NCBI GenBank assembly: GCA_903884235.1
Contig: CAISEB010000016.1
Span: 1 to 64,000, forward strand
Length of the DNA: 64,000 nt
DNA from: an uncultured Pseudomonadota bacterium
GTDB taxonomy: Bacteria > Pseudomonadota > Gammaproteobacteria > Steroidobacterales > Steroidobacteraceae
Direction: 5' to 3'
How positions within the stretch are numbered: the first letter of the stretch is position 1; the number at the start of each line of letters is the position of its first letter. Made by a program: the position numbers and the translations under genes. This document shows, in pieces, positions 1 through 64,000 of this stretch. The notes under the pieces were generated by a model, which worked only from the letters and a program-made list of their open reading frames with translations, made no database searches and was not told where the DNA came from.

Positions 1-142
1 CGAGATGGTCATGCCTGGCGACAACATCAAGATGGAAGTTGAGCTGATCAACCCCATCGCGATGGAAGAAGGTCTGCGCTTCGCGATCCGCGAGGGTGGC
101 AAGACCGTCGGTGCCGGCGTCGTCGCGAAGATCCTGCTGTAG
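1..142 (+). CDS. tuf: Elongation factor Tu, C-terminal end (partial)
   Basis: The last 46 codons of EF-Tu, reading from base 2 to the TAG at 140-142. The visible peptide (starting [10 protein letters not shown], ending [10 protein letters not shown]) is the conserved end of domain III, which contacts aminoacyl-tRNA. The gene is cut by the window edge. Its position just upstream of rpsJ matches the str-S10 junction of many proteobacteria. Confidence 0.95.
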
Positions 143-178
143 GGCGGGGTCGGTAAGAATCTGCTGTAAATCGGCGGC

Positions 179-201
179 GGGTCGCGTATAGTGCGCGACC
201 C
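179..201 (+). promoter_or_regulatory. Candidate rpsJ promoter inside an inverted repeat
   Basis: In the 129-nt tuf-rpsJ gap the arms GGGTCGCG (179-186) and CGCGACCC (194-201) flank TATAGT (187-192), a 5/6 match to a sigma70 -10 box. No good -35 is visible 17 nt upstream (around 164-169). It could be the rpsJ promoter or, in RNA reading through from tuf, an 8-bp hairpin. No T-tract follows. Confidence 0.4.
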
Positions 202-271
202 GGCCGCCACGGCGGACTCGTTGGCAGATTCTGAATGCTTCTGCCGTTCTTTGGACTGAAAGGATCCTGAC

Positions 272-583
272 ATGGCCAACCAGAACATCCGCATCCGCCT
301 GAAGGCGTTCGACCACCGTCTGATCGACAACTCGGCCCGCGAGATCGTCGAGACCGCCAAGCGCACGGGCGCCACGGTCCGCGGCCCGGTGCCGCTGCCG
401 ACCAAGATGGAGCGTTTCACGGTCCTGACCGCGCCCCACGGCGACAAGGATGCGCGTGACCAGTTCGAGATCCGCACGCACAAGCGTCTGATGGATATCC
501 TGAATCCGACGGACAAGACCGTCGATGCGCTGATGAAGCTCGAGCTTCCGGCCGGCGTCGACGTCCAGATCAAGCTGAACTGA
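272..583 (+). CDS. rpsJ: 30S ribosomal protein S10
   Basis: S10 of the 30S head; the same protein (NusE) joins NusB in transcription antitermination. It has 103 residues, equal to the E. coli protein, with the family pattern [13 protein letters not shown] near the N-terminus and [12 protein letters not shown] near residue 70. The start follows an AAGGAT Shine-Dalgarno. Unusually, it is not directly followed by rplC: a strong hairpin and a 301-nt gap intervene, so it may be transcribed partly as a single gene. Confidence 0.98.
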
Positions 584-590
584 TTGCGCG

Positions 591-626
591 CCCCCGGGCG
601 GGCCCTGAAAAGGGCCCGCCCGGGGG
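591..626 (+). terminator. Perfect 15-bp GC hairpin after rpsJ
   Basis: Arms 591-605 and 612-626 are exactly complementary over 15 bp, with a TGAAAA loop, starting 8 nt after the rpsJ stop. No run of T follows (GTTGCAATCG), so it is not a standard intrinsic terminator. It could pause or partially terminate transcription, or protect the 3' end of rpsJ mRNA. Confidence 0.5.
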
Positions 627-627
627 G

Positions 628-656
628 TTGCAATCGCCGAATCCGCCGAATAGTAT
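628..656 (+). promoter_or_regulatory. Candidate promoter for rplC and the rest of the S10 operon
   Basis: TTGCAA (628-633) and TAGTAT (651-656) are separated by exactly 17 bp and sit directly after the rpsJ hairpin. Each hexamer matches the sigma70 consensus at four of six positions. Found by eye; no transcription data. Confidence 0.4.
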
Positions 657-884
657 AGGCGGCTCTCTTCGGCCCGCCCTCCCGGGCGTGCCATCCGAAG
701 GTCGAACCAGACAGTCTGCGGGGCGCATGCCCTGGGGCGCGGGTTCGATACCACGGAGCGGTTACCGGGACGAGCTGAAGAATCAATGGTTTATGGTCGT
801 CGAATCGCGACGCACGTCGTTGTTTGACGGTTTCAAGTGCCACCCGCCAATTGCAGTGGGTGGACGTAAAGAGGTAAAGACCCA
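657..884 (+). promoter_or_regulatory. Long leader upstream of rplC
   Basis: About 228 nt without a convincing gene. Local stems are visible, such as GCCCG/CGGGC (72-76 and 83-87 of the 600s, i.e. 672-687) and CCACCC/GGGTGG (840-863), the latter close to the AGAGGT Shine-Dalgarno of rplC. In E. coli the regulatory leader of this operon, bound by L4, precedes rpsJ. Here the long leader precedes rplC-rplD, so an r-protein-binding role is a reasonable inference. A 53-codon frame from 727 ends over the rplC start (see findings). Confidence 0.4.
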
Positions 885-1577
885 ATGAGCCTGAAGCATG
901 GCTTAGGGCTGGTCGGCCGCAAGCGCGGCATGACCCGCGTCTTCACGGAAGCCGGTGAAACGGTTCCCGTGACCGTTATCGAGGCGCTCCCGAACCGGAT
1001 CACCCAGATCAAGACCGCCGAGACCGACGGCTATCGCGCCGTGCAGGTCACGTTCGGCTCGCGTCGCGCCACGCGCGTCACGAAGGCGATGGCGGGTCAC
1101 TTCGCGAAGGCCAACACCCCGGCCGGCGAGCAGCTGATGGAGTTCCGTCTCGGCGACGCCGACGGCGCGGATCTCGCGTCCGGCAGCGAGCTCAAGGTCG
1201 ACATGTTCGCGGCCGGCCAGGTCGTCGATGTCACCGGCACGACGATGGGCAAGGGCTACGCGGGCGTGATGAAGCTCCACAACTTCCGCGGCGGCGGCGG
1301 CTCGCACGGTCACTCGGTCACGCATCGCGCGCCCGGTTCGATCGGCCAGCGCCAGACCCCGGGTCGCGTGTTCCAGGGCAAGCGCATGTCGGGCCACATG
1401 GGTGTCGACCGCGTCACCACCGAGAACCTGAAGGTTGTCGAGGTCGATGCCGAGCGCAACCTGATCCTGATCCGTGGCGCGGTCCCGGGCACGGATGGCG
1501 GCACGGTCGTCGTCCGTCCGTCGGTCAAGGCCAAGGGCAAGGCGCGCCGCGTGCGCGTCGCCCCGGCCAAGAAGTAA
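885..1577 (+). CDS. rplC: 50S ribosomal protein L3
   Basis: L3, an early-assembly 50S protein near the peptidyl transferase centre. It has 230 residues against about 209 in E. coli; the excess is a few N-terminal residues (MSLKHG before [12 protein letters not shown]) and a basic C-terminal tail. The conserved loop [20 protein letters not shown], in which a Gln is methylated by PrmB in E. coli, is intact. It starts the rplC-rplD-rplW-rplB run after the long leader. Confidence 0.97.
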
Positions 1578-1592
1578 AGCCGAGGCACCCCC

Positions 1593-2207
1593 ATGAAGCT
1601 CAAGGTCGTGAATGCCGGCACCGGCAGCGCGGAAGTGGAAGTGGCCGATGCCACCTTCGCCCGTGAATTCAACGAAACACTCGTGCACCAGGTCATCGTC
1701 GCCTACATGGCGGGTGGCCGTGCGGGCACCAAGCGCCAGCTCAGCAAGGCCGAAGTGCGCGGCGGTGGCCGCAAGCCGCACGCCCAGAAGGGCACCGGCA
1801 GCGCCCGCGCGGGCTCGATCCGCAGCCCGATCTGGGTCGGCGGTGGTCGCGCGTTCGCCGCGCGCCCGCGCGACTACACCCAGAAGGTCAACCGCAAGAT
1901 GTACCGCGGCGCGATCCGCGCGATGCTCTCCGAGCTCGCGCGCACCGATCGCCTGGTGGTCGTCCCGTCGCTGGAGCTCGATGCTCCGAAGACCAAGCTG
2001 CTCGTCGGCCGCATGAAGGATCTGGGCGTCACCGACGCGCTGATCATCGTCGAGGCGTTCGAGGAGAAGCTGTTCCTCGCGGTCCGCAACCTGCCGTCCT
2101 TCGAAGTCGTCACCGCGACGCAGATGGATCCGGTCAGCCTGGCGCGCCACGACAAGGTCATCGTGACCGTCGGCGCGCTCAAGATGCTCGAGGAGCGCCT
2201 CGCATGA
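1593..2207 (+). CDS. rplD: 50S ribosomal protein L4
   Basis: L4 of the 50S subunit; its basic extended loop lines the polypeptide exit tunnel. It has 204 residues (E. coli 201). The loop around residues 44-90 is recognisable, with [18 protein letters not shown] and [14 protein letters not shown]. In E. coli L4 represses the S10 operon. Here the only long leader is just upstream of rplC, two genes' worth of RNA before this one. Its stop overlaps the rplW start (ATGA). Confidence 0.97.
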
Positions 2208-2536
2208 GCACCGAAACCACGAAGAGCGCGGTCAAGCCGACCGAGCGCCTGATCAACCTGCTGGTCGCCCCGCACGTGTCCGAGAAGGCCGCGCGCGCCG
2301 GCGAAAAGCACAACCAGTACGTGTTCCGGGTCCGTCGCAACGCGACGAAGCCCGAGATCCGCAAGGCCGTCGAGCTGATGTTCTCCGTCGAGGTTGAGGC
2401 TGTCCAGGTCGTCAACGTGATGGGCAAGAACAAGCGCTTTGGCGCGATGCTGGGTCGTCGCTCGGACTGGAAGAAGGCGTACGTGAGCCTGAAGGCAGGC
2501 CAGACGATCGACCTCACCGGCGCTGCGAAGGCCTGA
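2204..2536 (+). CDS. rplW: 50S ribosomal protein L23
   Basis: L23, at the exit of the 50S tunnel, the docking site for trigger factor and SRP. It has 110 residues, slightly longer than E. coli (100), because of an N-terminal extension before [11 protein letters not shown]. The C-terminal [16 protein letters not shown] motif is typical. Its ATG overlaps the rplD stop by 4 nt, implying translational coupling. Confidence 0.97.
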
Positions 2537-2564
2537 CGGCCTCGAATCTGAAAGGGCTAGAGCC

Positions 2565-3392
2565 ATGGCAATGATCAAGATGAGGCCGACGTCCCCGGGC
2601 ACGCGATTCGTCGTGAAGCCCGACCGTTCGCACCTCCACAAGGGCAAGGGCCACGCGCCCCTGCTGGTGTCCCAGAACTCGACCGGCGCGCGCAACAGCT
2701 ACGGTCGCATCACGACTCGCCACAAGGGTGGCGGCCACAAGCACAAGTACCGCATCATCGACTTCCGTCGTGACAAGGACGGCGTGCCGGCCACGGTCGA
2801 GACGGTCGAGTACGATCCGAACCGCTCGGCGCACATCGCGCTGATGCTGTACAAGGACGGCGAGCGTCGCTACATCCTGGCGCCCAAGGGCATCAAGGTC
2901 GGTGACGAGCTCCTGTCGGGCGCGGAAGCCCCGATCAAGTCCGGCAATGCGATGCAGCTCCGCCACATCCCGGTCGGCAGCTCGATCCACAACATCGAGC
3001 TCAAGCCCGGCAAGGGCGGACAGCTGTCGCGCTCGGCTGGCGCCTCGGCCCAGTACACCGCGCGCGAGGGCCTCCACGCCCTGATCCGCCTGCGTTCGGG
3101 CGAAATGCGCAAGGTGCACATCGATTGCCGCGCGACGATTGGCGAAGTCGGCAACGACGAGCACAACCTGCGCGTGTTCGGCAAGGCCGGCGCGAAGCGC
3201 TGGCGCGGTATCCGTCCGACCGTCCGCGGCGTCGTGATGAACCCGGTCGACCATCCGCACGGCGGTGGCGAGGGCAAGTCCGGCCAGGGTAACCCGCACC
3301 CGGTATCCCCGTGGGGCTGGCAGACCAAGGGCAAGAAGACCCGTACCAACAAGCGCACGAGTCATTCGATCGTGCAGCGCCGCAAGAAGTAA
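2565..3392 (+). CDS. rplB: 50S ribosomal protein L2
   Basis: L2, a large conserved 50S protein needed for subunit joining and peptidyl transferase activity. It has 275 residues (E. coli 273), with the highly conserved C-terminal [14 protein letters not shown] segment that contains the functionally important His. It lies between rplW and rpsS in the standard order. Confidence 0.98.
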
Positions 3393-3407
3393 GCCGAGGG
3401 TCCTCAC

Positions 3408-3686
3408 GTGCCACGTTCACTTAAGAAAGGTCCGTTCGTCGATCTGCCCCTCATGAAGAAGGTGCAGGTTGCGGCCGCCAAGAACGACCGTCGCCCGATC
3501 AAGACCTGGTCGCGCCGCTCGATGGTCACGCCCGAGATGGTCGGTCTCACGATCGCCGTCCATAACGGCCGCAACCACGTTCCGGTGCTGATGACCGAGA
3601 ACATGGTTGGCCACAAGCTCGGCGAGTTCGCCCCGACGCGTACCTTCAAGTCGCACGGTGGTGATCGCAAGGCGTCGGCGGAGTAA
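3408..3686 (+). CDS. rpsS: 30S ribosomal protein S19
   Basis: S19, in the 30S head, forms a heterodimer with S13 near the A-site. It has 92 residues with the signature [11 protein letters not shown] at the N-terminus. The start is GTG at 3408, preceded by CGAGGGTCC; the mature N-terminal sequence of the family begins at the next residue, supporting this start. Confidence 0.97.
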
Positions 3687-3690
3687 GCAC

Positions 3691-4029
3691 ATGCATACCT
3701 TTGCCAAGCTGAAGAACGCGCGTATCTCGCCGCAGAAGTGCCGCCTGGTGGCGGACGTCGTCCGCGGCAAGCCGGTGGGCCTCGCGCTCGCGACGCTGAA
3801 GTTCATGCCGAAGAAGGGCGCGGAACTGGTGCTGAAGGTGCTCGAGTCGGCGATTGCCAACGCGGAGCACAACCACAACGCGGACATCGACGAGCTCAAG
3901 GTGTGGCGCATCGAGGTCGACACGGCCCCGACGCTGAAGCGCTTCGAGGCGCGTGCCAAGGGCCGTGGCGCCCGGATCGTCAAGCGCAACAGTCACATCA
4001 CCGTCTACGTCGCGGATGCGGCGAAGTAA
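3691..4029 (+). CDS. rplV: 50S ribosomal protein L22
   Basis: L22, whose beta-hairpin reaches the exit tunnel constriction together with L4. The start is ATG 3691 ([13 protein letters not shown]), giving 112 residues against 110 in E. coli. The open frame runs further upstream, but that part only overlaps rpsS out of frame. The C-terminal [19 protein letters not shown] is typical. It begins 4 nt after the rpsS stop. Confidence 0.97.
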
Positions 4030-4048
4030 GGCCGAGGACTAGAACGAC

Positions 4049-4765
4049 ATGGGCCAAAAAGTACATCCGAACGGCATCCGCCTTGGCATCACCAAGGACT
4101 GGACCTCGAAGTGGTATTCCCACTCGAAGACGTTCCCGGGCCTCATCCACACCGACTACGTGGTGCGTGAGTTCCTGAAGAAGCGTCTTGCCGACGCCTC
4201 CGTGAGCCGCATCCACATCGAGCGTGCGGCCCGTCGCGTCAACATCACGATCCACACGGCGCGCCCTGGCATCGTGATCGGCAAGAAGGGCGAGGACATC
4301 GAGAAGGTCCGCGCCGAAGTTGCCCGTCGCATGAAGCTGCCGGTGCAGGACGTGCGCCTCAACATCGCCGAGATCCGCAAGCCCGAGATGGACGCGCAGC
4401 TCGTCGCCGAGGGCATCGCCCAGCAGATCGAGAAGCGCGTGATGTTCCGCCGCGCCATGAAGCGCGCCGTGCAGAACACGATGCGCAGTGGCGCGCTCGG
4501 CATCAAGGTCCGCGCATCGGGTCGCCTGAACGGATCGGAGATCGCGCGCACGGAGTGGACCCGCGAGGGCCGCATCCCGCTGCACACGTTCCGCGCCGAC
4601 ATCGACTACGGCTTTGCCGAGGCCCGCACGACCTATGGCGTCATCGGCGTCAAGGTGTGGATCTTCAAGGGCGAGGTGTTCGACAAGTCCGTGCTCGACG
4701 CCGAGCAGGCGAATGTCGACGCCGCTGCCGCCGCCCTCCAGTCCGAGGCGGCACCCGCGGCCTAA
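4049..4765 (+). CDS. rpsC: 30S ribosomal protein S3
   Basis: S3, at the mRNA entry channel of the 30S subunit, with helicase-assisting basic residues. It has 238 residues (E. coli 233). N-terminal [13 protein letters not shown], a type II KH domain with [14 protein letters not shown] near residue 75, and the C-terminal domain are intact. The end is an Ala-rich tail ([14 protein letters not shown]). Confidence 0.98.
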
Positions 4766-4789
4766 GGCCCGCGTACCGGAATCACGACC

Positions 4790-5203
4790 ATGATGCAGCC
4801 AAAGCGAACCAAGTACCGCAAGCAGTTCAAGGGCACGAACTCGGGCTCCGCGCACCGCGGCAGCACCGTCGCGTTCGGTGAATTCGCGCTGAAGGCCACC
4901 GGCCGCGGCCGGATGACCTCGCGCGAGATCGAGGCCGCCCGTCGCGCCATGACCCGCTACGTGAAGCGCGGTGGCCAGATCTGGATCCGGGTATTCCCGG
5001 ACATCCCGGTTTCCGCCAAGCCTCTCGAAGTCCGAATGGGCTCCGGCAAGGGCAACGTCGAGTACTGGGTGGCCCGCGTGCTGCCCGGCAAGGTGCTGTT
5101 CGAGATGGAAGGCATCACCGAGGAGAATGCCCGCGAGGCGTTCCGCCTGGCTTCGGCCAAGCTCTCGGTGCCCACCACCTTCGTGAAGCGCAACGTGCGC
5201 TGA
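4790..5203 (+). CDS. rplP: 50S ribosomal protein L16
   Basis: L16 stabilises the A-site tRNA elbow on the 50S subunit. It has 137 residues (E. coli 136). Two tandem ATG codons are present; the first (4790) gives [11 protein letters not shown], aligning with MLQPKRTKFRK of E. coli. [11 protein letters not shown] and [13 protein letters not shown] are characteristic; the latter contains the region hydroxylated on Arg in E. coli. Confidence 0.97.
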
Positions 5204-5223
5204 GCCGGAGCACGAGAAAGCAC

Positions 5224-5421
5224 ATGAGCAACGAATACGCGAACAAGACGCCCGAGCAGCTGAACGAGGAACTCCTCAAGCTGCGTCGTGAGCAGTTCAA
5301 CCTGCGGATGGCGGCCGCTGCCGGCCAGCCCGCAAAGCCCGACCAGCATGGCAAGGTGCGCAAGACGATTGCGCGCATTAAGACGGCGCTCAGCCAGAAG
5401 CGCGTCGGAGGTAAGGTCTGA
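5224..5421 (+). CDS. rpmC: 50S ribosomal protein L29
   Basis: L29, a small two-helix protein beside L23 at the tunnel exit. It has 65 residues (E. coli 63), with the typical [19 protein letters not shown] and a second helix [11 protein letters not shown]. Its TGA shares one base with the rpsQ ATG (5421), so the two are probably translationally coupled. Confidence 0.96.
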
Positions 5422-5702
5422 TGTCCGCCGAGATTTCCACCGCGCCGGCGGCTGCCGCCATCCGCACGATTACCGGTCGCGTCGTCAGCACCAAGATGGA
5501 CAAGACCATCGCGGTCGAGATCGAGCGCCTCATCAAGCACCCGACGTACAGCAAGTACGTCCGTCGCACGACGAAGCTGCTCGCCCACGACGAGAACAAC
5601 GAATGCCAGGCTGGCGATACGGTGGACATCACCCCGTGCCGCCCGCTGTCCCGCCGCAAGAGCTACAAGCTCGTGCGCGTCGTCTCGCGCGGCGCGCGCT
5701 GA
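5421..5702 (+). CDS. rpsQ: 30S ribosomal protein S17
   Basis: S17, a primary 16S rRNA-binding protein with an OB fold. It has 93 residues (E. coli 84); the extra residues are an Ala-rich N-terminus ([11 protein letters not shown]). The core [19 protein letters not shown] and a C-terminal [16 protein letters not shown] are diagnostic. Only 20 nt separate it from rplN, so the S10 and spc operons look like one transcription unit here. Confidence 0.97.
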
Positions 5703-5722
5703 AGTAACAGGGAAACATCGAC

Positions 5723-6091
5723 ATGATCCAGATGCGAACCCTGCTCGCGGCGGCTGACAACAGCGGTGCCAAGAGCCTGATGTGTATCAAGGTGCTGGGC
5801 GGCTCGAAGCGTCGCTACGCGAGCGTAGGCGACGTGATCAAGGTGAGCGTCAAGGACGCCATCCCGCGCGGCAAGGTCAAGAAGGGCGAGGTCTACGACG
5901 CCGTCGTCGTGCGCACCCGCTTCGGTGTTCGTCGTGCGGACGGGTCGCTGATCCGTTTCGACGGCAACGCCGCCGTGCTGCTGACCAACAAGCTTGAGCC
6001 GATCGGCACCCGTATCTTCGGGCCCGTGACGCGCGAGCTGCGCACCGCCCAGTTCATGAAGATCATCTCTCTCGCCCCCGAGGTCCTGTAA
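5723..6091 (+). CDS. rplN: 50S ribosomal protein L14
   Basis: L14, at the subunit interface, contacts 16S rRNA in an intersubunit bridge and is the target of RsfS, also encoded in this window (41993-42484). It has 122 residues, matching the family. [19 protein letters not shown] at the N-terminus and the FGPVTRELR segment near the end are typical. Confidence 0.98.
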
Positions 6092-6122
6092 GGGACCGCG
6101 GCACAGAGACGGGGACAGGAAA

Positions 6123-6440
6123 ATGCACCGAATTCGCAAGGGCGACCGCGTCATCGTGACGACCGGCCGCGACAAGGGCCGCCAGGGCACCGTGATCCGC
6201 GTTAACGATGACGACACGCTCGTCGTCGAGAACGTGAACATGGTCAAGAAGCACACGAAGCCGAATCCGCAGGCGGGCGTCGCCGGCGGCATCGTGCAGC
6301 GGGAAGCGGCCATCGCCGCCTCCAACGTGATGCTGTTCAACCCTGCCACCAAGAAGGGTGATCGCGTCGGCTACAAGAAGCTGGACGACGGCCGCAAGGT
6401 GCGCGTCTTCAAGTCGAACGGAGAGGTCGTCGACGCCTAA
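6123..6440 (+). CDS. rplX: 50S ribosomal protein L24
   Basis: L24, an assembly-initiating 23S rRNA-binding protein with a KOW motif. It has 105 residues. The KOW segment is visible at the N-terminus ([19 protein letters not shown]), followed by [13 protein letters not shown]. It lies between rplN and rplE in the standard spc order. Confidence 0.97.
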
Positions 6441-6481
6441 GGCGTCGTCGCTCTCCAAACCGGACACAGGACTCGAGCATC

Positions 6482-7024
6482 ATGACCACCAGGCTCCACA
6501 AGCAATACCTTGCGACGATCGTGCCCCAGCTCATGAAGGAGCTGGAGCTCACGAATCCCATGCAGGTTCCGCGGATCGAGAAGATCACCATCAACATGGG
6601 CGTTGGCGAGGCGGTTGCCGACAAGAAGCTGATCGACAACGCCGTTGGCGACCTGGTCAAGATCACCGGCCAGAAGCCGCTGCTCTGCAAGTCGCGCAAG
6701 TCGATCGCCTCGTTCAAGCTGCGCGAGGGCCTGGCGATCGGCGCCAAGGTCACGCTTCGCGGCGCGCGCATGTACGAGTTCCTCGATCGCCTCATCAGCA
6801 TCGCAATGCCCCGCATCCGTGACTTCCGTGGCGTCTCGCCGCGCTCGTTCGACGGCCGTGGCAACTACAATTTCGGCGTCAAGGAACAGATCATCTTCCC
6901 CGAGATCCAATACGACCAGGTCGACAAGGTTCGCGGGATGGACATCACGATCACGACGACCGCGTTCGACGACAAGTCGGGGAAGGCGCTCCTGACCGCG
7001 TTCAACTTCCCCTTCCGTAAGTAA
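6482..7024 (+). CDS. rplE: 50S ribosomal protein L5
   Basis: L5, a 5S rRNA-binding protein of the central protuberance that contacts P-site tRNA. It has 180 residues (E. coli 179). [31 protein letters not shown] and the C-terminal [11 protein letters not shown] are family hallmarks. Confidence 0.98.
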
Positions 7025-7053
7025 GCCGACAGCAGTCCGCAAAGGTAACGGCA

Positions 7054-7359
7054 ATGGCCAAGACCAACATGCTCATGCGCGAGAAGAAGCGCGAGGCACT
7101 CGCCAAGAAGCACGCTGTGAAGCGCGCCAAGCTGCGGGAGATCATTCGCAATCCGAAGACCTCCACGGACAACCGCATCGCCGCGCAGGAAATGCTGCAG
7201 AAGCTGCCGCGCGACTCCAATCCGAACCGTCAGCGCAACCGCTGCTCGGTGACCGGTCGCCCGCGGGGCGTATACCGCAAGTTCGGGCTCGCGCGCACCA
7301 AGCTGCGCGAGGCCGCCAACAAGGGCGAGATCCCTGGCCTGGCGAAGGCGAGCTGGTGA
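7054..7359 (+). CDS. rpsN: 30S ribosomal protein S14, zinc-free form
   Basis: S14 of the 30S head. It has 101 residues, the long form typical of proteobacteria. Only one Cys is present ([12 protein letters not shown]) and no CxxC pairs, so this is the zinc-independent type. The C-terminal [19 protein letters not shown] is conserved. Confidence 0.97.
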
Positions 7360-7369
7360 GGACGCGTTC

Positions 7370-7765
7370 ATGAGCATGACTGATCCCATTGCCGATCTCT
7401 TCACGCGTATTCGCAACGGCCAGGCCGCGCGCAAGACGGAAGTCACCTGCGCCGCCTCGAAGCTGAAGGTTTCGATCGCGCAGCTGCTGCGCGACGAGGG
7501 CTACATCGCGGGTTTCTCCACCAGCACCGAAGGCGCCAAGACGACGCTCACGCTGCTGCTGAAGTACCACGAGGGCCGTCCGGTCATCGAGCGCATCGAG
7601 CGCGTCAGCCGTCCCGGCCTGCGGACCTACCGCGGCAAGACGGAGATACCGAAGGTGCTCGGCGGCCTCGGTATCGCGATCGTGTCCACGTCGCAGGGCG
7701 TGATGACGGATCGCCAGGCGCGCAAGGTCGGCCAGGGCGGCGAAGTCCTCGGCCTGGTTTCGTAA
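7370..7765 (+). CDS. rpsH: 30S ribosomal protein S8
   Basis: S8, a primary 16S rRNA binder in the platform; in E. coli it represses the spc operon by binding mRNA near rplE. It has 131 residues (E. coli 130). [16 protein letters not shown] at the start and [20 protein letters not shown] near the end are diagnostic. Confidence 0.98.
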
Positions 7766-7775
7766 AGGAACGACC

Positions 7776-8315
7776 ATGTCCAGAGTTGCTAAAAAGCCCG
7801 TTCCGCTGCCGCAGGGCGTGACCGCGACCGTCGCGGCCGGCAGCGTCACGCTGAAGGGTGCCAAGGGCAGCCTCTCGCTCAACCTCGCCGCCGGCATCGC
7901 CGTCGCGCAGGACGCGCAGACGCTCAACGTCAAGATCGAGGCCGCCACGCCGAGCACGGCGCAGTGGGCGCTCGCCGGTGCGACGCGCGCGCTCCTCGCC
8001 AACATGGCGACGGGCGTCAGCAAGGGTTATGAGCGCAAGCTCGAGCTCGTCGGCGTCGGTTACCGCGCCGCGGTGCAGGGCAAGGCCCTGAACCTGACGC
8101 TCGGCTTCTCGCATCCGGTTTCGTACCCGGTGCCGGAAGGCATCACGATCGAGACGCCGAGCCAGACCGAGATCCTGATCAAGGGCACGGACCGGCAGAA
8201 GCTCGGTCAGGTCGCCGCAGACATCCGCAGCTTCCGTCCGCCCGAGCCATACAAGGGCAAGGGTGTCCGCTACGCGGGCGAGAAGATTGAGCTCAAGGAA
8301 GCCAAAAAGAAGTAA
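7776..8315 (+). CDS. rplF: 50S ribosomal protein L6
   Basis: L6, near the sarcin-ricin loop and the factor-binding site. It has 179 residues (E. coli 177) with two repeated domains. The C-terminal signature [15 protein letters not shown] is clear. The N-terminus [14 protein letters not shown] is typical. Confidence 0.97.
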
Positions 8316-8321
8316 GGCGCC

Positions 8322-8687
8322 ATGAAGAAGATCATCGACAAAAAGGGCACGCGCCTCCGCCGTGCCACCCGGACCCGGGCCAAGATCCGCGAGCTTCGCG
8401 TCGCGCGCCTCACCGTGCACCGCACGCCGCAGCACATGTACGCCCAGATCATCGACGGCGATGGCGGCAAGGTGCTCGTCAGTGCCTCGACGGTGCAGGA
8501 AGCAGTGCGCGCCGACCTCAAGGGCACCGGCAACGTTGCCGCAGCCGCTGCGGTGGGCAAGGCGATCGCGGAGCGGGCCAAGGCCGCTGGCATCACCACC
8601 GTCGCCTTCGACCGCGCCGGCTTTCGTTACCACGGCCGCGTCAAGGCGCTGGCTGATGCCGCCCGCGAGGGCGGCCTGGTTTTCTAA
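8322..8687 (+). CDS. rplR: 50S ribosomal protein L18
   Basis: L18, a 5S rRNA-binding protein of the central protuberance. It has 121 residues (E. coli 117) with a basic N-terminus and the C-terminal pattern [24 protein letters not shown]. It starts 6 nt after rplF. Confidence 0.97.
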
Positions 8688-8714
8688 GCAGAATTTGCAG
8701 GCAGGAATCTAACC

Positions 8715-9221
8715 ATGGCGAGACCGGAAAAGACGGCCAGCGGCGACGACCTGATCGAGAAGCTCGTTGCGGTCAACCGCACGGCGAAGGTCGTCAAGGG
8801 CGGCCGGCAGTTCGGGTTCACGGCACTCACCGTCGTCGGCGACGGTTCGGGCCGCGTCGGCTTTGGCTACGGCAAGGCCCGCGAAGTGCCGACTGCCATC
8901 GCGAAGGCGATGCAGCAGGCGCGTAAGAACATGCTGAACGTGCCGCTGCGCGCGGAATCGATCCACTACGCGGTGAAGGGCCGTCATGGCACGACGCGCG
9001 TGTACATGCAGCCTGCGTCCGACGGTACCGGCGTCATCGCCGGCGGCGGAATGCGCGCGGTTTTCGAGTGTGCGGGCGTCCGCAACGTGCTCGCGAAGAG
9101 CTACGGCTCGCGCAATCCCATCAACGTCGTGCGGGCAACGTTCAATGCCCTGTCCCTGATGGCGTCCCCGGACGCGATCGCGGCCAAGCGCGGCAAGTCG
9201 ATCGAGGAGATCCTGGCCTGA
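8715..9221 (+). CDS. rpsE: 30S ribosomal protein S5
   Basis: S5, in the 30S body, acts in mRNA entry and decoding fidelity. It has 168 residues (E. coli 167). The N-terminal dsRBD-like part ([18 protein letters not shown]) and the C-terminal segment with [15 protein letters not shown] and [13 protein letters not shown] are intact. Confidence 0.98.
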
Positions 9222-9246
9222 AGGCCGGAGATCCTGAGGAACTGAC

Positions 9247-9429
9247 ATGAGCGGCAAGATCAAGGTCACGCAGAAGAAGAGCACGGCTGGCCAGCTGAAG
9301 AACATCCAGGCCTCCGTGCGGGGTCTGGGGCTGCGTCGCATTGGACACACGGTCGAGGTCATCGATACGGCCCCGAACCGCGGCATGATCAACGCGGCGA
9401 GCCACCTGCTCGCGGTCGAGAAGGCCTGA
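9247..9429 (+). CDS. rpmD: 50S ribosomal protein L30
   Basis: L30, a small 50S protein. It has 60 residues (E. coli 59) with the ferredoxin-like pattern [20 protein letters not shown] and [13 protein letters not shown]. It sits between rpsE and rplO as expected. Confidence 0.96.
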
Positions 9430-9442
9430 GGAATCTAGAGCC

Positions 9443-9883
9443 ATGAAGCTGAACAACATGAGCCCCGCCGAGGGCAGCAAGAAGCCGCGACTTCGCGTCG
9501 GTCGTGGTGCGTCCGCCGGCCAGGGCAAGACCTGCGGCCGCGGCGTCAAGGGTCAGCGCGCCCGCAAGGGTGGCTACCACAAGGTCGGCTTCGAGGGTGG
9601 CCAGATGCCGCTGCAGCGTCGCCTTCCGAAGATGGGCTTCATCTCCCACGTGAAGCCGACCCGCGGCGAAGTCACGCTCGAGACGCTCGCCAAGGTCGCC
9701 GCCAAGAACGGTGGCTCGGTCGACCTCGCCGCCCTCAAGGCCGCGAGCGCCGTCCCGGCTGGCATCGAGAAGGTCAAGGTCATCCTGTCGGGCAAGATCG
9801 CCACGTCGGTCATCGTCCGCGGTCTCGCCGCGACCAAGGGTGCGCGCGCGGCCGTCGAAGCGGCCGGCGGGAAGTTCGAGTAA
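9443..9883 (+). CDS. rplO: 50S ribosomal protein L15
   Basis: L15, a late-assembly 50S protein. It has 146 residues (E. coli 144). The Gly/Arg/Lys-rich N-terminal part ([19 protein letters not shown]) followed by [17 protein letters not shown] is the family signature. It ends 5 nt before the secY start. Confidence 0.97.
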
Positions 9884-9888
9884 CTACC

Positions 9889-11259
<1,371 letters not shown>

Positions 11260-11295
11260 GCGCGACCAGCGGTCGTTCCTGCGAGGTTCTTTGAA

Positions 11296-11409
11296 ATGAA
11301 AGTCCGTCCGTCCGTCAAGAAGATCTGCAAGAACTGCAAGGTCGTCCGTCGTCGCGGCATCGTCTACATCATCTGCTCCGACGCTCGCCACAAGCAGCGT
11401 CAGGGCTAA
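11296..11409 (+). CDS. rpmJ: 50S ribosomal protein L36, zinc-binding form
   Basis: A 37-residue protein read directly from the sequence: [20 protein letters not shown] continuing to KQRQG. Cys11, Cys14, Cys27 and His32 form the zinc site of the C+ type. It starts 36 nt after the secY stop and closes the spc operon, as in E. coli. Confidence 0.97.
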
Positions 11410-11581
11410 CACGGGGCGCCTCCGCCAGCCGCGTCGTCAGGTTTCGAATTCCGTAATGGATTCCAAGGGTTAGACCCGGGAAGCCAGCGGATCCGGAACC
11501 AGGAACGGCGGGTCGGTTGAGGAAACCCGGGTTTTTGGCTAAGCTAGCGAACTTTTCCCAACGCATTCTTCAGGGCAGCAC
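11410..11581 (+). promoter_or_regulatory. Gap before rpsM with candidate alpha-operon promoter and leader
   Basis: A 172-nt gap at the spc/alpha boundary. TTGAGG (11517-11522) and TAAGCT (11540-11545) are 17 bp apart and could be a weak sigma70 promoter. Upstream, GACCCG (11473-11478) pairs with CGGGTC (11509-11514). In E. coli the alpha operon starts here and S4 binds a pseudoknot in its leader. No equivalent fold could be established by eye. Confidence 0.35.
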
Positions 11582-11962
11582 ATGGCTCGCATTGCCGGCA
11601 TCAATATCCCGATGAACAAGCACATCGTCATCGGGCTCACCCACATCTTCGGCATCGGCCGCCAGACGGCTCGCGACGCCTGCGAAGTCACGGGTGTCGC
11701 GCCGACCACGAAGACCAAGGACCTCACCGAGGCCGAGGTCACCGCGCTGCGCTCGTTCATCGCGCGCGTCACGGTCGAGGGTGACCTGCGCCGCGAGACG
11801 GCGATGAACATCAAGCGTCTGATGGACATGGGTTCGTACCGTGGCATCCGTCACCGCAAGGGCCTGCCGATGCACGGCCAGCGTACGCGCACCAATGCGC
11901 GCACGCGCAAGGGCCCGCGCAAGGCGGCGGTCAAGCTCAACGCGCCTCCGGGCAAGGCTTGA
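11582..11962 (+). CDS. rpsM: 30S ribosomal protein S13
   Basis: S13, in the 30S head, contacts P-site tRNA and bridges to L5. It has 126 residues (E. coli 118). [20 protein letters not shown] and the C-terminal [16 protein letters not shown] are the family signatures. It opens the alpha operon (rpsM-rpsK-rpsD-rpoA-rplQ). Confidence 0.97.
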
Positions 11963-11997
11963 GCTCGATCCTCTCTCTTTCCTAGGAAACTCCGAGA

Positions 11998-12414
11998 ATG
12001 GCCGAACAGAAACAACAGGGTGGCGGTGGCGACAAGAAGGCACCGCGCGTCAAGAAGGCGCGGCGCCAGGTCAGCGATGCGATCGCTCACGTGCACGCCT
12101 CCTTCAACAACACGATCATCACGATCACCGACCGCCAGGGCGGCGTGCTGTCGTGGGCGACCTCCGGCGGCTGCGGCTTCCGCGGTTCGCGCAAGAGCAC
12201 CCCGTTCGCCGCGCAGGTCGCGGCTGAGAAGGCCGGTGTCGCGGCTCAGGAATATGGCGTGCGCAATGTCGAGGTTCGCGTGAAGGGCCCCGGCCCCGGT
12301 CGCGAGTCGGCGGTGCGCGCACTCAACGGTTGTGGTCTCAAGATCACCAGCATTGCGGACGTCACGCCGATTCCGCACAACGGCTGCCGCCCGCCCAAGA
12401 AGCGGCGCGTCTGA
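11998..12414 (+). CDS. rpsK: 30S ribosomal protein S11
   Basis: S11, in the 30S platform near the E-site. It has 138 residues (E. coli 129); the extra length is an N-terminal Gln/Gly/Lys-rich stretch ([12 protein letters not shown]). The core [13 protein letters not shown], and C-terminal [20 protein letters not shown], are conserved. Confidence 0.97.
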
Positions 12415-12449
12415 CGGGCGCTTAAACGCGACCCTATTCGAGGAACGCA

Positions 12450-13073
12450 ATGGCTAGGTATCTCGGTCCCAAGTGCAAGCTCTCGCGTCGCGAGGGTACT
12501 GATCTTTTCCTGAAGAGCGGCGTCAAGTCGCTCGAATCGAAGTGCAAGCTCGAAGTGCCGCCGGGCGGCATCAAGGGCGAGCGCAAGCAGCGCCTGTCCG
12601 ACTATGGCGTGCAGCTGCGCGAGAAGCAGAAGCTGCGCCGCATGTACGGCGTGCTCGAGCGGCAGTTCCGCAACTATTACCACAAGGCGGCCGGCCGCCC
12701 GGGCGCCACGGGTGAGAACCTGCTGAAGGCCCTGGAGCGTCGCCTCGACAACGTCGTCTACCGGATGGGCTTCGCCTCGACCCGTGCCGAAGCGCGCCAG
12801 CTGGTGTCCCACAAGGGCATCTCGGTGAACGGCAAGGTCGTGAACGTGGCCTCCTACCAGTGCGCTGCGGGCGACGTCGTCGAAGTGCGCGAGCACGCGA
12901 AGACGCAGGGCCGCATTGCCGCTGCGCTTGCGATCGCCGCCTCGTCGGGCTTCCCCGACTGGGTGCTGGTCGACGAGAAGAAGATGACCGGTACGCTGAA
13001 GTCGATCCCGGATCGGGACGAAATTCTGCCGGACATCAACGAGAACCTCGTCGTCGAGTTGTACTCGAAGTAA
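12450..13073 (+). CDS. rpsD: 30S ribosomal protein S4
   Basis: S4, a primary 16S rRNA binder that nucleates 30S assembly; in E. coli it represses the alpha operon. It has 207 residues (E. coli 206). [16 protein letters not shown] opens it, and an S4 RNA-binding domain lies around residues 97-160 ([20 protein letters not shown]). The end is the usual NLVVELYSK. Confidence 0.98.
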
Positions 13074-13085
13074 GCCGATTCCTGG

Positions 13086-13106
13086 CCCGCCGGCCCGTCC
13101 GGCGGG
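13086..13106 (+). terminator. 8-bp hairpin between rpsD and rpoA
   Basis: CCCGCCGG (13086-13093) pairs perfectly with CCGGCGGG (13099-13106) across a CCCGT loop. There is no T-tract, so full termination is unlikely; partial attenuation or an RNA-processing signal that sets the rpoA level is possible. Confidence 0.35.
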
Positions 13107-13133
13107 TCGCAGTTTCCGAACCAGGTGCCTCCT

Positions 13134-14135
13134 ATGCAGGGATCCGTCGCAGAGTTTCTGAAGCCGCGTGTCGTCAAGGTCACCGAGCAGGGACCCCGGC
13201 ATGCGCGCGTCGTCATCGAGCCGTTCGAGCGGGGCTTCGGCCACACGCTCGGCAACGCGCTCCGTCGCGTGCTGCTGTCGTCGCTGCCGGGTGCCGCGAT
13301 CACCGAAGTCGAGATCGATGGCGTTCTCCACGAGTACACCTCGATCGAGGGCGTCCAGGAGGACGTCGTCGACGTGCTGCTGAACCTCAAGCAGGTCGCC
13401 GTGCGCATGCATGCGCGCGACGAGTCCGAGCTGCGCCTCGTCAAGAAGGGCCCGGGCCCGGTGCGCGCCGGTGACATCCAGGGCGACCACGACGTCGAGA
13501 TCCTGAACCCGGACCTCGTGATCGCCAACCTGACGAAGGCCGGCGAGCTCAACATGACGCTGAAGATCGAGCGCGGCCGCGGCTATCGCCCGGCGGTTGC
13601 CCGCAGCTTCGACGAGCAGACGCGCCCGATCGGCCGCCTGCAGCTCGACGCGTCGTTCTCGCCCGTGCGCCGCGTGACCTACAACGTCGAATCGGCCCGC
13701 GTCGAGCAGCGCACCGACCTCGACAAGCTGATCATCGACATCGAGACCAACGGCACGATCGATCCCGAGGAAGCCATCCGGCGCGCCGGCGCGATCCTCA
13801 AGGACCAGCTGTCGGTGTTCGTGGACCTGCAGGGCCAGGAAGAGGGTTCGGCGAAGACCGTCGAGACCCAGTTCGACCCGATCCTGCTGCGCCCGGTCGA
13901 CGAGCTCGAGCTCACGGTCCGCAGCGCGAACTGCCTCAAGGCGGAGAACATCCACTACATCGGCGACCTGGTGCAGCGCACCGAGGTTGAGCTGCTTCGC
14001 ACGCCGAACCTCGGCAAGAAGTCGCTCACCGAGATCAAGGAAGTCCTCGAGAGCCACGGTCTGTCGCTGGGCATGCGCCTCGAGGGCTGGCCGCCGCCGA
14101 CCCTGCGTCGCGAAGACGAATACAAGACGGCCTGA
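13134..14135 (+). CDS. rpoA: RNA polymerase subunit alpha
   Basis: The alpha subunit, which dimerises to start RNA polymerase assembly and contacts UP elements and activators. It has 333 residues from ATG 13134 ([12 protein letters not shown]), aligning with the E. coli start; the frame is open three codons further up to a GTG. The N-terminal domain has [20 protein letters not shown]; the C-terminal domain has [20 protein letters not shown], with the DNA-binding Arg, and [13 protein letters not shown]. Confidence 0.98.
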
Positions 14136-14173
14136 CGCTCGCGTCGGCCCTTCAGTTAGCGAAGAGTAAGTAA

Positions 14174-14656
14174 ATGCGTCACCAAAATTCCGGCCGCCAG
14201 CTGTCGCGAAACAGCTCGCATCGCGCCGCGCTGATGCGGAACCTCTCCGCAGCCCTGCTGCGCTACGAGACCATCCGCACCACCGTCCCGAAGGCCAAGG
14301 AGCTGCGTCGGGTCGTCGAGCCGATCATCACGCTCGGCAAGACCGACAGCCAGGCGGCCCGTCGCCGTGCGTTCGCGAAGCTGCGTGACGAGGCCCTCGT
14401 CGAGAAGCTGTTCACGGACCTCGGCCCGCGCTTCGCCGCGCGTGCCGGTGGCTACACCCGCATCCTGAAGATGGAGCCGCGCCCGGGCGACTCCGCGCCG
14501 ATGGCGCTGATGCAGCTCACCGAGAAGGCCGCTGCAGCGGCTCCGGCCGAGCAGTCGGCGGACGCGGCGAAGCCTGCGAAGAAGGCCAAGAAGGCGGCTG
14601 ACGCCGAGGCGGCCCCGGCCGCGAAGAAGCCGCGCGCCAAGAAGGCTGCGGCCTGA
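14174..14656 (+). CDS. rplQ: 50S ribosomal protein L17 with Ala/Lys tail
   Basis: L17, at the 50S tunnel exit. The core (about residues 1-116) is typical: [20 protein letters not shown] and [17 protein letters not shown]. Residues from about 117 to 160 are an Ala/Lys/Pro-rich tail ([20 protein letters not shown]) absent from the 127-residue E. coli protein. It ends the alpha operon and is followed by a strong terminator. Confidence 0.97.
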
Positions 14657-14713
14657 GAAGGTTAGTCCGACGATTTCCGGTGACCCTTGTGGCACCGGGT
14701 CGTCATAGTAGTA

Positions 14714-14741
14714 GGCCGGGGTAACCCCCCGGCCTTTTTTT
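14714..14741 (+). terminator. Intrinsic terminator of the alpha operon
   Basis: GGCCGGGG (14714-14721) pairs with CCCCGGCC (14727-14734) and is followed by seven T (14735-14741). A textbook rho-independent terminator after rplQ, 13 nt before the end of the convergent pepQ. Confidence 0.92.
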
Positions 14742-14753
14742 ATCCGGCGCCGG

Positions 14754-16082
14754 TCAGGCGGCGGATGCCGCGAACGCGTCGCGGGTCAGGTTCTCTGGCC
14801 CCGCGGACGTCGCGACGACGTCGTCCTCGATGCGGACGCCCCCGTACGGTGCGAGTTCGGCGACCTTCGCCCAGTCGATGTTGCGGCCGCGCCCGTCCGC
14901 GCGCGCCTTCGCCAGCAGCAGGTCGATGAAGTAGAGCCCGGGCTCGATGGTCACGACCGTGCCGGGCTCGAGCGTCCGCGTCAGGCGCAGGAACGGATGC
15001 CCGGCTGGCGGCGGCATCGTCCCGCCACTGGCGGCGGCCTGGTGACCGCCGATGTCGTGCACCTGCAGGCCGAGCAGGTGGCCGATGCCGTGCGGGAAGA
15101 ACACGCTCGTCAGCCCCGTCTCGAGGGCCGCCTCGGCCGAGCACAGGATGATGCCCTGCGACACCAGCAGCTCGCCGATCAGCCGGTGCGCCGCGAGATG
15201 GATCTCCGGGTAGTGCACGCCGGGCCTGACCATGGCGCACAGCGCGAGCTCCAGCGCATCCATGCCGGCAATCAGCTCGGCGAATGCGCCGTCGCGGGCC
15301 GCGTGGGTGCGCGTGATGTCGCAGGCATAGCCGCGGAACTGAGCGCCCGCGTCGATCAGCATCGAGTGCCGTGCCGCGGGTTTCGTGTGCTGGACATCCG
15401 TGTAGTGCAGGATCGCCGCGCCTTCGTTCAGGGCGATGATGTTCGGGTAGGGCAGTCCCGCCTCGGTGTGGCCGCAGGCCGCGAGATAGGCGAGGTGGAT
15501 CTCGTACTCGGATGCGCCGGCGCGGAACGCGGCGACGGCCGCGCGGTGCCCGCGCACGCCGGCCGCGGAGGCACGCCGCATGCAGGCGAGTTCGTACGGC
15601 GTCTTCGCCGCCCGGTCCCAGTGCAGGCGGTCCATCAGCGGCTGCGGGTTCACGGCCCCGAAGCCCCAGTCGTCCATGCCGTTGAAGCGCTCGCCGATGA
15701 ACGCCGCGCCGGCCGGCACGTGCTCGCGTGCGTCTCGCGGCTCGCGCACCAGGACGACGTCGAAGCACGCCGTCCAGCGACCCGAGGGCGCCGCCGGGGG
15801 CTTGTGCCAGTAGTCCTCGGGCTGGTGGAACACGAGCACGGGTCGCGCGCCCGGCCGGATCACGAGGAAGGACCCTGGCGCGTCGTCGGCCGGCACCCAC
15901 TCCCGGAAGTGCGGGTTGGTCGTGAACGGGTAGGAGTGGTCGTCGAGGAAACGGTAGTGCAGGAAGCCGGAGCCGATGACCAGCGCCGAGGTGCCGGTCG
16001 CCTCGAGCGCCCGCGCGGTCCGGTCCACCAGGGCGGCCACGTGGGCCGGAAAAAGCGCGTCCAGCGTATCGTCGGTGTGCAT
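14754..16082 (-). CDS. pepQ: Xaa-Pro dipeptidase
   Basis: A cytoplasmic M24-family dipeptidase that splits X-Pro dipeptides. It has 442 residues, against 443 for E. coli PepQ, and aligns along its whole length. The creatinase-like N-terminal half has LDDHSYPFTTNPHFREWVP. The catalytic half has the dinuclear metal site: Asp residues in LIDAGAQFRGYACDITRT, His in PHGIGHLLGLQVHD, and Glu in VTIEPGLYF and GGVRIEDDV. The start was placed at MHTDDTLDALFP; the open frame continues upstream but has no conserved sequence there. It is convergent with rplQ. Confidence 0.93.
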   Translation of the reverse strand: MHTDDTLDALFPAHVAALVDRTARALEATGTSALVIGSGFLHYRFLDDHSYPFTTNPHFREWVPADDAPGSFLVIRPGARPVLVFHQPEDYWHKPPAAPSGRWTACFDVVLVREPRDAREHVPAGAAFIGERFNGMDDWGFGAVNPQPLMDRLHWDRAAKTPYELACMRRASAAGVRGHRAAVAAFRAGASEYEIHLAYLAACGHTEAGLPYPNIIALNEGAAILHYTDVQHTKPAARHSMLIDAGAQFRGYACDITRTHAARDGAFAELIAGMDALELALCAMVRPGVHYPEIHLAAHRLIGELLVSQGIILCSAEAALETGLTSVFFPHGIGHLLGLQVHDIGGHQAAASGGTMPPPAGHPFLRLTRTLEPGTVVTIEPGLYFIDLLLAKARADGRGRNIDWAKVAELAPYGGVRIEDDVVATSAGPENLTRDAFAASAA

Positions 16083-16196
16083 CGGTTCCCCCGTTTCCAG
16101 GCGGCGCCAGCATGCGTCCGCCGCGCGCGAGTGTAGTGGGGATCGGCCCGGTCGCGCCACGGCCGCAAGATCTCGCGCTTTTTGGGTGAAAGCCTG

Positions 16197-16202
16197 TACA
16201 AT
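16197..16202 (+). promoter_or_regulatory. Candidate -10 box of the Ala/Pro lipoprotein gene
   Basis: TACAAT matches the sigma70 -10 at five of six positions, 87 nt before the lipoprotein start. No clear -35 is visible at the right spacing. The 206-nt gap between pepQ and this gene holds nothing else obvious. Confidence 0.35.
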
Positions 16203-16288
16203 TCCGGCCCGTGGACCGGGACGGGCCTTCGTCGACCGCCGGACCGGCCGCGATTTCTCACCACACCTTGAATTTGGGGTATTGACCG

Positions 16289-16513
16289 ATGAACGTGAAA
16301 ATCGCCTTTGGCGCCGCTGCGCTGGCGCTGGCCCTCGCTGCTTGCGGTGGCAACAAGGATGCTGCTGCTCCGGCCGCCCCGGCTGCCGACGCTGCTGCTC
16401 CTGCTGCTGCTCCCGCTGCTCCTGCTGCTGACGCCGCCGCTCCGGCTGCCGACGCTGCTGCTCCGGCTGCTGGTGCCGCTCCGGCTGCTCCGGCCGAAGC
16501 TCCGAAGCAGTAA
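16289..16513 (+). CDS. Small Ala/Pro-repeat lipoprotein
   Basis: A 74-residue predicted lipoprotein. A short signal peptide ends in a lipobox LAAC with Cys19, followed by GGNKD and then about 50 residues almost entirely of Ala and Pro with spaced Asp (units like APAADAAAPAA), ending EAPKQ. The function is unknown. Most Ala codons are GCT, whereas neighbours prefer GCG and GCC, which may mean high expression or repeat expansion. It has its own candidate -10 and a hairpin terminator, so it is probably a single-gene transcript. An abundant spacer-like envelope lipoprotein is possible. Confidence 0.8.
   Translation: MNVKIAFGAAALALALAACGGNKDAAAPAAPAADAAAPAAAPAAPAADAAAPAADAAAPAAGAAPAAPAEAPKQ
16362..16500 (+). 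repeat. GCT/CCG trinucleotide-rich tandem repeat in the lipoprotein gene
   Basis: Degenerate repeats built from GCTGCTGCTCCGGCTGCCGA-like units encode the Ala/Pro/Asp segment. The strand is strikingly poor in A, and copies such as GCTGCCGACGCTGCTGCTCC recur. Such tracts can change length by slippage. Confidence 0.75.
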
Positions 16514-16541
16514 TCCAAACGCGCAAGCGTTTGCGATTAGG

Positions 16542-16588
16542 AACCGGGTTGGATCGCCAGCTTTGCTGGTGGATCCACCCGGTTTTTT
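16542..16588 (+). terminator. Intrinsic terminator after the lipoprotein gene
   Basis: Starting AACCGGGT and ending ACCCGGTT, with inner arms GCCAGC and GCTGG around a TTT loop, and a T run at 16583-16588. The stem has small mismatches but is long and followed by T, as expected for a rho-independent terminator. Confidence 0.85.
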
Positions 16589-16633
16589 CATTTCCGGGCC
16601 GGGCACGGGCCCAGCCACGGCGGTCATGACGCC

Positions 16634-17170
16634 ATGAGCGTGACGCTACGCGACGCACGACGCTCCGACGAGGACCAGCGCTGGATCCAGGCGGTCTATC
16701 CGGAGTACCTCGAGGAACTGTCGGCTGCGATGCACTCCGGCACCGGCGTGTTCCCGGTGCTCGGCGAGCATGGCGAGCGCCATGCCGAGCTGCTGGCGCG
16801 CTGGTTCCGCGATGATCGTTCCCATCCGCTGCTGCTGCTCGACGGCGGACGCGCCGCAGGCTTCGCGCTCGTGTCGCGGCCGCTGGTCGCGAGCACCGCA
16901 CAGGGCGCGGTCGAGTTCCGGATGGCCGAATTCTTCATCCGCCGCGCGTTCCGGCGCCGCGGCATCGGGCGCGCGGCGGCCGCCCTGATCTTCAGTCGCT
17001 TCGCCGGTCGCTGGGAGATCACCGAGGCCACCGCCAACTCGCGCGCGGTCAGCTTCTGGCGCCAGATCGTGATGTCCTACACGCGCGGCCGCTACGACGA
17101 ACGCGTGCGCGACGGCGAAGTGCGCCAGACCTTCGTCAGCACCAACGCCCCGCTGCTCGAGCGCCCCTGA
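16634..17170 (+). CDS. GNAT-family N-acetyltransferase
   Basis: A 178-residue protein of the GCN5-related acetyltransferase fold; the substrate is unknown. The acetyl-CoA-binding pattern is visible around residues 95-115 (RRAFRRRGIGRAAAALIFSR), preceded by a beta strand VEFRMAEFFI. The end WEITEATANSRAVSFWRQIV fits the conserved GNAT C-terminal strand and helix. It is convergent with uvrA, 7 nt apart. Confidence 0.8.
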   Translation: MSVTLRDARRSDEDQRWIQAVYPEYLEELSAAMHSGTGVFPVLGEHGERHAELLARWFRDDRSHPLLLLDGGRAAGFALVSRPLVASTAQGAVEFRMAEFFIRRAFRRRGIGRAAAALIFSRFAGRWEITEATANSRAVSFWRQIVMSYTRGRYDERVRDGEVRQTFVSTNAPLLERP

Positions 17171-17177
17171 AGCGCGC

Positions 17178-20036
<2,859 letters not shown>

Positions 20037-20104
20037 CTGTGTTCCGGGAATTTCGGGCGAATTCGATAGAATACAAGCCACGTCCACTTTCAGGTAAGAC
20101 ACTC
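20037..20104. promoter_or_regulatory. Divergent uvrA/MFS promoter region
   Basis: A 68-nt gap. TAGAAT (20067-20072) could be a -10 toward the MFS gene and TATTCT (complement of 20068-20073) one toward uvrA; no -35 is convincing. No E. coli-type LexA box (CTGT-N8-ACAG) is present. Confidence 0.3.
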
Positions 20105-21316
20105 GTGCATCCTTCCAGCGACGGGGCGGCCCCCCCCAGTGCCCCGGCACCCCGGCTGCGCCTCGATCCCGCCGAGCGCCGGGCGCTCGGTGGCCTCGCC
20201 GCGATCTACGCGGCGCGTATGCTGGGCCTGTTCCTGCTGCTGCCGGTGCTCGCGCTCTACGCCGGCAGCCTGCCGGCCGCGAGCGCAGGCCTCGTGGGCC
20301 TCGCGATGGGGGCCTACGGGCTCGTCCAGGCGGTCTTCCAGGTGCCCTTTGGCATGGCCTCGGATCGTTGGGGCCGTCGGCCGGTCATCGCGATCGGTCT
20401 TGTCCTGTACGCGGCGGGCTCGGTCGTCGGTGCGCTCGCGACGACCATCGGTGGCGTCATTGCCGCGCGCCTCGTGCAGGGGTCCGGGGCCGTGTCCGGC
20501 CCCGTGACGGCGCTGCTCGCGGACCTGACGCGGTCCGAGGTCCGCACCCGCGCCATGGCCGTCATCGGCATCAGCATTGGCGGCTCGTTCGTGATCTCGC
20601 TGGTCGCGGCGCCGCCGCTGGAGGCGCTGATCGGGGTGCCGGGCCTGTTCTGGATCATGGCGGCGCTCGCGGCGCTATGCCTCGTGCTGCTGTTCGTGGC
20701 GGTGCCACACGGTGCCGATCGCCGGGTGGCGCGCAGCGCCGGCGGCCCGGGACTCGCCGCCGCGCTGACGCCGGCGCTGCTGCCGTACCACTTCGGCGTG
20801 TTCGTGCTGAACTTCGTGCTGACCGCGGCCTTCGTCGGCGTGCCGTACGCGCTCCGGGACATCCTGCACATCCCGCTCGAGGGCCACTGGAAGACGTACC
20901 TGTGGGTGTTCCTCGCCTCGGTGCCGCCGACCATCCCGTTCGTGCTCTACACCGAACGCGCCAAGGTCCCGGGGCGGGTGCTGCGCCTCGGCGTGCTGCT
21001 GCTGGCCGCCTCGCTGCTCGCGCTCGCGTTCTCGTACTGGAACTACTGGACGCTGGCCGCCTCGCTGGTCGCGTTCTTCGCGGCGTTCAACTACCTCGAG
21101 GCCCGGCTTCCGGCGCGGCTGTCGCAGGCGGCGCCGGCCGAGATCCGTGGCGCGGCGCTCAGCGTCTTCGCCGTCGCCCAGACCCTCGGGGGAGGCGCGG
21201 GCGGCTACGTCGCGAGCGTCGTGCGCGGCACCCACTACGGCGTGCACGGCGTGTTCGCCGTCGCGACGGTCGCCGCCCTCGGCTGGTGGTTCGTGGCCCG
21301 CCCGCAGCGGGGCTGA
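20105..21316 (+). CDS. Major facilitator superfamily transporter
   Basis: An inner-membrane transporter of 403 residues with about twelve hydrophobic helices; the substrate is unknown. The MFS signature in the loop between helices 2 and 3 is clear ([16 protein letters not shown]). The start was placed at GTG 20105, which has an AGGTAAG Shine-Dalgarno about 7 nt upstream. Codons further up, overlapping the uvrA promoter region, are less likely. Its place between uvrA and ssb is shared with Pseudomonas, where the family is annotated as a probable MFS transporter. Confidence 0.85.
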
Positions 21317-21441
21317 GCCGCGCATTTCTCCGCGTTCGCGGCTGATTCGGGGCGTGCATGTGCGGCGCCCGGCGGTACACTGGCGGCCACGACAGGCGGG
21401 CGGACGGCGGGTCCGGCCCGGCATTACCCAGGAGTGTTCCC

Positions 21442-21930
21442 ATGGCGCGCGGCATCAACAAGGTCATTCTCGTCGGCAACCTCGGGCAGGACCCGGAAAC
21501 CCGGTCCATGCCGAGCGGCAAGGCGGTCACGAACGTCCGCATCGCGACAAGTGACTCCTGGCGCGACAAGCAGACCGGCGAGCAGAAGGAACAGACCGAG
21601 TGGCACACGGTCGTGTTCTTCGACCGCCTCGCCGAGATCGCCGCCGAGTACCTGAAGAAGGGCTCGCAGGTCTATGTGGAGGGACGCCTGCGCACGCGCA
21701 AGTGGCAGGACAAGAACACCGGCGCCGACCGCTACACGACCGAAATCGTCGGCAACGAGATGCAGATGCTCGGCGGGCGCGGCGGCATGGGTGGCGAGGG
21801 CGGCGGCGGTGGCCGCAGCAGCTACGGCGGCGGCCGGCCGGCCGCTGGCGCGTCCCAGGACGCGTCGTTCAACCAGACCCCGGCGCCGACCCACGACGAC
21901 GGGATGATCGACGACGAAATCCCGTTCTGA
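21442..21930 (+). CDS. ssb: Single-stranded DNA-binding protein
   Basis: SSB coats single-stranded DNA in replication, repair and recombination. It has 162 residues: an N-terminal OB fold ([20 protein letters not shown], then EWHTVVFF and [14 protein letters not shown]), a Gly-rich linker (about 112-140) and the acidic C-terminal tip DDEIPF that recruits partner proteins. The start ATG has AGGAG 7 nt upstream; the longer upstream open frame is not conserved. Confidence 0.97.
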
Positions 21931-21972
21931 CGCCCGCAGATATCCGGCAAGTCATTGAATTGTAATTAATTC

Positions 21973-22028
21973 GCGGCGACGCGGGCGACGCGCCGCCTTT
22001 GCCGGGGGGGCGTCCGACGCGTTACCCT
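21973..22028 (+). promoter_or_regulatory. ssb-miaB gap: stem-loop and candidate miaB promoter
   Basis: GCGGCG (21973-21978) pairs with CGCCGC (21991-21996), followed by CTTT, a possible weak ssb terminator. TTGCCG (21999-22004) and TACCCT (22023-22028), 18 bp apart, could drive miaB. Just upstream is a short AT-rich patch (21954-21971) that stands out from the surroundings. Confidence 0.3.
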
Positions 22029-22051
22029 TGTCGCTCCGCGCCACAGCACCC

Positions 22052-23392
22052 ATGCCCGGCTACCTCTACCTCAAGACCTTCGGCTGCCAGATGAACGAGT
22101 ACGACTCCACCCGCATGGTGGACGTGCTGCGTGCGGCCGAGGGCCTCGTTCCCACCGAGGACCCGGAGCAGGCCGACGTCGTGCTGCTCAACACCTGCTC
22201 GATCCGCGAGAAGGCCGAGGACAAGGTCTATTCGCACCTCGGCGTGTTCGCCGAGATGAAGGCGCGCCGCCCGGCGCTGATCATCGGCGTCGGTGGCTGC
22301 GTCGCGAGCCAGGAGGGCGAAGGGCTGATCGGCCGCGCCCCGTTCGTCGACCTCGTCTTCGGGCCGCAGACCCTGCACCGCCTGCCGGCGATGATCGCCG
22401 CCGTTCGCCAGACCGGCCGGCCGCAGGTCGACGTCAGCTTCCCCGAGAACGAGAAATTCGACGAGCTGCCCCGCACCGAAGTGTCCTCCGCGACCGCCTT
22501 CGTCTCGATCATGGAGGGCTGCAGCAAGTACTGCAGCTTCTGCGTCGTGCCGTACACGCGCGGCGAGGAGATCAGCCGGCCGTTCGCGCAGGTGCTCGCC
22601 GAGGTCCGCGACCTCGCCGAGCAGGGCGTGCGCGAGGTGACCCTCCTCGGGCAGAACGTCAACGGCTACGACGGCGCGCTCGAGGACGGGGAACCGGCGG
22701 ATCTCGCGCTGCTGATCGAGCACGTGGCCGCCATCCCCGGCATCGAGCGCATCCGCTACACGACCTCGCACCCGGTCGACTTCACCGACCGGCTGATCGA
22801 GGTGTATGGCCGCGTGCCCGAGCTCGTCTCGCACCTGCACCTGCCCGTGCAGTCGGGCTCCGACCGCATCCTGTCGGCGATGAAGCGCCGCTACACGGTG
22901 CTCGAGTTCAAGCAGAAGTTGCGCCGCCTGCGCGCGGTGCGCCCGGACATCACGGTGACCTCCGACTTCATCGTCGGCTTCCCCGGCGAGACCGACCGTG
23001 ATTTCGAGGCGACGCTAGCGCTGATCGACGAGGTCGGCTTCGACCAGAGCTTCAGCTTCATCTACAGCCGCCGCCCGGGCACGCCCGCCGCCTCGCTCGC
23101 GGACGACGTCCCGCACGAGGTCAAGCAGCGCCGTCTCGAGCAGTTGCAGGACCGCATCAGCGCGTTCGCCGCGGCGCGCAGTCGCGCGATGGTCGGCAGC
23201 ACGGTGCGCGTGCTGGTCGAGCGTCCGGCGCGCCGCGGCCAGCTGCTCGCCGGTCGCACCGAGTGCAACCGCTGGGTCAACTTCGACGGCCCGGCCTCGC
23301 TGATGGGGCGTTTCGCCGACGTCCTCGTCACCGAGGCGCTGGTCAATTCGCTGCGCGGCCGCTACGCCGACGGCGCCGGGCAGGCGGCGTGA
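22052..23392 (+). CDS. miaB: tRNA-2-methylthio-N6-dimethylallyladenosine synthase
   Basis: MiaB, a radical-SAM methylthiotransferase that modifies A37 of tRNAs reading UNN codons. It has 446 residues. The N-terminal UPF0004 domain carries three cluster Cys ([34 protein letters not shown]). The radical-SAM motif is [17 protein letters not shown] near residue 156, and a TRAM domain is at the C-terminus. ATG 22052 was chosen; a TTG at 22028 is the only longer alternative. Its TGA overlaps the ybeZ start. Confidence 0.96.
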
Positions 23393-24354
23393 GCACGCCG
23401 GCCGCCGCCGACCGCGAGTTCGACCTCGTGCCCGCCGACAACGAGCGCCTCGCGGCGCTGTGCGGTCCGCTCGACGAGCACCTGCGGCAGATCGAGAACC
23501 GCTTCGGCGTCAGCGTGAACCGCCGCGGCAATCATTTCCGGGTCAGCGGCGCGCGCGCCCTCGACGCCTCGCGCGTGCTCGGCCAGCTCTACACCCGCTC
23601 GGCCGGTGGCGTGTCGGCACGCGACGTGCACCTTGCGATCCAGGAGGCGGGCATGGAATCCCAGGGTGCCGGCGCGACGCCGGCGGCCGACGAAGTGCAG
23701 GTGCAGACGCAGCGCGGGTTGATCCGCGGGCGCGGCGCCAACCAGGCGGCCTACCTCGCCGCGATCCGCCAGGCCGACCTCACCTTCGGCGTCGGCCCGG
23801 CCGGCACCGGCAAGACCTACCTCGCCGTCGCCTGCGCCGTCGAGGCGCTCCTCGCCGACCGGGTGCGGCGCATCGTGCTCGTGCGTCCGGCGGTCGAGGC
23901 CGGCGAGCGCCTCGGCTTCCTGCCGGGCGACCTCAGCCAGAAGGTCGATCCCTACCTGCGGCCGATGTACGACGCGCTGTGGGAGATGATGGGCTTCGAC
24001 AAGGTCACGCGCCTGATCGAGCGCAACGTGATCGAGGTCGCGCCGCTCGCGTTCATGCGTGGCCGGACGCTCAACGACGCGTTCATCATCCTCGACGAGG
24101 CGCAGAACACGACGGTCGAGCAGATGAAGATGTTCCTGACGCGCATCGGCTTCGGCTCCAAGGCCGTCGTCACCGGCGACGTCACCCAGACCGACCTGCC
24201 CTCGAACCGGCAGTCGGGGCTCAGGCACGTGCTCGACGTGCTGCAGGGCGTGCGCGGCGTGTCGTTCACGATGTTCACCTCGGGCGACGTCGTCCGCCAC
24301 CCGCTCGTGCAGCGCATCGTGCAGGCGTACGAGCGTGCCGGGGGCGAGACATGA
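23389..24354 (+). CDS. ybeZ: PhoH-like ATPase YbeZ
   Basis: A PhoH-family P-loop ATPase linked to the RNase YbeY and ribosome quality or maturation. It has 321 residues from GTG 23389, overlapping the miaB TGA by 4 nt (GTGA). The Walker [13 protein letters not shown] is near residue 142 and Walker [12 protein letters not shown] near residue 235, followed by [14 protein letters not shown]. The frame is open further upstream inside miaB, but the conserved N-terminus begins here. Confidence 0.95.
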
Positions 24355-24815
24355 CGCTCGCCGTCGAGGTGTCGCGCGCACCGCGCGTCACCGGCGTGCC
24401 GTCGGCACGCCTGCTCGGCGCGTGGGCGGGCGCCGCGGCCGGCCGTCGCGGCGCCCGTGCGGTGGTCTCGCTGCGGGTCGTGGGACCGGCCGAGGGCCGG
24501 CGCCTCAATCGCGACTATCGTGGCCGGGACTACGCCACCAACGTGCTCAGCTTCCCCGCCGGTCCCGTGCCTGCGGTCGAGCCGCGCCCGCTCGGCGACC
24601 TCGTCGTGTGCGCGAGCGTCGTCGCCCGCGAGGCGCGCGCGCAGCACAAGGCGCTGCGTGCCCACTGGGCGCATCTCGTCGTGCACGGCGTGCTGCACCT
24701 GCTCGGCCACGACCACGAGGATGACGACGAGGCGCGGCGCATGGAGCGCCGCGAGATCGCCGTGTTGCGCGCGCTCGGCTTCCCGAACCCGTACCGGGTG
24801 AGCGTCCGTGGCTGA
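24351..24815 (+). CDS. ybeY: Endoribonuclease YbeY
   Basis: A metal-dependent endoribonuclease for 16S rRNA 3'-end maturation and ribosome quality control. It has 154 residues. The zinc site H-x3-H-x5-H is visible in HGVLHLLGHDHE, and the substrate-cleft segment DYATNVLSFP is typical. The start ATG overlaps the ybeZ stop by 4 nt (ATGA). Ybez-YbeY pairing is well known. Confidence 0.95.
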   Translation: MTLAVEVSRAPRVTGVPSARLLGAWAGAAAGRRGARAVVSLRVVGPAEGRRLNRDYRGRDYATNVLSFPAGPVPAVEPRPLGDLVVCASVVAREARAQHKALRAHWAHLVVHGVLHLLGHDHEDDDEARRMERREIAVLRALGFPNPYRVSVRG

Positions 24816-25671
24816 GCGGGGTGGCGAACCGCTGCGCCGCGGCTGGCTGAGGCGCGTGCTGCAGAACCTGTCCGGCGAGCCGCAGGACCGCGAGGAGTTC
24901 CTCGAGGAGGTCCGCGACGCGGGGGAGCGTGGCCTCGTCGACGCCGACTCGCTCGAGATGCTCGAGGGCGTGCTCGCGGTCGGCGAGATGCAGGCGCGCG
25001 ACATCATGGTGCCGCGCTCGCAGATGACGGTCCTGGACCGCGACGACCCGGCGGAGACGCTGCTGCCGGTGGTCGTGGAGTCAGGCCACTCCCGCTTCCC
25101 GGTGATCGGCGAGGACCGCGACCAGGTCGTCGGCATCCTGCTGGCCAAGGACCTGCTCAGGCACTACGCCGAGAACCGCAATGGCGAGTTCGACATCCGC
25201 GAGGTCGTGCGCCCCGCCGTGTTCGTGCCGGAGAGCAAGCGCCTGAACGTGCTGCTCAAGGAGTTCCGCAAGAATCGCCACCACATGGCGATCGTCGTCG
25301 ATGAATACGGGGGCGTCGCCGGACTCGTCACGATCGAGGACGTCATCGAGCAGATCGTCGGCGACATCGCCGACGAATACGACGTCGAGGAGGACCTCCC
25401 GATCCGGCGCGACGGCGAGCGCCAGTACACCGTGCGCGCGTTGACCCGGATCGAGGAGTTCAACGACTACTTCTCGAGTGCCTTCAGCGACGACGAGTTC
25501 GACACCGTCGGCGGGCTGGTCGCGCATGGCTTCGGCCGCGTCCCGCGTCGTGGCGACGCGGTCCGCCTCGCTGACTTCGAGTTCCGGGTGCTGCGCGCGG
25601 ACCAGCGTCGCATCGACCTGCTGCGCGTGATCGCGCCGCGCGACGTCCTGCCGCCGGACACCGCCGGCTGA
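24808..25671 (+). CDS. corC: CorC-family CBS-domain protein
   Basis: A 287-residue cytoplasmic protein with two CBS domains (about residues 62-190) and a C-terminal CorC/HlyC transporter-associated domain (about 205-280). It is annotated as linked to magnesium and cobalt efflux in enterics. MQARDIMVPRSQM marks the start of the CBS pair and VTIEDVIEQIVGDIADEYD its end. The start is GTG 24808, overlapping ybeY by 8 nt; its TGA shares one base with lnt. It lacks the membrane DUF21 domain. Confidence 0.93.
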   Translation: MAERGGEPLRRGWLRRVLQNLSGEPQDREEFLEEVRDAGERGLVDADSLEMLEGVLAVGEMQARDIMVPRSQMTVLDRDDPAETLLPVVVESGHSRFPVIGEDRDQVVGILLAKDLLRHYAENRNGEFDIREVVRPAVFVPESKRLNVLLKEFRKNRHHMAIVVDEYGGVAGLVTIEDVIEQIVGDIADEYDVEEDLPIRRDGERQYTVRALTRIEEFNDYFSSAFSDDEFDTVGGLVAHGFGRVPRRGDAVRLADFEFRVLRADQRRIDLLRVIAPRDVLPPDTAG

Positions 25672-27167
25672 TGGCGCCTGCCGCGATTCTGCGCCGGCAC
25701 GCGGCGTGGCTCGCGGTGCCGCTCGGCGCCCTGCATTCGCTCGCGTTCGCGCCCACCGCCTGCTGGCCGCTCGGGCTGCTCTGCCTCGCCGCGCTGTTCG
25801 CGGCGTGGGATGGCGCGCCGCCGAAGCGTGCCGCCGCGATCGGCTTCGGCTTCGGCGCCGGCCTGTTCCTCGCCGGGACCTACTGGCTGTACACGAGCAT
25901 CCACACGATCGGCGAGGCGCCGCTGGCGATCGCGGTGGTGCTAATGCTGGGCCTGGTCGCGCTGATGGCGAGCTACACCGCGCTGCTCGGTGCGCTGGTG
26001 GCGCGCTTCGCGCCCCCAGCGGGGCCGTGGCGGTGGCTCGCGGTCCTGCCCGCCGGCTGGGTGCTCGCCGAATGGCTGCGCGGCTGGGTGCTGAGCGGCT
26101 TCCCCTGGCTCGCGGTCGGCTACAGCCAGATCGACACGCCGCTCGCGGGCCTTGCGCCGATCGTCGGCATCTACGGCGTGAGCCTCGCGACGGCGGTCAG
26201 CGCCGGGGCGCTGCTGGCCGCGGTGCACGCGACGACGCGCACCCGCGTCGCGCTCGCCGCGCTCCTGCTCGTGCTGTGGGGCGGCGCTGCGGCGCTCGCG
26301 CGCGTCGACTGGACGCACCCGGTCGGTGCGCCGCTCAGCGTCGCGCTCGTGCAGGGCGCGACCGCGCAGGACACGAAGTGGGAGGAGGCCGGTCGCCTGC
26401 GTGCGCGCGAGGTGTATGGCCGGCTCACCGGCGAGGCGATCGGTGCACGCCTGATCGTCTGGCCCGAGGCCGCGCTGCCGGAGCTGTACCACGAGGCGGT
26501 GCCGTTCCTGGCGCCGATCTACAGCGCGGCGCGTGCCCACGGCTCGGACCTGCTGCTCGGGCAGGTCCGCTACGACACGAAGAGCGAGCGCTTCCGCAAC
26601 GGCCTCGTGGCGCTGTCGGACGACGAGCAGTGGTACTACAAGCGACGCCTGGTGCCGTTCGGCGAGTTCTTCCCGGTGCCCGCGTTCGTGCGCGGGTGGA
26701 TGGCGAAGATGAGCCTCGGCTACGTCGACTTCCTGCCGGGCGACGCGGCCCAGCCGCCGCTCAGGGCCGCAGGCCAGACGATCGCCGCGACGATCTGCTA
26801 CGAGGACGCCTACGCGGTCGAGCAGCTCGCGTACCTCGGCGAGGCGACGCTGCTCGTGAACGTCAGCAACGACGCCTGGTTCGGCGACTCGACCGCGCCC
26901 CACCAGCACCTGCAGATCACGCGCATGCGCGCGCTCGAGGCCGGGCGCTGGCTGATGCGCGCGACCAACAACGGCATCTCGGCGGTGATCGATCCGCATG
27001 GCCGCGTGACCGCGCGCTCGGCGCAGTTCCAGGCCGTCGTGCTGCGCGCCGAGGTCGTGCCGTACGCGGGGCTCACGCCGTATGCGCGGCTGCGCAACTG
27101 GCCGGTGCTCGGTGGCGCGCTCGCGCTCCTGGCTGCCGCCGCGCTCGCGCGCCGGCGGGCGCGCTGA
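25671..27167 (+). CDS. lnt: Apolipoprotein N-acyltransferase
   Basis: Lnt adds the third acyl chain to bacterial lipoproteins at the outer face of the inner membrane. It has 498 residues: about six N-terminal transmembrane helices, then a nitrilase-like periplasmic domain. The catalytic triad is visible as Glu266 (VWPEAALPE), Lys324 (YYKRRLVPFGE) and Cys376 (ATICYEDAY). A last C-terminal helix precedes RRRAR. It ends the miaB operon and is convergent with the DUF3422 gene. Confidence 0.96.
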   Translation: MAPAAILRRHAAWLAVPLGALHSLAFAPTACWPLGLLCLAALFAAWDGAPPKRAAAIGFGFGAGLFLAGTYWLYTSIHTIGEAPLAIAVVLMLGLVALMASYTALLGALVARFAPPAGPWRWLAVLPAGWVLAEWLRGWVLSGFPWLAVGYSQIDTPLAGLAPIVGIYGVSLATAVSAGALLAAVHATTRTRVALAALLLVLWGGAAALARVDWTHPVGAPLSVALVQGATAQDTKWEEAGRLRAREVYGRLTGEAIGARLIVWPEAALPELYHEAVPFLAPIYSAARAHGSDLLLGQVRYDTKSERFRNGLVALSDDEQWYYKRRLVPFGEFFPVPAFVRGWMAKMSLGYVDFLPGDAAQPPLRAAGQTIAATICYEDAYAVEQLAYLGEATLLVNVSNDAWFGDSTAPHQHLQITRMRALEAGRWLMRATNNGISAVIDPHGRVTARSAQFQAVVLRAEVVPYAGLTPYARLRNWPVLGGALALLAAAALARRRAR

Positions 27168-27182
27168 TCCCGCAGCCCTCGC

Positions 27183-28484
27183 TCAGTGGCCCGAGCGGGC
27201 CACCATGCGATGCACCCGGCTGACGCCGAGCGCGGTGACCGCCGCGATGATCGGGATGCTGATGCCGACCGCGAGCTCCGCGTCGACGTGCAGGCCGGCG
27301 GCCTTCAGCGCCTTGGCGAGGTAGCCGACCAGGCCCGCCGCGTAGTAGGTCACCGCCGCGACCGACAGCCCCTCGACGGTCGTCTGCAGGCGCAGCTGCA
27401 GGCTCGCGCGGTTGTCCATCGACTCCAGCAGGCGCTGGTTCTGGCGCTCATGGCTGATGTCGACCCGGGTCGCCAGCAGTTCGTTGGCGCGCGCCGCGCG
27501 CGTCGACAGCGATTCCTGGCGCCGGTCCATCGTGCGACAGGTGTTCATCGCCGGCGCGAGGCGTCGCTCGATGAACTCGCGGAAGGTCTGCAGTCCGGCG
27601 ATGCGCGCCTCGCGCAGCTCGCCGATGCGCTGCTGTACGAGCCCGTAGTACGCGGCCGCCGCGCTGAAGCGGAAGTCGTTGCCGGCGATGCGGCTCTCGA
27701 TGGAGGCCTCGAGGTGCGTGAGCCTCTCGAGCAGCGCCGGTTCGTCCGCCTCGCGCGCGCCGGTGAGCGCGGACGTGATCGCTTTCAGCTCCGCTTCGCA
27801 GGTCGCGAGGAACGGCGCCAGCTCGCGCGCCACCGGCAGGGCGAGCAGCGCCATCATCCGGTAGGCATCGATCTCCAGCAGTCGCTGCAGCATGCGGCCC
27901 ATCTGCCGCGGCGTCAGCGTGCGGTCGAAGATCAGCAGGCGGCCGAATCCGTCCGGTCGCACGCGGAAATCCGTCATCGCGACCGCGGCCCCCTCGCCGA
28001 CCTCCGCCGCGATCAGGGCGTGGCCGTCGAAGTGGCGCGTTGCGAGCCCGTCCGGATCCGGCAGCGGGCCCGCAAGCTTCTGGATCGCGATGTGCGTCGC
28101 GACCATGACCCGTCCGCCGAGGCCCGCGACCCAGTCCGCCGGCACGCGTTCGAGCGCGACGTGCTCGAACGGCGCGCCAGTGTCGCCGCTGACGATGAAC
28201 TTGTAGCGCGCGAATTCGCTGTGCCGCTCGAAGCGCACGCGGAAAGGCCCGAGGTCGAGGCTGAGGTGGCTCCTCGGCGGGCCTTCGACCCGCACGCCAT
28301 GGCGCGCGGCGAGGGCCGCGAGGTGCGCCCACTCAAGGGCACGGTCGCCGTCGGGTGCATACAGGGCGAGGAACGACGCGGCGAGCGGCGCGGTCAGCGC
28401 TTCCGGGGGGCGGGCGTGGACTTCGTCATTGAGCGCGGCGCGCAGCGGGTGGTCGGTGAGCAGCGGCGGTGCGGCGGCATTCAT
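27183..28484 (-). CDS. DUF3422 family membrane protein
   Basis: A 433-residue protein of unknown function that matches my memory of the DUF3422 family: N-terminal HPLRAALNDEVHARPPEAL is the most conserved part. The middle and C-terminal half are helical and Arg/Glu-rich (residues about 200-370). Two hydrophobic segments near the end (VAAVTYYAAGLVGYL and ISIPIIAAVTALG) would anchor it in the membrane. The start was set at MNAAAPPLLTDHP; the frame is open 20 codons further. Confidence 0.75.
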   Translation of the reverse strand: MNAAAPPLLTDHPLRAALNDEVHARPPEALTAPLAASFLALYAPDGDRALEWAHLAALAARHGVRVEGPPRSHLSLDLGPFRVRFERHSEFARYKFIVSGDTGAPFEHVALERVPADWVAGLGGRVMVATHIAIQKLAGPLPDPDGLATRHFDGHALIAAEVGEGAAVAMTDFRVRPDGFGRLLIFDRTLTPRQMGRMLQRLLEIDAYRMMALLALPVARELAPFLATCEAELKAITSALTGAREADEPALLERLTHLEASIESRIAGNDFRFSAAAAYYGLVQQRIGELREARIAGLQTFREFIERRLAPAMNTCRTMDRRQESLSTRAARANELLATRVDISHERQNQRLLESMDNRASLQLRLQTTVEGLSVAAVTYYAAGLVGYLAKALKAAGLHVDAELAVGISIPIIAAVTALGVSRVHRMVARSGH

Positions 28485-28557
28485 CACAGGTCTCGCGAGA
28501 CGGAGCGTGATGCCGAGCGTACGACGCCCGGCCGGGCGCGACAATCGCGCGGCCGGC

Positions 28558-29100
28558 TCAGGTCGCCCGCCCGGGCGGGACCTTCGGCGGCACGAGCGGC
28601 AGCGCGGTCGTGCGCTTCAGCACCCCGAGCTCGAAGCTCGTGTTGACCGAGCGCACCGCCGGCCAGCGCAGCAGCTGGCGGTCGAGGAATTCCGAGTACG
28701 CCGCCATCGACGGCACGATCACCCGCGTCAGGTAGTCGTAGGCGCCGCTCAGGCGTACGCACTCCACGACTTCCGGGCGCCGGCGGATCAGCTGCTCGAA
28801 CTGCTCGCCGGCGCCCGCGCGGTGGCTGTCGAGCGTCACGAACGCGTAGGCGGCGACCTCGAGGCCGAGCTTGTCGCGGTCGACGAGCGCGACGATCCCC
28901 TGAATGTAGCCCTGCTCGCGCAGGCGGCGCACGCGCCGCAGGCACGGGGCAGGCGAGAGGTGCACAAGCGTGGCGAGATCCTGGTTCGCGATCGAGGCAT
29001 CCTGCTGCAGGGCCGCCAGGATGCGGACGTCGGCCTCGTCGAGAGCGGCAGCGGGGCGGGGGCGGGTCACGGCGTTCAGATTGCCGGGAATGAGCCACAT
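28558..29100 (-). CDS. Lrp/AsnC-family transcriptional regulator
   Basis: A DNA-binding regulator of about 180 residues. The helix-turn-helix near the N-terminus is clear (LDEADVRILAALQQDASI, then LVHLSPAPCLRRVRRLREQG), followed by a RAM ligand-binding domain with VRLSGAYDYLTRVIV. ATG 29100 is assumed; a TTG at 29106 and a GTG at 29070 are alternatives, none with a good Shine-Dalgarno. It is divergent from hppD, so it probably senses an amino acid, perhaps tyrosine or phenylalanine, and controls tyrosine catabolism (inference). Confidence 0.9.
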   Translation of the reverse strand: MWLIPGNLNAVTRPRPAAALDEADVRILAALQQDASIANQDLATLVHLSPAPCLRRVRRLREQGYIQGIVALVDRDKLGLEVAAYAFVTLDSHRAGAGEQFEQLIRRRPEVVECVRLSGAYDYLTRVIVPSMAAYSEFLDRQLLRWPAVRSVNTSFELGVLKRTTALPLVPPKVPPGRAT

Positions 29101-29117
29101 GCGCAATCCAGTTGCGC
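29101..29117. promoter_or_regulatory. Palindrome at the AsnC-type regulator start
   Basis: GCGCAA (29101-29106), 5 nt, TTGCGC (29112-29117): a perfect inverted repeat directly before the regulator's ATG and about 95 bp upstream of hppD. It is a candidate operator for the regulator. Toward hppD, TATGAT (29180-29185) is a good -10 match without a clear -35. Confidence 0.45.
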
Positions 29118-29210
29118 CCAGCAGCCGGCCGCGTGCCCCATCTGCAAGCGGGTTGCCGTCGCAGGGCGGGCCGGGCGCCTATGATGCGGGCCACCAGCCA
29201 GGAGGCCCCG

Positions 29211-30254
29211 ATGACCCCCGACAACCCGATGGCGACCGATGGCTTCGAGTTCATCGAGTACACGGCGCCGGACCCCGAGCTGCTGCGCGGCGTGTTCGAC
29301 CGGATGGGCTTCCCCGCGGTGGCCCGCCACCGCTCGAAGAACGTGACCCTGCACCGCCAGGGCGGCATCAACTTCATCATCAATGCCGAGCCTGACGGCT
29401 TCGGCCAGCAGTTCGCGCGTGCCCACGGGCCGTCGGCCTGCGCGATGGCGTTTCGCGTGCGCGACGCGGCGTTCGCCTACCGGCGCGCGCTCGAGCACGG
29501 GGCGGAGCCCGGGCCGGTCACCGCGGGGCCCATGGAGCTCAACATCCCCTCGATCCGCGGCATCGGCGGCAGCCTGATCTACCTCGTCGACCGCTACGGG
29601 GAGCAGTCGATCTACGACGTCGACTTCGTGCCGATCCCGGGCGCCGTGCCCGCCGACGGCGGCGCCGGGCTGACGCTGATCGACCACCTGACGCACAACG
29701 TCCACCGCGGCAACATGGACGTCTGGGCCGGCTTCTACGAGCGCCTGTTCGGGTTCCGCGAGATCCGCTACTTCGACATCGAGGGCAGGAAGACGGGGCT
29801 GCTGTCCCGGGCGATGGGCTCGCCCTGCGGCAAGATCCTGATCCCGATCAACGAGAGCCAGGACGACAAGAGCCAGATCGAGGAATACCTGAGCGAATAC
29901 GGGGGCGAGGGCATCCAGCACATCGCGCTCGCGACCGGCGACATCTACCGCACCGTGGACCTGCTGCGCGGCCGTGGCGTCGAGTTCCAGGACACGCCGG
30001 GCACGTACTACGAGGGCGTCGAGGCGCGCGTGACCGGACACGAGGAGGACCTCGCCCGCCTCGCCGAGCGCGGGATCCTGATCGACGGCAGCCGCGAGTC
30101 GGGGATCCTGCTGCAGATCTTCACCCGGAACGCGATCGGTCCGATATTCTTCGAACTCATCCAGCGCAAGGGCAATCGCGGCTTCGGCGAGGGCAATTTC
30201 CGCGCGCTGTTCGAGTCGATCGAGCTGGACCAGATACGACGGGGAGTGATCTGA
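29211..30254 (+). CDS. hppD: 4-hydroxyphenylpyruvate dioxygenase
   Basis: HPPD converts 4-hydroxyphenylpyruvate to homogentisate, the second step of tyrosine breakdown. It has 347 residues, usual for bacterial HPPD. The iron ligands are recognisable: His in LIDHLTHNVHRG, His in EGIQHIALATGD and Glu in IFFELIQRKGN. ATG 29211 has a CAGGAGG Shine-Dalgarno; the longer open frame covers the promoter region. Two bases separate it from the aminotransferase start, so the pair form an operon. Confidence 0.95.
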   Translation: MTPDNPMATDGFEFIEYTAPDPELLRGVFDRMGFPAVARHRSKNVTLHRQGGINFIINAEPDGFGQQFARAHGPSACAMAFRVRDAAFAYRRALEHGAEPGPVTAGPMELNIPSIRGIGGSLIYLVDRYGEQSIYDVDFVPIPGAVPADGGAGLTLIDHLTHNVHRGNMDVWAGFYERLFGFREIRYFDIEGRKTGLLSRAMGSPCGKILIPINESQDDKSQIEEYLSEYGGEGIQHIALATGDIYRTVDLLRGRGVEFQDTPGTYYEGVEARVTGHEEDLARLAERGILIDGSRESGILLQIFTRNAIGPIFFELIQRKGNRGFGEGNFRALFESIELDQIRRGVI

Positions 30255-30255
30255 C

Positions 30256-34661
<4,406 letters not shown>

Positions 34662-34665
<4 letters not shown>

Positions 34666-35168
34666 CCGGCGCGGCGCCGGGCGCCGTGCTCGTGCTGGCC
34701 GACGGCTACCTGGCGCCGGTCGGTGCGCTGCTCGCGCGCCATGGCCTCGCGATGCGCTGCGTCGCTGGCGATGCGCCGATCCCCGGCAGCTACCACGGCG
34801 CGCCGGAGGCCGGCGTCGTCGGCCACGACGTCTGGGTGCGCGCCGACACGCCGCTGCACTCGGTGCTGCACGAGGCCTGCCACTCGATCTGCATGGACGG
34901 CGCGCGCCGCGCCGCGCTCGAGCGCGATGCCGGCGGCGACTTCGACGAGGAGAACGCGGTCTGCGTGCTGCAGATCCTGCTCGCAGACGAGCTCGCGGGC
35001 GTCGGCGCCGCGCGCATGATGGACGACATGGATCGATGGGGTTACACGTTCCGACTGGGCTCGGCACGGCGCTGGTATGCCGAGGAGGCCGGGGAGCCGC
35101 GCCACTGGCTCGCACGCGAGGGCCTCGTCGACGCGATGGGTCGGCCGACGTTCAGGCTGCGCGCGTGA
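34662..35168 (+). CDS. Uncharacterised HExxH-motif protein
   Basis: A 168-residue protein I cannot name. It starts at GTG 34662, overlapping lptE by 4 nt, and itself overlaps the next start by 4 nt. The central motif SVLHEACHSICMDGARR contains HExxH, as in zinc metalloproteins, followed by DFDEENAVCVLQILLADEL, where acidic residues could supply a third ligand, and DDMDRWGYTFRLGSARRW. No signal peptide is seen, so it is probably cytoplasmic. The HExxHxxC...GxARR pattern faintly recalls the EF-P hydroxylase EpmC; that is a weak impression only. It sits where holA normally follows lptE. Confidence 0.8.
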
Positions 35169-36016
35169 GTCTTCGGCGCGCCCTCGTCGCGCTCGTCGCG
35201 CTGCTCGGCGCCCCGGCCGCCCTCGCCGCCCCGCCGCAGCGCATCGTCACGCTGACGCCGCACCTGACCGAGCTCGTGTTCGCGGCCGGCGCGGGCGAGC
35301 GCCTCGTCGGCACGATCGACATGAGCGACTACCCGGCGGCGGCGAAGCGCGTGCCGCGCATCGGCGACGTCGATCGCCTCGACCCGGAGCGCCTGCTCGC
35401 CGCGCGGCCCGACCTCGTGCTCGTGTGGGGCGATGGCCAGCCGGCGGACCAGCGTGCGCTGCTGGCGCGGCTCGGACTGCCGGTGCTGAACATCGAGCAG
35501 CATTCACTCGCCGACGTGCCGGCCACGCTCGAGCGGCTCGGGCGCGTGCTCGGCACCGAGGCGATCGCCGGGCCCGCCGCGCGCGAGCTCAGTGCGCGGA
35601 TCGAGGCACTGCGCGCGCGCTATTCCGGCGCGCGCCGGCTGCGCGTCTTCTACCAGGTCTGGAGCACGCCGCTGTACACGCTCGGCGGGCGCCACATCGC
35701 GACCGAGATGCTGCGCCTGTGTGGCGCGGACAATGCGTTCGCGGACCAGACCACGAGCGCCTTCGTCGTCGACGAGGAGGCCGTCTACGCCCGCGACCCG
35801 GACGTCATCGCGCTCGCCGGGACGGCGGCCGAGAACGCCGAGTGGCTGAAGCGCTGGCAGGGGCGGGCCCCGCTGCGCGCCGTGTCGAGCGGCAACGTCA
35901 TCACGCTCGATCCGGACCTCGTCAACCGCATGGGGCCGCGCATCGTCGATGGCACGCAGCAGCTGTGCGAGCGGCTCGCGGTGCGCCGCGCCGCACTCGA
36001 CGCCGCGCACCGCTGA
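35165..36016 (+). CDS. BtuF-like periplasmic binding protein
   Basis: A 283-residue helical-backbone metal or cobalamin receptor (TroA/BtuF fold). A signal peptide is visible (RRALVALVALLGAPAALA), then RIVTLTPHLTELVFAAGAGE, DVDRLDPERLLAARPDLVLVW, and LGGRHIATEMLRLCGADNAF. These are typical of cobalamin or siderophore-type binding proteins. It starts at GTG 35165, coupled to the HExxH gene. No BtuC/BtuD-like permease or ATPase is adjacent: the ABC genes nearby are of the FtsX/LolCD type and on the other strand. It would act with transporter parts encoded elsewhere. Confidence 0.85.
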   Translation: MSLRRALVALVALLGAPAALAAPPQRIVTLTPHLTELVFAAGAGERLVGTIDMSDYPAAAKRVPRIGDVDRLDPERLLAARPDLVLVWGDGQPADQRALLARLGLPVLNIEQHSLADVPATLERLGRVLGTEAIAGPAARELSARIEALRARYSGARRLRVFYQVWSTPLYTLGGRHIATEMLRLCGADNAFADQTTSAFVVDEEAVYARDPDVIALAGTAAENAEWLKRWQGRAPLRAVSSGNVITLDPDLVNRMGPRIVDGTQQLCERLAVRRAALDAAHR

Positions 36017-36022
36017 GGACGC

Positions 36023-36607
36023 TCAGTAGCGGTATTCCTCGACGCCGGTCGCCGCGAGCGCGTATGCCGCGGAGCCGAGCTTGCTCTGGCGCGTGTGCGT
36101 CGAGATCCGCCCGCTGACCCAGTACGCTGCGTACATCGAGGCGAGTGTCAGGCCCTTCGGGTAGCTGACGAACAGCATCTGGTTCGGCGCCGGCGGCGGC
36201 ACGTGGATGCAGGCGCCGTAGTAAGGCACGAGGAAGAACTCCGTGACGCGGCCTTCCGCATCGAGCTCCAGCGGCACGATGAAGCCGGGCAGGCGGATGC
36301 TGTGCCCGTCGAGGGTCGCGTTGACGCTGAAGTCCTGCGGCTGCTGGGCGGCGAGTCCGCTCTCGCCGGAGAGGTAGTCATGGACTGCCGGCGGCGGACC
36401 GGCGCGGTACGCGGCGCGCGCCGCATCCGGGACCAGGTCCTCCCAGCTGATGGTGCCGGCCTTGGCCGCCTCGGCGCCCGCGACCGGGTGCGGGGCGGGT
36501 GTGCCGACCGGCGGCGGCGTGGGCGCGGCGTGCGCCCCCGTCGCGAGGAGCGTCGCGAGCGCGAGCGCGGGGCAGCAGAGTGCGGTACGAGGTCGGTGCA
36601 TCGGCAT
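36023..36607 (-). CDS. DUF3299 family secreted protein
   Basis: A 194-residue protein with a signal peptide (cut probably after GAHA, about residue 27). The core matches DUF3299: IRLPGFIVPLELDAEGRVTE and FFLVPYYGACIHVPPPAPNQ, with a Cys-x-His pair that could bind metal. It lies downstream of an FtsX-type permease and ABC ATPase on the same strand. A similar trio in Pseudomonas aeruginosa (PA4064-PA4066) is, as I recall, under Zur control; a link to zinc or another metal is inference. It is convergent with the BtuF-like gene. Confidence 0.8.
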   Translation of the reverse strand: MPMHRPRTALCCPALALATLLATGAHAAPTPPPVGTPAPHPVAGAEAAKAGTISWEDLVPDAARAAYRAGPPPAVHDYLSGESGLAAQQPQDFSVNATLDGHSIRLPGFIVPLELDAEGRVTEFFLVPYYGACIHVPPPAPNQMLFVSYPKGLTLASMYAAYWVSGRISTHTRQSKLGSAAYALAATGVEEYRY

Positions 36608-36613
36608 CGCGTC

Positions 36614-37879
36614 CTAGAGTCGGATCGACAGGCCGTCGATGAGCGCGCGCCGGTAGGCGAGGCGCGCGGGCCAGGCCCCGGCGAGGAGCGCGGCGAGCAC
36701 GACGCCGGCGAGCAGTGCGAGATCGTACGGGGTCAGGCCGCCGAGCTCCATCGCGACGCCGAAGCGCCGCTCGAGCCAGGGGCCCGCCGCCGCGCGGGCG
36801 CCATACATCAGGCCGACGCCGAGGATGGCCCCGGCGAGGGCGAGCAGTCCCGCCTCGAGCACGAGCAGCAGGAACACGTCCGTCGGTCGCGCACCTACGC
36901 TGCGCAGGATCGCCATCTCGCGGCGCCGCTCGCCGAGGCTGGTGAGGATCGCGCTCAGCATGCCGAGCAGGCCGGCGACGACGACGCACGCGGCGATCGC
37001 GAGCAGCGCGCCCTCGGCGGCGCCGAGCAACTGCCACAGCTCCGTGAGCGCGACGCCGGGGATGACCGCCGTCAGCGGCTCGCCGCGATAGTCCTCGAGC
37101 GCGCGCTGCATCATGAACACGGCGCCGCGCGAGCGCATGCCGACGACGAAGGCCGTGACGCGCGACGGCGCCAAATCCGCGCGACGCGCGTCCTCGGCGG
37201 TGGTGCGGGCGCCGGGCGGGGGCGGGGCGCCCGAGTGCCAGTCGACATGCATCGCCTCGAGGCCCTCGAGCGAGACATGCACGGTCCTGTCGACCGGCGT
37301 GCCGGTGCGGGCGAGGATGCCGGCAATCCGGAACGGCTTGTCCGCATGCGTCGCGAAGCTCACCTCGCCGAGACCATGGGCAAGCACGATCGGGTCGCCG
37401 AGGCGGTAGCCGAGGCGCTCGGCGACCTCGGCCCCGATCACGGCGTCGTACAGGTCCGCGAAGGGGCCGCCGCGCGCGAACTCGAGGCGGTGGCCGCGGC
37501 CGTAGTGCCAGTGCTCGAAGTAGCCTGGCACCGTGCCGAGGACGCGGTAGCCGCGATGCGAGTCGCCGAGCGACAGCGGCAGGACCCAGGCGACATCCGG
37601 GTGGCGCGCGACGCGCTCGACGATCTCCATCGACACCGGTCCCGTCGCGTCGCCGATGCGGAACACGGTGTAGAGCAGGAGGCTGACGGGCGAGCTGCGG
37701 CTGCCGACGACGAGGTCGGCACCGGAGACCGTGCTTGCGAAGCTGCGGCGCGCGTCATCGCGCAGGTGCAGCACGCCGAGCAGCAGCGCGACGCTGACGG
37801 CGATCGAGAACACGCTGAGCGCCGCGGTGCCGCGCCGGTTCCACAGGCTCCTCGACGCGAGGCCGGCGAGCGCCCTCAC
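36614..37879 (-). CDS. ABC transporter permease, FtsX/LolC type
   Basis: An inner-membrane permease of 421 residues: one N-terminal helix (about 19-39), a large periplasmic domain (about 40-280), then three helices near the C-terminus, with GMLSAILTSLGERRREMAIL and RSVGARPTDVF as the FtsX-domain signature. It starts at GTG 37879, overlapping the ATPase stop by 4 nt, and ends 6 nt before the DUF3299 gene. MacB/LolC-like systems usually act on envelope substrates rather than import. Confidence 0.88.
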   Translation of the reverse strand: MRALAGLASRSLWNRRGTAALSVFSIAVSVALLLGVLHLRDDARRSFASTVSGADLVVGSRSSPVSLLLYTVFRIGDATGPVSMEIVERVARHPDVAWVLPLSLGDSHRGYRVLGTVPGYFEHWHYGRGHRLEFARGGPFADLYDAVIGAEVAERLGYRLGDPIVLAHGLGEVSFATHADKPFRIAGILARTGTPVDRTVHVSLEGLEAMHVDWHSGAPPPPGARTTAEDARRADLAPSRVTAFVVGMRSRGAVFMMQRALEDYRGEPLTAVIPGVALTELWQLLGAAEGALLAIAACVVVAGLLGMLSAILTSLGERRREMAILRSVGARPTDVFLLLVLEAGLLALAGAILGVGLMYGARAAAGPWLERRFGVAMELGGLTPYDLALLAGVVLAALLAGAWPARLAYRRALIDGLSIRL

Positions 37880-38571
37880 GCGGCGGCCCTGGCGCGATTG
37901 AGTTCGCCGAGCTCGACGCTGCGATCGAAGCGCGGCGCGAGCGTGCGGTCGTGGCTGACGAACAGCAGCGTGCTGCCGGCCGAGGTGCACTCGGCCAGCA
38001 GCAGCTCGAGGAACTGGGCGCGCGCGTCCCAGTCGAGCGAGGAGGTCGGCTCGTCGGCGATCACGAGCGCCGGGCGCCCGAGCAGCGCACGGGCCGCCGC
38101 GACGCGCTGCTGCTGGCCGATCGAGAGTGCGCCGACGCCGCGCCCGAGCAGGTCCTCGCCGCCGAGCCCGAGCGCCGTAAGCAGCCGCGCGGCCTCGGCG
38201 CGCGGGTCCGGCAGGCGCGCCCGCCGCGCCGGCGAGAAGCGGGTCGGCAGCAGCACGTTGTCGAGCACGGACAGGTACGGCAGCAGGTTGAACATCTGGA
38301 AGATGACGCCGATCCGCGCGCCGCGGAAGGCGTCCCGGTCCGCACCGCGCAGGCCGGCGAGGTCCGTGCCGAGCACCTCGACGTGGCCGGCATCGGGCGC
38401 GAGCACGCCGGCGACGAGGCCGAGCAGCGTGCTCTTGCCGCTGCCGCTCGGCCCGGCGAGGAACACCCGCTCGCCCGTGGCGACGCTGAAATGGTCGACG
38501 TCGAGCACGGGCCGGCCGGGCTCGTAGCCGTGGCGGACGGAGTCGAGCAGGATGGCGGCCGGCGCGGTCAT
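37876..38571 (-). CDS. ABC transporter ATP-binding protein, LolD/MacB type
   Basis: A 231-residue ATPase. The Walker A is [16 protein letters not shown] near residue 41, the Q-loop IGVIFQMFNLLPYLSV, the signature ALSIGQQQRVAAARAL (LSxGQQQR with Ile), Walker B LVIADEPTSSLD, and the H-loop FVSHD. It is the first gene of a three-gene unit with the FtsX-type permease and the DUF3299 protein, and is divergent from the S10 peptidase. Confidence 0.92.
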   Translation of the reverse strand: MTAPAAILLDSVRHGYEPGRPVLDVDHFSVATGERVFLAGPSGSGKSTLLGLVAGVLAPDAGHVEVLGTDLAGLRGADRDAFRGARIGVIFQMFNLLPYLSVLDNVLLPTRFSPARRARLPDPRAEAARLLTALGLGGEDLLGRGVGALSIGQQQRVAAARALLGRPALVIADEPTSSLDWDARAQFLELLLAECTSAGSTLLFVSHDRTLAPRFDRSVELGELNRARAAA

Positions 38572-38673
38572 GGGCGGCACCTTAGCAGCCCGTCCGGGAC
38601 GACGCCGGGGCGCTTGCCCGGCCCCGGCGCCGGTGTGAGACTCCACCCCCCAAGCCCGTACCCAGGAAGCGCC

Positions 38674-40284
38674 ATGCGCAGTCTTGCCGTCTGGACGATG
38701 CTCGCCACCCTCGCCCTCGTCACCCCGGCGCTCGCGGCCCCGGCCAAGGACGCCCCCGCGCCGGTCGCGGTGGTGCCCGACAAGACTGCCGATGCGGTCC
38801 GCGACGAAGTCTCGAAGACCGCCGGCAGCGTCACGATCGGGGCGCACGCGCTCGCGTACCAGGCCGAGGCCGGCATGCTCGTCGTGCACGCGGCGGACCC
38901 GTCGGAGGAGGATCCGAGGCCGGCCGATGCCAAGGGCCCCGCTGCGGCGGCGGCCGGCCTGTCCTACGTCGCGTACTTCCTCGGCAAGGACGCGGATCCG
39001 AAGCGGCCGATCACGTTCGTGTTCAACGGCGGCCCTGGATCCTCGACGGTCTGGCTGCACATGGGTGCGTTCGGGCCGAAGCGCGTGGTGGCCGGTGACG
39101 GTGAGCACGGCCCGGCGGCGCCGTACCAGCTCGTCGACAACGCCTACACGCTGCTGCCGGACACGGACCTCGTCTTCATCGACGCGCCCGGCACGGGCTT
39201 CGGCCGGCTGCGTGGCGCCGACAAGGAGAAGGCGTTCTGGGGCGTCGACCAGGACTCGCACGCGTTCGCGAACTTCATCGTCGAGTTCCTGTCGCGCCAC
39301 GGCCGCTGGAACTCGCCAAAGTACCTGTTCGGCGAGAGCTACGGCACCACCCGCGCCGCGGCGCTGTCGCTGGTCCTCGAGCAGGAGAAGGGCGTCGACC
39401 TCAACGGCGTGATCCTGCTGTCGCAGATCCTGTCGTTCGACAACAGCGTGGACAACCCGGACTCGAACCCCGGCGTCGACCAGGCCTATGCGCTCGCGCT
39501 GCCGACCTATGCCGCGACGGCCTGGTACCACCGGACGCTGCCGACCCCGCCGGCCGCGCTCGAGCCGTTCCTGGCCGAGGTCGAGGCGTTCGCGAGCGGC
39601 GACTACCTGACGGCCCTGGCGGCCGGGCGCCGCCTGCCCGAGGCGCGCCGGGCCGCGATCGCTGCCAAGCTGCACGAGTACACGGGCCTGTCGGTCGACT
39701 ACCTGCTGCAGGCGAACCTGCGCATCACGGGCGGGGTGTTCACGCGCCACGTGCTCGGTGGTGGCGCGACGGCCGGGCGGCTCGACACCCGCTTCCCCGG
39801 GGATGCGCTCGATCCGCTCGGCAAGGACGCCGACTACGACCCGGCGATGTCCGCGATCCTGTCGCCGTACACCGCCGCGTTCAACGACTACGTTCGCCGC
39901 GAGCTGCACTTCGGCGAGGGCCGCACGTTCAAGGCCATCGGCGGCTTGTGGGCGAAATGGGACTTCCTGCACCAGCCGCCGGGCGCGCCCATGAAGATGC
40001 CGCACGCGACCAACGTCATGCCCGACCTCGCCGCGGCGATGACCATGAACCCGCACCTGCAGGTGCAGATGCATGGTGGCTACTACGACCTCGCGACGCC
40101 GTTCTACGCGGCGACCTTCGAGCTCGAGCACCTGCCGATCCCGGCCGCGCTCGCCTCGCACATCGAGACGAAGTTCTACGAGTCGGGGCACATGGTCTAC
40201 GCGCACGAGCCCTCGCTCGCGGCGCTGACGGCGAACACCGCGGCGTTCATCCGCCGCACGTCCGGGGCTGGCGCGGCGCGCTGA
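38674..40284 (+). CDS. Periplasmic S10 serine carboxypeptidase-like peptidase
   Basis: A 536-residue peptidase of family S10. A signal peptide ends near TPALA (residue 21). NGGPGSSTVWLHMGAFGP is the S10 oxyanion region. The triad is visible: Ser222 in GESYGTTRA, Asp472 in GGYYDLATP and His506 in YESGHMVY. It probably trims C-terminal residues from peptides in the periplasm. The ATG has CAGGAAG upstream; the open frame extends far 5' but only over the divergent gene. Its TGA shares a base with the holA start. Confidence 0.92.
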   Translation: MRSLAVWTMLATLALVTPALAAPAKDAPAPVAVVPDKTADAVRDEVSKTAGSVTIGAHALAYQAEAGMLVVHAADPSEEDPRPADAKGPAAAAAGLSYVAYFLGKDADPKRPITFVFNGGPGSSTVWLHMGAFGPKRVVAGDGEHGPAAPYQLVDNAYTLLPDTDLVFIDAPGTGFGRLRGADKEKAFWGVDQDSHAFANFIVEFLSRHGRWNSPKYLFGESYGTTRAAALSLVLEQEKGVDLNGVILLSQILSFDNSVDNPDSNPGVDQAYALALPTYAATAWYHRTLPTPPAALEPFLAEVEAFASGDYLTALAAGRRLPEARRAAIAAKLHEYTGLSVDYLLQANLRITGGVFTRHVLGGGATAGRLDTRFPGDALDPLGKDADYDPAMSAILSPYTAAFNDYVRRELHFGEGRTFKAIGGLWAKWDFLHQPPGAPMKMPHATNVMPDLAAAMTMNPHLQVQMHGGYYDLATPFYAATFELEHLPIPAALASHIETKFYESGHMVYAHEPSLAALTANTAAFIRRTSGAGAAR

Positions 40285-41291
40285 TGCCGCTCGTCCCCGA
40301 AACGCTGCCGCGCGCCCTCGAGGGCCCCCTCGCGCCGGCCTGGCTCGTGGCCGGCGACGAGCCGCTGCTGGTGGGCGAGGCGACCGACCTGATCCGTGCC
40401 CGCGCCCGCAAGGAGGGCTACACCGGCCGCGAGGTGCAGTTCGTCGACCGCAGCACCGACTGGGACGCAATCCTGGGCGCGCTCAAGTCGCTGTCGCTGT
40501 TCGCCGAGCGACGCATCCTCGAGCTCAGGATGCCCTCGCCGAAGCCGGGGACCGAGGGCTCCAAGGCGCTGGTCGCGGCGCTCGCCGATCCGTCCCCGGA
40601 CGTGCTGCTGCTCGTGATCACCGACAAGATCGAGTACGGCGATCGCTCGGTCGCCTGGCTGAAGGCGTTCGAGGCACACGGCCAGTGGGTGGATGCCGAA
40701 CAGCTGCACCCGGACCGCCTGCCGGCCTGGCTTGGCGCGCGGCTGAAGCGCCATGGCCTCGAGCCCGAGCCCGAGGCGATCCAGCTGCTCGTCGAGCGCT
40801 GCGAGGGCAACCTCGTCGCCGCCCACCAGGAGATCGAACTGCTGGCGCTCTTGGTCGGCCCGGGGCCGCTCAGCGCCGAGACCGTGGCGGCGTCCGTCGC
40901 CCACAGCGCCCGCTACCACGTGTTCCAGCTCGGCGAGGTCATGCTCGCCGGTGACGCGGCACGGGCCGTGCGCATCCTCGACGGCCTCGCGGCCGATGGC
41001 GAAGGGCTGCCGCTTGTGCTGTGGTGCATCGCCGAGGAACTGCGCTCGGTGCTGCAGTTCGCGTCCCCGCCGCCCGGCTACACGCTGCGCCTGAACCGCG
41101 GTGGCCGCTCCCGCAAGGAACTGCTCGCCCGGGCCGCGCGCCGCGTGCCGCGCCCGGTCGTGCTCGAGCTGCTGGTCGCCGCCACCCGCGCCGATGCCAT
41201 GGTGAAGGGCGGCCGCAAGGACGAGGCCTGGGGCGAGCTGACGCGGATCGCGACGGAGTTTTGCATCGCGCCCCGAAATCGGGCAGGGTGA
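40284..41291 (+). CDS. holA: DNA polymerase III subunit delta
   Basis: The delta subunit of the clamp loader, which opens the beta clamp. It has 335 residues (E. coli 343). WLVAGDEPLLVGEATDLIRA near the N-terminus, SLSLFAERRILELRMP, and DVLLLVITDK are typical. The start overlaps the S10 peptidase stop by one base. In most relatives holA directly follows lptE; here 5.6 kb separates them. Confidence 0.94.
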   Translation: MPLVPETLPRALEGPLAPAWLVAGDEPLLVGEATDLIRARARKEGYTGREVQFVDRSTDWDAILGALKSLSLFAERRILELRMPSPKPGTEGSKALVAALADPSPDVLLLVITDKIEYGDRSVAWLKAFEAHGQWVDAEQLHPDRLPAWLGARLKRHGLEPEPEAIQLLVERCEGNLVAAHQEIELLALLVGPGPLSAETVAASVAHSARYHVFQLGEVMLAGDAARAVRILDGLAADGEGLPLVLWCIAEELRSVLQFASPPPGYTLRLNRGGRSRKELLARAARRVPRPVVLELLVAATRADAMVKGGRKDEAWGELTRIATEFCIAPRNRAG

Positions 41292-41297
41292 CGCCCG

Positions 41298-41996
41298 ATG
41301 TCGACGACCCGAGCAAGCGCGGCCTTCCCGGCGGGCGCCGTCAGCGGTCCGATGGGGATCTTCGGCGGTACCTTCGACCCCATCCACTACGGGCACCTGC
41401 GGACCGCCTACGAGCTGCTGTCCACGCTGCGCCTGCCGGAGATGCGGTTCATGCCGGCCGGCAATCCGCCGCACCGCGACGCCACCTTCGCCAGCAACGA
41501 TCAGCGCCTGGAGATGGTCCGCGCCGCGACGGCCGGGCAGCCGGGGTTCACGGTCGATGACCGCGAGATGCGCCGCGAGGGGCTCTCCTACACGGTCGAA
41601 ACCCTCGCGGAGCTGCGGGCCGAGGCCCCGCACCGGCCGCTGTGCCTCGTCGTCGGCATGGATGCCGTCCTCGGGCTGCCGAAGTGGCACCGCTGGCGGG
41701 ACCTGCTGTCGCTCGCCCACCTCGTGGTCGCGCACCGGCCGGGCTGGCGGGCCCCCTCCATGGGGCCGCTCGGCGAACTGCTCGTCGACCACGGCACCGG
41801 CACGGTGTCGGACCTGCACGACCTGGTGGCGGGGCGGATCTACATCCACGCCGTGACCCAGCTCGAGATCTCATCGACCGATGTCCGGGCCCTGATCGGT
41901 GCCGGACGCGATCCGCGCTACCTCATGCCCGAGGGCGTGCGGCGTATCATCCTGGAATCGGGCTGTTATGCCCGGAAGGAAGTTGCAAGGGGATGA
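41298..41996 (+). CDS. nadD: Nicotinate-nucleotide adenylyltransferase
   Basis: NadD makes deamido-NAD from nicotinate mononucleotide and ATP. It has 232 residues with an N-terminal extension of about 17 residues before MGIFGGTFDPIHYGHLRTA, the nucleotidyltransferase (T/H)xGH motif. ISSTDVRALIGAGRDPRYLMP near the end contains the second ATP-binding motif. It starts 6 nt after holA and overlaps rsfS by 4 nt. Confidence 0.95.
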   Translation: MSTTRASAAFPAGAVSGPMGIFGGTFDPIHYGHLRTAYELLSTLRLPEMRFMPAGNPPHRDATFASNDQRLEMVRAATAGQPGFTVDDREMRREGLSYTVETLAELRAEAPHRPLCLVVGMDAVLGLPKWHRWRDLLSLAHLVVAHRPGWRAPSMGPLGELLVDHGTGTVSDLHDLVAGRIYIHAVTQLEISSTDVRALIGAGRDPRYLMPEGVRRIILESGCYARKEVARG

Positions 41997-42484
41997 CCGT
42001 CAAGACTGCACCGAAGAAGACCGCTCGCAAGACCGCCAGGCCCGCCGCGAAGGTGCCGGCCCGTGCTCCGGCGACGGCGAAGAAGAAGGCCGCCGCACCG
42101 AAGAAGACTGCCGCCCGGAGCAAGGCCGCGGCACCGAAGAAGGTCGCCGCGACCGGGCTCACCGCGATCGTCGCCGCGGCGCTCGACGACATGAAGGCCC
42201 AGCACGTGATGGTGTTTGACGTGCGCGGCGTCACCGACGTCACGGACACGATCATCGTCGCCTCCGGCACCTCCGACCGGCACGTGAAGTCGCTCGCCAA
42301 CAACGTCGTCGCGAAGGCCCGTTCCGCGGGCTTCCGGACGCTCGGCGTCGAGGGCGAGCGCGAGGGCGAGTGGGTCCTCGTGGACCTGCAGGACCTCATC
42401 GTCCACGTGATGCTGCCGCGCATCCGCGAGTTCTACGCGCTCGAGAAGCTCTGGGACGTGCGCTCGACCGAGCGCGGCGCCTGA
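41993..42484 (+). CDS. rsfS: Ribosomal silencing factor RsfS with a histone H1-like N-terminal tail
   Basis: RsfS binds L14 and blocks subunit joining in starvation. The usual domain (about residues 55-160) is complete: LDDMKAQHVMVFDVRGV, IIVASGTSDRHVKSLANNV, GEWVLVDLQDLIVHVM and the C-terminal FYALEKLWD. Before it is a tail of about 54 residues made almost only of Lys, Ala, Pro, Arg and Thr (APKKTARKTARPAAK, APKKTAARSKAAAPKK), absent from the 105-residue E. coli protein. The start is ATG 41993, overlapping nadD (ATGA), with AAGGGG upstream. Confidence 0.94.
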   Translation: MTVKTAPKKTARKTARPAAKVPARAPATAKKKAAAPKKTAARSKAAAPKKVAATGLTAIVAAALDDMKAQHVMVFDVRGVTDVTDTIIVASGTSDRHVKSLANNVVAKARSAGFRTLGVEGEREGEWVLVDLQDLIVHVMLPRIREFYALEKLWDVRSTERGA

Positions 42485-42499
42485 GCTGACGCCCGCCCG

Positions 42500-42970
42500 G
42501 TGCGCGTCAGGCTCGTCGCGGCGGGAACCCGGCTGCCGGCGTGGATCAACGCCGGCTACGAGGAATACGCGCGGCGGCTGCCGCCGGAGTCGCCGCTCGA
42601 GCTCGTCGAGATCGCGGTGCCGAGGGGCGCCGCCCAGGGCGCCCGCGAGCGGGCGACCCGCCAGGAGGGCGAGAAGATGCTCGCCCACCTCTGCGCGAAG
42701 CACTGGGTCGTGGCGCTCGACGTCGCTGGACGGGCGCCGGACACCGTGGCGTTGTCGCGCTGGTGGGCCGCCCGCCAGCGTGATGGACGGGATGTCGCGT
42801 TCCTGATCGGCGGACCGGATGGGCTCGCGCCGGCCGCGCTCGAGCGGGCCGACGAGCGCATGTCCCTGTCGGCGCTGACCCTGCCGCACGGGCTCGTCCG
42901 GGTGGTGCTCGCCGAGCAGCTGTACCGCGCCGTCAGCCTGCTGAAGGGGCATCCGTACCATCGCGAGTGA
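42500..42970 (+). CDS. rlmH: 23S rRNA pseudouridine-1915 N3-methyltransferase
   Basis: RlmH, a SPOUT methyltransferase acting on intact 70S ribosomes. It has 156 residues (E. coli 155) from GTG 42500. VALDVAGRAPDTVALSRWW, FLIGGPDGLAPA and the C-terminal LPHGLVRVVLAEQLYRA with LKGHPYHRE are diagnostic. A GC hairpin follows (GGGCGC/GCGCCC at 42972-42986). Confidence 0.96.
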   Translation: MRVRLVAAGTRLPAWINAGYEEYARRLPPESPLELVEIAVPRGAAQGARERATRQEGEKMLAHLCAKHWVVALDVAGRAPDTVALSRWWAARQRDGRDVAFLIGGPDGLAPAALERADERMSLSALTLPHGLVRVVLAEQLYRAVSLLKGHPYHRE

Positions 42971-42971
42971 C

Positions 42972-42986
42972 GGGCGCCGCGCGCCC
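42972..42986 (+). terminator. Small GC hairpin after rlmH
   Basis: GGGCGC (42972-42977) pairs with GCGCCC (42981-42986) over a 3-nt loop, right after the rlmH stop. It lacks a T-tract, so terminator strength is doubtful. The rest of the 128-nt gap to maf holds TAAGCT (43003-43008) and TATGCT (43054-43059), possible -10 boxes with no clear -35. Confidence 0.35.
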
Positions 42987-43098
42987 GGGCTGGGCTCTCG
43001 CGTAAGCTGCGGAATTTGTGGAAAATTACCATCTGCGACGAGGGCCGGCGGGCTATGCTTCGGGTCTTCCCCCCGCGAGCCCGAGGGGCCGCCCGCCG

Positions 43099-43722
43099 AT
43101 GAACCTGCACGAGTCCATCTTCCTCGCCTCGGCCTCGCCCAGGCGCCGTGAACTGCTTGCGCAGATCGGCGTCCGGCACGAGGTGCGTCCGGCCGACGTC
43201 GACGAGACGCCGCTGCCGGGCGAGCTGCCCGCCGCATACGTCGGCCGCGTCGCTGCGGCCAAGGCCGAGGCGGTCTGGTCGGTCGCCGCCGGCGCACCGG
43301 TGCTCGCCGCCGACACGAGTGTCGTGCTCGGCGCGGAACTCTTTGGCAAGCCCAGGGATCAGAGCGAGGGCCTCTGGATGCTGCGCGAGCTCGCCGGGCG
43401 CACGCACGAGGTGCTGACCGCCGTCGCGGTGCGCTCCGAGCACGGCCTCGCGGCCGCGCTGTCGGTCAGCGAGGTGACGTTCCGCGCGCTCGGCGAGGAC
43501 GAGTGCCTACGCTACTGGCAGACGGGCGAACCGCTCGGCAAGGCGGGCGGCTACGCGATCCAGGGCCTCGCGGCGACGTTCATCACGCGGCTCACCGGCA
43601 GCTATTCCGGCGTCATGGGGCTGCCGCTCGCCGAGACCGCGACCCTGCTCGCCGACGCGGGCGTACGTATCTGGAACTGCGGCGCGACGGGCGCCCGAGA
43701 GCGCGCAGAGGTGACGGAGTGA
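43099..43722 (+). CDS. maf: Maf-family nucleotide pyrophosphatase (YhdE type)
   Basis: A house-cleaning nucleoside triphosphate pyrophosphatase; the subgroup next to rng in gammaproteobacteria (YhdE) prefers dTTP and UTP. It has 207 residues from MNLHESIFLASASPRRRELL, the Maf signature, with VLAADTSVVLG, and KAGGYAIQGLAATFI. Its TGA overlaps the rng GTG by 3 of 4 nt (GTGA). Confidence 0.93.
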   Translation: MNLHESIFLASASPRRRELLAQIGVRHEVRPADVDETPLPGELPAAYVGRVAAAKAEAVWSVAAGAPVLAADTSVVLGAELFGKPRDQSEGLWMLRELAGRTHEVLTAVAVRSEHGLAAALSVSEVTFRALGEDECLRYWQTGEPLGKAGGYAIQGLAATFITRLTGSYSGVMGLPLAETATLLADAGVRIWNCGATGARERAEVTE

Positions 43723-45188
43723 CGGCAGAGATCCTGGTCAACGTGACGCCGCGCGAAAGTCGTGGCGCGTTCCTCGAGAACGGCGTTCTGCACGAGGTGT
43801 ACATCGAGCGCGCCAACCGCCGCGGCATCACCAGCAACATCTACAAGGGCCGGGTGTCGCGCGTGCTCCCGGGTATGCAGGCCGCGTTCATCGACGTCGG
43901 CCTCGAGCGCACCGCGTTCCTGCACGTGTCGGACATCGCGCGCCGCGAGGACGTCGGCGTCGAGTTCGAGGCCCCCCCGACCGACGACATCCGCGCGGCC
44001 GTCACCGAGGGCGACGAGCTGCTCGTGCAGGTCCTCAAGGATCCGCTCGGCACCAAGGGTGCGCGACTGACGACCTTCATCACGCTGCCGTCGCGCTTCC
44101 TCGTGTACATGCCGCAGGGCCGCGGCGTCGGCGTGTCGGCGCGCATCGAGGACGAGGCCGAACGCACGCGCCTGCGCGGCCTGGTCGAGTCGTTCCTGCC
44201 GGCCGAGCGCCCGGGCGGCTACATCATCCGCACCGTGGCCGAGGGCGCGGAGCCCGAGGCGCTGCGTGCCGACATGCTGTTCCTGCAGCGCCTGTGGGGG
44301 GTCGTCTCGGAAGCCGGCTTCCGCGCGCCGGCCGGGACCCTCGTGCACGAGGACCTGCCGCTGCACGTGCGCATGCTGCGCGACCTGCTCGGGCAGGGCG
44401 TCGAGCGCGTCCAGGTCGATGCGCCCGCGGCGCACGAGCGCATGCTCGAGTTCGCCCGCACGTTCATGCCGGAGAGCCTCGGCAAGATCGAGCTGTACCG
44501 CGGCAACCGCCCGATCTTCGACCTGTACGCGGTGGAGGACGAGATCCAGAAGGCGCTCGATCGCAAGGTGCCGCTGAAGTCCGGCGGCTACCTGATCATC
44601 GACCAGACCGAGGCGATGACCACCATCGACGTCAACACCGGCGCCTTCGTCGGCCATCGCAACCTCGAGGACACGATCTTCCGCACCAACCTCGAGGCGG
44701 CGGTGGCGATCGCCCGTCAGCTCAGGCTGCGCAATCTCGGCGGCATCATCATCATCGACTTCATCGACATGCAGGACGAGGACCATCGCAAGCAGGTGCT
44801 GCAGGCCCTCGAGAAGAGCATGGCGACGGACCATGCGCGCACCCAGATCTCGTCGGTGTCGCCGCTCGGCCTCGTCGAGATGACCCGCAAGCGCACCCGC
44901 GAGAGCCTCGAGCACCTGATGTGCCAGGTGTGCCCGACCTGCGAGGGCCGCCGCTTCGTCAAGAGCGCCGAGACCGTCGTCTACGAGATCTTCCGGGAGA
45001 CGCTGCGCCAGTCGCGGCAATTCGAGGTGCAGGGCCTCATGGTCCTCGCGCACCAGGACGTCATCGAGCTGCTGCTCGACGAGGAATCGGCGGCACTCGG
45101 TGAGCTGGAGGTGGTGGTCGGCAAGCCGATCCGCCTGCAGACCGAGGCGCTGTACGCGCAGGATCAGTACGACGTGGTACTGCTGTAG
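43719..45188 (+). CDS. rng: Ribonuclease G
   Basis: RNase G matures the 5' end of 16S rRNA and decays some mRNAs. It has 489 residues, equal to E. coli, from GTG 43719 (TAEILVNVTPRESRGAFLE). An S1-like domain (SNIYKGRVSRVLPGMQAAF, DVGLERTAFLH) leads into the catalytic part with IDVNTGAFVGHRNLEDTIF; the zinc-link Cys are in CQVCPTCEGRRFVKS. It is followed 8 nt later by yhdP. Confidence 0.97.
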   Translation: MTAEILVNVTPRESRGAFLENGVLHEVYIERANRRGITSNIYKGRVSRVLPGMQAAFIDVGLERTAFLHVSDIARREDVGVEFEAPPTDDIRAAVTEGDELLVQVLKDPLGTKGARLTTFITLPSRFLVYMPQGRGVGVSARIEDEAERTRLRGLVESFLPAERPGGYIIRTVAEGAEPEALRADMLFLQRLWGVVSEAGFRAPAGTLVHEDLPLHVRMLRDLLGQGVERVQVDAPAAHERMLEFARTFMPESLGKIELYRGNRPIFDLYAVEDEIQKALDRKVPLKSGGYLIIDQTEAMTTIDVNTGAFVGHRNLEDTIFRTNLEAAVAIARQLRLRNLGGIIIIDFIDMQDEDHRKQVLQALEKSMATDHARTQISSVSPLGLVEMTRKRTRESLEHLMCQVCPTCEGRRFVKSAETVVYEIFRETLRQSRQFEVQGLMVLAHQDVIELLLDEESAALGELEVVVGKPIRLQTEALYAQDQYDVVLL

Positions 45189-45196
45189 GCTCGGGA

Positions 45197-48100
45197 ATGA
45201 GCCGCCTGCGCACGATCCTCAAGTGGTTCGCCCTCGCCCTCGCCGGCGTCGTCGGGCTGCTTGCGCTCGCGGTCGTCGCGCTGCACTTCTGGCTCGCCAA
45301 TTCCCCGGACCTCGGCCCGCGCCTCGTCGCCCGCGTCGAGGCGCTCACCGGCCTCACGATCCGGTACGCCAAGCTCGACACCCGTCTCGGCGCATATGGT
45401 CCCGAGCTCGTGTTCCGCGACGCGGCACTGTCGATGCCGGGCCAGAAGTCGCCGATCGTCTCGGCGCGCGCCGGCCGCGTCGGCCTCGACCTGTTCCACA
45501 TCCTGCGCACCGGCCGGCTCGCCTCGGTGCGGGTCGTGCTCGAGGGCGCGCAGGTGTATGCGTTCCTCACCGAGGAGGGCGTCGAGCTGCGCGGCCAGGG
45601 CGTGCTGAACCAGGGCGGCCACGTCGCGCTCGCGGACCTGCCGGTCGGGCACGTGCGCATCGAGGACGCGAGCATCACGGTGCAGGACCTGCGCACCGAC
45701 GAACGACCGTGGCAGCTCGCCGGCGTCGAGCTCGACCTCGAGCGCGACCCGCGGGCGCTCGCCATGCAGGCGCGCATCAAGCTGCCGGACGCGCTCGGCG
45801 CGAGACTCGAGCTCGACGTCCAGCTGGACGGCGACCTCGTCGCGACCGACGAGCTCGCCTGGAGCACGCAACTCGTGCTGCACCACGCGGCGCTTGGTGG
45901 CTGGACGGCGCTGGTGCCGCAACTGTGGTGGCTGCCCGTCGCGGGCCACGGCGACCTGCGCGCACAGGTGCGCGGCCGCGGCGCCCGGCTCGACCACGCG
46001 GAGGCGCTGGTCGATCTCGCGGACGTCGCCACGCGGGCGCCCAAGGGCGGCGCGGCGGGGCACCTGCGGGCCCTGTCCGGCGTGCTGAACTTCACGCGCC
46101 ACGACGACGGCTGGGTCGCGGCCGGCCACAACCTCGCGATCGATCCCGGCCACGATGCGTGGACGCACGGCGAGTTCGAGGCCCGCTTCGAGCCGCGCGG
46201 GGCGGTCGGCGGCCTCTACACGCTGCGCTCCCCGGAGCTGCACCTGGACGGCATCGCCGCGCTCGCGACGCTGCTGCCGGACGGCGCGCTGCGCGAGGCG
46301 GGGCTCGCGCTCGCGCCGCGCGGCACGCTGCACGGCGTCGAGGTGCGCGCCGGGCGTGGCGCGCTGCCCGGGGAATGGCGCCTCGATGGCGGGGTCCGGT
46401 TCGCCGGCCTCAGCATCGGCGCATGGCGGGCAGTGCCCGGGATCGGCCCGCTCAACGGGGAGTGGACGGGCAAGGGGGATCACGGGCGCGTGCGGATCGC
46501 GGCGACGGCGCTGACGATCGACCTCGCCCGCGCGCTGCGCGAACCGCTGCATGGCGATCGCATGGGCCTCGTGCTCGACTACTGGTGGCAGCCGGACGGC
46601 TGGCGCCTGTCGGCCGACGACGTCTCGTACTCGAGCCCGGACGTCACGCTGAAGGGGCTCGCGCGGCTCTGGCTGCCGGCGGACCCGGACGTCTCGCCGC
46701 GGATGGTGCTCGACTTCCATGCCACCGGCATCGAGGCGACCAGCGCGACGCGCTACCTGCCCGGTCGCATCCTGCCCGCGACCACGATGAAGTGGCTCGA
46801 CCACGCCTTCCTCGCCGGGCGCGTGGCGGACGCGCACATCGAGTTCGCCGGCGAGACCCGGCGCTATCCGTTCCGCGACGGTGGCGGGCTGTTCCGCATC
46901 CGCTTCCCCTACCAGGGGCTGCGCATCCACTACCACGATGAATTCGCCGACATCGAGGACGCCAGCGGCGAGGCCGAGTTCAAGAACGAGGGCTTCACGG
47001 CGCATGCCTCGACGGCCACGATCGACGGCCTGCACGTGAGCGACGCGACGGCGGGCATGGCGGACTTCCGTGACGCGCAGCTGACGGCACACGCCGAAGT
47101 CGGTGGCGACGTGCACGACGCACTCGGGTTCCTGCAAGGCTCGCTGGTCGGGCCGAAGCTCGGCGAGTTCTTCATGGGCATCACCGCCCGGGGCCCGTTC
47201 ACGGCACGTATCGACCTCGGCTTCCCGTTCCGGCACTTCGCGGATCGCTCCATCGGCGTGGAGGGCACGATCCGGCATGCGAGCGGGCACGTCCCGGGGC
47301 TCGAGGACCCCGTCCGCGACGTCACGGGCTCGTTCACGCTGATCAACAAGGAACTGACGGTGCCGGGCGTCACCGCGATCGTGCTCGGCGGTCCCGCGCG
47401 GCTGAAGGCGCGCACGGTCGCCGGTCCCTCCGGTCGCCCGGGCGATCGCGTGCTCGTGGTCGAGGGCCAGGGGCGCGCGCTCGGCGAGCGGGTCCAGTCG
47501 GCGATCGGCATCACGCGCGGCGAGTGGCTGGTCGGGGCGACGGACTGGAAGCTCGCGGCCCAGGTGCCGAGGCTCGAGTGGCGCCCCCCCGCCGATCCCG
47601 TGCCCGCCGACGCGCCGCTCGATGCGGTGCCGCTCGTGCACGAGGTGGAGACGCGCTACCTGCCGGCGTCCGTGCACCTGGAAGCGCCGCTCGCCGGACT
47701 CGCGCTGGCGTTCCCCGCGCCGCTGGCGAAGCCCGCGGACGAGGCGCGCGGGCTGCGCATCGACCTCAACATCGACCCGGGCGTCGATCCGGACGAGCCG
47801 CGCCCGCCCTGGATCCCGAAGCGCCGCGACCCGGCGCGGCCGCCGGCGCTCGGTGCACGCCTGCAGCTCGGCCGCGACGCCGGTGCGCTCGAGTGGCGTC
47901 GCGCCGACGCCTGGCACCTGGCGCGCGGCACCCTGCAGTTCGGCGGCGGCCAGGCGCAGCTGCACGATGCGCCGGGCGTCTGGGTGGATGGCCGGATCCC
48001 GGACTACGACCTGTCGGCGTGGCTGCGCGTACGGCTCACCTCCGGCCCGAGCCATGGCCTCGGCGAGGTGCTGCGCGGCGGTTCCGTGCGCATCGACCGC

Positions 48101-49177
48101 TTCGGGATCTTCGGCTTCCACTTCGCCGACGTGAAGCTGGGCCTCGAGGCGCGCGATGAAGCCTGGATCGCCGACATCGACGGCCCCGCGGCACGCGGCC
48201 GCATCGTCGTGCCGTGGGCGCTGCCCGGGAGTCGCCCGCTGTCGCTCGACATGGAGCGGCTGGTCGTCGGCGAGTACGGCGGCGCCGCGGGCAGCGCGGA
48301 CGCCGAGGATCCGACCGACCCGTCGCAGCTCCCGCCGCTCTCGGTCCGCGTCAAGAGCCTGGAGATCCAGAAGCGCAAGTTCGGCTCGCTCGAGGCGGAC
48401 CTCTCGCGGCTGCCGGACGGGCTCCGGCTCGATCGCGCGCAGATCCATGGTGCGTCATTCCAGGCGAACGCCCACGGCAGCTGGGTCGTCGCCAACGGCG
48501 CGCAGGCGAGCACGCTGTCCGTGTCGCTCGAGAGCACGGACGTGCAGGACACGCTCAACGCGTGGGGCTTCCAGCAGACGCTGACCGCGAAGGCCGGGCA
48601 TGCGAGCGCCGAACTGCGCTGGCCCGGCAGCATCGATGCGGACCTCTTCTCGCGCGTCACCGGCACCGTCAGGCTCGCGCTCGAGCAGGGCCAGGTGCTC
48701 AGCGTCGATCCGGGCGCGGGCCGGGTGCTCGGCCTGATGTCGGTGACCGCGCTGCCACGGCGCCTGACGCTCGATTTCAGCGACCTGACGGAAAAGGGCT
48801 TCGCGTTCGACAACATCCGCGGTGACTTCGAATTCCGCGATGGCAACGCCTATACGACCAACCTCGTGCTGAAGGGGCCGGCGGCGGAGATCGGCATCGT
48901 CGGCCGCACCGGCATCACGGCCCGCGACTACGACCAGACGGCGAAGGTCACCGGGCACATCGGCGGCCCGCTTGCGGCGGCCGGGGTGCTGGCCGGGGGA
49001 CCCGCGGTCGGCGCGGCGCTGCTGCTGTTCTCGACCGTCTTCAAGGAGCCCCTCGGCGGCATCGCGCGAGGCTACTATCGCATCACGGGCGGCTGGGACA
49101 AGCCCGTCGTCGAGCGCATCGGCGCCGCCGAGGCGCGCGAGGCCGACAAGGCGAACGCCGTCGAAGTCCCGCACTGA
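45197..49177 (+). CDS. yhdP: YhdP family AsmA-like envelope protein
   Basis: A very large envelope protein of 1326 residues (E. coli YhdP 1266) of the AsmA-like group thought to carry phospholipid between inner and outer membranes. A single N-terminal helix (about residues 8-34) anchors it in the inner membrane; the remainder is a long beta-rich groove. Recognisable C-terminal parts are DPGAGRVLGLMSVTALPRRL, DFSDLTEKGFAFDNIRGDFE and GGWDKPVVERI. Its place after rng and before a nitrilase and tldD is the usual gammaproteobacterial order. Confidence 0.93.
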   Translation: MSRLRTILKWFALALAGVVGLLALAVVALHFWLANSPDLGPRLVARVEALTGLTIRYAKLDTRLGAYGPELVFRDAALSMPGQKSPIVSARAGRVGLDLFHILRTGRLASVRVVLEGAQVYAFLTEEGVELRGQGVLNQGGHVALADLPVGHVRIEDASITVQDLRTDERPWQLAGVELDLERDPRALAMQARIKLPDALGARLELDVQLDGDLVATDELAWSTQLVLHHAALGGWTALVPQLWWLPVAGHGDLRAQVRGRGARLDHAEALVDLADVATRAPKGGAAGHLRALSGVLNFTRHDDGWVAAGHNLAIDPGHDAWTHGEFEARFEPRGAVGGLYTLRSPELHLDGIAALATLLPDGALREAGLALAPRGTLHGVEVRAGRGALPGEWRLDGGVRFAGLSIGAWRAVPGIGPLNGEWTGKGDHGRVRIAATALTIDLARALREPLHGDRMGLVLDYWWQPDGWRLSADDVSYSSPDVTLKGLARLWLPADPDVSPRMVLDFHATGIEATSATRYLPGRILPATTMKWLDHAFLAGRVADAHIEFAGETRRYPFRDGGGLFRIRFPYQGLRIHYHDEFADIEDASGEAEFKNEGFTAHASTATIDGLHVSDATAGMADFRDAQLTAHAEVGGDVHDALGFLQGSLVGPKLGEFFMGITARGPFTARIDLGFPFRHFADRSIGVEGTIRHASGHVPGLEDPVRDVTGSFTLINKELTVPGVTAIVLGGPARLKARTVAGPSGRPGDRVLVVEGQGRALGERVQSAIGITRGEWLVGATDWKLAAQVPRLEWRPPADPVPADAPLDAVPLVHEVETRYLPASVHLEAPLAGLALAFPAPLAKPADEARGLRIDLNIDPGVDPDEPRPPWIPKRRDPARPPALGARLQLGRDAGALEWRRADAWHLARGTLQFGGGQAQLHDAPGVWVDGRIPDYDLSAWLRVRLTSGPSHGLGEVLRGGSVRIDRFGIFGFHFADVKLGLEARDEAWIADIDGPAARGRIVVPWALPGSRPLSLDMERLVVGEYGGAAGSADAEDPTDPSQLPPLSVRVKSLEIQKRKFGSLEADLSRLPDGLRLDRAQIHGASFQANAHGSWVVANGAQASTLSVSLESTDVQDTLNAWGFQQTLTAKAGHASAELRWPGSIDADLFSRVTGTVRLALEQGQVLSVDPGAGRVLGLMSVTALPRRLTLDFSDLTEKGFAFDNIRGDFEFRDGNAYTTNLVLKGPAAEIGIVGRTGITARDYDQTAKVTGHIGGPLAAAGVLAGGPAVGAALLLFSTVFKEPLGGIARGYYRITGGWDKPVVERIGAAEAREADKANAVEVPH

Positions 49178-49187
49178 GGAAGTAGTC

Positions 49188-50009
49188 GTGAGCATCTTCG
49201 CCGCCCTCCAGATGACCTCGGGCCCCGACGTGGCCGCCAACCTCGCCGCCGCGGGCAGCCTCATCGATGCCGCCGCCGGCGCCGGTGCCGCGGTCGTGCT
49301 GCTGCCGGAGAACTTCAACTTCATCGGCCGGCGCGATTCGGACAAGCGCGAGGTCGCCGAGGCCTTCGCTTCGGGCCCGACCCAGGACTTCCTCGCCGAG
49401 GCCGCGACGCGCAACAAGGTCTGGATCATCGGCGGCACGCAGCCGCTCAGGTCCGCGGAACCGGGTGCGCGGGTCACCAACACCTGCCTCGTGTACGACG
49501 CGTCCGGGCGCTGCGTGTCGCGCTACGACAAGATCCACCTGTTCGACGTCGACGTCCCCGGCAAGCCGGGGGAGACCTACCGCGAGAGCGCCCACGTCCA
49601 GCCGGGCAAGGACGTCGTGCTGGTCGACACCCCGGCCGGTCGCGTCGGGCTCTCGGTGTGCTACGACATGCGCTTCCCGGAGCTGTACCGGAAGCTGTCC
49701 GCCGCGGGCGCCGAGATCCTCGTGATGCCGGCCGCGTTCACGGTGCCGACCGGGCGCGCCCACTGGGAGACCCTGCTCAGGGCGCGCGCGATCGAGAACC
49801 TGTGCTACGTCGCGGCCGCCGCGCAGTCGGGCCTGCACCCGAACGGGCGCGAGACCTACGGCGACACGCTGATCATCGACTGGTGGGGCCGGATCGCCAC
49901 GCGCCTGCCGCGCGGCGCCGGGTTCGTCAGCGCCGACATCGACCGCGACGCGATCGCGAAGGGGCGCGCGGACTTCCCGGCGCTCGCGAACCGCGTCCTC
50001 CACTGCTGA
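49188..50009 (+). CDS. Carbon-nitrogen hydrolase (Nit2/omega-amidase-like)
   Basis: A cytoplasmic nitrilase-superfamily amidase of 273 residues. The triad is visible as Glu in [12 protein letters not shown], Lys in [12 protein letters not shown] and Cys in [14 protein letters not shown]. In this neighbourhood it is usually annotated as Nit1/Nit2-like, with deaminated glutathione or omega-amides as likely substrates (family knowledge). The start is GTG 49188 with TGAGGAAG upstream, overlapping nothing; tldD follows after 11 nt. Confidence 0.9.
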
Positions 50010-50020
50010 CAGGAACGCCC

Positions 50021-51493
50021 ATGGCCGCCGTCCCCAAGGAGCGCGACGCGCTCGCACTTGCCACCGACGCGATCCTCGCGCCGGCCGGCCTCGATCTCGC
50101 CGGCCTCGAGCGCACGCTCGGCGTCATGCACGAGCACGCGCTCGACGAGGCCGAGCTCTACTTCCAGCTGGCCCGCGAGGAGTCCTGGTCGCTCGAGGAC
50201 GGCATCGTCAAGGACGGCGCCTACAGCATCGACCAGGGCGTCGGCGTGCGCGCGATGTCCGGCGAGCGCACCGGCTTCGCGTATTCGGACGAGGTGTCGG
50301 CCGCCGCGCTCGACGAGGCGGCGCGCGCGGCGCGCGCGATCGCCCGGCACGGTGGCGCGGGGGCGGCTCCCGGTGCCCGCGGGCTCGCCGTGCCCGGCCG
50401 GGGCGCCGCGCGCCTCTACCTTCCCGACGATCCGCTCGTCACGGTCGCCGACGCCGACAAGGTCGCGTTCCTGCAGGCGCTCGACGTCGCGACCCGCAAG
50501 CTCGATCCGCGCGTGAAGCAGGTGATGGCGAGCCTCGCCGGCGTGCACGAGGTGGTGCTGGTCGTGAACTCCGCCGGCGTGCTGGCCGCCGACGTGCGTC
50601 CGCTCGTGCGCGTGAACGTCAGCGTGATCATGGAGTCGGACGGCCGTCGCGAGCAGGGCTACGCCGGCATGGGGGGGCGCTACTCGATGGCGGAGCTCGT
50701 CGCGAGCGAGGAGGTCCAGGACCTGCCGCGCCAGGCCGTGCATGCGGCGAGCGTCAACCTCGAGGCCGTGCCGACGCCCGCCGGCACGATGACCGTGGTA
50801 CTCGCCGGCGGCTGGCCGGGCGTGATGCTGCACGAGGCCGTCGGCCATCCGCTCGAGGGCGACTTCAACCGCAAGGGCACCTCGGCGTTCTCCGGTCGCA
50901 TCGGCGAGACCGTCGCGAGCACCCTGTGCACGGTCGTCGACGACGGCACGCTGGCACGCCGGCGCGGCTCGCTGAACATCGACGACGAGGGCACGCCCAC
51001 CCGCTGCACGACGCTGATCGAGAAGGGCGTGCTGACCGGCTACATGCAGGACCGGCTCAACGCCCGGCTGATGGGCGTCGCGCCCACCGGCAACGGCCGG
51101 CGCGAATCGTTCGCCCACGCGACGCTGCCGCGCATGACCAACACCTACATGCTGCCCGGCCCCCACGATCCGGCGGAGATCATCGGCTCGGTGGCGCGGG
51201 GCCTCTATGCGGTGAACTTCGGTGGCGGCCAGGTGGACACGACGAGCGGCAAGTTCGTGTTCTCGACGAGCGAGGCGTACCTGATCGAGGACGGGCGGGT
51301 GACGCGCCCGGTCAAGGGGGCCTCGCTGATCGGCTCCGGTCCCGAGGTCCTGCAGCGCGTGACGATGCTCGGCAACGACCTCAAGCTCGATGCCGGCATC
51401 GGCAACTGCGGCAAGGAAGGCCAGACCATTCCGGTGGGCGTCGGCCTGCCGACGGTCAAGGTCGAGGGCCTGACGGTCGGCGGCACCGGCTGA
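50021..51493 (+). CDS. tldD: Metalloprotease subunit TldD
   Basis: TldD, the catalytic partner of TldE (PmbA) in a heterodimeric metalloprotease that degrades unfolded peptides and matures some modified peptides. It has 490 residues (E. coli 481). The zinc motif HExxxH is [18 protein letters not shown] near residue 272; a third Cys ligand is expected near the C-terminus (GNCGKEGQ). ATG 50021 follows AGGAAC. Its partner pmbA lies 3.5 kb downstream. Confidence 0.96.
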
Positions 51494-51508
51494 GGCCGGC
51501 CGCGCGGC

Positions 51509-52735
51509 CTAGGAATTGGTGTCGGTCGGTGGCACCGCGAGGTAGGTCAGCGTGTGCTGGCCCACCGAGACCACGTCGCCATCCGCGAGCACGTGCCGGC
51601 GGATCCGTTCGCCGCGGACGTGGATGCCGTTGGTGCTGTTCAGGTCCTCGACCACCGCGCCCTCCGCGGACACCGTGATCTGGCAGTGATGCCGGCTCAC
51701 GTACTTCGAGTCGATCTGCAGGTCGTTCTCGCTGGTCCGGCCGATGATGACGCGACCGTGCCTGAGCTCGAGCGCCGCCACGATGCGCCCGTCGTGGGAC
51801 ACCTGGACGTAGCCGAGCGCCTCTTCACGGGTGCTCTCGGGCAATGCCGGCGCGACGGGTGCGGGCACCGGAACGGGCTCCGGGAACGCCGGCGGCAACC
51901 GTCGCGGCGCAGGTCCCCGGGCCGCGTACTCCACCCATTGCAGCGCATCGACCGCGGCGCGCACGTGCGCGGCGCTGGCCGGCAACGAGTGCTGTTCCCA
52001 GGCCTGCATCAGCGCCGTGTCGCACAGCGTGTTCAGCAGCCGCGGAACCCCGCCCGTGTAGCGGCGGATGAGCTCGAGCGCCTCGTCCTCGAAGAACGTG
52101 CGACCGTCCGCGCCGGCGATGTCGAGGCGGTGCTGGATGTAGGCGCCGATCTCGGTGCTGGGCAGCTGCGCGAGGCGCACGTGGCCGCGCACGCGCGCCG
52201 CCGTGGTCGCGACCGCCGGCGCCTCGAGCAGGTCCGCGAGCGCCGGCTGTCCGGACAGCACGATCGCGATCGCCTGGCCCGCACCGCCCTCGAAGCCGCT
52301 CAGGCGAGCGACCTCGGCAAGGACGTCCGGGGCGAGGTTCTGCGCCTCGTCGACCACCAGCAGCACGCGACGGCCGGCCGCCTGCTGCGCGGCGAGGAAT
52401 GCGCCGATCGTCGCCAGCATCTCGGCGTGGGTCATCGTGAACGGCGAGAAGCCGAACTGCACGAGCAGACCCTGCAGGAACCCGGTCGCCGTGACCTGCG
52501 TCTGGTTGAGGCGGGCGACGACCACCGAGGCATCGAGGGTGGCGAGGAACCCCTCGATGACCGTCGTCTTGCCGGCACCGGTGTCCCCGGTGATCACGAC
52601 GATGCCGTCCGGGCGCTCGACGGCGGCGGCCATGCTGGCGCGGGCTTCGTCGTGCGGTCGCGACGGATAGAGGAACGACGCGTCCGGGCTCAGCCGGAAG
52701 GGCAGTGCCTTGAGCCGGAAGAGGTCGAGGTACAT
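51509..52735 (-). CDS. ExeA/GspA-type AAA ATPase fused to an FHA domain
   Basis: A 408-residue protein. The N-terminal part (about 1-270) is an ExeA-like AAA ATPase: MYLDLFRLKALPFRLSPDAS, Walker A GDTGAGKTT at 50-58, Walker B VLLVVDEAQNL near 125-134, and RYTGGVPRLLNTLCD. A Pro-rich linker (about 280-300) leads to a C-terminal FHA domain (about 320-400) with VIIGRTSENDLQI, SRHHCQI and LNSTNGIHV, all phosphothreonine-binding marks. ExeA normally assembles the type II secretin with a peptidoglycan-binding end; here FHA takes that place. It follows purK on the same strand but has a TATAGT upstream. The function is unknown. Confidence 0.85.
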   Translation of the reverse strand: MYLDLFRLKALPFRLSPDASFLYPSRPHDEARASMAAAVERPDGIVVITGDTGAGKTTVIEGFLATLDASVVVARLNQTQVTATGFLQGLLVQFGFSPFTMTHAEMLATIGAFLAAQQAAGRRVLLVVDEAQNLAPDVLAEVARLSGFEGGAGQAIAIVLSGQPALADLLEAPAVATTAARVRGHVRLAQLPSTEIGAYIQHRLDIAGADGRTFFEDEALELIRRYTGGVPRLLNTLCDTALMQAWEQHSLPASAAHVRAAVDALQWVEYAARGPAPRRLPPAFPEPVPVPAPVAPALPESTREEALGYVQVSHDGRIVAALELRHGRVIIGRTSENDLQIDSKYVSRHHCQITVSAEGAVVEDLNSTNGIHVRGERIRRHVLADGDVVSVGQHTLTYLAVPPTDTNS

Positions 52736-52776
52736 CGGGGCCGTGCCTGGAGTCGCTAGAGTCCGTTCAATCCAAG

Positions 52777-52782
52777 ACTATA
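52777..52782 (-). promoter_or_regulatory. Candidate -10 box upstream of the ExeA-FHA gene
   Basis: On the minus strand TATAGT (5/6 match) lies 41 nt before the ExeA-FHA start, in the 88-nt gap after purK. The same hexamer precedes rpsJ. No good -35 was found. Confidence 0.35.
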
Positions 52783-52823
52783 CGGCATCCATGCCATGCG
52801 CCCCAGCGCGCCCGCGCCCGCGC

Positions 52824-53909
52824 TCAGGCGAGGCGCCGCAGCCGTGCGAGGAGCAGGTCGCGCGCCCGTGCGGTCGTCGCAACCACGGTGCCGTGGCCGA
52901 GCTTGCGGCCGGGCCGCGCCTCGCGCTTGCCGTAGTCATGCAGGTGCAGGCCGGGGATCGCGAGCGCGCCGGCGAGGGCCGGCATGCGGCCGACGAAGTT
53001 GACCATCGCCGCGTGGCCGCGGGCGGCCGTGCTGCCGAGCGGCAGCCCGGCGATGGCGCGCAGGTGGTTCTCGAACTGGCTGGTCTCGGCGCCCTCGATC
53101 GTCCAGTGCCCCGAGTTGTGGACCCGGGGCGCCATCTCGTTGGCGACGAGCTTGCCGTTCTCGACGAAGAACTCCATCGCCAGCACGCCCACGTAGCGAT
53201 AGCGCTCGAGGACCGCCTTCACGTGGCGCTCCGCCGTGCGCTGCAGGGCCGAGGAGCGGGGGGCCGGTGCGCGCGTCTCGGCAAGGATGCCGTCCACGTG
53301 GACGTTCTCCGCGAGCGGATAGCAGGCGGTTTCGTCGCGCGAGCTGCGCACGGCCACCAGCGAGACCTCGCGAGAGAAGCGCACGAAGCCCTCGTAGATC
53401 AGCGCCTCGCCGCCGAGCGCCGCCCAGGCGGCGTCGATGTCGGCGCGCGTGCGGATGCGGGCCTGGCCCTTGCCGTCGTAGCCGAGGCGCCGCGTCTTGA
53501 GGATGCCCGGCATGCCGATGCGCCCGATCGCCGCCTCGAGGTCCGAGCGCAGGTCGACCGGCGCGAACGGGGGCGTCGGGATGCCGAGGTCGCGGAACAG
53601 GGTCTTCTCGAGCAGGCGATCCTGGGCCACGGCGAGCGCCGCGGGCTGCGGGTAGATCGGCACGAGGCCGGCCAGCGGCTCGAGCGAGGAGACCGGGATG
53701 TTTTCCCAGTCGAACGTCAGCACGCCGGCGCGCGATGCGAACTCGGCGAGCTTGGCGACGTCGTCGAACTCACCGGTGGTGATCGGACCGACCTGGCCTC
53801 CCGGCGTGTCGGCACTGCGGTCGTAGAATTCGCAGCGGATGCCGAGCGGGTAGCCGGCCAGCGCCAGCATCCGACCGAGCTGGCCCGCGCCGATCACCGC
53901 CACCTTCAT
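52824..53909 (-). CDS. purK: 5-(carboxyamino)imidazole ribonucleotide synthase
   Basis: PurK, an ATP-grasp enzyme that carboxylates AIR to N5-CAIR in purine synthesis. It has 361 residues (E. coli 355). N-terminal [34 protein letters not shown] in the ATP-grasp part, and [21 protein letters not shown] are diagnostic. The ATG overlaps the purE stop by 4 nt; the order yjgA-purE-purK runs on the minus strand. Confidence 0.97.
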
Positions 53910-54403
53910 GGACGGGCGGTCCGCGGGTCCGGGCGCTCGAGCACGGCGTCGGTCTGGGCGGCGCGGTACGCCTCGAGGGCGGTCGCGACGGCCGGGTACT
54001 TGTTGGCGAGGATCGCCGCGGCGAGCAGCGCCGCGTTGGTCGCGCCGGCCGGCCCGATCGCGAGCGTCCCGACCGGGATGCCGGCCGGCATCTGCGCGAT
54101 CGACAGCAGCGAGTCGATGCCCGACAGCATCTTGGATTGCACCGGCACGCCGAGCACCGGCACGGACGTCTTGGCGGCCGTCATGCCCGGCAGGTGGGCG
54201 GCGCCCCCGGCCCCGGCGATAATCACCTCGAGGCCGCGCCCGCGGGCGCTCGCCGCGTACTCGAACAGGAGGTCGGGCGTGCGGTGGGCCGACACCACCT
54301 GGACCTCGTGCGCGATGCCGAGCCGGGTCAGCGTGTCCGCGGCGCCCTGCATCGTCTCCCAGTCGGAAGACGAGCCCATGATGATTCCGACGAGTGGCTT
54401 CAT
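53906..54403 (-). CDS. purE: N5-carboxyaminoimidazole ribonucleotide mutase
   Basis: PurE moves the carboxyl group of N5-CAIR to give CAIR, working with PurK. It has 165 residues from [33 protein letters not shown] and [15 protein letters not shown] contain the active-site residues. The longer open frame upstream has no conservation. It is 13 nt downstream of yjgA. Confidence 0.97.
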
Positions 54404-54416
54404 AGCAGGGGCGATC

Positions 54417-54944
54417 TTACGGGTTGGCGCTGCCGGGGGCGAGGGCCTCGCGCAGCCAGCGGAACAGTTCCCGGGCCGCCGCCGGCGGCCGGCCGAGGGT
54501 GGCTTCGTGGCGGGCCGTGTCGACCAGGCGGCGCAGGTGGCCGCCATCGAGGCCGGGCTCCGTGGCGAGCAGGGCGGCGAGCGCCGGCTCGCCTTCGGCC
54601 AGCAGCCGGTCGCGCCACGTCTCGATGCGATGGAATTCACGGGCTTGCAGGCGCAGGTCGAGCTGGCGGCGCTCGATGGCCGCACGGATCACCTCGACGT
54701 CGGTATGGCGCAGGATCTTGCCGATCAGCTGGCGCTGCCGCGCGGCACCGCCGTGCGCCGTGATGCGCCGGGCGAGCTCGATCGCGTCGCGCAGCTTCTC
54801 CTCGAGCGGCAGTGCCGCCAGGTCCGCCTCGGGCAGCTGCACGAGCTCGACGCCGAGCTCCTTCAGGACCGCGGCCTCGCGCTTGCGCCGGCTCCGGCCG
54901 CGTCCTTCCTCCTCGAAGATGGTCTCGTCGTCATGCTCCGCCAT
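54417..54944 (-). CDS. darP: Ribosome-associated protein YjgA (DarP)
   Basis: DUF615 protein YjgA/DarP, which binds pre-50S particles and aids late assembly. It has 175 residues (E. coli 183). The acidic N-terminus ([21 protein letters not shown]), the segment [20 protein letters not shown], and [20 protein letters not shown] are typical. It is divergent from pmbA across 49 nt, an arrangement common in gammaproteobacteria. Confidence 0.93.
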
Positions 54945-54971
54945 GGCCCATCCTAGCCTAGAATGTGGGCC
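54945..54971. promoter_or_regulatory. Inverted repeat in the yjgA/pmbA divergent region
   Basis: GGCCCA (54945-54950) and TGGGCC (54966-54971) are exactly complementary, 15 nt apart, and enclose TAGAAT (54959-54964), a possible -10 for pmbA. The left arm directly abuts the yjgA start codon. It may be an operator or simply chance. Confidence 0.35.
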
Positions 54972-54993
54972 CATTTCCGCGCTTGGGAGCGCC

Positions 54994-56328
54994 ATGAGCC
55001 CGACCGCCCCCGATCGTGCCGATCTCGCCGCCCTGGTCGAACGCGCCCTCGCCGCTGCCCGCGCGGGCGGCGCGACGGCGGCCGACGTCGGCATCAGCAT
55101 CGACACCGGGCTCGCCGTCACGGTGCGGCTCGGCGAGGTCGAGACGCTCGAGTACCAGCGCGACCGCGGCATGGGCATCACCGCCTACGTGGGCGGCCGC
55201 AAGGGCGCGGCGACGACCGGGGACCTGACCTGGCCCGCGATCGCGGCGACCGTCGACAAGGCGATCTCGATCGCCCGCTTCACCGCCGAGGACGAATGCT
55301 CGGGCCTGCCGGATCCCGGTACGCTCGCCACCGACGTGCCCGACCTAGACCTGTCGCACCCGTGGTCGATCGATGCCGAAGGCGCGATCGAGCTTGCCCG
55401 GCGCTGCGAGGCCGCGGCGCTCGCCGCCGACACGCGCATCACGAATTCCGAAGGCGCGAGCATCAACACCCATCGCGCCGAGCGCGTCTACGGCAATACG
55501 CTCGGTTTCCTCGGCGGCTACCCGTCCACGTACAGCAGCATCAGCTGCGTTGTGATGGGCCAGCAGGGCGAGCAGCAGGAGCGCGACTACTGGTACTCCG
55601 CGGCCCGCGACTGGCGGCGCCTGGAGGATGTCGAGGCGATCGGCCGCGAGGCCGCGATCCGCACCGCGCGCAGGCTTGGCGCCCGGCGCATCGCGACGAC
55701 GCGGGCGCCGGTGCTGTTCGTGCCCGAGCTCGCGCGCGGCCTCGTCGGCCACTTCCTCGCCGCGATCCGCGGCGGTGCCCAGTACCGGCGCAGTTCGTTC
55801 CTGCTGGACGCGGCGGGGACGCAGGTCTTTCCCGCGTTCTTCGGCATCTCCGAGCGGCCGCACATTCCCGGTGCGCTCGGCAGCGCGCCGTTCGACAGCG
55901 AGGGTTGCGCGACGCGCGATCGCGAGCTCGTGGCGGCGGGCGTGCTCGGCGGCTACGTGCTGAACACCTACGCCGCGCGCAAGCTCGGGCTGACGACCAC
56001 CGGCAACGCCGGCGGGACCCACAACCTGCTGGTGCATCCGGGGACGGACGACTTCGCGGCACTGGTCGAGCGCATGGGCCGGGGCCTCGTCGTCACCGAG
56101 CTGATGGGCCAGGGCGTGAACGGCGTGACCGGCGACTACTCGCGCGGCGCGACCGGATTCTGGGTCGAGGGCGGGCAGGTCGTGCACCCGGTCAATGAGA
56201 TCACGATCGCCGGCAACCTCAGGGACCTGTACCGCAACCTCGTCGCCGTCGGCGCCGACGTCGACGAGCGCGGCTCGCTGCGCACCGGATCGATCCTGGT
56301 CGAGGAGATGACGATCGCCGGTGAGTGA
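54994..56328 (+). CDS. pmbA: Metalloprotease subunit PmbA/TldE
   Basis: PmbA (TldE), the non-catalytic partner of TldD. It has 444 residues (E. coli 450) from MSPTAPDRADLAALVER, with an Ala-rich N-terminus. VRLGEVETLEYQRDRGMGI, SSFLLDAAGTQVFP, and LMGQGVNGVTGDYSRGATG are family-typical, and it lacks the HExxxH of TldD, as expected. The open frame upstream overlaps yjgA on the other strand. Separated from tldD by four genes. Confidence 0.95.
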   Translation: MSPTAPDRADLAALVERALAAARAGGATAADVGISIDTGLAVTVRLGEVETLEYQRDRGMGITAYVGGRKGAATTGDLTWPAIAATVDKAISIARFTAEDECSGLPDPGTLATDVPDLDLSHPWSIDAEGAIELARRCEAAALAADTRITNSEGASINTHRAERVYGNTLGFLGGYPSTYSSISCVVMGQQGEQQERDYWYSAARDWRRLEDVEAIGREAAIRTARRLGARRIATTRAPVLFVPELARGLVGHFLAAIRGGAQYRRSSFLLDAAGTQVFPAFFGISERPHIPGALGSAPFDSEGCATRDRELVAAGVLGGYVLNTYAARKLGLTTTGNAGGTHNLLVHPGTDDFAALVERMGRGLVVTELMGQGVNGVTGDYSRGATGFWVEGGQVVHPVNEITIAGNLRDLYRNLVAVGADVDERGSLRTGSILVEEMTIAGE

Positions 56329-56379
56329 CGGCGCGGTGCGGCCGGTCCGGTCGCCGGTTCACGGGGGGAGGTTCACGCG

Positions 56380-57660
56380 ATGGCCGATACGTACCACAAG
56401 CGCACCGTCGGCGGTCGCACGCTGTCCCCGGTCACCCAGATGATGGGTTTCGGCTACGACCCGACGCTGTCCGAGGGGGCCCTCAAGCCGCCGGTGTTCC
56501 TGACCTCGACGTTCGTGTTCCAGACGGCGCAGGACGGCAAGGACTTCTTCGACTACACCTCCGGCCGCAAGCCGCTGCCGCCCGGCGCGCCCGGCGGGCT
56601 CGTCTACTCGCGCTTCAACAACCCGAACCTCGAGGTGCTGGAGGATCGCCTGGCGCTGTGGGACGACGCCGAGTCGGCGGCCGTGTTCTCCTCCGGGATG
56701 AGCGCGATCGCGACCACGTTCCTCGCGCACCTCAAGGCCGGTGACGTGCTGCTGTGCTGCGAGCCGCTGTACGGCGGCACCGAGACGCTGATCGCGAAGG
56801 CGCTGCCGAACTACGGCATCCGCCACGTCGGCTTCCACGACGGCCTGTCACGGGAGGTCGCGACGGCCGCGGCCGAGCGCGCGATGGAACTCGGCCGGGT
56901 CGGCCTGATCATGACAGAGACGCCCGCCAACCCGACCAACGCGCTCGTCGACCTCGCGATGATGGCGGCTCTCGCCGACGAGATCGGTCGTCGCCAGGGC
57001 TATCGCCCGCTGGTCGTCACCGACAACACGCTGCTCGGGCCCGTGTACCAGAACCCGCTCGAGTGCGGCGCCGACCTCAACGTGTACTCGCTGACGAAGT
57101 ATGTCGGCGGGCACTCCGACCTCGTCGCCGGCGGCGTCACCGGTCCGCGCGCGGTCGTGCAGCCGATCCGCCAGCTGCGCGGCGCGATGGGCACCCAGCT
57201 CGACCCGAACACCGCCTGGATGCTGCTGCGTTCGCTCGAGACGCTGAAGCTGCGCATGGACCGGGCCTTCCAGAGTGCGGGCGCGGTCGCCGCGTTCCTC
57301 GCCGCCCACCCGAAGGTGACCGGCGTGAATTACCTCGGCCTGCTGCCCGAGGGTGATCCGCGCCGGGCGCTGTTCGAGCGCCAGTGCGGCGCCGCGGGGT
57401 CCACGTTCTCGTTCGACGTCGTGGGCGGGGAGGCCGGCGCGTTCCGGTTCCTGGACGCGCTGTCGGTCATCAAGCTCGCGGTCAGCCTCGGCGGCACCGA
57501 GAGCCTCGCGAGCCACCCCGCCTCGATGACGCATTCCGGGGTGCCGGCGGCGCTGCGCGCCGAGCTCGGCATCGGCGAGTCGATGATCCGGCTGTCGGTC
57601 GGCATCGAGGAGCCCGCCGACCTCGTCGAGGACATCCGCCAGGCGCTCGAGGCCGTCTAG
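56380..57660 (+). CDS. Cystathionine gamma-synthase family PLP enzyme
   Basis: A PLP enzyme of the Cys/Met metabolism family, 426 residues. The Schiff-base lysine is Lys240 in [27 protein letters not shown] and TETPANPTN are further marks. The N-terminus ([20 protein letters not shown]) is that of a subgroup often annotated as cystathionine gamma-synthase-like or methionine gamma-lyase-like. The exact reaction cannot be told from sequence. A strong GGGGGGAG precedes the ATG. Its TAG overlaps the convergent yihY stop inside CTAG. Confidence 0.9.
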
Positions 57661-58967
57661 GTCCGATCGGCGAATTCGCGCAGCGTGATGCGGCCGAGTT
57701 CGGTGCGGATCAGCGCATCGACGCGCGCGCACGCGTCCTCGGCCGGCGCCGAGATGACCGCACGGCTCAGCATCATCGCCCGCCCGCTGCGGCCGTCGCG
57801 CACGGCGGCGAGCACCTCGTCGAGCGTGATCGAGCCCGGGTCGCGCCCGGGCAGGAGCTGCTCGCCGTCGGTGGTCTCGAGGAGCCCGGCGAGCGCGAGG
57901 GCATCGACCACCGGGCCGAGCGCGATCGAGGGGACCTCCAGCTGCTCCGCCAGCGTCGCGACCCGGCAGCGCGGCTCGTTGCCGATGAACGCCCGAGTCA
58001 CGAGGTACATCACGCTCAACGCCAGCCGTTCGCACAGCCGCGCGGTCGGGACGAGCTCGCGCTGGCCCGGCCGCAGGTAGCCCGGGTTCTGCAGGTAGAA
58101 CGCGAACAGGGCGCCGGTCAGCAGGATCAGCCAGTTCAGCCACAGCCACATCAGCGCCAGCAGCACGATCGCGAAGCTCGCGTACACCGCCATCATCTGC
58201 GTCGAATAGGCCACCAGCGCCGTGAATGCGAAGCCGGCGGCCACCCAGGCCGCGGCGGCGGCGAGGCCGGCCACGAACGCGACCCGCAGCCGCACGCGCG
58301 TGTTGGGGATGAACGAGTACAGGAACGTGAAGCCCGCGGTCACCACCAGCGTCGGGCCGAGGCGGCCGAGCATCAGCACCAGCGTGCCGAGGGGTTCATG
58401 CGCGCTCAGCCAGGCGACGCTGCGCTCGGTGCCGAGCGACGCGACGAGCCCGAACGCCGCGACCATCAGGATCGGGCCGATCACCAGCACGCCGAGGTAT
58501 TCGCTGAACCGCCGCGCGAAGCTGCGCGCCTGCTCGACGTGCCAGATGTGGTTGAAGCAGTCCTCGACCTTCTGGATCACCGAGACGACGGTCCAGATCA
58601 GGAAACCGAGGCCGAGCGACCCGAGCACGCCGCCTTCCATGTGGTCGACGAAGCCGAGCACCCGCTGGGTGAGCTCGTCGGCGCGATCGCCGAGCGGCCG
58701 GAAGAATTCGGTGAGCAGGGGACCGAGGTCGTGGTGGAAGCCGAGCCCCTTCACGATCGAGAACGAGAACGCGCACAACGGCACCAGCGACAGCAGCGTC
58801 GTGTAGACGAGGCTCATCGCGCGCATGTTGAGATCGCCGATGACGAGGTCGCGGACTAGCGCGTAGACGTAGCGCAGCACGACCTGCAGCAAGGCGCCCG
58901 CACGGCCGAGCGAGGCCGCGGCGGGCTCGAACAGCAGGTCCTCGAGGCGTCGGAGCTGGGGAATCAT
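57657..58967 (-). CDS. yihY: YihY/UPF0761 family membrane protein
   Basis: An inner-membrane protein of 436 residues (once labelled ribonuclease BN in error). About six helices lie in residues 30-290; [19 protein letters not shown] and the later [13 protein letters not shown]-like segment ([16 protein letters not shown]) are family marks. The C-terminal part (about 310-430) looks like a soluble winged-helix domain ([40 protein letters not shown]), found in the longer members. It follows purC on the same strand after 30 nt. Confidence 0.9.
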
Positions 58968-58997
58968 CGCGCGGTGCCGTGTCGCGCGCCGGGCGGC

Positions 58998-59894
58998 TCA
59001 GGCCGTCAGCCGGGCCAGCGCCTCGCGGTAGTTCGCCGCGGTCTTGCCGATCACTTCCGCCGGCAGCTTGGGGCCCGGGGCCTTCTTGTTCCAGGTCAGC
59101 GTCTCGAGGTAGTCGCGCACGTACTGCTTGTCGAACGACGGCGGGCTCTGACCGGGCGCGTAGCGGTCGGCGGGCCAGAACCGCGACGAGTCCGGCGTCA
59201 GCACCTCGTCGATGAGCACGAGCTCGCCGGCATCGTCGACGCCGAACTCGAACTTGGTGTCGGCGATGATGATGCCGTGGGCCCGTGCGTGCTCGGCGGC
59301 GAACGCGTAGATCGCGAGCGCGGTGCTGCGCACCTTCGCCGCCAGGTCCGCGCCGATCGTGCCGGCGATCGCCTCGAACGAGACGTTCTCGTCGTGCTCG
59401 CCGACGGCGGCCTTGGTGGCGGGCGTGAAGATGGGCTCCGGCAGCCGGTCCGCCTGGCGCAGCCCCTTCGGCAGCGCGATGCCGCAGATCCCGCCCGTGG
59501 CCTGGTATTCCTTCCAGCCCGAGCCGATCACGTAGCCGCGCACGACGGCCTCGACCGGCAGCGCCCGCAGGCGGCGCACGACGATCGCCCGGTGCTCGAG
59601 CATGGCGCGTTCGACGGGGTCGCTGACGAAGTCCGCCACGGGCAGGCCCGTCAGGTGGTTCTGCACGATGTGGCGCGTGCGCGCGAACCAGAAGTTCGAG
59701 ATCTCGGTGAGCACCCGGCCCTTGTCCGGGATCGGGTCCGGGAGCACGACGTCGAAGGCGGACAGGCGGTCGCTGGTGACGATCAGCATCCGCTTCGCAT
59801 CGAGCGCGTAGACGTCGCGGACCTTGCCACGGTGGATCAGCTCGAGGCCCTTCAGCGAGGTCTCGAAGACGGGATCGGACGGGGATGCGTTCAT
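58998..59894 (-). CDS. purC: SAICAR synthetase
   Basis: PurC joins CAIR and aspartate to SAICAR in purine synthesis, using the product of PurE encoded 4.6 kb away. It has 298 residues, the longer form. [40 protein letters not shown], and [20 protein letters not shown] are diagnostic. It is divergent from djlA across 95 nt. Confidence 0.97.
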
Positions 59895-59989
59895 GAGGAC
59901 GGCGCCTTGTCGCTGCTACCATGTCCGGGAGGGGCCGTCATGGTCCCGGGCATTCTTGCAGCGGGCGGAAAGCAGGGTCAAGGAACTCG

Positions 59990-60784
59990 ATGCGTTGGAC
60001 CGGAAAGCTCATGGGGGCCCTGCTCGGTGCAGTGGCGGGGGGTGGCCCGATCGGGGCGGTGATCGGGGCCGTGCTCGGCCACGGTTTCGACGCCACCGAG
60101 GAGGAACGCGCGAGCCGCGACCCCCGGGTCCTGCAGGCGTTGTGGTTCGACACGGCGTTCGCCGTCATGGGGTTCCTCGCGAAGGCGGACGGCCGTGTCT
60201 CGGAACGGGACATCGACGCGGCGCGCGGAGTCATGCGCCAGTTCGGCCTCGGCGAGGAGGATGTCCGGCGGGCGATTGAGGCGTTCACGCGGGGCAAGCA
60301 GCCGGACTACCCGGTCGAGGAGTCCCTGGCCCGCCTCGCCAAGCTCTGCGGCCGGCGCCATCCGGCGCTGCAGGCCTTCCTGGAGGTGCAGATCCGGGCG
60401 GCGCTGGCCGGTGACGGGGTGGACGGGCGGATCAGGGCCCTCCTGGTCGGGATCGGGGCGCGGTTCGGCTTCGCCGAGATCGAGGTCGTGCACCTCGAGG
60501 CACTGCTCCGGGACCGTGCGGGTCCGGGGGCGGGGGGCGGCGCGGGATCCGGGCGAGCGGGCCGGGGGGCGTCGCTGGAGGAGTCCTACGAAGTCCTCGG
60601 CATTGCGGCCAGCGCCAGCGACGCAGAGGTCAAGAAGGCGTATCGTCAGCAGATGAGTGAGAACCATCCCGACAAGCTCGCCGCGCGCGGGTTGCCGGAA
60701 TCGATGATGGACCTCGCGAAACAGAAGACGCAGCGGATCCGTGAAGCCTACGAAGTCATCTGCGCCGACCGCGGCCTCCGCTGA
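59990..60784 (+). CDS. djlA: DjlA co-chaperone (TerB and J domains)
   Basis: A membrane-anchored DnaJ-like co-chaperone for DnaK. It has 264 residues (E. coli 271): an N-terminal Gly-rich helix (about 6-30, with GAVAGGGPIGAVIGAVLG), a TerB-like middle (about 46-170) and a C-terminal J domain with HPD in MSENHPDKLAARG. The start is ATG 59990, with AAGGAA upstream. It is followed by an antitoxin-like gene at 11 nt. Confidence 0.92.
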   Translation: MRWTGKLMGALLGAVAGGGPIGAVIGAVLGHGFDATEEERASRDPRVLQALWFDTAFAVMGFLAKADGRVSERDIDAARGVMRQFGLGEEDVRRAIEAFTRGKQPDYPVEESLARLAKLCGRRHPALQAFLEVQIRAALAGDGVDGRIRALLVGIGARFGFAEIEVVHLEALLRDRAGPGAGGGAGSGRAGRGASLEESYEVLGIAASASDAEVKKAYRQQMSENHPDKLAARGLPESMMDLAKQKTQRIREAYEVICADRGLR

Positions 60785-60794
60785 AGCGAAGCCC

Positions 60795-61148
60795 GTGAGT
60801 GGCGCGATCCCGCCGGCCCTGCAGGGGTTCTTCCGCGTGGCCGACGCGTGGGAACTCTCCGAGATCCAGCAGTGCAAGCTGCTGCGCTGCCCATCGGGTG
60901 CGGTGCTGCGCCGCTACCGCGCGGGCCAGGGCCCGCGACTGACGCCGGCCCAGCAGAAGCGCATCCAGATCGTCACCGGCATCCACGCGGCGCTCGCCAA
61001 GAGCGGCATGGCCGGCGAGCGCGGCTTCCGCTGGATCCACGAGCCACGCCGCGAGGCGCCGTTCCGCGGCGAGACGCCCGTGCACTACATGATGGACGGC
61101 GGAGTCGACGCGCTGGTGGCGGTCGCGCACCTGCTGTCCGGTCGCTAG
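60795..61148 (+). CDS. Xre/MbcA/ParS-type antitoxin-like protein (orphan)
   Basis: A 117-residue protein from GTG 60795; an ATG at 60741 inside djlA would add 18 residues. The first half fits the Xre-type HTH of this family ([20 protein letters not shown], then [19 protein letters not shown]). The second half fits the MbcA/ParS toxin-binding (DUF2384) domain: [20 protein letters not shown] and [16 protein letters not shown]. Such antitoxins usually pair with a RES-domain toxin, but none is adjacent; djlA and rpe flank it. So it is either orphan or has another job. Confidence 0.7.
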
Positions 61149-61180
61149 CTTCCCCCATCCTCCGCCAGGGTCCTGCCGGC

Positions 61181-61855
61181 ATGCAGCCACTCATCGCTCC
61201 GTCGATCCTCTCCGCTGATTTCGCACGCCTCGGCGAGGAGGTCAGCCATGTCCTCGCCGCCGGCGCCGACATCGTCCACTTCGACGTGATGGACAACCAT
61301 TACGTCCCGAACCTGACGATCGGGCCGCTGGTCTGCGAGGCCCTGCGCAAGCACGGCATCACCGCCCCCATCGACGTGCACCTCATGGTGAAGCCCGTCG
61401 ACCGGATCATCCCGGACTTCGCGGCCGCGGGCGCCAGCTGGATCACCTTCCATCCGGAGGCCAGCGAGCATGTCGACCGCACGCTCGGCCTGATCAAGGA
61501 GCTCGGCTGCAAGGCCGGCCTCGTGTTCAATCCGGCGACGCCGCTCGACTACCTCGATCACGTGATGGACAAGCTGGACGTGATCCTGCTGATGTCCGTG
61601 AACCCCGGGTTCGGCGGCCAGAAGTTCATCCCGACGGCGCTGACGAAGCTCGCCATGGTCCGCGAGCGGATCGCCGCGTCCGGCCGCGACATCCGCCTCG
61701 AGATCGATGGCGGGGTGAAGGTCGACAACATCGGCGCGATCGCCGCCGCCGGGGCCGACACCTTCGTCGCCGGCTCCGCGATCTTCGGCTCGAAGGACTA
61801 CGCCGCGACGGTGCGCCAGATGCGCGCCGAGATCGCCGCGGCAACCGCCGCCTAG
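61181..61855 (+). CDS. rpe: Ribulose-phosphate 3-epimerase
   Basis: Rpe interconverts ribulose-5-phosphate and xylulose-5-phosphate in the pentose phosphate pathway. It has 224 residues (E. coli 225), a TIM barrel with metal site: [43 protein letters not shown]-type segment ([12 protein letters not shown]), [14 protein letters not shown] and [12 protein letters not shown]. Convergent with the Crp-like gene. Confidence 0.97.
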
Positions 61856-61867
61856 GGCCCCAGACGA

Positions 61868-61893
61868 CGACGCCCCGCAGGGGCGGGGCGTCG
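61868..61893. terminator. Hairpin between convergent rpe and the Crp-family gene
   Basis: CGACGCCCCGC (61868-61878) pairs perfectly over 11 bp with GCGGGGCGTCG (61883-61893) across an AGGG loop. It has no T-tract but lies in the 64-nt gap between two convergent stops, where a bidirectional terminator is expected. Confidence 0.6.
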
Positions 61894-61919
61894 GTGCGCG
61901 GGATGACGGGGTCGGCCCG

Positions 61920-62663
61920 TCATTCGTCGTCCTCGTCGTCCTCGTCGTCGGCCCGGCTGCGCGCAGCCATGCGGTCGCGCACTTCCTTCGTCGGCACGAT
62001 GACCGGACGGGTCTTCACCTTCGGACGCGCGCCGAACACGACGATCGTCTTGCCCGTCGCCTTCAGCAGCCCCTGGTCCTCGAGGACCTTCAGCACGCGG
62101 CCCGCCATCTCGCGCGAGCACCCGACGAGGCGCGACAGCTCCTGGCGGCTGACCTTGATCTGCATGCCCTGCGGGTGGGTCATCGCGTCCGGCTCGCCGC
62201 ACAGGTCCATGATCGCGTGCGCGACGCGGCCGGTGACGTCGACGAAGGCGAGGTCGCCGAGCTTCTTGTTGGTGCGATCGAGGCGCGTGGCGAGCTGGGT
62301 CGCGAGCTCGAAGATGAGGCCCGGGCTCTCGGCCGCGATCTGGCGGAAGCGCGCGTAGGTCATTTCCGCGAGTTCGCAGCTCTGGCGCGTGCGCACCCAG
62401 GCGCTGCGATGCGAGCCCTCGGAGAACAGGCCCATCTCGCCGAAGAACTGGCCCTTGTTGAGGTACGCCAGCACCATCTCGTTGCCTTCCTCGTCCTCGA
62501 TCATCACCTCGACCGAGCCGCTGATGATGTAGTAGAGGACGTCCGGCAGGTCGCCCGCGTGGATCAGCACCGTCTTCGACGGCACCGTGCGGATGCGGCA
62601 GTAGCTCAGGAATCGATTGATCGCCGGAAGGTCGCTGAGCGGCTTGACTGGCACTTCCATCAT
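61920..62663 (-). CDS. crp: Crp/Clp-family transcriptional regulator with acidic tail
   Basis: A CRP-family activator of 247 residues. The cyclic-nucleotide domain has FGEMGLFSEGSHRSAWVRT, matching the phosphate-binding cassette of E. coli CRP; the position of CRP Ser128 is Asn (RTNKKLGDLAF). The HTH is intact (SRQELSRLVGCSREMAGRVL), with the Arg, Glu and Arg that read TGTGA half-sites. The C-terminus has a tail after VFGAR, ending DDEDDEDDE, not in E. coli. The start was set at the first ATG of ATGATG, with GAGGGA upstream; a longer frame covers the promoter. The ligand could be cAMP or c-di-GMP. Confidence 0.92.
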   Translation of the reverse strand: MMEVPVKPLSDLPAINRFLSYCRIRTVPSKTVLIHAGDLPDVLYYIISGSVEVMIEDEEGNEMVLAYLNKGQFFGEMGLFSEGSHRSAWVRTRQSCELAEMTYARFRQIAAESPGLIFELATQLATRLDRTNKKLGDLAFVDVTGRVAHAIMDLCGEPDAMTHPQGMQIKVSRQELSRLVGCSREMAGRVLKVLEDQGLLKATGKTIVVFGARPKVKTRPVIVPTKEVRDRMAARSRADDEDDEDDE

Positions 62664-62707
62664 TCGGTCCCTCGTGACGTCGCTATCCGAAGCGCTGCGA
62701 TCCGGCA

Positions 62708-62736
62708 GGTATAGAACATAACTCACGCGACCGCAA
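62708..62736 (-). promoter_or_regulatory. Candidate promoter of the Crp-family gene
   Basis: Minus strand: TTGCGG (complement of 62731-62736), a 17-bp spacer, then TATACC (complement of 62708-62713), about 45 nt before the start codon. A short AT-rich stretch lies here. No full TGTGA-N6-TCACA site for autoregulation was found. Confidence 0.5.
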
Positions 62737-62758
62737 GCCAGCGCACAGACGCCGAGCG

Positions 62759-63424
62759 CTATACCCAGTAGGCGCTGCCGGTCATGACCTTGGCGACGGC
62801 GCGCATCAATCCGCGCACCGGGGCCGGCAGTTCCTCGCCGCCGCGCGCGAGTGCGTGGTCGCGGTGCGTCGCTTCGTCGGCCTTCATCTGCTCGACGATC
62901 GCGCGGCTCGCGCCGTCGGTCGCCGGCAGGCGTGCGAGGTGCGTGTCGAGATGCCCTTCGACCTGGCGCTCCGTCTCGGCGATGAAGCCGAGGCTCGCGC
63001 GATCACCGGCGAGTCCGGCGAGCGCGCCGATCGCGACGGAGCCTGCGTACCACAGCGGGTCGAGCACGCTCGTGCGGGAGCCGAGTTGCGCGAGGCGCGT
63101 CGCGCACCAGACGAGGTGATCGCCTTCCTCGCGTGCCGCGCCGAGCAGGAAATCGCGCACGGCGGGCTCGCGCGCGACCAGGGCCTGGCCGTGGTAGAGG
63201 GCCTGCGCGGCGACCTCGCCGGCGTGATTGACGCGCATCAGGCCCGCCACGTGACGGACCGTCGCGGGGTCAAGGGGGGTCGATTCCGCGGTCGGGAGGG
63301 GGGCCGGCACCGGCCGGCCGGTCGAGGCGACCGTTCCGGGTCCCGCGGCTGAGATTCTAAGCCCTTGATCTATAACGGATAATATCCGGTCAAGAGCGGT
63401 CAGGTGGCGGAGCGTGTCGGGCAT
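62759..63424 (-). CDS. coq7: 2-polyprenyl-3-methyl-6-methoxy-1,4-benzoquinone monooxygenase
   Basis: Coq7, a membrane-associated di-iron hydroxylase for the last hydroxylation of ubiquinone synthesis, used by some proteobacteria in place of UbiF. It has 221 residues from [17 protein letters not shown]. The iron ligands are visible in [47 protein letters not shown] and [10 protein letters not shown]. The upstream open frame overlaps the rplM promoter region and is not conserved. It is divergent from rplM. Confidence 0.94.
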
Positions 63425-63434
63425 CGGTGGCTCT

Positions 63435-63440
63435 ATTATA
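63435..63440 (-). promoter_or_regulatory. Perfect TATAAT -10 just before coq7
   Basis: Minus strand TATAAT (complement of ATTATA at 63435-63440) ends 10 nt before the coq7 ATG (63424), so a transcript from it would be nearly leaderless. No clear -35 lies 16-18 nt upstream. Confidence 0.45.
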
Positions 63441-63478
63441 CGAATCCGTCCGGTCCGCCGGCTTGTGTGCCGACACCC

Positions 63479-63507
63479 TTTCCAAGAGCGCCCCGGGCCG
63501 GTACACT
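63479..63507 (+). promoter_or_regulatory. Candidate rplM promoter
   Basis: TTTCCA (63479-63484) and TACACT (63502-63507) are 17 bp apart, 45 nt before the rplM ATG. Moderate match to sigma70, at the expected start of the rplM-rpsI operon. Confidence 0.45.
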
Positions 63508-63551
63508 TCGCGGTCTTTCGCCGCCCCCATAGACCCTTTCCGAGTAGATCC

Positions 63552-63983
63552 ATGAGTACGGTTCACGAAAATGCACAGACCGTGCGCCGCGACTGGCTTG
63601 TCGTCGACGCGTCCGGCAAGACCCTTGGTCGCCTGGCCACAGCGCTCGCGATTCGCCTGCGCGGCAAGCACAAGGCCTCGTATACGCCGCACGTCGACTG
63701 CGGTGACAACATCATTGTCCTGAATGCCGAGAAGATTGCCGTCACCGGCGACAAGCTCCGCGACAAGATTTACTACCACCACACCGGCGCGATCGGCGGC
63801 ATCAAGGGCATCGCGCTCGGCAAGATGATGGCGGAACACCCGGAGCGCGCGATCGAGATCGCCGTGAAGGGCATGCTCCCGAAGGGCCCGCTGGGCCGCA
63901 AGATGTTCAAGAAGCTGCACGTCTTCGCAGGCGACAAGCACCCGCATGCTGCCCAGCAGCCGCGTGCCGTCGACCTCGCCTGA
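63552..63983 (+). CDS. rplM: 50S ribosomal protein L13
   Basis: L13, an early-assembly 50S protein. It has 143 residues (E. coli 142) from ATG 63552. [37 protein letters not shown], and [19 protein letters not shown] are diagnostic. The 17 bases left before the window end are consistent with the rplM-rpsI spacer; rpsI is expected next. Confidence 0.98.
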
Positions 63984-64000
63984 CGCCATAGAAGATCCAA

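What the first reader, a model, noticed from the sequence alone, without database searches (positions are those of the whole stretch)
60795..61148. Orphan Xre/MbcA/ParS-type antitoxin-like gene between djlA and rpe
Both the HTH half and the DUF2384-like half are recognisable, yet no RES toxin is adjacent. It overlaps the djlA operon closely. It may be a domesticated regulator or silence a remote toxin.
Basis: partly seen in the sequence, partly recalled or inferred. Interest (0 to 1): 0.55.

Follow-up and report, generated by a model that had tools for sequence, protein, structure and literature searches.

The report
Toxin-free ParS-like regulator in housekeeping operon
A small gene descended from the antidote half of a bacterial toxin-antidote pair appears to have lost its toxin and its toxin-gripping residues, and is kept, like a housekeeping gene, in one branch of a bacterial family, most likely as an ordinary gene regulator.

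Summary
The gene lies 10 nt after djlA and 32 nt before rpe and has the Xre/MbcA/ParS antitoxin fold (the six best entries are such antitoxins, Z 14.6 to 6.6). No RES gene is adjacent. Both Pfam matches are below the curated cut-offs. It is vertically kept: 21 of 21 clade A loci lie between djlA and rpe. 13 of 15 same-genus genomes have it; the other two gave no clear rpe match either. It is about as conserved as Rpe, more than DjlA. A second set (9 of 24 matches checked) lies between pyrF and tRNA-Leu. Against 21 RES-paired ParS-type antitoxins, 30 orphan A and B rows lack the Asn, Arg and Asp of the toxin-binding half and the Arg-Gly that follows. Clade A stops one residue before the NatR Arg119 position, a toxin contact. 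11 of 18 carriers have no RES match, so silencing a remote RES toxin cannot be the general role. The own-genome RES gene has its own antitoxin and is split by an IS66-like element. Best reading: a domesticated DNA-binding regulator, target unknown.

The parts
60795..61148 (+). Orphan ParS-like gene (117 aa from GTG 60795)
60741..60743 (+). Alternative GTG start, 54 nt upstream in frame, inside djlA; a GTG near this place occurs in several but not all orthologues
60828..60968 (+). Helix-turn-helix half (residues 12-58); residues 12-44 have 87% mean pairwise identity in clade A
61029..61145 (+). DUF2384-like half (residues 79-117), 81% mean pairwise identity in clade A, without the RES-contact motifs
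60987..60989 (+). Codon of Ala65, where 20 of 21 ParS-type rows have Lys and 11 of 11 NatR-type rows have Arg
61047..61049 (+). Codon of Arg85, where 20 of 21 ParS-type and 11 of 11 NatR-type rows have Asn
61125..61127 (+). Codon of Ala111, where 20 of 21 ParS-type rows have Arg (NatR-type rows vary)
61146..61148 (+). Stop codon at the place where 19 of 21 ParS-type and 11 of 11 NatR-type rows continue with Arg-Gly or Arg-Ala
59990..60784 (+). djlA, upstream gene (ORF opens at 59921; the better start is ATG 59990, preceded by AAGGA)
61181..61855 (+). rpe, downstream gene, 32 nt after the orphan

Best explanation
The gene is a former ParS-type (Xre/MbcA/ParS) antitoxin that lost its RES toxin partner and was domesticated as a chromosomal regulator. 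It sits between djlA and rpe in four genera of one family (which includes a MAG named Steroidobacteraceae) and is probably co-transcribed with them (inferred). I think it works as a small DNA-binding protein: the HTH half binds an operator, and the old toxin-binding half now serves as a dimerisation or partner-binding module that no longer needs a RES protein. Shown here: homology and fold, fixed place, purifying selection, absence of an adjacent toxin, and loss of RES-contact residues. Inferred: DNA binding, dimerisation and regulation. The regulated target is unknown.
For: Fold: the model matches NatR (Z 14.6), MbcA (10.4), the 8GUG antitoxin (9.5) and P. putida Xre (6.7) over 104-110 of 117 residues; the next chain, MqsA, has 5.2. 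Upkeep: djlA-orphan-rpe in 21 of 21 clade A loci; 13 of 15 same-genus genomes carry it and the two others gave no clear rpe match. Constraint: dN/dS against the window 0.04-0.38 (12 finite of 13), near rpe (0.03-0.27) and mostly below djlA (0.15-0.51). Toxin contacts lost, 21 orphan A and 9 orphan B rows against 21 RES-paired ParS-type rows: Asn85 position N in 0 of 30 v 20 of 21; Arg111 position R in 0 of 30 v 20 of 21; Asp115 position D in 0 of 30 v 20 of 21; RG/RA right after residue 117 in 0 of 30 v 19 of 21; position 65 Ala in 21 of 21 clade A v Lys in 20 of 21. NatR Arg70 and Arg119 coordinate a phosphate at the toxin interface and are called highly conserved (PMC11535050, passages); position 65 falls on the Arg70 place (alignments, tag offset inferred) and the model's last residue pairs with NatR 118. 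HTH kept: R40, Y41, R42, R48 invariant in 30 of 30; net HTH charge +5.6 in A, +3.0 in B, +2.7 in ParS-type rows.
Against: DNA binding was not tested. The recognition-helix Thr (T in 19 of 21 ParS-type rows) is Val in 30 of 30 orphans, so specificity has changed and binding could be lost. Over residues 34-50 orphan B is not more basic than ParS-type rows (+2.7 v +3.0). P. putida Xre alone is a monomer that represses only weakly and needs RES for a stable dimer (PMC12204516, passages), so a toxin-free version needs another way to dimerise. Some orphan B rows keep Arg at position 65 (4 of 9). No operator common to all carriers was found: a CCGTCACGG-like stretch in the purC-djlA gap is absent from L020 and not clear in L041 and L045. 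The linker and N-terminus are poorly conserved and no start codon is shared.
Confidence: 0.6

Rival explanations
1. The DUF2384-like half is the working part: the protein is an adaptor that binds a new protein partner, for example in the DjlA chaperone system, and DNA binding is secondary or lost.
For: The C-terminal half is kept at 81% mean pairwise identity in clade A although RES contacts are gone; the recognition-helix Thr is Val in 30 of 30; the gene sits directly behind djlA.
Against: HTH residues are at least as conserved as the C-terminal half (0.867 v 0.814 in clade A; 0.944 v 0.768 in clade B); clade B sits beside pyrF and tRNA-Leu, not djlA (9 of 9 loci checked), so no tie to DjlA is general.
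Confidence: 0.2
2. It still acts as an antitoxin in trans: it neutralises a RES toxin elsewhere in the cell or one arriving on mobile DNA (anti-addiction).
For: Same fold as RES antitoxins; 7 of 18 carriers have a RES match; relatives occur on 182 of 72,556 plasmid records, the ten listed being annotated MbcA/ParS/Xre antitoxin family (RES neighbours there not checked).
Against: Interface residues are lost; 11 of 18 carriers have no RES match; carriage is not associated with RES (odds ratio 0.58, Fisher p 0.41; within the family 0.37, p 0.19); resident RES genes in same-genus carriers have their own antitoxins; the own-genome antitoxin is of the NatR-like type.
Confidence: 0.12
3. It is a decaying remnant of a TA pair without function.
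For: No toxin beside it and Pfam scores below cut-off.
Against: dN/dS below 1 in all 12 finite pairs and no stop inside any match; identical place in 21 of 21 clade A loci.
Confidence: 0.03

Closest known systems
ParS-type antitoxins of RES pairs in the same family, order and class (L149-L151, L153-L163 here)
   Same: HTH plus DUF2384-like halves; L162, L150, L149, L151 and L163 score highest on the orphan profile after the orphans themselves (59.2 to 52.9 bits)
   Different: A RES ORF lies beside each; the 21 aligned ParS-type rows (these except L162, L163, plus others) mostly keep Lys/Asn/Arg/Asp and the Arg-Gly end, the orphans do not
NatR of Pseudomonas aeruginosa (NatR-NatT)
   Same: Best structural match (Z 14.6); core-genome status (PMC11535050, abstract and passages)
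   Different: NatR meets NatT through residues that include Arg70 and Arg119 (same passages); the orphan has Ala65 at the first and stops before the second
Xre of P. putida Xre-RES
   Same: Fold (Z 6.7)
   Different: Needs RES to form a DNA-binding dimer (PMC12204516, passages); the orphan has no RES gene beside it
GndRX of Legionella pneumophila
   Same: A RES-Xre system that its authors describe as the consequence of domestication, in the core genome (PMC12457610, passages)
   Different: GndRX keeps its RES protein; here only the antitoxin half remains

Membership tests
Xre/MbcA/ParS antitoxin proteins | N-terminal Xre-like HTH (PF20432) | tested here: met
   20 of 20 A1 members match at E up to 0.1, best 1.6e-6; the window protein alone, E 8.5e-4, is below the curated cut-off
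Xre/MbcA/ParS antitoxin proteins | C-terminal toxin-binding domain profile (PF09722) over its curated cut-off | tested here: not met
   15.7 bits against 24.5; 9 of 20 members match at E up to 0.1
Xre/MbcA/ParS antitoxin proteins | Overall fold of solved antitoxins | tested here: met
   pLDDT 93.6; Z 14.6 to NatR, first chain outside the family (MqsA) 5.2; Foldseek best E 2e-3, none under 0.001
Xre/MbcA/ParS antitoxin proteins | RES-interface residues of the ParS/NatR branch (Lys/Arg, PN, YLDAxRG) | tested here: not met
   the 8 Xre-type rows do not share this pattern either
Xre-RES type II toxin-antitoxin module | Adjacent RES-domain gene | tested here: not met
   none in the window neighbourhood; no RES ORF in the orphan A and B loci scanned with a RES profile made here
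Xre-RES type II toxin-antitoxin module | Neutralises a RES toxin | not testable with these tools
   needs an expression assay
DNA-binding repressor | Binds a specific operator | not testable with these tools
   the purC-djlA gap gave no operator shared by all carriers

The most novel reading that the evidence does not exclude
A RES-system antitoxin has become a toxin-independent transcription factor fixed in the core genome of several genera, binding DNA without the RES-dependent dimerisation that its characterised relative P. putida Xre needs; a further orphan lineage (L023, L025) beside chemotaxis-like genes suggests that this has happened more than once.
Probability: 0.35. Interest if true: 0.6.

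Novelty: new variant of a known kind. Interest (0 to 1): 0.4.

Why it matters
For an orphan antitoxin it is usually unclear whether it is a remnant, an anti-addiction factor or a regulator (my own framing). Here paired relatives, loss of named toxin contacts and constraint on the gene can be read side by side, which makes the domestication of a RES antitoxin testable: does the protein bind DNA alone, and what replaces RES in dimerisation?

Tried and rejected
Remote RES toxin: searched PF08808 in the own genome and 60 relatives and found no association with orphan carriage. Adjacent toxin of another kind: the neighbours are djlA and rpe. Mobile origin: no match in 50,697 phage records; 182 plasmid records match, all under 60% identity. 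Operator search: alignments of the xre-rpe and purC-djlA gaps showed conserved purC-promoter-like sequence but no inverted repeat shared by all carriers. Solved relatives by sequence: the A1 profile found only two ankyrin-like chance matches, so the fold comparison was needed. Loss in G004 and G012: not shown, as neither gave a clear rpe match. Tree (113 columns, few for 65 rows): orphans A and B form one side of a starred branch (100/100), B lying inside A beside the g16 rows; the program warns that the join with orphan C may be a long-branch effect, so common origin with orphan C is not claimed. Rows dropped: the pairing count used 41 of the 44 RES rows (left out: the second piece of the own-genome gene and two G022:C7 pieces); the Xre-type rows were left out of the tree; L152 was kept unassigned because its contig ends about 350 bases after the gene. 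The first script to extract antitoxins took wrong frames and was replaced. Papers: no paper held 'orphan antitoxin' + Xre + 'RES domain', antitoxin + Xre + 'RES toxin' + orphan or the terms; one search listed 23 papers on orphan or solitary antitoxins, none opened; some searches showed only the top of 68, 22 and 1,815 papers. So I do not claim that nothing is in print.

Full report
What is there. The window holds an ORF of 117 codons from GTG 60795 to the stop at 61146-61148, 10 nt after djlA and 32 nt before rpe, all on the + strand. purC lies divergently upstream and a Crp-type gene convergently downstream (these two names are mine from the translations; djlA and rpe rest on NCBIfam equivalog matches over cut-off). 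The protein matches Pfam PF20432 (Xre-like HTH, E 8.5e-4) and PF09722 (toxin-binding domain, E 0.015), both under the curated cut-offs. Of the 20 members of alignment A1, 20 match the HTH model and 9 the toxin-binding model at E up to 0.1. AlphaFold2 on 19 sequences gave pLDDT 93.6. VIA-align put 8QNL and 8QNQ (NatR), 6FKG (MbcA), 8GUG, 9R35 and 6GW6 (P. putida Xre) on top, Z 14.6 to 6.6, then MqsA at 5.2 (the tool warns that helical models can reach such Z by chance, but here all six top entries are one family and span the whole model). Foldseek's best E was 2e-3.

Start codon. The GTG at 60795 is not shared: in L006 and L007 the codon is GTC, in L008 CCG. An upstream GTG near -54 to -60 is present in many but not all, and others have a GTG 12 nt downstream. 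The leader before residue 5 is not conserved. Translation is probably coupled to djlA (inference).

Distribution and place. Same-genus genomes: 13 of 15 carry it, the own one included. G004 gave no rpe match and G012 only a weak one (E 8e-4, 42% over 48 residues), so the region is probably missing from those assemblies. Three further genera of the family (8 genomes) have it too. In all 21 clade A loci, djlA is upstream and rpe downstream (16, 5; djlA or rpe is cut by the contig end in some). A second set, orphan B, has 24 matches in 23 genomes of two genera; the 9 aligned have 45-54% identity, 9 of 9 lie between pyrF and tRNA-Leu(tag), and tig follows in 8 of 9. Of six family members without clade A whose rpe was fetched, four have djlA directly before rpe (L142, L144, L145, L146) and two have purC there (L141, L143). 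Of 217 family genomes, 55 match at E up to 1e-4: 21 clade A, 23 clade B and 11 weak ones (1e-7 to 1e-15); in 10 of these 11 a RES ORF lies beside the match and in the eleventh (L152, G109) the contig ends. At E up to 1e-12, 26 of 296 order genomes and 4 of 369 class genomes match; all matches below 1e-40 are in the own family, and the five weaker ones (G161, G320, G415, G585, G592) lie beside a RES ORF. One named record of the set is a Steroidobacteraceae MAG (L045).

Constraint. Against the window, 13 orthologues give dN/dS 0.04-0.38 for the orphan (12 finite), 0.03-0.27 for rpe and 0.15-0.51 for djlA (several dS values are high or saturated, and all pairs share the window, so this is a rough yardstick). 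In L006-L019 the orphan has 77-91% identity to the window, Rpe 76-92%, and DjlA 49-66% (L016, 77%, covers only 66 residues of DjlA); in L020 the figures are 70, 76 and 44%.

No toxin. The own genome has one RES locus, on contig C6, in two pieces (profile positions 8-110 and 101-152) about 2.4 kb apart. Between them lie three ORFs that look like IS66 tnpA, tnpB and tnpC (this naming is recalled from the sequences and was not searched). Beside the RES piece is a PF09722 antitoxin whose best solved relative is NatR (E 8.4e-17). In 60 relatives, 29 have RES. Of 18 orphan carriers among them, 7 have RES and 11 do not (odds ratio 0.58, p 0.41); within the family 7 of 18 carriers against 12 of 19 non-carriers have RES (p 0.19). 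Of 42 PF09722 matches, 32 lie within 1 kb of a RES match, and 32 of the 41 RES matches used have such a neighbour. The nine unpaired RES matches include one each in the carriers G034 and G016, which remain open; both score weakly on the profile of paired RES proteins (20.2 and 17.5 bits).

Loss of the toxin grip. I aligned 21 orphan A, 9 orphan B, 2 orphan C, 21 ParS-type, 11 NatR-type and 8 Xre-type rows and the unassigned L152. All 40 ParS-, NatR- and Xre-type rows have a RES match or ORF beside them (one, the own-genome NatR-type row, beside the split gene). They were chosen by similarity to the orphan or by PF09722. At the position of NatR Arg70 the ParS type has Lys in 20 of 21 and the NatR type Arg in 11 of 11; orphan A has Ala in 21 of 21; orphan B has Arg in 4 of 9. 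The Asn of the PN motif is kept in 20 of 21 and 11 of 11, and in 0 of 30 orphans A and B. The Arg of VRxYLDA is kept in 20 of 21 ParS-type rows and in 0 of 30 (NatR-type rows do not have it). RG or RA follows residue 117 in 19 of 21 and 11 of 11, and in 0 of 30. The two orphan C rows lack the Lys, Asn and Arg, but keep the Asp in 2 of 2 and have RG in 1 of 2. The Xre-type rows do not show the pattern (Ala in 6 of 8 at the first position, another tail), so the test holds for the ParS/NatR branch, with which the orphans group in sequence, not for every RES antitoxin. NatR Arg70 and Arg119 coordinate a phosphate at the NatT interface and Arg119 contacts Glu29 of the toxin (PMC11535050, passages seen). 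The orphan model ends at NatR residue 118.

The HTH. R40, Y41, R42 and R48 are invariant in 30 of 30 orphans A and B; the Thr that is kept in 19 of 21 ParS-type rows is Val in 30 of 30. P. putida Xre uses Arg60, Arg67, Thr68, Lys70 and Arg72 on DNA (PMC12204516, passages); I have not aligned them residue by residue. HTH net charge averages +5.6 in A, +3.0 in B and +2.7 in ParS-type rows; over residues 34-50 it is +3.8, +2.7 and +3.0. I read this as kept DNA binding with changed specificity in clade A; for clade B the charge says little.

Reading. The gene is a former ParS-type antitoxin, kept in place and under constraint without its toxin, most likely as a DNA-binding regulator. The point against is that P. 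[quoted passage not shown] Either this protein dimerises by itself, or it uses another partner. The decisive tests are listed.

Novelty. Orphan antitoxins are a known kind (23 papers with such terms listed), and a RES-Xre system described as domesticated is in print (GndRX, PMC12457610, passages). I saw no paper on toxin-free Xre/MbcA/ParS regulators in the listings, which cover open-licence papers only and show only the top of the longer lists.

Noticed in passing
L003 4407-7949 (G000:C6, own genome): A NatR-like antitoxin is intact while its RES gene is in two pieces about 2.4 kb apart with an IS66-like element between them: a toxin-antitoxin pair losing its toxin.
   Followed up: partly
59921-59990: The DjlA ORF opens at ATG 59921, but the DjlA profile starts at residue 24 = ATG 59990, which has AAGGA in front; the purC-djlA gap is then longer and holds a promoter-like TTGACC-18-AAGAAT on the - strand (59981-59952), facing purC.
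   Followed up: partly
L023 1441-2010 and L025 1441-2022: Another orphan antitoxin-like lineage, without the Lys, Asn and Arg motifs, with methyl-accepting chemotaxis-like ORFs nearby in both and a PilZ-like ORF in L023 (naming by eye, part of that output was cut).
   Followed up: partly
L021, L022, L101-L107: Orphan B sits between pyrF and tRNA-Leu(tag), with a basic leader (KPRTGPRLVLQP-like) about 20 codons upstream in most rows. G133 has two copies and G008 a second fragment of orphan A at a contig edge; both assemblies carry 5-6% contamination.
   Followed up: partly
L076 (G034) and L074 (G016): RES domains without a PF09722 neighbour in two orphan carriers; weak matches to the profile of paired RES proteins.
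   Followed up: partly
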